Shown here piece by piece: positions 1-32,394 of a stretch of 32,394 nucleotides of DNA. Where the stretch lies: positions 1 through 32,394 of IMG/VR virus record IMGVR_UViG_3300031857_000823. One strand, 5' to 3'. Under the pieces are notes generated by a model. It did not search any database, was not told where the DNA came from, and was given only the letters and a program-made list of their open reading frames with translations. Position 1 is the first letter of the stretch. Each line of letters opens with the position of its first letter. Both the position numbers and the translations under genes were made by a program. Origin of the DNA: a virus.

Positions 1-288
1 GTAATTAATTTCCCAATCCGTAATCGTGGCACTATTAATAGTTCCAAAAGTGTTAAAAAAATTAAATTGATAATTTAGTAATGTTGATGTTTGATTTGTT
101 GGATATGGTGCGTTGGCAAACTTAGTGGTTTCAAAGTCGTCAATACCATTAATAATGTCTGAGACTACATCAATTTCAAACTCATTAATTCCTTCCTCTC
201 TACCGACATTGTCAAATTTAATATTAACCGGGATGTTAATATATTTGTCGTTAGCGGACTTCGCATATCTATAATAATTATTATTCAC
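1..288 (-). CDS. Partial gene, unknown product in the baseplate/tail region (3' end beyond window)
   Basis: An open frame of 96 codons runs from a GTG at 288-286 to the left edge without a stop, so the C-terminus is missing. GTG is chosen because an in-frame TAG lies three codons upstream and no in-frame ATG follows. The junction with the preceding gene is an 8-nt GTGAATAA overlap, the same architecture as the ATGAATAA overlap at 2001-2008, which supports translational coupling. The visible residues (NNNYYRYAKSANDKYINIPV at the start) show no family I recognise. The position at the end of a gp25-gp6 wedge operon suggests a virion protein; that is inference from context only. Confidence 0.7.
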   Translation of the reverse strand, partial: MNNNYYRYAKSANDKYINIPVNIKFDNVGREEGINEFEIDVVSDIINGIDDFETTKFANAPYPTNQTSTLLNYQFNFFNTFGTINSATITDWEINY

Positions 289-2008
289 AATTATCTACTG
301 TTGGTTCGTTTATTTCTATTAATTGTTGATTTATATCTCTTAAAATAGGATATTGTAAAAATAATATTTCACTAAACGGATAGTGACTTCCATTTATAAA
401 GGGATAGTCAACCCCAATATTATTGTTATCTATGTAGCCATAAGTATAAAGATCCCTCCAATACCATGTATCGTCATATTGACTGAACCAAGCATAACCT
501 GGAATTTTATCTACATAATCTTTATCACCCGACTCAACATAATCACTAAAAGCCCTTATTTGTATTGGGTAATGTGGGGTATATAAATAACCGGATGGTA
601 AATTTTGTGGTGAGTTATCATAAAATACAGTATCATTTAATGAATATTTGTGAAACATATTCGTTAATACGTACTCTTTTTGTTCATAATAATTATATTC
701 ACAAAAATCACCTTTTATAATATCACCAACATTTAAAAAATCATTATAATAAAATGTTTGACCATTAATAAGATACGAACCACTTGGTATGTTATCTTTG
801 TTATTCACTGAGTTTTTATCCCACCAGTTATCAACACTATTTTTCAAAAAATTGAATCCCCAACCGATATCAATTCCGGTTGGTTGGTTATTTTGATTTG
901 GGTATGGTTTGTTGAACCAACCCATATAACCTCTTTGAATTGTGGTTATGAACAGTTCGGTAATTGGTTTGCCGTTGTTATCAATTAAACCCCCAATAGA
1001 CGTATCTTTATCAAAAGTAAATGAAAATGTTTGAGTGTTATCTTTAATTGATACTCGTTGGGTTTGGTTTGGGGTTAATACATTATATTCTAACTTCCTT
1101 TTTATGGTAAATGGATTATTTTCAAACCCAGCTTTTGATATGTTACATTCGTTTGATGTTTTTAATACTTTATGTAGTCTAACATAATAAATTGATTTTG
1201 TTTCAGCAGAATTCGCTAGATTTGTGATTCGTTTTAAAGTCCCATAAGTTCCGGTTTGAATATCTGTTGGGCTGTATTTTAAGTCATAAATTGTAAATAC
1301 ATTTTCTTCGGATAAATAGCTACCGTCACCTAACCCAAAAACCGTAAACACATTTTGACCATCAATTGGTGTTGATAACTCAACATAGTCACCTTCTTTT
1401 AAATTGTGTTTTGTCCCACAATAAAAATAAATTAAGTTTTTACCATTAAAAACACCCGAATCAATTACATATGGTATACCATTACCACAAACAAAACCAT
1501 TATTTGTTACGTTATATTTTTCATTTGTATATGACATTGTTTGTGCGGTCGTACTTGAAAAAGCATAAGTTACATAAAAGGACCAATTATAGGATGAGGC
1601 ACTTTTATTTACAAAAGGAATATGACCAGTAATACCTTGGTCTCTACTTATTACGAATTCACTAAATTGTGGATAACCTTCCCAAGGTGTGTTTGGGTTT
1701 GATAATGTTGATGTTGCGTTTTGTATTGGGTTTGTGTAATACAAATCATTTTTAAATGGTGTGTATGTTGTTTTACCGGAAACTTGATTATTTACAACAT
1801 TCACAATTTTTCCAGCCAATCTGAATTTATCACTACTCTGTCTTTCATTATCAAAAACTACTTGTTGGTCTACCAAAATTGTTCTATCACCCTCCACATA
1901 TTCTCTCGTGTCAGAAAATAAAGGTGGTTGAACCCAAACCGGTTTGTTGTTATTTGAGGCAAACCTTTTATTACCTAAAACAATCCTTATTTCACTTTCA
2001 TTATTCAT
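281..2008 (-). CDS. Unknown 575-aa putative baseplate/tail structural protein
   Basis: A 575-codon ATG gene starting inside the stop of the 1589-aa gene (ATGAATAA, 8-nt overlap), so probably translationally coupled. The protein is rich in Asn, Tyr, Ser, Thr and aromatic residues with short beta-like stretches, as is common for virion proteins. It has no signal peptide, no membrane segment and few cysteines. No domain is recognised. It occupies roughly the slot of T4 gene 8 after gp25, gp6 and a gp7-sized protein (T4 gp8 is about 334 aa), but I see no sequence similarity that would justify that name. A tail-fibre adaptor or adhesin is equally possible. Confidence 0.85.
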   Translation of the reverse strand: MNNESEIRIVLGNKRFASNNNKPVWVQPPLFSDTREYVEGDRTILVDQQVVFDNERQSSDKFRLAGKIVNVVNNQVSGKTTYTPFKNDLYYTNPIQNATSTLSNPNTPWEGYPQFSEFVISRDQGITGHIPFVNKSASSYNWSFYVTYAFSSTTAQTMSYTNEKYNVTNNGFVCGNGIPYVIDSGVFNGKNLIYFYCGTKHNLKEGDYVELSTPIDGQNVFTVFGLGDGSYLSEENVFTIYDLKYSPTDIQTGTYGTLKRITNLANSAETKSIYYVRLHKVLKTSNECNISKAGFENNPFTIKRKLEYNVLTPNQTQRVSIKDNTQTFSFTFDKDTSIGGLIDNNGKPITELFITTIQRGYMGWFNKPYPNQNNQPTGIDIGWGFNFLKNSVDNWWDKNSVNNKDNIPSGSYLINGQTFYYNDFLNVGDIIKGDFCEYNYYEQKEYVLTNMFHKYSLNDTVFYDNSPQNLPSGYLYTPHYPIQIRAFSDYVESGDKDYVDKIPGYAWFSQYDDTWYWRDLYTYGYIDNNNIGVDYPFINGSHYPFSEILFLQYPILRDINQQLIEINEPTVDNCE

Positions 2009-5000
2009 CTTGATTCAATATGTATTTTGTAATGTATCTATTGATTGTACTTTTCCCTTTGTTCAATCCAAAATAAAAATGATACGGTGCACCAACAATG
2101 AAACTATTCTGTGTTCCACTTGGGAATTGTGGGTTATTTATACCATTAGATGAGTTAAATATATACCCTCTTCTACCACCATTAGTATCATTGAAATAAG
2201 GGGATATTGGTGAATTATCAAAACTTAAATCTTGGTATTTTTGACTATAAAACCCTCCGTTTGAAATATTTGTTGCCCAATCATTAGTATCCAGTCCAAA
2301 TATGGTATTACCACCAGCTAAATTCCATTTGTAGAATGGGACCTCTTGTGTTTTAGGATAACCAAAAGTATAACTCAACGATGAATTAAATGTTAATACC
2401 CCCGGTGAAACTACTTTCCTATCTATTGTATTTGATGTAAAAAATACACCCATAACAATATCTGAGTTGTTTGAGATATAGAGATCGTTATCATCGTAAG
2501 TATCGTCATCAAACCCCTCAACACCATATTCAGAGTTAATACTAAAAAGTTGTGCCAAATCACCATCAATTCTTTGTTCACTTCTTGAGAACATTTTATT
2601 AATTGAAGCATCCCCTAACCCCAAGGCTTGTCCCCAAAAGTTTGAATTAATCATTCTGGAAATAAAGAATAAAGAAAGTAAGTCTGACGTATCTTTAAAT
2701 GAGGTACTAAGAAGGGTATCTACATAATAACCTTCAAAATTTGGGTTTGTACAGATTTCTTTTGTAAATTCATCTTTCGGTCCCAAATCCATTACCGTTG
2801 TTGGAAAAAATATATTTCTTTCGTTCATACCTCCATAACCCGCCGGTTGTAGTGTTGGGTCTCCGAATGTGGCTCTTTTAGGTATTTGACCAATAAAATT
2901 TGTTCCGTCATAAGGTGTTGCTCTATAAAAAAAAGAATTTGTTGTTCCCTCAGTATAATAAATCGGTCCTTGTCCTGGTCTGTATGTACTATCATATGAA
3001 CCACAAAATAAATACTTTTTTGGTTGTCCAACAATATCAAAAATGGTTTGTTTTTTGAACGCAAACATATACAGTGTACCATTTACCCAATTGTTTTGAA
3101 ATACGTGAGAAAAAATACCCCTACAAGCACCAAAAACCAATCTAAATCTTGATTTCCACTCGGTAAGTAATTTAATATCTTTGATGATTGAAACAATGAG
3201 TGGGTCATCCACCAAATAATAACACCCACCTTTCATTCTCTTACCATCGGGGTTGGCGTCACACGGACTTAAAACTGTAAAATTAGTACCAGAACCATCA
3301 TAACAATCAAGAAGTGTCATGTTTTCACAGGTTAATGTAGCAAGAACAACATCACTAGTTTGACTTGGTGTGTCTCCCTGTGAATCTTGACTGTTACCAT
3401 TACTATCAGTTGAGTTTGATATATTATTTGGGATGTTTAAATCATTAACACCTTGTATTGTGTAGTATGTAAAGTTGGAATTTAAATGTAACGAGAATGA
3501 GTTATTACCATCAATTTCAGTACTATCTGATGTCGGTAACCTATCGGATCTAAACACTAGTAACTGACTATTGTTAATTTGTATATTAGATGGTGATTGA
3601 TTATGGTAGGCCGGTGAAAAAGTTCTAACAAAGTCTGAATTATTTAGTATTGATCCTTGTTGGGTGTTTGAAGCCATTAAAGAACCACCTTCAATATTAC
3701 CTTGGGTTAGAATATTATTAGTTTGATCAAATGTAATTGTATTTGGTCCCGTATTTAATGTACCAACAAACGTTGTGTCGGACAAAACACCATCTGGTGA
3801 AGTAAACACACCTAAAGTAAAAGTATCCGTATTATATGCTTTAAAGGTGGATTGTGTTTTATCTGTTGAATTATAATAATGTGGACTATTATTTGTAAAC
3901 GCACTAAACATTGTTTGGTTTACATTAAAACCGAATGGTTCATTATATAAATTACTTTGTAAGTTATTTGTTGTAATGTTATGTGTTTGTGGGGTTTTTT
4001 GGTCATTAAACCAGACACCCGAACCAGAGTTTGACCTTATCGGAATGTTTAAATAATACTCACCTTCAACAATCAACCCATTACCAAATGTCTTACCAAA
4101 TAAAGGTGATAAGTCGTATTTTATTGTTTGTTTTTCAGTGTACGGATCAACACCTCTAGTTAGAAATATAATTTCATACGTTTGGTAGTTTATGATTTGT
4201 TGGAGTGGGTATACGTCATAGGTACTAGTTGTAGGTAGACCAAAATCAAACTTTTGTTTTTTCTTAAACAAATACTTGTTAAGTAAACCACCAGATGGGG
4301 CTAAAAGTGTTTGATATTCTGAAACAGTACCACCAGTAATAACTTGAAAATACTCAATACCCGCGGTGTACTTATATGTTGAGGTATCACCAGTTACCCT
4401 AATATATATATTTGATGTTTGAGGTAATCCATTAACATCTATCCATGTTACTTGTTTTGGTACTAGGTTCGTACTAGTTTGTGTTGTACCTGTCAATACA
4501 TTTAAATTAGGATCTGTAATTGATGCTGGGTTTGTAAATGAAATTAAATCACCACTAGTGAACGCATTTAAAGTTCCGGGATCGGCAAATATTACTAATA
4601 CACTATCCTCAAACGGTTGGGATGGTGTTGAATTATTTATAGTGGTCCTAATCCGATTTTCACCATCAAAATATCTTTGTCTTAAATTAGCTAAATTCAT
4701 AGATTGTGTCAAAGTCACATCATAACCTAAACGTTTTTGTCCACCCACGGATGGAAACTCAGTGATTGGTGTTTTAATGAATTGACCAGACGGATATCCG
4801 GCGAGTACTTGTCTTATACCCTCATATGTTGCTTGTGGGTCACTTGAATTCACAGGTGGTGAGTAGTTATATGAATCAATAGTATTAATGTCACCCAACA
4901 AAATATTATTTTCAGATTCTATAGTTGTACTTAACGATTCACTTGTTTGATTTGTGCTAGGTGGTATGGTTGTTTCTTCACAAGGACAGGCCTCACAATC

Positions 5001-6770
5001 AGGAAAGGACATCATAGGTAGTGCAATTCTTTTGAATGGATTTTCGTCGGGTAGTGGTTTAATTGTTTTTTTATTACAACCACCTTTAGGTTTATTACCA
5101 CCACTAAGTGCTGATATCGCTTTACATATACCATAAATTACAACATTTATTAACCAAATCAAAAGATCAATTATTAATTTCAATAATGGCCATATAAAAG
5201 CCAATACGTGTGCAATGATTATAAGTTGATATAAAATTGGTGTCAAAAGAGTAATCAACATATTAAATAAGAAGAATAAGAAATCAAAGTTTCTTACACC
5301 GTCATTAACCGGAAACCTATTGTTTGTTGTTGTACATCTTCTATCGGTAATTTCTTTAATACCCAAGTGTCTACTTCTATTTGATCCCCATTTCCATCTA
5401 TCAATAAAACTGGTGATGGTATAAACTTTATTAAAATTAAATTCATAAAACTTATCTTCACAATTAATCGCTTCTTGAATCATTTGTGAACCTAATGTTG
5501 TTGTTAAGTCACCATAATCCACCCAGTCCAAACTAAACGCATATGAATATTTTTGAGCATTTAGATCAGTTGGTGAGTTTTGATTTGATAGGCTCCATCC
5601 CCATTCTTTTATGTTTGGGATTAAATAATCCGCTCTAAGTATTTGATTATTAATTCCATTCTCATTTTGATATTGAATTCTAAACCTATATTTTCCTTTT
5701 GTTGGTATGCCAACACTTGGGTCATTTGAGAGTACTTGTTCACCGAATTCATTTGTAATGACATAATCTAAATTCATCGGTACTTCTGTCAACCACGTTC
5801 CGTTTTCGTCAATAACTTTACCATTATCTGGTAAAGAAAATTGTTCAAGTACTGGTCTACCGTCCGAATCGTAAGCTATCGTTTGTCTTATTGCTAATAT
5901 TCTACCTTCAGACGACACTAAGTCACATAAGTTACCAGTGTCTTTTTTTGGTTTACAATTTGTTTTTAAAAAGTCCTCATCGGCATTTGAAAAAATGGAG
6001 CCCATAAATATGGCGTGAGGTTTTATCTCAATACCTAAATCTCTTAAATCAAAATCCACTCGTGTAATACCAACTTCACAAAGTTCTGTTTCACCCCAAA
6101 ATGAAGTGACGCTAACTTCTTTTTTTTGATTCACAATTTGTGGTAGTGAATCCAAATCGGTTGACGATTTAAACCTATTTCCGTTGAACTGGCCGGACCC
6201 ACCTCTACCTAAACTTATCAAATCTGAAGGTGAAAGTGAAAAACATCCGATGTTAGACAAATCAAGATCTAACATAACGACTTGTTGACCCAGAGGGACT
6301 CCTATAATCATAAAGTCACCACTCTCATTTGTTTTAACCGTGTATTTGTAGTATTTTTCATACACCTCTAAAACTTCCCTTCTGGTTAAAACATCTTCTC
6401 TATCGGGGAAGGTTCCGGTTGGTGTGTGACCTTGATAATCCTGTCTATAAGGTAATAAATTGTATCTATAACCGTCTTCATTTTTTTGATCAACTGTTTT
6501 ATATGGATATAATGTTGATATTACTGGGTCGTTCTCGTCTTCAGTTGTTAATGGAACAAAAACAGACACATTTGCATTTGGTATACCATAACCCCCATTT
6601 GTTATAACCCTTCCGGCGATAACACCATAGTCGGCACAAAATCTAGTATATACGTCATCTTGTCTTAACTTTAAGGAAAGAATTTCCAAAAAATCAAAGT
6701 CTTGATTAACATTAATTCGTATGTTTTTATCCTCACCGGGTGTTGTTCTTATTCTATAGGTTTTGGTCAT
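2001..6770 (-). CDS. Large (1589-aa) putative baseplate wedge protein with carboxypeptidase-regulatory-like domain and hydrophobic segment
   Basis: The second gene after gp6, at the position of T4 gene 7 (T4 gp7 about 1030 aa). Residues about 47-165 look like a carboxypeptidase-regulatory-like beta-sandwich: AGRVITNGGYGIPNANVSVF early on and GDFMIIGVPLGQQVVMLDL at the end. Residues about 493-552 form a strongly hydrophobic stretch long enough for two or three membrane helices (for example LLTPILYQLIIIAHVLAFIW), followed by a Lys/Gly-rich turn and a Cys cluster (CEACPCEE, about residue 593). A Cys-containing, apparently globular region lies in the last third. The ATG at 6770 follows a 76-nt leader with an A/T-rich element also seen before other genes. 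Wedge (gp7-like) identity is positional inference; the hydrophobic segment is seen directly and is unexpected for such a protein. Confidence 0.85.
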   Translation of the reverse strand: MTKTYRIRTTPGEDKNIRINVNQDFDFLEILSLKLRQDDVYTRFCADYGVIAGRVITNGGYGIPNANVSVFVPLTTEDENDPVISTLYPYKTVDQKNEDGYRYNLLPYRQDYQGHTPTGTFPDREDVLTRREVLEVYEKYYKYTVKTNESGDFMIIGVPLGQQVVMLDLDLSNIGCFSLSPSDLISLGRGGSGQFNGNRFKSSTDLDSLPQIVNQKKEVSVTSFWGETELCEVGITRVDFDLRDLGIEIKPHAIFMGSIFSNADEDFLKTNCKPKKDTGNLCDLVSSEGRILAIRQTIAYDSDGRPVLEQFSLPDNGKVIDENGTWLTEVPMNLDYVITNEFGEQVLSNDPSVGIPTKGKYRFRIQYQNENGINNQILRADYLIPNIKEWGWSLSNQNSPTDLNAQKYSYAFSLDWVDYGDLTTTLGSQMIQEAINCEDKFYEFNFNKVYTITSFIDRWKWGSNRSRHLGIKEITDRRCTTTNNRFPVNDGVRNFDFLFFLFNMLITLLTPILYQLIIIAHVLAFIWPLLKLIIDLLIWLINVVIYGICKAISALSGGNKPKGGCNKKTIKPLPDENPFKRIALPMMSFPDCEACPCEETTIPPSTNQTSESLSTTIESENNILLGDINTIDSYNYSPPVNSSDPQATYEGIRQVLAGYPSGQFIKTPITEFPSVGGQKRLGYDVTLTQSMNLANLRQRYFDGENRIRTTINNSTPSQPFEDSVLVIFADPGTLNAFTSGDLISFTNPASITDPNLNVLTGTTQTSTNLVPKQVTWIDVNGLPQTSNIYIRVTGDTSTYKYTAGIEYFQVITGGTVSEYQTLLAPSGGLLNKYLFKKKQKFDFGLPTTSTYDVYPLQQIINYQTYEIIFLTRGVDPYTEKQTIKYDLSPLFGKTFGNGLIVEGEYYLNIPIRSNSGSGVWFNDQKTPQTHNITTNNLQSNLYNEPFGFNVNQTMFSAFTNNSPHYYNSTDKTQSTFKAYNTDTFTLGVFTSPDGVLSDTTFVGTLNTGPNTITFDQTNNILTQGNIEGGSLMASNTQQGSILNNSDFVRTFSPAYHNQSPSNIQINNSQLLVFRSDRLPTSDSTEIDGNNSFSLHLNSNFTYYTIQGVNDLNIPNNISNSTDSNGNSQDSQGDTPSQTSDVVLATLTCENMTLLDCYDGSGTNFTVLSPCDANPDGKRMKGGCYYLVDDPLIVSIIKDIKLLTEWKSRFRLVFGACRGIFSHVFQNNWVNGTLYMFAFKKQTIFDIVGQPKKYLFCGSYDSTYRPGQGPIYYTEGTTNSFFYRATPYDGTNFIGQIPKRATFGDPTLQPAGYGGMNERNIFFPTTVMDLGPKDEFTKEICTNPNFEGYYVDTLLSTSFKDTSDLLSLFFISRMINSNFWGQALGLGDASINKMFSRSEQRIDGDLAQLFSINSEYGVEGFDDDTYDDNDLYISNNSDIVMGVFFTSNTIDRKVVSPGVLTFNSSLSYTFGYPKTQEVPFYKWNLAGGNTIFGLDTNDWATNISNGGFYSQKYQDLSFDNSPISPYFNDTNGGRRGYIFNSSNGINNPQFPSGTQNSFIVGAPYHFYFGLNKGKSTINRYITKYILNQDE

Positions 6771-6846
6771 TTGCCTTTTAAAAATAAATAGTTATTTTAG
6801 TCTTTTATTAAAAAAACTAAGTCACATAACCAGAAAATAAAGGATA

Positions 6847-8685
6847 TTAAGAGAAGTCTACCGTTCTTAATTGTTTTACTCTGACATTGATGTCCCTACT
6901 ATCAAATCTAACTTGGTATATTTGGTCTGGTTCGGCAAAAATAGTATCATCAATTAATTCAATTTCTCTTGTTTCTTTATCAATGTATCTTTGGGATGTT
7001 TGAGACGATGAATATTGACCGCCAACCCTATTATACACTTTAAGATCAGACAATGTAATTACACCTGCCGTGTTTTGAATTAATCTACGAACATCTGAAA
7101 CATTTAAGTTTTGACCCAAATCCCGATTGGTTGGTCTCATATAGTTTGATATTTGGTCAATCACTTCGGTTATAATTTGACTTTGTGAGGTATTGTTCTC
7201 AATCACAATTGAAATTTCAAATTCCAAATCAATAACTTTTGCAACATCAATTGATATATAATCATTTACCATTCTATACTTTGATAGGTAGGTTGCCAGA
7301 TTTTGTTTTAAGGTATTGGCCACATTTTGAGTTAAGTTACCATCAGAATCATATGATAGGATTTGGACGACAACTTTATTATTATTTTCAGTAATCGCAA
7401 CTTTAGCTGGTGCTCCAAATTTTCCGGGCATTGTATCAATTAAAGATTTGTAATCATTAACAGTTACTGCTCGTTTTTGTGCAGCAAAGTTGAAAGCCAC
7501 CATATTTCTAACTTCTTCAGTTGTTGGTGGATTAGCACCACCTACCGCTGAGGTCACGTTATTAACCTTTAATGATCTTATAACATTTGAATTAATGGTA
7601 TCCGATGGTCCATTAACAACCATATCAATAGTACCAATTTGATTGATGGCACCAACACCAACATTTGATGAAATACCACCACCAATCCTATATTGAATAA
7701 ACAATGTTGTATTTGGTGTCACTGTCAATCCTAAACCAATATTATTTTGATAGTTTTGTATATTTAAAGGTACACCTAATTGAGCGAAATTCTGAAGTTG
7801 TTGATTTGGTGTTGTCGTACCACCACCAAATTGTATTTTCATATACCCTTCCGGAGTATATTCAGTTATAAATCTATTGTCGGTTTTTAAATACCTACCA
7901 ACTTTAAGTCCCGCCAAATCAATTGGTTTTGTTGGGTCCTCAATAAAAACGGTATCTTCGGCCAACGCATCAACTTCATACCATTTGTTTTGTGATGTAA
8001 CAAATTCTGAACTAGGAGGTGTTGATTGGTATTGGGTACCATCTTTTTGAATGATAGCCGTAACACCCAAAACATTTTTTTCTGGTAAAAAGAAATTGAA
8101 AAATGGTACAACATCATTTGGGTATACCACTCTTTTAAATACCTTTGTTACACCATTAACCACCACTTCTCTTTTTGTTATTGTATAACCAACAATTTTA
8201 TTTGTATTGTCAAAAATTGGGATTTTAGTTCTATTTACAAATCCTTCGTTGTTATATTGTGTTGAAAAATCAACATCGTATACGGTTTCAAACGTTTGAC
8301 CCCCGCCATTAAATTGTGCTCCAGATCTTAAAATTCCCAAATATCTTGTATCTTCACTGTCACCAAAAGCAGGAACCTGAATGGATATATCAGCTAGAGC
8401 AACTGAAGGTCTAAATCCGGGTATTTTCAGACCATAAGTTCTCGCAATATTATAAATTGATGACCTTTGTTGTGCATATTGAAGAACGGTCTCCTGTATA
8501 CTTCTATCAATGTGGAAATGTAAGTTATCACCAATGGCCGCGTTTAAGTCCATTAAAACTGAAAAAATGGACGCGTCGTTGAAATTTTGAACGACTTCTG
8601 GGTAGTATTGTTGAGCATAATTTATTAAATCTTGTCTCAGACTTTCAAAATCCCTACTCGTATAATTAATTTTGTTCGTTGCCAT
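6847..8685 (-). CDS. gp6: Baseplate wedge protein gp6-like (baseplate J family)
   Basis: 612 aa, against about 660 for T4 gp6. The N-terminus (INYTSRDFESLRQDLINYAQ, then NDASIFSVLMDLNAAIGDNL) is the characteristic opening of gp6/baseplate-J wedge proteins, which dimerise to build the ring of the contractile-tail baseplate. The mid/late region has the family-typical segment around EEVRNMVAFNFAAQKRAVTV and DYKSLIDTMPGKFG, followed by a beta-rich C-terminal part. The start ATG lies one base after the gp25 stop (TAATATG), so the two wedge genes are tightly coupled, as their assembly partnership predicts. No oddities seen. Confidence 0.95.
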   Translation of the reverse strand: MATNKINYTSRDFESLRQDLINYAQQYYPEVVQNFNDASIFSVLMDLNAAIGDNLHFHIDRSIQETVLQYAQQRSSIYNIARTYGLKIPGFRPSVALADISIQVPAFGDSEDTRYLGILRSGAQFNGGGQTFETVYDVDFSTQYNNEGFVNRTKIPIFDNTNKIVGYTITKREVVVNGVTKVFKRVVYPNDVVPFFNFFLPEKNVLGVTAIIQKDGTQYQSTPPSSEFVTSQNKWYEVDALAEDTVFIEDPTKPIDLAGLKVGRYLKTDNRFITEYTPEGYMKIQFGGGTTTPNQQLQNFAQLGVPLNIQNYQNNIGLGLTVTPNTTLFIQYRIGGGISSNVGVGAINQIGTIDMVVNGPSDTINSNVIRSLKVNNVTSAVGGANPPTTEEVRNMVAFNFAAQKRAVTVNDYKSLIDTMPGKFGAPAKVAITENNNKVVVQILSYDSDGNLTQNVANTLKQNLATYLSKYRMVNDYISIDVAKVIDLEFEISIVIENNTSQSQIITEVIDQISNYMRPTNRDLGQNLNVSDVRRLIQNTAGVITLSDLKVYNRVGGQYSSSQTSQRYIDKETREIELIDDTIFAEPDQIYQVRFDSRDINVRVKQLRTVDFS

Positions 8686-8686
8686 A

Positions 8687-9151
8687 TTATATATTAATTA
8701 TTATAAATTCTCTTGACCCAAAAGCATTATTATTGTTTGTATAGTCAATTCTTAATTTTGCGGTGTACTCTTCCGTACTAGCACCAGGTACTCTATATAT
8801 ATCACTTGTCCCCAATAAGTCAGTATTTAATTCGTCCGGGGCTTCATCTGATTGTAAATATGGTGTAACTGATATGTTGTTAATTATTAAATTTGGTATA
8901 TATTTATCTACTTGTTCTTGAATTTCAGCTTTGATTCCTTCAAAGGTCTCACCATCAAAAGGGTCAAAAATAAATTCATAAATTCTGGTCCCGAAATCCG
9001 GTAAATAATACCTACTACCTTTTCTTGTTAAAATCAAGTGTAGTAAGTTTGATCTTATTTCTTCATCTGTTGTTTCCGACAATGAAAAATAATAACCAAG
9101 CGGATTGTTCCTAAAAGGAAAATTAACACCATATGTTGTTCCATTTGCCAT
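8687..9151 (-). CDS. gp25: Baseplate wedge protein gp25-like
   Basis: 154 aa (T4 gp25 is 132). The core matches the gp25/GPW family: NLLHLILTRKGSRYYLPDFG, TRIYEFIFDPFD, then EIQEQVDKYIPNLIINNISV. gp25 is the sheath-initiating wedge component at the baseplate core; old 'lysozyme' labels for this family are not supported by a catalytic motif. This is the first gene after the terminator that follows nrdA, so it heads a new transcription unit with gp6 and the next large structural genes. The leader is A/T-only (TATATTTATTATAATATG) with no Shine-Dalgarno. Confidence 0.93.
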   Translation of the reverse strand: MANGTTYGVNFPFRNNPLGYYFSLSETTDEEIRSNLLHLILTRKGSRYYLPDFGTRIYEFIFDPFDGETFEGIKAEIQEQVDKYIPNLIINNISVTPYLQSDEAPDELNTDLLGTSDIYRVPGASTEEYTAKLRIDYTNNNNAFGSREFIIINI

Positions 9152-9190
9152 ATTATAATAAATATAATGTGGTACACTTTTCTTTTAAAT

Positions 9191-9213
9191 AAAAAATCCC
9201 AACTAGATTGGGA
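9191..9213 (-). terminator. Rho-independent terminator after nrdA
   Basis: On the minus strand a 6-bp perfect stem (TCCCAA / TTGGGA, loop TCTAG) is followed directly by six T (complement of 9191-9196). It begins about 10 nt past the nrdA stop and separates the nucleotide-metabolism block from the gp25-gp6 wedge block. Confidence 0.8.
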
Positions 9214-9222
9214 CTTAATTTT

Positions 9223-11652
9223 TTATGATGAACAACCAAAACAATCAAAATCAGAATCATTTGGTTTTGGTGGTAAGTTCATATATGAGTAATCCACTTT
9301 AACAGGTTCTGGTGTTGTTTTTGGTTTTTCCTTTTTACTGATGTCAACTGCCAAGTGTTTTGCACCAGTTGATATCGCTCTTGTTCTCACATAATAACAT
9401 AAAGTTTTTAAACCTTTTTCCCAAGCATGGAAATGTGATGATGTTATTTTTGATAAAGTCGGATTGGCCATATAGATATTCATTGATTGTGATTGATCAA
9501 TAAATGGTGCCCTATCAGTTGCCATATCAATAAGTTGTTTTTGTGAAATCTCCCAAATTGTTTTATATTTAGGAATTAAATGTTCAATTCGTTTCACTTT
9601 TTTAAGATAGTTTTTATCTTCCGGATCCAAATAGTTATTGAAATTAATATTCTGAATTGACCCTTCATTAATAATAATTTCATTTTTTAAGTCCTCACAC
9701 CAGATTCCAATTTTTTCAAAATCATTAATAAGATACTTATTTACAATTAAAATCTCACCCCCAACTACTCGTCTATTAAATAGAGCAGAATGTGCTGGTT
9801 CCGTCATCTCAAATGAACCGGTTACCTTAGCGGAACTTGCTACGGGCATTTGTGCCGTAAATAGGGAATTACAAATCCCATATTCTTTTACACTATCTTT
9901 TAGATTATTCCAATCCCACATACCAGATAAATTAGACTCATTTAACCCCCACATATCATATTGGAATATACCTTGTGACATTGGTGAATTATTAAAGTAA
10001 GTGTACGGTTCGTATTTTCCTTCTCTACACAATTGATTACTTTCATATATTGCAGCATAATAAATTGTTTCAAAAATATCTTTATTCAATTTTTTTGCTT
10101 CATCAGATGTAAAAATATAATCCATTAAATAAAATACGTCCGCCAAACCTTGCGTCCCAATAGCGATAGCTCTTTGTTCTAAACCACCTTTTCTCCCTTT
10201 TTCAGTTGAGTAATTATTAATGTTAATAACCTTATTTAAGGCTCTTACCACTTTTCTAACTTCAGTAAATAATGATTCAAAATTGAATTTTCCATTTTCA
10301 ACAAAGTTTTTCAGTACCATAGATGAAAGAGTACAGATGGCTGTAGTTGTCTCATCCGTAAATTGATAAATTTCGTTACAAAGATTACTTTGTTTTATTA
10401 CCCCAATATTTTGGTGATTAGTTTTTTTGTTAGCATTATCTTTTGAACATAAATAAGGTACCCCCGTCTCCACTTGTGATTCAATGATTTTAGTCCATAT
10501 GGTTTGAGCTGAAACCTTTTTACCGATACTTAACCTTACCGCTTCATTATAAACTTCTTCATATTCATCACCATAACAATTTTGTAGTGGTTTTAAACCG
10601 GCTTTAATTATATCATTTGGACAAAACAAATACCAGTCACTATTATTTTTTACGGCTCTCATAAAATTATCTGGAATCCAAATTGCGGTAAATAAGTCAC
10701 GAGCTCTTAACTCTTCTGCGCCTGTATTTTTTTTGATATCTAAAAGATCAATAATATCTCTATGCCAAGGTTCAATATAGATCGCAGCACTTCCAGGTCT
10801 CCTCCCTTGTTGGTTGAAGTATCTTAGTGATTCATTTACAATTTTTAAATACTTCAACAACCCACCGGCATAACCACCAGATGATGATATTCTACTTTCT
10901 TTACTTCTAATGTTTGACATTGAAAGCCCGATCCCAGCAGCATCAGATGAAAATGTTGAAATATCATTTAATGTGCCTAGTAAACCGTCTCTTGAATCTG
11001 AATTATTATAGTGTAACACACACGAAGCTAATTGAGGTACTTTCGTACCAGCATTAATCATAATAGGTGTTGCTTTTGAGATAAGTTGTGTGGATAGTGA
11101 TTTATAATACTCAGCAGCTTCACTAAATGAATCAGTAACCCATAGTGCGACCCGCATATACATATGTTGTGGACGCTCAATTACCTGACCATTAGGTCTT
11201 TTTAATAGATACATTTCTTGAAGTGACCTCCAAGCAAAATAATCAAAATTATAATCATTATCATGGTTGATTACCATATCAATTGTATCATCACCATACT
11301 CATCAATAATTTGAATTAATTTTTCATTAACCACACCATCTTGGTGTAATAACCTCATTGTTTTAGAAAAACTATCATCCGTTTCTTTATGGTAAGATGA
11401 AATTGCGACTGATGACGCTAATCTGGAATAATCATAATGACTACCAGTATAAGCTGCGGCAATTTCATAAATGAGTTTATCTAACTCCTTTGTTGTTATT
11501 TCACCTTCTGTTGGTACAGATGTGATAACCTTAATAAAAATCTCATCGGAGTTAACATTCAACCCTTTTGCTGCTCTTTTAACTCTGTTATAAATTTTTT
11601 GTGGATTAAATGATGCACTTTCCCCACCTCTTTTAATTATTTTTAATGGCAT
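9223..11652 (-). CDS. nrdA: Class Ia ribonucleoside-diphosphate reductase, large (alpha) subunit, eukaryote-like type
   Basis: 809 aa. It reduces ribonucleoside diphosphates to dNDPs with the NrdB radical subunit, supplying dNTPs for phage replication. An N-terminal ATP-cone is visible (residues 1 to about 95, LKIIKRGGESASFNPQKIYN). The catalytic set is complete: the Cys pair C211 (QLASCVLH) and C440 (AICTLSS), the N423-C425-E427 active-site motif (SNLCNE), the radical-transfer Tyr pair Y753-Y754 (LCYYVRTRA), and a C-terminal CxxC shuttle (C804, C807; DCFGCSS). Segments such as ERPQHMYMRVA and KKNTGAEELRARDLF follow the RRM1-like rather than the E. coli-like branch. It starts 10 nt after nrdB; the leader has no Shine-Dalgarno. 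It is the last gene of the block, followed by a terminator. Confidence 0.97.
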   Translation of the reverse strand: MPLKIIKRGGESASFNPQKIYNRVKRAAKGLNVNSDEIFIKVITSVPTEGEITTKELDKLIYEIAAAYTGSHYDYSRLASSVAISSYHKETDDSFSKTMRLLHQDGVVNEKLIQIIDEYGDDTIDMVINHDNDYNFDYFAWRSLQEMYLLKRPNGQVIERPQHMYMRVALWVTDSFSEAAEYYKSLSTQLISKATPIMINAGTKVPQLASCVLHYNNSDSRDGLLGTLNDISTFSSDAAGIGLSMSNIRSKESRISSSGGYAGGLLKYLKIVNESLRYFNQQGRRPGSAAIYIEPWHRDIIDLLDIKKNTGAEELRARDLFTAIWIPDNFMRAVKNNSDWYLFCPNDIIKAGLKPLQNCYGDEYEEVYNEAVRLSIGKKVSAQTIWTKIIESQVETGVPYLCSKDNANKKTNHQNIGVIKQSNLCNEIYQFTDETTTAICTLSSMVLKNFVENGKFNFESLFTEVRKVVRALNKVININNYSTEKGRKGGLEQRAIAIGTQGLADVFYLMDYIFTSDEAKKLNKDIFETIYYAAIYESNQLCREGKYEPYTYFNNSPMSQGIFQYDMWGLNESNLSGMWDWNNLKDSVKEYGICNSLFTAQMPVASSAKVTGSFEMTEPAHSALFNRRVVGGEILIVNKYLINDFEKIGIWCEDLKNEIIINEGSIQNINFNNYLDPEDKNYLKKVKRIEHLIPKYKTIWEISQKQLIDMATDRAPFIDQSQSMNIYMANPTLSKITSSHFHAWEKGLKTLCYYVRTRAISTGAKHLAVDISKKEKPKTTPEPVKVDYSYMNLPPKPNDSDFDCFGCSS

Positions 11653-11662
11653 ATCTATTATT

Positions 11663-12610
11663 TTAAAAATCGTCAGTAAACGTTATTGTTTCATTTAACT
11701 TGGCTTTTTGGTACTCAACCGTTCTTGATTCAAAAAAGTTACCTTTTGTTTCAACGGCAATTTGTTCCATAAATTTAAATGGTTGTTCAACATTGAACTC
11801 TTTACTACAACCCATTTTCATAAGTAACCCATCAACAACAAATTCCAAATATTGTTTCATTAAGTTTGAATTCATACCAATTAACGATACCGGTAATGAT
11901 TCGGTGATAAATTCCTTTTCTATTTCAAGTGCGGAAAGTAAAATCTCTCTAATCTTCTTTTCGGATGGTTTGTTTTCCAAATGATTATTTAACAAATGAA
12001 TTGCAAAATCACAATGAAGATTTTCATCTTTAAAAATTAAAGAGTTTGCATTACACAAACCTTGCATAATACCACGAGACTTTAACCAGAAGATTGAACA
12101 AAAGGAACCGGAGAAAAATATACCTTCAACGGCAGCAAAAGCAACTAATCTTTCAGCAAAAGATGCGTTCTCAATCCAATCAAGAGCCCACTTCGCTTTC
12201 TTTTGTACAGCAGGCAGTCTGTCAATAGCATTAAAACATTCGTCCTTTTCTTTTGGGTCATTAATGTATGTATCAATTAATAATGAATACATTAAAGAGT
12301 GAATATTTTCCATAGCCAACTGAAATCCATAAAAGAACTTAGCTTCTGGGTATTGTACTTCCCTATAAAAATTTTCCGCTAGGTTCTCATTTACAATACC
12401 ATCTGATGCGGCAAAAAATGATAGAACATTTTTAATGAAATATTGTTCATTTTCAGTCAAAGATTCCCAATCTCTGATATCGTTTGTCAAGTCTATCTCC
12501 TCTGCAGTCCAAAACGCCGCTTGATGTTGTTTGTAGTATTCCCAAATATCGTTGTATTGGATTGGGAAAATTACAAATCGTCCAGGATTTTCTGTTAATA
12601 TTTTTTCCAT
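11663..12610 (-). CDS. nrdB: Class Ia ribonucleoside-diphosphate reductase, small (beta) subunit, eukaryote-like type
   Basis: 315 aa; houses the diiron-tyrosyl radical that starts catalysis in NrdA. All six metal ligands are identifiable: D70 (AASDG), E101 and H104 (MENIHS), E162 (AAVEG), E196 and H199 (KDENLH). The radical Tyr is Y108 in [12 protein letters not shown]. The [13 protein letters not shown] motif is the eukaryotic R2 form. The C-terminus ITFTDDF resembles the FxxDxDF-type tail that docks on the large subunit. It lies 13 nt after the helicase gene and 10 nt before nrdA, in the order nrdB-nrdA. Confidence 0.97.
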
Positions 12611-12623
12611 AATAAATTTTAAT

Positions 12624-15074
12624 TTAATTGTTTTCTGATTGTTGTTCTTTTAACTTCTTTTTTTCCAACAGTTCTTTAATTCTGTTCCTATTCTTTTCTT
12701 CTTTTTGTTCTTCGTGACCTAGAAACGTCACACTTTGTTCTGTATCAATTTCCAACATTCCGTTGTCAAACTTACAATTTTCAAACACAATACCATCTTT
12801 ACCAATTCTGGATTTTGTGATTGCAATTGTCGCCAAATTCATTTCTTTTTGTTGTAATGATTTTGCAACCGTAATAATGACGTGGGCAACTTGTGCTTTC
12901 TTAATAGATCCACCCATTTGATCAGTTGTTACAACATCAGATGAGATTGAACTTCTTGAACCTTGGGTGGCCGTCCATCCCGCAATATCAAGTTCATGAC
13001 ACATTGATTCAAAACCTCTCATTACTGAACCCTCACTTTTCCATTCGTCGCCCAAGTTTTTATCCGGAACAACACAATCAATATAATCCAAAATAAGCAA
13101 ATCAATCTTTGTTCCTTCGGCCATCATTTTTCTTATCTGAGTTTTAATCTGATTCATTGTTACCGTATCTGATGGTAATTTTTTCATAATCAACTTATTC
13201 TTTCTTGTTGATTGGATGTGTTTAACTTTTGCCATAACTTCCTCTCTATTTTCAGAAAGTTCGTCCGGATGAATTCCAGTCCAAAGTGTCATATGTTTTC
13301 TTTGAATAATTTTTGCATTGTCCTCAAAGAAAATCTGAAGTACATTATACCCCAAATTAAAGGCGTGATTGGCAATTTTTGTGGTGAAGGTCGTGTTATG
13401 TGTTAAAACATAATCTCTGGTTACATACAAGCAATCTGGGTTTGATACTTTAATACAAACCGCTTCTTCATCGTGTGTGTGACTTATTGACTTAACATAC
13501 TTTTGTTCAACATATTTTGTTCTTTTATAATACCTACTAACTTTTCTCATTAGTTTAAATGGTACAACATCATTAGCAAAGGAAATTGTAACATTATAAG
13601 TTAGTTGACCTTGTTTTTTCTCACCATTGATTCTATAAGTTGGTATTTTTGTTTTAACTCTAACAGTACCACCTAAAGATAATACAAGTTCTCTAACATC
13701 CTCACTAAGTTGTTTTGATATGGTTGTAAATTGAACCAATCCTTTTTTAGCTACGTACCCATCAGTGTCCATCAAACCGCGAAGTATTTCAATTCTGTTG
13801 TCCAATGAATTATACAAATAATCTTTTGGTATGAATTTGTTGTTTGATTTCATTCCCTTCAAACCATATGTTTCCAATTTTTTGGCAACATCACTTTTCA
13901 ATCTAATTACCTTGATTGTTTTTTCATTGGTTTTGGTATATTCTGTAAAGGCGGTATGTTCTGACAAATGTGAAATATTTTCAAACAACTCATCATCTTT
14001 TGTTGAAATAATGGGGTTACTTTGATTTAAATAACCATCACCCAACAATAACCCCATAAGGTATGGATCAATAGTTACTTCTTTTTGTTCAAACTCAATT
14101 GGGGCAACCACTGGAAGTCTATAATTGTATCTACCTCTTTTTTTGATGTCATTTACCATATCCAAGGTTTTAACAACTTTGTATCCAAAATTAGGTGAAT
14201 AAGTGTTTTTTCCTTTAACTCTTACCTTTCTGGTTCTCATATTAAGTGTGTTTACACTCCACAAATGTTCAGCGTCACAATTGGAAAATGTCCCATCACT
14301 AAACTCAACTTTATAGATCGGTCTGATACCTTGGGGGTACACCCCCAATACATATTGTTCTTTACCATCGGAACCAATAACTTTATCACCCACTTTTAGA
14401 TCGCCCATTTTGGTCCAACCTTTTGGTGTTAAAACCGGTTCAGAAATTGGATTAGCTTTTCCCGTTCCGGTAGGGGCCAAAAATACCCCAATTTCACCCT
14501 TAGCCAAACCACCCTTTAAAAGGTTATCAATACCTGGAATTCCAAGTGGAATTGGGTGTCTAAAATCATCATCCAAAACCTCATCCAAGTTAAAAAATAC
14601 ATCCATTGTACCTTTGTCAACTTCACCAACTTGAAGGGCCCCTCTGACCATTTCTTCCAGTTTATCATAACTTTCAAAATCTCCCTTATCAATTATTGAT
14701 TGGGCTTTGGTCATAACTTTTTGAAGTTCTTGTTGTTTACAGAATTTAAGTGATTTTTCTTGAACAAAAATGGATCCTTCATCTGATACATTCTTTACTT
14801 GGTCCAAGGTGTCCAAAACACTTTTTTGGGCCATCGGTGAACTAATTTCAGATTTGGTTAATTGTTCCAGAGTGTCAAACGTTGGTGTATGTTCATACTT
14901 TGAATAATATTCCTTAATCATCTGACAAATGATTTTGAAATATTGGTTATCAAAATAATTTGGTTCAATAACTTCAATGATGGAATTGGAAAAATCCTTA
15001 TAAATTATAATGTTATTTAATAGTTGAATCTGAAAGGTGTTTCCTAAGTATCCGAAGTTTTTTTTGTCTGACAT
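12624..15074 (-). CDS. gp41: Replicative DNA helicase (DnaB/T4 gp41-like) interrupted by an intein
   Basis: 816 aa as translated; removing a 354-aa intein leaves 462 aa, close to T4 gp41 (475). A helical N-terminal domain (residues 1 to about 165) precedes a RecA-fold hexameric helicase core. Walker A is split: APTGTGK ends at K206 and continues after the intein as T561-TFTTK. A catalytic Glu follows in FFEDN (E584), Walker B is LLILDYID (D663), and a DnaB-type motif follows in [13 protein letters not shown]. The enzyme would unwind DNA 5'-3' ahead of the phage replisome. The C-terminus is a Lys/Glu-rich coil. The 36-nt leader carries an AT-rich element (CTATATTTATTTTTA) immediately after the previous stop. 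Confidence 0.95.
13395..14456 (-). other. Class 3-like intein with LAGLIDADG endonuclease in the helicase Walker A
   Basis: 354 aa (residues 207-560 of the host protein) between Lys and Thr of the P-loop. It starts with Ala ([14 protein letters not shown]), not Cys or Ser, and ends VLTHN before Thr+1. The class 3 triplet is present: Trp at block B (AEHLW, W272), Cys at block F ([11 protein letters not shown]540), and Thr before the His-Asn end (LTHN). In class 3 inteins the block F Cys replaces residue 1 as first nucleophile. Two LAGLIDADG motifs with acidic residues kept, [11 protein letters not shown] (about 340-350) and [11 protein letters not shown] (about 430-440), suggest a potentially active homing endonuclease. 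Confidence 0.92.
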
Positions 15075-15110
15075 ATTGATTAATTTCTAGGTTTGTAAAA
15101 ATAAATATAG

Positions 15111-15563
15111 TTAAGCAAACGAATAATTTAGATATTCATAAGATAAATTTTTACCTGAAAAAATGTCAGTTAGGTCTTTTAGAATGTTTTTTATGTCTGG
15201 TCGTACATCTAGGGTATATCTGACCTTCGGAGGGTATACTTTTGCATCAATGGTTCTATGACAAATTGTCTGATTTCCCACCTTTAAAATAACGTTAAAT
15301 ACTTCCGGTCCGTCCGTATTTGATGTGTTTAATACACTTGGATCTTCTTCAATTTGGTATTTGTTATCCAACATATAAACCAAACACTTTTTTCTCAATT
15401 TTGTTTTAAGTTGTTCTGACAAATCTTTAATGTATTCATAAAGTTCAACGGAGTTTTGTGCGTTCTCGTTGAAGTTTTTAACATTAAAGAAACGTTGTAC
15501 AACAAAATTGTTGTTTAGTGTAATTAGAAATTCAACCTTCGTGAAATCATACTGCTCTTTCAT
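15111..15563 (-). CDS. Hypothetical protein, 150 aa
   Basis: An ATG gene 4 nt after... in transcription order directly following the exonuclease gene and preceding the helicase by 36 nt, so it is part of the replication operon. The N-terminal half is mixed alpha/beta (EFLITLNNNFVVQRFFNVKN, then a Lys-rich helix around QLKTKLRKK); the second half is beta-rich with KVYPPKVRYTLDVRPDI. It has two cysteines, no membrane segment and no recognised motif. A replication accessory role is only guilt by association. It has no evident similarity to the T4 helicase loader gp59. Confidence 0.85.
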   Translation of the reverse strand: MKEQYDFTKVEFLITLNNNFVVQRFFNVKNFNENAQNSVELYEYIKDLSEQLKTKLRKKCLVYMLDNKYQIEEDPSVLNTSNTDGPEVFNVILKVGNQTICHRTIDAKVYPPKVRYTLDVRPDIKNILKDLTDIFSGKNLSYEYLNYSFA

Positions 15564-15567
15564 AATC

Positions 15568-16575
15568 TTACTTTTTTGTTTTAAATTTTGTTTTTTCTTT
15601 TCTTGTTAGTTTTAAAAATGGTTTTAAAAAATAAACCCACTGATCATCTCCCTTGGGTAGATATTTAAATAATCCGTCCTCCATCATCATCCGAATTAAG
15701 TTTTTATACCCTCTTCCGTCAGGATCCAATGACTCAGAATAATATAATTTAACCAATTCCTTTCCTTCTTCACTTATTAGTGGTTCGGACAAATCCACTA
15801 TCTTTTTGTTTACTTCAAAAAACTCATCACCAAATATCCCCTCCTTTGTTCGCCCAGTTAAAAGGTTCTTTAATGTGGTGTTGTCCTTTTGTTCTTTCAG
15901 TAAATCCTCACCTCTTTTTAAAATATCGGAAAAACTTATTTCTTTTTCAAGTATCTCAGGAAATAACTTTACAAAAGTTTTTTCTCCAAGATAATAAATC
16001 CCATTAATATTGTCGGATTTGTCACCAGAAATAATTTTAAAAGTTTTTACATTGTAGTGTGGAATCTCAATGGAGTTCATTTTGATTGTATCCCCCTTTT
16101 TATAATACTTCTTGGTGTTTGGTGAGTAAATGGTCACATCTTCCGAAATAAGTTGTGTAAGGTCTCTATCCGCACTGAAAATCGTTTTTGATTCATCCTT
16201 TGCAATTTTACAATAATAGGCAATTAAATCATCGGCTTCCGAATTTTCAAACTCAACTTGTCTAACGAACATTTCTTCCAAATATTGTTTAACTCGTTGT
16301 TTTTGTTTGTTGTAAGATAACTCCAGATTTTCATCCTCAGATCTTTTTCTATTTAACTTATAGTTCGGATATACCATTCGTCTTTGTGATGAACTTGTTT
16401 CACCATCCCAAAACACAACGGTTTTGTTGAAGTTATCTTCATCAATGAACCTACGTAAGGTATTTAAAAAGTGCCAAATACCACCAACGTGTTCAACACC
16501 ATTGAAATATCCTTTAACACCATAAAAACCAATCGTTAAAAGGTTGTCACCGTCAACCAATAAGGTTTTAGTCAT
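15568..16575 (-). CDS. rnh: 5'-3' exonuclease / T4 RNase H-like (FEN family)
   Basis: 335 aa (T4 Rnh 305). A metal-dependent flap/5'-3' nuclease that removes RNA primers from lagging-strand fragments. The acidic active-site positions are visible: D8 and D10 (LLVDGDN), D57 (VVFWDG), E113, D115 and D116 (EADDLI), D136 and D138 (SADRDLTQL), and the helix-hairpin-type motif with D185 and D188 (IISGDKSDNINGI). The basic stretch RRMVYPNYKLNRKR is the family's DNA-binding arch. A T4 Rnh-like C-terminal module (GLFKYLP to the Lys-rich end) is present. The start overlaps the methyltransferase stop by 8 nt (ATGACTAA). Confidence 0.93.
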   Translation of the reverse strand: MTKTLLVDGDNLLTIGFYGVKGYFNGVEHVGGIWHFLNTLRRFIDEDNFNKTVVFWDGETSSSQRRMVYPNYKLNRKRSEDENLELSYNKQKQRVKQYLEEMFVRQVEFENSEADDLIAYYCKIAKDESKTIFSADRDLTQLISEDVTIYSPNTKKYYKKGDTIKMNSIEIPHYNVKTFKIISGDKSDNINGIYYLGEKTFVKLFPEILEKEISFSDILKRGEDLLKEQKDNTTLKNLLTGRTKEGIFGDEFFEVNKKIVDLSEPLISEEGKELVKLYYSESLDPDGRGYKNLIRMMMEDGLFKYLPKGDDQWVYFLKPFLKLTRKEKTKFKTKK

Positions 16576-18649
16576 TGATTATTTCATTAAGGGGGTTTGA
16601 CAATACTGGTTTGTTTTTTGAAATATAATCTGAGAAGAACTCAGAAAAAATAGCTTCCATTACCGGGACACAAATTGAGTTTCCGGCCAAAGATACGTGG
16701 GCGGTGTTTGATAACGATGTTGATAGTAACAAATCAATGTCTTCTTCTTTAACACCCATAAACCGATAACCTTCCCTTGCGGTGATTGTTCTTACACGAC
16801 CGTCTTCTGTCATAATTTGGGGTGAACCACTTGTCGTTAAAGTTGGGGAACATCCGTCAACCGAATAAATCCTTCTGGCTTGATCATAACTTATGTCATC
16901 CCTTCTTGCGATTAATCTACAAATGGTATCTTTTTTTGGTTGATGAGGTGTGTAATTACAATCAACAATTAAGTCGGGATTAAAATTTTCATCAATAAAT
17001 GAACGCATCGGAACTCTCGGTTTTTTGTGATTGTTTACATTTTCCATTTTTTGTTTGACCTCGTCTGAGTCTCCGTGTAATACTGAAATCATAAAAACAC
17101 GTTCTCTATTTTGGGGACAACCAAAATCAGCTCCGTTTAAAAGTTTCCAATAAGATGTGTAACCTAGACCTCGTAAGTAATAGATGTGTTTTTGAAAGTT
17201 ATCAATGTGATTTTTGGAAACAAGGTTTTTGACATTTTCCATAAGTAGATACTTCGGTCTGTTAGTTGAAAGGATTCTCTCAACATCAAACAATAATCCA
17301 CTTCTTGTCCCTTCTTTTATCCCTTGTTGATTTCCAGAAATTGAAATATCTTGACAATTATGGGCAATACAACCATTAGCGGTAAAAGAGTGATCCTCTT
17401 CAACTTCAATATCATAAACAAAATCACTAGTCAATGTATTTTCAACATCTATCACTTTAGACCAAACATATCCGTTATCATAAAATATTTTATTTCTTTT
17501 TATTTCCCCTATTTTGAATCTTATTTCGTATGATGGTCTTTGATTAACGACTCTATTTTCAATGATACAAGTTGGGGGTCTTTCTGATCTATAAATGGAA
17601 TATGGTACCCGATACACTTTACTAACGCATTGTGCAATACCATAAATTAACTCCCTACTAGTACTTGAAATACTATTAGTATTGTCTTTTTTAACGTTCC
17701 CATCAGCAGAAAAATATCCCTCAATAAAAGACTCCAATAAATTCGTAGGTAAATCTAAAACAGTATTATTTAGATGTTTACCGTGTGCGTATTTTCCAAA
17801 CTGAGACACAAATAAACCTATTTCTTTTTTTGGTAAATGTATCTTATATGTTGACCCATCTCTAACAACTGTTGCGTTAAATTGTAATTTTTCTAATCTT
17901 TCACTAATTTCTTTAAGTTCTTTGTCATTTCTGTTTGTACAACAAATTATTATACCTCCTTGGTGTCTTAACCAACCATCACCAATGTATCTTCCAATTA
18001 CCCACCAAAAATCTTTATTATCCATATAACTAGATAATTCATTTTTGTGTCTTGTTTTTCTACCATCTTTCCACTTAAAACTAATACCATCCCATTTAGG
18101 AATAATACTATTTTGATTAATAGCAACCCCAAGATAGTCATTACTTGTTAAATCTTTACACTCTTTCCAGTGTGGTTCTGTTATATTATTTTTATCACCG
18201 TCTATCTTAGTTCTAACATAAAATCTATGATTTTCAGTTGTTTTTAACTCATTAAATATAGGTGATTTTATTTTCCATATTTCTTTTTTTCCTTGTTCAA
18301 ATTTATTTGTAACTTTTTTGTATGTGTTAGTATGTGTTAAAACTAAATCATTAATTTCAACATCTATAATATTTTTGTGTCCAGTACTAGTTAAAACAAG
18401 TGTATCCTTAGTAAAACATGGGAAGGAGTATGTTAATAAATCACATTCTGGGAATTTTGTTTCATCAATTTTTTTAATATCACCCAAATTACCATTTGTC
18501 GTTTTATGTAAAACGTCATAACATTCATTGGCTGGTCTGAAATTATCACAATTAGAAACAACTTCATAATTAACACCTAAATATTTAAGTGCTAGCTCCT
18601 GTGTTCCGTAACCGGAAAATAATGATATTACTTTTAACTTTTTGTCCAT
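16568..18649 (-). CDS. DNA (cytosine-5) methyltransferase interrupted by an intein
   Basis: 693 aa as translated, 339 aa after intein removal, which is normal for a small C5 methyltransferase. Motifs in order: I (ISLFSGYGTQELAL, SAM binding, residues about 8-21); IV (YSFP, then CQDIS after the intein, catalytic Cys C432); VI (LLMENVKNL); VIII (CPQNRERVF); a target-recognition region; IX (RRIYSVDGCSPTLTTSG); X (AGNSICVPVMEAIF). It transfers a methyl group from SAM to cytosine C5 in a specific site, probably to shield phage DNA from host restriction or to regulate it. No partner restriction enzyme is present in the window. Its AT-rich leader carries a 15-bp element repeated upstream of the neighbouring small gene. 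Confidence 0.95.
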   Translation of the reverse strand: MDKKLKVISLFSGYGTQELALKYLGVNYEVVSNCDNFRPANECYDVLHKTTNGNLGDIKKIDETKFPECDLLTYSFPCFTKDTLVLTSTGHKNIIDVEINDLVLTHTNTYKKVTNKFEQGKKEIWKIKSPIFNELKTTENHRFYVRTKIDGDKNNITEPHWKECKDLTSNDYLGVAINQNSIIPKWDGISFKWKDGRKTRHKNELSSYMDNKDFWWVIGRYIGDGWLRHQGGIIICCTNRNDKELKEISERLEKLQFNATVVRDGSTYKIHLPKKEIGLFVSQFGKYAHGKHLNNTVLDLPTNLLESFIEGYFSADGNVKKDNTNSISSTSRELIYGIAQCVSKVYRVPYSIYRSERPPTCIIENRVVNQRPSYEIRFKIGEIKRNKIFYDNGYVWSKVIDVENTLTSDFVYDIEVEEDHSFTANGCIAHNCQDISISGNQQGIKEGTRSGLLFDVERILSTNRPKYLLMENVKNLVSKNHIDNFQKHIYYLRGLGYTSYWKLLNGADFGCPQNRERVFMISVLHGDSDEVKQKMENVNNHKKPRVPMRSFIDENFNPDLIVDCNYTPHQPKKDTICRLIARRDDISYDQARRIYSVDGCSPTLTTSGSPQIMTEDGRVRTITAREGYRFMGVKEEDIDLLLSTSLSNTAHVSLAGNSICVPVMEAIFSEFFSDYISKNKPVLSNPLNEIIND
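17357..18418 (-). other. Class 1 intein with LAGLIDADG endonuclease in the methyltransferase catalytic motif
   Basis: 354 aa (residues 78-431 of the host protein). It begins with Cys (CFTKDTLVLTSTGHKNIIDV), has the block B TxxH motif (TTENHRFYV), block F (FVYDIEVEEDHSF) and ends IAHN before Cys+1, so all canonical splicing residues are present. LAGLIDADG-type motifs are WVIGRYIGDGWL (about 216-227) and FIEGYFSADGNV (about 306-317), both with the acidic residue kept. Insertion is exactly between Pro and Cys of the PCQ motif, so the +1 residue is the methyltransferase nucleophile. Confidence 0.95.
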
Positions 18650-18661
18650 TTGTTTTTTTTT

Positions 18662-18676
18662 ATAATAAAAATATAG
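18662..18676 (-). repeat. 15-bp direct repeat, copy 1 (methyltransferase leader)
   Basis: Minus-strand CTATATTTTTATTAT, identical to the copy at 18873-18887. It lies about 13 nt before the methyltransferase ATG. It overlaps TATATTTT, with TTG (18694-18696) 18 nt upstream, so it may be a Bacteroidota-type -7 element, or an operator for the small gene between the copies. AT-richness makes chance similarity possible. Confidence 0.5.
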
Positions 18677-18692
18677 TATTTTTTTGTATCAA

Positions 18693-18851
18693 TCAATTTT
18701 CGTTTCCATTTTTAATATATTCCTTCAATAGTTTATTAACTAGGGAAGAAAGATTAATGGATTTGTCTTTAAAATGTTGTGGAATATACGGTTCAACCGT
18801 GACACCAATTTTAACTTTTTTTTCCTCGTCTTTAATTTTTTTTCTTCCCAT
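18693..18851 (-). CDS. Small ribbon-helix-helix-like DNA-binding protein (52 aa)
   Basis: A short ATG frame of 52 codons ending TGA, between uvsX and the methyltransferase gene. It starts with a basic tail (MGRKKIKDEEKKVKIGV), then a strand-like VKIGVTVEP and two helices (IPQHFKDK; NLSSLVNKLLKEYIKNG). This is the Arc/MetJ-type ribbon-helix-helix layout, in which a strand pair reads the major groove and the helices dimerise. The start is preceded by AT-only sequence (TTATTAATAT). An exact 15-bp repeat lies on each side of the gene, which would suit autoregulation and control of the methyltransferase. Family assignment is by pattern only; a basic accessory protein is the alternative. Confidence 0.72.
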   Translation of the reverse strand: MGRKKIKDEEKKVKIGVTVEPYIPQHFKDKSINLSSLVNKLLKEYIKNGNEN

Positions 18852-18872
18852 ATATTAATAAATATCAGTAAA

Positions 18873-18887
18873 ATAATAAAAATATAG
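18873..18887 (-). repeat. 15-bp direct repeat, copy 2 (leader of the 52-aa gene)
   Basis: Minus-strand CTATATTTTTATTAT, exact match to 18662-18676, about 22 nt before the ATG of the 52-aa gene in the uvsX intergenic region. A TTTG lies 22 nt upstream of its TATATTTT (18909-18912). A related element, CTATATTTATTTTTA, precedes the helicase gene (15096-15110). Confidence 0.5.
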
Positions 18888-18903
18888 AATTTATAGAATT
18901 TTT

Positions 18904-19887
18904 TTATTCAAAATCATCATTTTTTGACTCTTCTAAAGTGAATTCATTTCCACCCATTTTATTTGCCCAATAATCTGAATAGTCTTTTTTATACTTATCA
19001 AGAGCTTCTTTTGTATCACCAATAAACCCATTATGAACAGCAATTATTTTAGAATCCTTAAAACCTAAACCATTAACGTGGTTTTTCAATATAGATATTT
19101 TAGTTCGTATTGCAAATGAAATTTTTCTACCATTTTTTGTTGCGTCAATATGTGAAACCCCTGCTTTTTTTTGATTACCAAATAAAAACACCAAGGAACT
19201 TGCTAACCAAACGGCAGTACCTCCTTTTGCTTGGATTTCAGGCTGACCAAAAGGATTATCAGGGAGTAATACCCATGGTTGGTTCAAAATAACTAAAGTA
19301 TTATAATAAGGGTAATCCTCTTTTTTAGATTTTGTAATTCTAGAATGTATACCCATTCCGATCTTATCAGCTAATACCTTCGCATTAAACATTCCACCAC
19401 CCTTACCATCGTATGTCATCTGACATGGGATACTACCAATGCTATCCCATAAAAATAACAAATTATACGGTATATCACCTTTCTCCTGTGCATCTAAAAC
19501 ATCATTTATAAAATCCGTAGCTTGTTCAATAACATCAAAAGAATCGTTAAAAATAAACATACCTTCCCATTCCCCATCTTCGTTTTTTTTAGCGTCTAAT
19601 CCTAACTCAACGGCATGATCCCAAGACCATTTTTTTTCGGTGATTATAAACACCGGTAAATGTCCCTTACGTTGGGCATCGGTTGCTGCCAAAATCATTG
19701 CAGTGGTCTTTCCAGCATTACTGTGCCCTAAAAACATTGAAATTCCCCCCATTACAGGTCCAGGTAATCCACACGCATCCATAAAGGCTTCTCCACAATT
19801 ATAAAACTGGGTTTCCTTGTATTTTGTTTTTGTGGAAAATTTATTTTTTATATCATTAAAATTGATTTCCTTCTTCTTGATTGCCAT
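18904..19887 (-). CDS. uvsX: UvsX-like (RecA-family) recombinase
   Basis: 327 aa, without the long C-terminal part of bacterial RecA. Walker A is GHSNAGKT (54-61), a catalytic-type Glu follows in FIITEKK (E84), and Walker B is LLFLWDSIGS (D148). The C-terminus is acidic (EESKNDDFE), as in UvsX. It would form filaments on gp32-covered ssDNA and drive recombination-dependent replication and repair. The first ATG (19887) lies inside the end of the 104-aa gene, a 32-nt overlap; the next in-frame Met (M36) is too far in, because it would remove conserved sequence before Walker A. The overlap implies translational coupling in a gp32-104 aa-uvsX operon. Confidence 0.93.
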   Translation of the reverse strand: MAIKKKEINFNDIKNKFSTKTKYKETQFYNCGEAFMDACGLPGPVMGGISMFLGHSNAGKTTAMILAATDAQRKGHLPVFIITEKKWSWDHAVELGLDAKKNEDGEWEGMFIFNDSFDVIEQATDFINDVLDAQEKGDIPYNLLFLWDSIGSIPCQMTYDGKGGGMFNAKVLADKIGMGIHSRITKSKKEDYPYYNTLVILNQPWVLLPDNPFGQPEIQAKGGTAVWLASSLVFLFGNQKKAGVSHIDATKNGRKISFAIRTKISILKNHVNGLGFKDSKIIAVHNGFIGDTKEALDKYKKDYSDYWANKMGGNEFTLEESKNDDFE

Positions 19888-20170
19888 CTTGTTTTGTTTG
19901 TTCGTTTAATATTTTTAACATATCTTCGGTGATTTCAAATTTCTCGTCCTTTTTGATGTTATACCTATAGACCGTTTCCAACATTTCAAGTTTGTCCTTT
20001 GCGTTTGTCATCTTCTCAACAAACCTATCCATTTCCTCCAAATGTTGTGGGTGTTCACCAATCCCAACTGAGTTATTGAAGTAAACCAATAATGTGGCTT
20101 CAGCTTCAGCCATTTCTGACCTATATTTCAAGGTCAGAGCTTCGTACATCTTTTGTGCTATCTTATTCAT
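19856..20170 (-). CDS. Hypothetical helical protein between SSB and UvsX, 104 aa
   Basis: 104 aa, almost entirely predicted helix by eye (MYEALTLKYRSEMAEAEATL; EEMDRFVEKMTNAKDKLEML), with a polar Gln/Glu/Asn-rich tail ending GNQF. No cysteine, no membrane segment and no recognised family. It starts 12 nt after the gp32-like gene and overlaps uvsX by 32 nt. That slot suggests a partner of SSB and recombinase, functionally comparable to UvsY (137 aa in T4) or to the small gene 33 product, but I see no motif that proves either. Confidence 0.85.
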   Translation of the reverse strand: MNKIAQKMYEALTLKYRSEMAEAEATLLVYFNNSVGIGEHPQHLEEMDRFVEKMTNAKDKLEMLETVYRYNIKKDEKFEITEDMLKILNEQTKQDGNQEEGNQF

Positions 20171-20182
20171 GGCTAACTATTT

Positions 20183-21034
20183 TTAGAAAGGTAAGTCCTC
20201 AGAGGGTTCATCATTTGCTTGTGGGTCAACAACCACCACTTCTTCTTCTTTTTGTGCACCACCCAATGAGATTTCGGCTTCTTCACCATAAACATATTTT
20301 TTAAGTTCAGAGTTCCAAATTGGCGTTTCACCAACCGCTACCGCTTCCAAATATTCAACTGGTTTTTTGGAGTATACATCATTCCAAGTTAACTCATCTT
20401 GTAACCAACCTTCTTTGATTTCTTTATCTTCGTGAAGTGGTGATGGGTCATCGTACATAATTGTTTGAATAACCGTGTACTCTTTTCCTTGTGGTGTTTT
20501 TGCTTTGATTAATTCAATGATGAGGTCTCTACCTTTTTCTGAATCGGTTACGTCACCTTTGGCTTTCCAAATTGGAAGGATTTTGTCAAGTACACCTTCT
20601 TGTTTGTAATTGTGTTTGAATCTCCAAAATTTAACGCCATCTTGTTCATTGTCTCTGTCAATAACTTTAACAATGTAAAATAAACGTGCTCTGTATTGTG
20701 ATGCCAAATCTTTATCCTCTTTTTTTCCGGTTTGAATAAGTTCATTGTAAACTTCCGTTAAAGGCGATCTTTCGTTGTCATTTTTGTCTGGGTCATACAA
20801 CTTAACCCATTGCCCATTAACTTGAATCTCGTGATACCAAACCTCAACGAATGGCGATGAACCATCTTTTGTTGGTAAAATTCTAATTCTTTTTTGGGCT
20901 GATTTTTCATTCTTCTGAAGGATTGCTGAAAAATACTTTTTCATTCTGTCCTCTTGTGAAATGTTTTGTCTTTGTGAACTCGGTTGTGAGTTCTTTTCGT
21001 ACTGTGCCAGTACCGCATCAATTGAGTTTGCCAT
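20183..21034 (-). CDS. gp32: gp32-like single-stranded DNA-binding protein
   Basis: 283 aa (T4 gp32 301). It coats ssDNA during replication and recombination. The N-terminus is basic/polar, then the gp32-like core starts at KRIRILPTKDGSSPF (about 48-62, compare the IRILP start of the T4 core), VNGQWVKLY, and VKFWRFKHNYK (about 134-144). The T4 zinc site is absent: where T4 has a CPVC pair this protein reads NERSPLTEVY, and it has no cysteine at all. The C-terminal tail is acidic and ends SEDLPF, like the DDIPF-type tip of bacterial SSB. It is the first gene after a promoter and starts the recombination operon. Confidence 0.9.
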   Translation of the reverse strand: MANSIDAVLAQYEKNSQPSSQRQNISQEDRMKKYFSAILQKNEKSAQKRIRILPTKDGSSPFVEVWYHEIQVNGQWVKLYDPDKNDNERSPLTEVYNELIQTGKKEDKDLASQYRARLFYIVKVIDRDNEQDGVKFWRFKHNYKQEGVLDKILPIWKAKGDVTDSEKGRDLIIELIKAKTPQGKEYTVIQTIMYDDPSPLHEDKEIKEGWLQDELTWNDVYSKKPVEYLEAVAVGETPIWNSELKKYVYGEEAEISLGGAQKEEEVVVVDPQANDEPSEDLPF

Positions 21035-21072
21035 AGATTTTTGTTTTAAATTTTTATCTCTTTTATCTATAA

Positions 21073-21103
21073 CAAGTATAAGTGATTTTTTGGTATTGTC
21101 AAA
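21073..21103 (-). promoter_or_regulatory. Putative Bacteroidota-type promoter for the gp32-like gene
   Basis: The minus strand has TTTG (21103-21100), a 19-nt spacer, then TATACTTG (21080-21073). This matches the Bacteroidota housekeeping consensus TTTG-N19-21-TAnnTTTG with one mismatch. The same stretch also reads TTGACA-16-TATACT, so a classical sigma-70 reading is possible. It lies directly after a terminator, giving a leader of roughly 30 nt before the ATG. Confidence 0.55.
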
Positions 21104-21105
21104 TG

Positions 21106-21132
21106 AAAAAGGGAACCTTGTGAGTTCCCTTT
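21106..21132 (-). terminator. Rho-independent terminator after the 215-aa gene
   Basis: The minus strand reads AAAGGGAAC, loop TCACAAG, GTTCCCTTT and continues into TTC. The GC-containing 9-bp stem is perfect and its 3' arm ends in a run of five T. It lies 18 nt past the stop of the 215-aa gene and just ahead of the gp32 promoter, closing the tail block. Confidence 0.75.
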
Positions 21133-21149
21133 CTTTAATTATTCTTTAA

Positions 21150-21797
21150 TTATTCTTCTTCAGTCTCGTCGTAAATATTAAAGGTTTTTTTAACTTCATT
21201 TGGTGAAAAATTCTCAACCTCATCAGATGTTAAAACATATTCATTCTTTCCTGACTTTTCCATTTCAACTTGTTTGTCGTCAAAAAAATCTGTTAATTTT
21301 TGATTGTATGGATACGAATCAAGAGATCTCAACATTAATTTTTCTTCTGGCGTTTTGTCTCTGTATTTATCAAACTTTGACTCAAGGTTTTGAATTCTGT
21401 TTAATATTTCATCCATTCCTTCCAGTTTTGATTGTAAATCGTCTAACCTTCTGAACATACTATCCATAAACGCCTCTTGTTTATCTTTAATATCCATTTG
21501 GGTTGTAACCAAATCTGTAATATCAATTTCTTCTTCACCGCCTTCTGGTGTTGTTTCCTCGGCTCCGATTTCTTCAACATCCGGATCTGTTGCCACATCA
21601 ACTGGCTCTGGAACTTCAGTTCCCGTTGGTGGTGTTTCTCCTGGTGTTGGTGGTGGTGTGTCGGTTGCTGGTGGTGTATCCGCTAAACCAGGTTCTGGTA
21701 CTGGTGGTAAAGCCGGTGGTTCTTGTTCATTTAATACATATGTATTAATCTGATTGAACCTTTTTAATTCCTCCAATATTTTTCTATCTAAACTCAT
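21150..21797 (-). CDS. Hypothetical protein, Pro-rich linker plus coiled coil, 215 aa
   Basis: A short helical N-terminus (LDRKILEELKRFNQIN) is followed by a Pro/Thr/Glu-rich low-complexity stretch (about 26-66, with PPATDTPPPTPGETPP), an acidic segment (67-92), a heptad-like coiled coil (about 100-146, FRRLDDLQSKLEGMDEILNR), and a polar C-terminus ending ETEEE. No catalytic motif, no cysteine and no membrane segment. It starts 12 nt after the 75-aa gene and ends at a terminator. The flexible linker and coiled coil suggest a trimeric or scaffold-like virion component, but the function is unknown. Confidence 0.85.
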   Translation of the reverse strand: MSLDRKILEELKRFNQINTYVLNEQEPPALPPVPEPGLADTPPATDTPPPTPGETPPTGTEVPEPVDVATDPDVEEIGAEETTPEGGEEEIDITDLVTTQMDIKDKQEAFMDSMFRRLDDLQSKLEGMDEILNRIQNLESKFDKYRDKTPEEKLMLRSLDSYPYNQKLTDFFDDKQVEMEKSGKNEYVLTSDEVENFSPNEVKKTFNIYDETEEE

Positions 21798-21809
21798 TTT
21801 TAATTTTTA

Positions 21810-22037
21810 TTAACCGTTTAATAGTGTTTTAACACCAGCTGGAGTCTCAACTCTTAATGTTCTGTTTGTTTGCATTGTGTTGTCCACTCTTTCAATCAAA
21901 CCATCTTTCATTCTAATTACATAACAATCACCGGTATCCAAGTCACATACTTGTTTGTGATTGTCGTCTATTTGTTTTTCAGATACTCTTGTATCCTTTC
22001 TCAAATAATTATCCAATAACATTTTAATATTACTCAT
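21810..22037 (-). CDS. Hypothetical protein, 75 aa
   Basis: A small ATG gene in tight array between the 2180-aa gene (26-nt gap) and the 215-aa gene. A helical start (IKMLLDNYLRKDTRV) is followed by CDLDTGDCYVIRMKDGLIER, a beta-like stretch with two cysteines, and a short C-terminal beta region (TLRVETPAGVKTLLNG). No family recognised. The leader has an AT-rich element (ATATATTTATATAG) like those before other genes here. Confidence 0.75.
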   Translation of the reverse strand: MSNIKMLLDNYLRKDTRVSEKQIDDNHKQVCDLDTGDCYVIRMKDGLIERVDNTMQTNRTLRVETPAGVKTLLNG

Positions 22038-22063
22038 AACGTTTTTTCTATATAAATATATCG

Positions 22064-25000
22064 TTAATTGAAAAACTTCTTAAACGCGGTCTCGTATTTT
22101 TTCATATATGATAAATAAGCGTCATAAATGTTTTTATTTTGTGGTTTTATTTTTTCATCGTACCTTTGTTTGAACTCAATATACTGTTTAGGTAATGTTG
22201 TGTAAAAACCGGTACCTCCACCATCTTTTATATACCACGTCTGATCCCAGAACAACGTAAATACTGTATATGCTTGAGCATATTTTTTGGCTTGTGTTAA
22301 CTCAGTACTATTATTCACCCATGTATTAATATAATCAACGTATTGTTGTGTAACGCCAGCGTAGAAGTCTAAGGAATCTTGATAACTATTAAAATTAAAA
22401 TACGGGTACGGTGTTGTAATAATAGTTGTAGTCGCACAAACCTTTCCAGTCACTAGTTGTAATATAGAGTCTGTATAATCATTAAATGCTCCACTACCAT
22501 ATAAATTGTAATTAAATGATGTTATGACATTCTTATCAATTGAATTAAGTGGTTGTGTTTTAACAATACCATAGTATAACGGTTTTAAAACAGCATCTAT
22601 TGATGAATTTGAAACTAATTCAAATAATTCATTTTCAGTTATTTGTGTGGTTTTTAGGTCAACATATGGTAACGTATTGTATTTTTCAAGTTCAAATTTT
22701 TGACACTCTGGTTCACTACCTTTAATGGCTCCAGGAGTTTTTGGTGAAATAGTTTCAGATAAATTTGTTACTACTGGTGTTTCCGATGTTTTAAGGGTTT
22801 GTATTATCAAATCTTTATAATACTTAACATAATTTTTTTCTACAGCTTCAAGTAAACTATTAGGTTTAGGTAAAGTATATAGTGGCATCCTAACCCCTTT
22901 AAATTGTGTATCAAATTTACCAGGACTAATACTATGATTGACTTCCATAATCCAATACGGACCATAAAATAATGGGACGTGTCTTAAATTAAAATACATC
23001 GTAGGTTGGATCATAGCATCACCCATACAATCAATTGTACAGGTATATGATCTAGTTTTATAAATACTATATAATGATACCGTTTGTTGAGCCACTTTGT
23101 TACCAGAAGCAGATTCACCAAGTTGTGTTATTAATTTGTTAGACTCTGCCGTATTTTTTTTCTCTGACATATCAAGTTGGACACTTTTGAATATACTTTG
23201 GTTTTGGGTTCCGTAATCAACTGAAAAACCAACAACTCTATTGACTTTGGAAAAATCGGTCTCAGGCCCATACGATGTACTTATAGGGTTGTCATATTTT
23301 CTCAAGTCAAACGCATCATCCCTAAATTTAACGAACTTCGCTTCACTTGCGACATGTTCCGATGGTTTACCAACATATACACATAAAAACTTAGGTCGTG
23401 AGTCCATATAATCCACATCTAAATAGGTTCCGAACATTGAATTTGGTATTTCAACAGGTATCGGAGTATTTTGTCTCACCGCTTCTTGAATCCCATAAAA
23501 ATTAACGTATGCTGGCATAGCAAAAAATATGAAATTATTTTTTTCTAGTATTTTACTAACAAGGTCTAAGTAATTTTTATTTGGGTCTGTTAAAAAACTT
23601 TCTAAATCACTTACTGATATTGTAAACTGATCACCAATATCCCTATTTGCTCTATCAAAAAATAAGAAATCTTCAAAAATCGTTTTGTTTTTAAAATCAC
23701 TTCCGGCAATCCACTTATCGTTCATTGTCTTTAATGTCGTATAATATTCCAACTTAACAACGTTCCCAGATGTGGTACTATTAACCACATTTGTTTTAAC
23801 CTTAACTTCTTCTAAATTTTTATTTAAAAAAGATATTATTTCATTTAACACATAACTATTAAAAGTATTTTGTTCAACAACAAAACTATTAATTAATTGA
23901 ATAAATTTAATTTTGTTAAAGGTACTATCTTTTAATTTTTCTTTTGCATATAATCTTATAAGTGGGTATAATGTTTCAATACTTGAAACACTAAACTCTA
24001 TGTCGTTGTCAATAAAAAATGAAGTTATTGCCGAACCATTATTTGTGTATTTTATCCCTGTTTGATCAAAATCACCTATGTATTTTTTAAGTGTTTTCCA
24101 TTCTAAACCATTTGCAGCTTGACTCAATAATAAAGCATTAGGACCTGTCAAAACACCGTCACCTGGTAAGGTTCCACTAATATATTTTGGTAATGGAGAA
24201 AAACTAATAGGTTTAAAATTTGGATTACTACTAAAATAGTTAAAGGTTTTTCTATTGAAGTTTCCTGGATTTCCCATTTTCAAAACACAATCAAAATTTA
24301 AAAGTTCAACAACTTTAGCCATAAAATTTTTGGTTTGTGCTTCGGCTAATAATTTTCCATCCAAAATTTCTTGGTTTGTTAATGTGACTGAATTTTTTGG
24401 TAATAAATAAAGAGATTCTATTTGGTACAATAATTTTTTCTGCCCAACATTTTTTACTTTACCCGGTGTATCTGTTGTTGCTTGTGTTTGTTCCCCAAAC
24501 AAAACCATATCAGATATCACATCTTTTGGGTTACAAAAATTTAAAAACAACTTTTCAAACTCATCCAATATTTTTGGTTCAAACACCGCAAAAATTTCAT
24601 CAATTTTTGAATAAGTGGATTGACTATCTTTAAGTTCAAACGGTGTTTGTGGTGTATTATCGGTATAAATAGTTTTTAAATATTCATTATAATTCGGTTT
24701 TTTTATCAAACTATTATCAAAATAACCAAAGTTTGAAACACCCCACAATGACCTTACCGACCCATTATACAGTGCATTATTATTAAATACTTCTTTTGTG
24801 ATTTTATCCAAATCATTAAAACACTCGTATTCCGCTTGGTTAATATTTAAACCACCCATACTAGGTACCAAAAGATAATTGTCAGTATCGCCATTTGGTG
24901 TTTTAAAAAATTGATAATAATTTTTAATTGTAAGTTGTCTTATTGGATCTGTTAAATCAAACCCAGGTAAAAAAGTTCTTGTGTAACTGTTTGAGACAAC

Positions 25001-28000
25001 TAAACCATTTTCTACACTTTCATTCTGAAAATTCGTTACGGATGGGTTTTGTAATATGTCAAGGTCTGTTTTGTAAAAACACCTAAAAACATCATTAATC
25101 ACTTTTGGATAAAACCCCATTGTAATAATATCATTTGTATTTGTCGTGTTTGGTACTAAAGTTGATGATTGTAATACGATGTTACCCACCCAATTTCCTG
25201 AATAACTGGTAGTTATGTTATTTGTAATTGGATCGTAGTTTGTTGTATAGTCAAAGTCTTTCCAGATATCATCTAAAATGTCAATCCCTTCATCAATATA
25301 TTTTTTATATCTGTGCCAAATTGAACCATATTTTAAAACCCAAACATATGGTAATTGATGGATAGATGAGAATTTATTGAAGGTTGCTGCTAAATAATCC
25401 AAATCGGTGGGTTCCAAACCATTTTCGGTTTTTTTAATCTTTTCTTTTGTTGTGATAAGTGGTAATGAATTAAGATATAAATAACCTAAACTAACGTAAG
25501 GGTTTTGATTATTTGTTTTTTCTAGTTCAACACCTTTTTGTAGTGCATTAATAAAATATGGTGTATTTAATAACGACGTTGTTTGAATACTTGTTACATT
25601 CCCAGAATAAGAAGGACCATAATTTACAAATGATTCTGTAAAATACTGATCTTTTTGTGTTCTCGTTGTAAAAAAACTTTTTAATGAAAAACGAGAAGTA
25701 ACAGGTAAATTAGTTGTTTGATCCGCAATATATGATTGATTGTAATTTGTGAAACCAAATTTATTCACAAATAAATTAATATTATTTAATGTTTCAGTTT
25801 GATTAAGTCTAGCGATTGTTTTTTTATCATTTAAATATGAAAATGTTTGTGTTTTGTAAAAATCTTGTGTACTTAAAAAACTATCACCCTTTTCTAAATT
25901 ATTTTTTAACCAGTTAAGATTATTAAATGGGTAAGGATCTAGAACATATTGTTGTTCTGTACTAGTACTATTTAAATAAGTTTTAAATTTATCAATCAAT
26001 TGGATGTTACCACCAACTGAGAGTGACACACCATTTAGGGTATCAATACTATAAATTTTATTGTACTCGTTAAAATAATTTTTAATATAACCCGTATTAT
26101 ATTCTGAGTTAGTATAATTTGTCCAGAATTCACCTGTACCTTCTGTTGATATTTTTTTCAAGTATTCCAAATACTGATTGTATGTTGGTTTGAAATTTTT
26201 TAATATATTTGTCAAAGTATAACTTGGTGAATTAGTTAAACTATTTTTAATGTTTTCAGCATCAATATCCGCTAAGATTTTATCAATTTGACTTTCTTTA
26301 TATTTTCCTCTTTCAATGTTTGAGTAGTGTGTAGCCAAATATGTTCTTTCAAAAATTTCATACAAAAAGTTCACTTCAGTTTTATTCAAAAATGGTGTGT
26401 CGTTGAATGGAAATTCAATTGGGTTTACTGACATCAACTCAGTATTACTTTGCGGGTTGTTTGTACTTTGTGGTACAGTAGGTGGGCTTTTTTGAAGTGA
26501 AGCGTTAATGAATTCCTCAGTAAAGGCTATTTCTGGCCATATTGTATTATTGTAACCTTGTGTTACACTTAATGAATTGGCATCACCCGGATATTTAATT
26601 GTGTATAATTCAGTACCATCTTGTTGTCTTTCTTTCTCAAAATATTGTGGCCATGGATAAACCGTATTTTCGTTGTTTAACTGGAAACTCCCGTTAACCA
26701 CACCCAATGAGTCAACACCTACGTTTTGTTTTTGTGGCGGTAATATTGAATTTAATCTTGTTGGGTTTTTTCTTTGGTTCCAAGCATTTGTATGTACATC
26801 TTCCATCATCCTATAAAAACCATCAAGTCCGGCAAATAAAACGGCAAATACATTTCTAATTGTTGGTTGAAACCCTAAACCACCGTCACTGTCAACTATC
26901 ATTTCGGACAACGCGGTAGTTAGTGCTTGTTCTATACTGTTTCTTTTTGTAGTTAAGTCTGAGTTCATTTTTTGAACTAAGTCTAAAAACGAATCGGTTT
27001 TAAAACTGTTAACAACATTTGGTATTTCACCAAAAGTGTAATATATAGGTAGTGTTTGTTCTATTTCTTTTTTTGAATTAATGATTGTTTGTGTCGTAAC
27101 ATTAAAACTCTTAAATTCCAAAATAAATTTTTGAAGTTCCTCATCACTTGGGGTTCTACCAAAATTTATTTCGTATGTTGTTTTAAAATCATCATTTGAA
27201 ATTACGTTATAGTCAATTTCTTTTAACAAATCATCAAATTTAACTTTTACGTCAATTTTACCAGACTGTGTGTTTTGTTTGTTTTTAGAATTTTCATTTT
27301 TTGTGGAACTTGGTAATATGTACGTACCACTTTCACCAAAACTTGGGTTTTGTTTTAATTTTTGTACTAATTCATCAAATTTACTTTTAGTCCTATTTCT
27401 AGCTTCTTCTTTTTTTGTATCTTCCAAATCATTTGAATATGGGTAATAAATTACACCGTCATACACTAACCTTCTTCCCGTGTCCAAAAAATCATTTATT
27501 GAATTTACATAAATTGATTGTCTCAAGTCATTCAAAGTTGTTTGATACGTATTAATATCATTTATTACGTTAAAATCACCCTGTTTGATTTTATCTTGAA
27601 TGGATTGTTCGTACTTATTTACCCTATAAATAAACTCCTCCATTGTAATTTCAGGAAAGGTTTTATCTATTAATTTTTTTTCTTTATATACCGAATAAAC
27701 TTCTCTTAATTTTTGAAGTCCAACAGTATCATTTTCAATTGATAGTTGTGTTTTATTATTACCAGTCTGTGTTGAAGATGATGTATTACCTTGTTTTTGG
27801 ACTTGAGTTGTAAACATTTTTGGGGAATGTTTAGCGAATGATAAAATACTATCGGCAAGTATCGCACTATTTCTACCCATTAATTTTAATGTAATATCAA
27901 AATTACCGGTTCCTGGGTCAAACTTAGCATTAAATGAAAGAAGTGTTAATTGATATCTTATAGCTTTACCGTAATAACCTTTTAGTGTTAAATAAAACGT

Positions 28001-28606
28001 TGGGTATGGTAAGTTAAAAAAAACTGAATAAATTGAGTTGTCACCTTGTTCAAACAAAGCACGACCTCTAACGTCAGTCAATAACATATCAACTGTTGGT
28101 ACACCAATTGATGAAATTTTTACTGTAATATTTTTAATCCCTAGGTTTTGGGTATCTTCATAATTTAAAACTTTAGTTTTCGTTTTACTAATACCATTTT
28201 CAACTACTGAATATTGTTGATTTTGATTGGTTCCTTGTCCTTGTCTTGAACCTCTCCCTGTAAAATCATCGGACCAACTGGTATCAAAATAATTTTTTCC
28301 TTTTGGTTTTAAAAAATTAATATTCAAATCCTCATCGTTTGATGATAGAGAGGCGATTGAAGTATTATTAACCGGTGTATCAAAACTATCACCTACTGCT
28401 AATTTAGTTCTTGGGATTATTTTGGTTTCAAGGTTTGCATACATAACAAGATTTTCTTGCTGGACAAACCTATCTTCAATAGTACCACCACCATTTACTA
28501 CTTTATTTGGGTCAATTAGTATAATATTTTCATAGTCCGCTTCAACATACAAACGGTTCTCTAAATTATATATCTGTCTAAATTTTGTTGGATCATTAAC
28601 GGCCAT
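22064..28606 (-). CDS. Giant (2180-aa) putative baseplate hub/tail structural protein
   Basis: A single uninterrupted frame covering about one fifth of the window. The N-terminal region is conserved-looking: ENLVMYANLETKIIPRTKLA (about 50-70), then a beta-rich domain with MLLTDVRGRALFEQGDNSIY and LTLKGYYGKAIRYQLTLLSF (about 175-245). A very long Asn/Tyr/Thr-rich middle follows. Around residues 1850-1910 a hub-like segment (CMGDAMIQPTMYFNLRHVPL, FYGPYWIMEVNHSISPGKFD) resembles the beta-barrel part of gp27/gpD-type hub proteins, where ligand or needle docks. No membrane segment. The ATG overlaps the end of the gp53-like gene by 11 nt. Hub assignment is inference; a tape-measure role is less likely because long helical repeats are absent. 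Confidence 0.85.
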   Translation of the reverse strand: MAVNDPTKFRQIYNLENRLYVEADYENIILIDPNKVVNGGGTIEDRFVQQENLVMYANLETKIIPRTKLAVGDSFDTPVNNTSIASLSSNDEDLNINFLKPKGKNYFDTSWSDDFTGRGSRQGQGTNQNQQYSVVENGISKTKTKVLNYEDTQNLGIKNITVKISSIGVPTVDMLLTDVRGRALFEQGDNSIYSVFFNLPYPTFYLTLKGYYGKAIRYQLTLLSFNAKFDPGTGNFDITLKLMGRNSAILADSILSFAKHSPKMFTTQVQKQGNTSSSTQTGNNKTQLSIENDTVGLQKLREVYSVYKEKKLIDKTFPEITMEEFIYRVNKYEQSIQDKIKQGDFNVINDINTYQTTLNDLRQSIYVNSINDFLDTGRRLVYDGVIYYPYSNDLEDTKKEEARNRTKSKFDELVQKLKQNPSFGESGTYILPSSTKNENSKNKQNTQSGKIDVKVKFDDLLKEIDYNVISNDDFKTTYEINFGRTPSDEELQKFILEFKSFNVTTQTIINSKKEIEQTLPIYYTFGEIPNVVNSFKTDSFLDLVQKMNSDLTTKRNSIEQALTTALSEMIVDSDGGLGFQPTIRNVFAVLFAGLDGFYRMMEDVHTNAWNQRKNPTRLNSILPPQKQNVGVDSLGVVNGSFQLNNENTVYPWPQYFEKERQQDGTELYTIKYPGDANSLSVTQGYNNTIWPEIAFTEEFINASLQKSPPTVPQSTNNPQSNTELMSVNPIEFPFNDTPFLNKTEVNFLYEIFERTYLATHYSNIERGKYKESQIDKILADIDAENIKNSLTNSPSYTLTNILKNFKPTYNQYLEYLKKISTEGTGEFWTNYTNSEYNTGYIKNYFNEYNKIYSIDTLNGVSLSVGGNIQLIDKFKTYLNSTSTEQQYVLDPYPFNNLNWLKNNLEKGDSFLSTQDFYKTQTFSYLNDKKTIARLNQTETLNNINLFVNKFGFTNYNQSYIADQTTNLPVTSRFSLKSFFTTRTQKDQYFTESFVNYGPSYSGNVTSIQTTSLLNTPYFINALQKGVELEKTNNQNPYVSLGYLYLNSLPLITTKEKIKKTENGLEPTDLDYLAATFNKFSSIHQLPYVWVLKYGSIWHRYKKYIDEGIDILDDIWKDFDYTTNYDPITNNITTSYSGNWVGNIVLQSSTLVPNTTNTNDIITMGFYPKVINDVFRCFYKTDLDILQNPSVTNFQNESVENGLVVSNSYTRTFLPGFDLTDPIRQLTIKNYYQFFKTPNGDTDNYLLVPSMGGLNINQAEYECFNDLDKITKEVFNNNALYNGSVRSLWGVSNFGYFDNSLIKKPNYNEYLKTIYTDNTPQTPFELKDSQSTYSKIDEIFAVFEPKILDEFEKLFLNFCNPKDVISDMVLFGEQTQATTDTPGKVKNVGQKKLLYQIESLYLLPKNSVTLTNQEILDGKLLAEAQTKNFMAKVVELLNFDCVLKMGNPGNFNRKTFNYFSSNPNFKPISFSPLPKYISGTLPGDGVLTGPNALLLSQAANGLEWKTLKKYIGDFDQTGIKYTNNGSAITSFFIDNDIEFSVSSIETLYPLIRLYAKEKLKDSTFNKIKFIQLINSFVVEQNTFNSYVLNEIISFLNKNLEEVKVKTNVVNSTTSGNVVKLEYYTTLKTMNDKWIAGSDFKNKTIFEDFLFFDRANRDIGDQFTISVSDLESFLTDPNKNYLDLVSKILEKNNFIFFAMPAYVNFYGIQEAVRQNTPIPVEIPNSMFGTYLDVDYMDSRPKFLCVYVGKPSEHVASEAKFVKFRDDAFDLRKYDNPISTSYGPETDFSKVNRVVGFSVDYGTQNQSIFKSVQLDMSEKKNTAESNKLITQLGESASGNKVAQQTVSLYSIYKTRSYTCTIDCMGDAMIQPTMYFNLRHVPLFYGPYWIMEVNHSISPGKFDTQFKGVRMPLYTLPKPNSLLEAVEKNYVKYYKDLIIQTLKTSETPVVTNLSETISPKTPGAIKGSEPECQKFELEKYNTLPYVDLKTTQITENELFELVSNSSIDAVLKPLYYGIVKTQPLNSIDKNVITSFNYNLYGSGAFNDYTDSILQLVTGKVCATTTIITTPYPYFNFNSYQDSLDFYAGVTQQYVDYINTWVNNSTELTQAKKYAQAYTVFTLFWDQTWYIKDGGGTGFYTTLPKQYIEFKQRYDEKIKPQNKNIYDAYLSYMKKYETAFKKFFN

Positions 28607-28913
28607 AATAAAAAATATGATTATCTAGTGCACTTTTGTAGTCTTTCAATGCCGTTATTAAAGGGAATGGTATAATTAAAATGGATCCATCAGGTATTTC
28701 AGATTCCAATCCACCATAAATCGGGTTAGCGATTTGTATTAACCAACCGAAATAAGGTGTGTTATATTTCTCAAAACTTATTTTATCCAATCGTGATTTG
28801 TTTTTAATGTATACATATCTCTGATCTGTAGTCCTACTACCAATACTTACGTATGGAACGACCGTTTGTTGACCATTTATTAAAAAGTTTTGATATCTAT
28901 CGTAGTATTGCAT
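28596..28913 (-). CDS. LysM-like baseplate wedge protein, probable gp53 equivalent (105 aa)
   Basis: 105 aa with a LysM-like layout: DKISFEKYNTPYFGWLIQIA, NPI, then EIPDGSILIIPFPL. This is the arrangement of a helix, a hydrophobic WxIA-N core and a 'IPDG-x-L-x-IP' strand seen in gp53 and tail protein X-type baseplate proteins. T4 gp53 is larger (196 aa). The ATG shares one base with the preceding stop (TAATG), and its own end overlaps the 2180-aa gene by 11 nt, so it is embedded in the tail operon. Confidence 0.78.
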   Translation of the reverse strand: MQYYDRYQNFLINGQQTVVPYVSIGSRTTDQRYVYIKNKSRLDKISFEKYNTPYFGWLIQIANPIYGGLESEIPDGSILIIPFPLITALKDYKSALDNHIFYYGR

Positions 28914-31900
28914 TACTTAAATGTTTTTTTAAGATTAAATTTATCGTCGGTACTATTTACGGATGAGTTTAAATTTTTAAGATTTTGTTCACTTGTAGGG
29001 GTAATTGGTACTTGTGTTGCAAAATCTAAAATTCTTTTTTTATCTTTGTTATAAGGGTTGTAGTTTGTAAATTTATTATTATAATATTCATCAAAAAACT
29101 TTTTGAATCTTTTATCAACTTCATCTTTTTGTTTTTTAAATTGTGAGTATATTTGTTGGTCTGACGTTTGTGTGTTTGTATTTAAATCGTATCCCAAGTT
29201 TGACGCTATAAAACTTTTCCATGGTTGTTTATCTTCCGTATTAAGTGTTGACACTATTGTATCAATAAATTTACCGATATCTGTAATAACGTCAATACCA
29301 AAAACCATATTAAATCTTTTTTCGTAAACGCTATCACCAATCAACAAGTCAAAAGAAAAATTATTTTTCCATGTAGTAGATTCAGAAGTTGTAATAATCT
29401 GGTACTCTTCAAGTTTTGTTATAAATTGATTCATATCATCGGCGATTTTTAAATAATCACCTTGAAGTTCTATTAGTGTATTTGGGTATGATGTGTCGGA
29501 TACGTCAACCTGCGTCGTTCCGGATGTGTTATATATAATTGGATTACCTTTTTTATTTATAAAACCATCGGTTGCATTTGTTACAAAATTTAGTTTGTCG
29601 GTTATACTAACTAAATTTAGTTCTTCTTGGGTTATTGAATTATTGTTGTTATCAATATCTGAAAGGTATAATGTCTTTTTTTCATCAACCATTTTTTTAA
29701 GTTGTTTTTTAACTTTTGTTTTTTGTTGATTTGTAAAATTTTGTGAGTTTAACCCACCCAATACTGGTATTTGACCTGAGTCAATATCGTCTTTAATTTT
29801 AGAAAATAACAAATCTATTTTATCTTGATAATTGTTACTTTTACCATAAATTTTAACATCGTTAGTATAATATTTACCATTTTGGTACTTTCTATCCGTA
29901 TTAATTACATACAACCCACCAAGTAAGTGTTTTTCATTCGTTTGTTTTAGAGTGTCATACACTTTTGAAGTGTATGTTTTTGTTAATTGAATAAAATCTT
30001 TCATTTTGGATTCATAAGAAATAGTACCTGTTTGAGTACCGTCTGATAATTCTTGTGATGTTTTTATATCCCCAATCGTATTACCAATTTCATTTGTTGG
30101 TTTTATTTGTGGGTTTGTTGGTGTATTTAATTTTGCCGCCTCAAAAAACTCACTATCATATTTTTCATTTAATGGTTCAGTAACATCTGCTCGTTCGTCA
30201 TACATTTCAGTGTTTGCGTAATAATTAAATGATAAAGCGTTTTGTAGTTTTGAGATAGGTCCGGCTAAACCACTACCACCTATAAATTTAAATGAAAGTG
30301 TAATACTGGCAATCATTGGTTGGACACCAATACCTTCTGGATTTAAGTCATAAAGTCCGTCTTTATCAAATTTAATTGACAAGCTATCTGGAACAATTTT
30401 AGTATGGTAAAAATCACCAATCCTTAACACTAATACTGGTGGGGACCCAAACACACTGTTGAAAGCATCTTGATAATCTAAAGTCAAGCTACCTGATCCG
30501 GTTTGTTTTACAGTAGGTATGGTGTCACCCGGTCTAACGCATTGTTGTAAGAATGTAAGTCTAGCGTTTAAACCTTCTGGGGTTATTGAGTGGAATGCAG
30601 GTTGAAAATGTTTGAATCTTTTTTTAATTCCGTCATATATTACCGGACTATTTTCTTGTAACATTTGGAAATAGTTACATTCACTTAAAAGATTTCTTAT
30701 TAATTTTTTGGTCATTCCAGCATAAAGTGGTGTGTCCTTAATTGTTGTTTCACTAAAATTGTTTGATTGTGGTGTGTTAGTTTCTGTGTTATCCACATCC
30801 GCAGCCAATATGTTTGGTATTTCACCTTCAGGTTTTTCTGGTTGTTCTTCTTTAGGTTTTTCCACTTGACTGACTTGTACGTCCGAAATTTTTACCCTTC
30901 TACAAGCCATCGCCTGAATTGAATAAGTACCTTCTTCGTCTGGTCTTTCAAATTTTAAAGAACAATCAATTTCTTTTAATTTTTCGTCTTTTAGGTTTGT
31001 TGACGTGTCACCTTTTGGTTCTTCTTTAATTGTTAAGGTTTTTTTATAATAATCTTCTAGTTTTTTACCATTAAATGTTTTGGCTAAAATGTATTTTTTA
31101 ACCGACTCAATTCTTCTTTTAGAAAGTGACGAATTTGATGCGGGATTGTTAGTTGAGCTTGCGGAACCTAGTAAACTAAATGTTACCTTTCCGCCGGAAT
31201 CTAATACTTTTCCAATTTTACTTATAAAATCATCAAGTACTGTTAGTGATTTTTCAACACTATTTTCAAAAAAATCAGTCAATGAACCATCTCTTGTGTC
31301 TATATATTCCTTTAAAGAAAAATCAGGTTCAGTGTTTGGTAAGGTTTGTGGGGTTATAGGTTTTAATCCAGGGTTTAAATTAGTTTTTGTATAAGCAAAA
31401 ATTTTATCTTTACCATTTGACTGGTAATTTGTTTTGTTGTTTTTATATTCATTAAACCAATAAGCAAAATCATTGTCCGTATCTTTTTTAGGTAAGTCGT
31501 TTTCAAAGAACATAAAATATTCTTTATTTTTATCATTTAACTCATCTATTGTACTTTGTGTAGTATCCTCACTTGTTGTTTGACTCGGCGGTGTTTGTTT
31601 TAAAACTTTTTGTACGTCCTCTTTTGTTTTAACAAAATTAATAGCATCTTGAATGTCATTAGGTGAAAATTGAACAAACTTTTTGGACAAGTCATATAAA
31701 TCATATTTTAAACAACCGGCAAAAAATGAATCCATAATTTTGGTAACTTCGGATTCTGGTGTTACACTTTTTAACTCTTGATCAATTAATAAATTTGATA
31801 TGGATGGATGATCCACCAATATTGTCCAACTTATACTACCAGAACGTGATGTATTTTTATAAGTGTAAATTGGTTCTGGTCTACCGATAAAATTTACAGT

Positions 31901-32394
31901 TTCAAAATCCGGTTTGGACTCATCGGAGAACGTTAAGTCATAAGGTGGAAACCACATTATCCTTCCCCCATTTGGTCCCTTCTCACATGCCGGTAAATCA
32001 TCAACAGTAAAACCAGGTTTGTTTGATGTTCTCCATGCCAAATTCTCAAGTGAGAACATATATTTTTTAACACGACCATCAACAATATTTGTTGATTGAC
32101 CGTTTTTATCATTCATCGGTGCAATGTTCAAATTGTAAGTGTTATCCAAAACAGAATAACCAAACTTCCTAATGTTGCCATCGGTTTTTTGTAACTGACC
32201 ATACGTGTAGAATGGTGTGTCCTTTGTGAATAATCTACAGTATTCAAGTCCTTCAAATTCTTTACCGCTAGTATCAATTGAATTTTTTGTTACATATTTA
32301 ATAACTCGTGAACCTTTTGTGATTTCCATATAACCATCATTAAACACTTTTGCAACTTGATTAATTGCGTTTCCAACATGTTCCAATTTTCTAA
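28913..32394 (-). CDS. Large putative baseplate/tail-tube-initiator-type protein with OmpA-like segment (5' end beyond window)
   Basis: At least 1157 aa. The frame is open to the right edge (AGA AAA precede a TTG at 32386), no ATG is near that point, and the first in-frame Met is 20 residues in, so the N-terminus is probably missing. An N-terminal region with VNFIGRPEPIYTYKNTSRSG (about 165-185) resembles phage baseplate/tube-initiator proteins. Residues about 290-435 look OmpA-like: YFMFFENDLP, then GKVTFSLLGSASS and NSSLSKRRIESVKKYI. Residues about 600-720 carry LNARLTFLQQCVRPG, LRIGDFYHTKIVPDSL and LNPEGIGVQPMIASITLSF, a conserved-looking baseplate block. The C-terminal third is Lys/Asn-rich and helical. 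It is followed by the gp53-like gene with TAATG coupling. Confidence 0.85.
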   Translation of the reverse strand, partial: RKLEHVGNAINQVAKVFNDGYMEITKGSRVIKYVTKNSIDTSGKEFEGLEYCRLFTKDTPFYTYGQLQKTDGNIRKFGYSVLDNTYNLNIAPMNDKNGQSTNIVDGRVKKYMFSLENLAWRTSNKPGFTVDDLPACEKGPNGGRIMWFPPYDLTFSDESKPDFETVNFIGRPEPIYTYKNTSRSGSISWTILVDHPSISNLLIDQELKSVTPESEVTKIMDSFFAGCLKYDLYDLSKKFVQFSPNDIQDAINFVKTKEDVQKVLKQTPPSQTTSEDTTQSTIDELNDKNKEYFMFFENDLPKKDTDNDFAYWFNEYKNNKTNYQSNGKDKIFAYTKTNLNPGLKPITPQTLPNTEPDFSLKEYIDTRDGSLTDFFENSVEKSLTVLDDFISKIGKVLDSGGKVTFSLLGSASSTNNPASNSSLSKRRIESVKKYILAKTFNGKKLEDYYKKTLTIKEEPKGDTSTNLKDEKLKEIDCSLKFERPDEEGTYSIQAMACRRVKISDVQVSQVEKPKEEQPEKPEGEIPNILAADVDNTETNTPQSNNFSETTIKDTPLYAGMTKKLIRNLLSECNYFQMLQENSPVIYDGIKKRFKHFQPAFHSITPEGLNARLTFLQQCVRPGDTIPTVKQTGSGSLTLDYQDAFNSVFGSPPVLVLRIGDFYHTKIVPDSLSIKFDKDGLYDLNPEGIGVQPMIASITLSFKFIGGSGLAGPISKLQNALSFNYYANTEMYDERADVTEPLNEKYDSEFFEAAKLNTPTNPQIKPTNEIGNTIGDIKTSQELSDGTQTGTISYESKMKDFIQLTKTYTSKVYDTLKQTNEKHLLGGLYVINTDRKYQNGKYYTNDVKIYGKSNNYQDKIDLLFSKIKDDIDSGQIPVLGGLNSQNFTNQQKTKVKKQLKKMVDEKKTLYLSDIDNNNNSITQEELNLVSITDKLNFVTNATDGFINKKGNPIIYNTSGTTQVDVSDTSYPNTLIELQGDYLKIADDMNQFITKLEEYQIITTSESTTWKNNFSFDLLIGDSVYEKRFNMVFGIDVITDIGKFIDTIVSTLNTEDKQPWKSFIASNLGYDLNTNTQTSDQQIYSQFKKQKDEVDKRFKKFFDEYYNNKFTNYNPYNKDKKRILDFATQVPITPTSEQNLKNLNSSVNSTDDKFNLKKTFK

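Follow-up and report, generated by a model that had tools for sequence, protein, structure and literature searches.

A long apolar helix, possibly membrane-interacting, in an unannotated baseplate-region protein of uncultivated contractile-tailed phages

Gene context and distribution of protein X

The window, a virus record of 32.4 kb analysed over its whole length, carries its large genes on the minus strand, where a gp25-like gene is followed by a gp6/Baseplate_J-like gene and then by the open reading frame of a 1589-residue protein, here named X (Table 1). That X is a wedge protein is something we infer from gene order only, and its location in the virion is likewise presumed. The order is widely kept: a gp6 homologue lies upstream of X in 155 of 160 related loci, less than 600 bp away in 142, and both gp6 and gp25 homologues are found upstream in 153/160. 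On the other side, a homologue of protein Y adjoins X even in two short relatives of 728–745 residues (L149:2813-5110 and L151:7989-10184), which are without the helix insertion described below. No gp25 or gp6 was detectable within ~8 kb in L151, so that the X–Y pair may also occur outside the wedge cluster.

Table 1. Coordinates of protein X, its features and its gene neighbours (window positions unless a locus is named)
Feature	Position	Strand	Remark
Protein X, 1589 aa	2001..6770	-	gp7/Cis12 gene position; unannotated family
X residues 1-470	5361..6770	-	conserved N-terminal part; Ig/CarboxypepD_reg-like beta domains
X residues 494-555	5106..5291	-	transmembrane-grade hydrophobic run; AlphaFold2 helix 497-555 = 5106-5282
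X H521	5208..5210	-	near-invariant histidine, mid-helix; 128/148 aligned sequences
X C437	5460..5462	-	conserved in main clade
X C479	5334..5336	-	conserved in main clade, shortly before helix
X C592-x2-C595-x-C597	4980..4997	-	within [YF]PDCEACPC motif, after helix
X residues 1148-1256	3003..3329	-	second conserved Cys cluster (1148, 1156, 1170, 1183, 1216, 1256)
gp6/Baseplate_J-like wedge protein, 612 aa	6847..8685	-	
gp25-like baseplate wedge protein, 154 aa	8687..9151	-	
Protein Y, 575 aa	281..2008	-	conserved downstream partner of X
Small MxC(x)xC protein genes (examples)	L148:7579-7989; L150:7733-7996; L174:7757-8002; L160:7588-7989		

A scan of IMG/VR with the single sequence of X returned 68 loci, and three alignment scans gave at least 590, at least 523 and at least 551 confirmed X-family stretches. 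Members are typically 1600–2600 residues long and lie on contigs of up to 322 kb, a size indicating that some come from jumbo phages. No relative was found by tblastn among the 50,697 deposited phage records of INPHARED with four different members as queries, Pfam and PHROG searches with X produced no match, and no solved-structure relative was identified in the PDB by sequence. The one significant match in BFVD is itself an uncharacterized member of the family, from Myoviridae sp. ctPuP5. As far as these searches reach the family is unannotated, and no description of it was found; X points to a gene family that is common in public viromes and probably structural. Five matches on bacterially binned contigs (a Prochlorococcus single-cell genome and MAGs of Bacteroidota, Cytophagales, Mycoplasmatota and Wolfebacteria) hint at hosts, misbinning being possible. 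Freshwater Bacteroidetes myoviruses have been published (PMC9723584) and are a plausible group for the phages carrying X; from the literature on similar freshwater phages and two of the MAG matches, Bacteroidota may be the hosts. Two contigs carry X as a pair of overlapping frames (L044:3903-6388; L061:7968-12448), owing to a frameshift in sequencing or to genuine disruption of the gene.

Elsewhere in the window, a DnaB-like helicase (12624-15074) contains an internal insert matching intein-bearing models, and a cytosine-5 methyltransferase (16568-18649) shows the C-terminal splicing region of an intein at its residues 410–432, each a probable intein. A 2180-residue protein of the same cluster (22064-28606) has no Pfam or PHROG match.

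Hydrophobicity, conservation and predicted structure of the segment

Hydropathy was measured with 19-residue Kyte-Doolittle windows (mean >1.6) and Wimley-White octanol sums, using standard published scale values. A preliminary description of the sequence had reported a hydrophobic stretch of about 60 residues in the 1589-residue protein, and this stretch is real: residues 494–555 include 44 windows above the Kyte-Doolittle threshold, with a maximum of 2.47 at residue 516, and the octanol sum reaches its minimum of −15.7 at residue 497, so that the run passes transmembrane thresholds on both scales. The best 62-residue mean of X is 1.89, compared with an average of 0.62 and a maximum of 1.41 in shuffles of the protein (n = 2000). 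Every other gene in the window has between zero and two windows >1.6, the NrdB-like protein having two, and among the ~1235 other ORFs of at least 300 residues in the family loci none has 20 or more hydrophobic windows, the sole match being the frame-split member L044. The run is mostly apolar, with the polar residues Asn503, Thr507, Thr510, His521, Lys531, Asp535 and Asn542 sharing one helical face. The charged, Cys-rich sequence said to flank it, CEACPCEE, exists at residues 592–599 but is ~37 residues past the run rather than adjoining it. The flanks of 190 members show no positive-inside bias: the C-terminal flank is positive in 88 members and negative in 76, the N-terminal flank positive in 51 and negative in 87.

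Conservation was assessed on 151 non-identical, 3′-complete family ORFs, and a tree was built for 131 representatives from the columns of X residues 1–470, outside the segment. A hydrophobic segment at residues 450–600 is present in 148/151 complete members, the exceptions being the short relatives L149 (745 residues) and L151 (728 residues) and one 132-residue fragment; among the representatives it is present in 128/131, where the third exception, besides the short relatives, is the incomplete 643-residue frame of L152. The segment is therefore absent only from fragments and from short relatives without the entire insertion, and the preliminary concern that it might be missing from all homologues is answered by its presence in nearly all of this set. 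In L149 the region around residue 470 joins that around residue 1200 directly, by inspection, which indicates that the helix of X lies in an insertion. On the tree, two state changes are enough to account for presence of the segment, fewer than for the PxCxxC or CxxCxC motifs. Between members the segment ranges in span from 25 to 148 residues (median 71) with hydrophobicity maintained; weaker, charge-bearing versions are found in some clades (L219, L220 and L198). Pro487 is found in 148/148 aligned sequences, alongside the near-invariant His521. Over 43 independent pairs dN/dS is 0.146 in the segment, as against 0.063 in residues 1–470; by this measure the segment is under purifying selection. 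Its near-universal retention by hundreds of relatives marks it as a real, selected feature.

An AlphaFold2 model of X residues 1–622, calculated from a 148-sequence alignment, has a mean pLDDT of 84 and a pTM of 0.73; an earlier model from 32 sequences had a pLDDT of 48 and gave weak PDB matches only. In the better model residues 497–555 are predicted to form one unbroken helix (DSSP; pLDDT ~90) of 59 residues and ~88 Å, with prolines at positions 511 and 528. The modelled monomer contains no other long helix and no helical bundle in which this one could be buried. The ordinary buried bundle raised beforehand as a test of the segment is thus not seen in the monomer, packing of the lone helix against other virion proteins being possible. 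A helical hairpin pinned by cysteines was considered and rejected, since the model has one continuous helix instead. A Foldseek search gave weak Ig-like and pilin matches with low TM-scores for the beta domains, and pneumolysin-type matches of low probability.

The polar residues form a stripe along the helix, with a peak at 100° (p = 0.002 in shuffles) and a family mean peak of 102° over residues 497–532. The residues of the stripe are mostly small or uncharged, and the fraction of Asp, Glu, Lys, Arg, Gln and Asn over residues 497–530 is 0.06 in ~70 effective sequences, as compared with 0.32–0.46 in five control helices of X; consequently, no face of the helix appears solvent-exposed, and the segment looks buried on all sides, by lipid or by protein. 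The hydrophobic columns are generally better conserved than those of the stripe, His521 excepted, and the stripe together with this near-invariant histidine suggests specific packing.

In the main clade the helix is bracketed by Cys437, Cys479 and the C592-x2-C595-x-C597 motif. An attractive reading of this pattern is a putative metal site that would close the helix at its base. The five cysteines occur together in 143/192 rows, with only one to three independent contrasts on the tree, and Cys/His co-occurrence was for this reason set aside as proof of a single metal site.

At 27 loci of a distant clade a small protein of ~77–164 residues is encoded directly upstream of X. It has an MxC(x)xC start and one hydrophobic span of ~40 residues, with a positive C-flank in 22/27, and is by sequence a predicted membrane protein; a PHROGs scan of two examples revealed no clear family. 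In this clade X is without His521 and mostly without the PxCxxC motif, and the small gene is absent from all 148 tested members bearing His521. A membrane-protein gene lying between gp6 and X raises the likelihood of a membrane link, gene order being no proof.

Membrane contact or burial of the helix

The segment probably either contacts a membrane or is deeply buried in the tail. Of the single explanations membrane insertion ranks first, with burial in the virion a strong rival and membrane contact somewhat favoured; the contact, the time of insertion and the function of X are what we infer. Our leading, though tentative, proposal is that X is a peripheral baseplate protein with a membrane-interacting apolar helix, which is first shielded and then engages lipid of the target envelope. 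X would be a large protein encoded at the position of gp7, Cis12 or gpI in other contractile systems, and the apolar helix without a charged face, lying between the N-terminal beta domains and the remainder of the protein, would act on the membrane. Most likely the helix would be shielded in the assembled baseplate; upon opening of the baseplate it would engage the lipid of the target cell envelope, and X would hold the wedge on the membrane during penetration by the tube. The sequence features are compatible with such insertion into the host envelope. A wider proposal, possible but held with more reserve, is of a large uncultivated contractile-phage group, in part with contigs of jumbo size, that has a membrane-inserting baseplate: several X helices would enter the host envelope on firing, the baseplate would thereby serve as a membrane anchor itself, and the small Cys-motif protein would assist or partly replace them in the sister clade.

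Membrane contact would account for the variation in length at constant hydrophobicity, for the missing charged face and for the small membrane-protein neighbour. It is favoured by the span of 25–148 residues, as lipid tolerates a change in length better than a fixed protein interface does, by a transmembrane-grade hydrophobicity that is unique in the window and retained in 148/151 members, and by the lone helix of the modelled monomer, which offers no other long helix for burial. It is disfavoured by the length of the predicted helix, by the polar stripe with its histidine, by flanks without positive-inside bias, by the charge-bearing versions of the segment in L219, L220 and L198, and by T4 gp7 and its relatives, whose conserved transmembrane-grade stretch belongs to a soluble particle. 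The rival reading, in which the helix packs against copies of itself in a homo-oligomer, or else against adjacent wedge proteins, without touching lipid at any stage, is a serious one that we nevertheless hold to be rather doubtful. It remains strong because the helix exceeds one bilayer crossing and its polar stripe is patterned: the single long helix of the model, the helical periodicity of the stripe and the mostly better conservation of the hydrophobic columns (His521 excepted) would all suit a protein interface, and T4 gp7 is a precedent for transmembrane-grade sequence within a baseplate protein. However, no other protein in the window has a matching apolar segment with which the helix could pair, a length of 25–148 residues fits a fixed interface poorly, no charged face is seen across 34 residues in ~70 effective sequences, and the T4 and Mu tail proteins examined have only 0–2 hydrophobic windows each, apart from gp7 with nine.

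The preliminary description had also raised an anchor for assembly at the inner membrane. In such a scheme X would sit in the producing cell's inner membrane, where it would nucleate assembly of the baseplate, the virion leaving later, perhaps after cleavage. Baseplates of contractile injection systems (CIS) do dock on membranes via a gp7-type extension (PMC8894136; PMC12237407), and in one clade a small membrane protein is encoded just upstream of X, but we consider this unlikely: X has no positive-inside signature, and the whole virion would need to pull several apolar helices out of the membrane. Insertion at the time of infection is accordingly preferred to an assembly anchor, given the missing signature and the need for the virion to be released, and the length of the helix, together with the missing signature, disfavours a classical anchor in general. 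It is less probable still that X is a membrane-bound assembly factor from the tail operon and not a virion protein; in favour of such a role is the lack of sequence kinship to known wedge proteins, whereas a length of 1600–2600 residues, Ig-like beta domains and the gp25–gp6–X order at 153/160 loci suit a structural protein.

Comparison with other contractile systems

Contractile-phage baseplates are regarded as soluble machinery that exerts pressure on the envelope via fibres, and the preliminary description had held that wedge proteins are not expected to carry a stretch of this kind. This expectation is too strong, and wrong for T4 gp7, the 1032-residue wedge initiator (L297:5061-8159; AF158101), which has a transmembrane-grade stretch at residues 879–907 (RFVHPVGFGFIAITLLTMFI) with nine windows >1.6 and a maximum of 2.07. 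The stretch is conserved among relatives of T4 gp7, and the annotation in GenBank AF158101 reads ‘C-terminus is predicted integral membrane domain’. A wedge protein with a single apolar stretch is therefore not unprecedented; what is unusual in X is the extent of the stretch. In T4 gp7 it is short and close to the C terminus, whereas in X it covers 44 windows and lies in an insertion after residue 470. For both proteins the gene comes immediately after gp6 within a contractile-tail cluster. Homology of X to T4 gp7 was considered and rejected, as the profile comparison was negative (hhalign gave a probability of 0.4% with E 0.16 across 26 columns), PHROG and Pfam yielded no match, and the two share gene position only; X is for this reason termed a gp7-position protein and not gp7.

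Some tape-measure and ejection proteins of phages carry membrane-active segments. These are virion proteins regarded as assisting the passage of DNA through the host membrane, the tape measure protein of TP901-1 being one example (PMC5099701). X differs from tape-measure proteins in its wedge gene position and its beta domains, and its placement is not tape-measure-like.

Baseplates of type VI secretion systems (T6SS) are membrane-docked. In the thylakoid-anchored tCIS, an extension of Cis12 contacts the membrane, and a putative transmembrane helix is present in the fibre protein Cis13 (PMC8894136); together the two provide a precedent that favours membrane contact by X. No transmembrane domain is predicted in Cis12 itself, which has a putative amphipathic helix instead (PMC8894136), and the CIS of Streptomyces rely on a separate membrane protein, CisA (PMC12237407). 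The systems with Cis12, Afp12 or Alg12 and that of X share a gp7-like position beside gp25- and gp6-like proteins. In tCIS the transmembrane helix is in Cis13, whereas that of X is in the gp7-position protein of a phage, and the likeness consists of gene position and an apolar helix. If the proposal is correct, what becomes of the baseplate at the membrane is open to testing, and an apolar helix at the wedge position would bring phages into direct contact with lipid, in a manner comparable to the membrane-docked baseplates of T6SS and tCIS.
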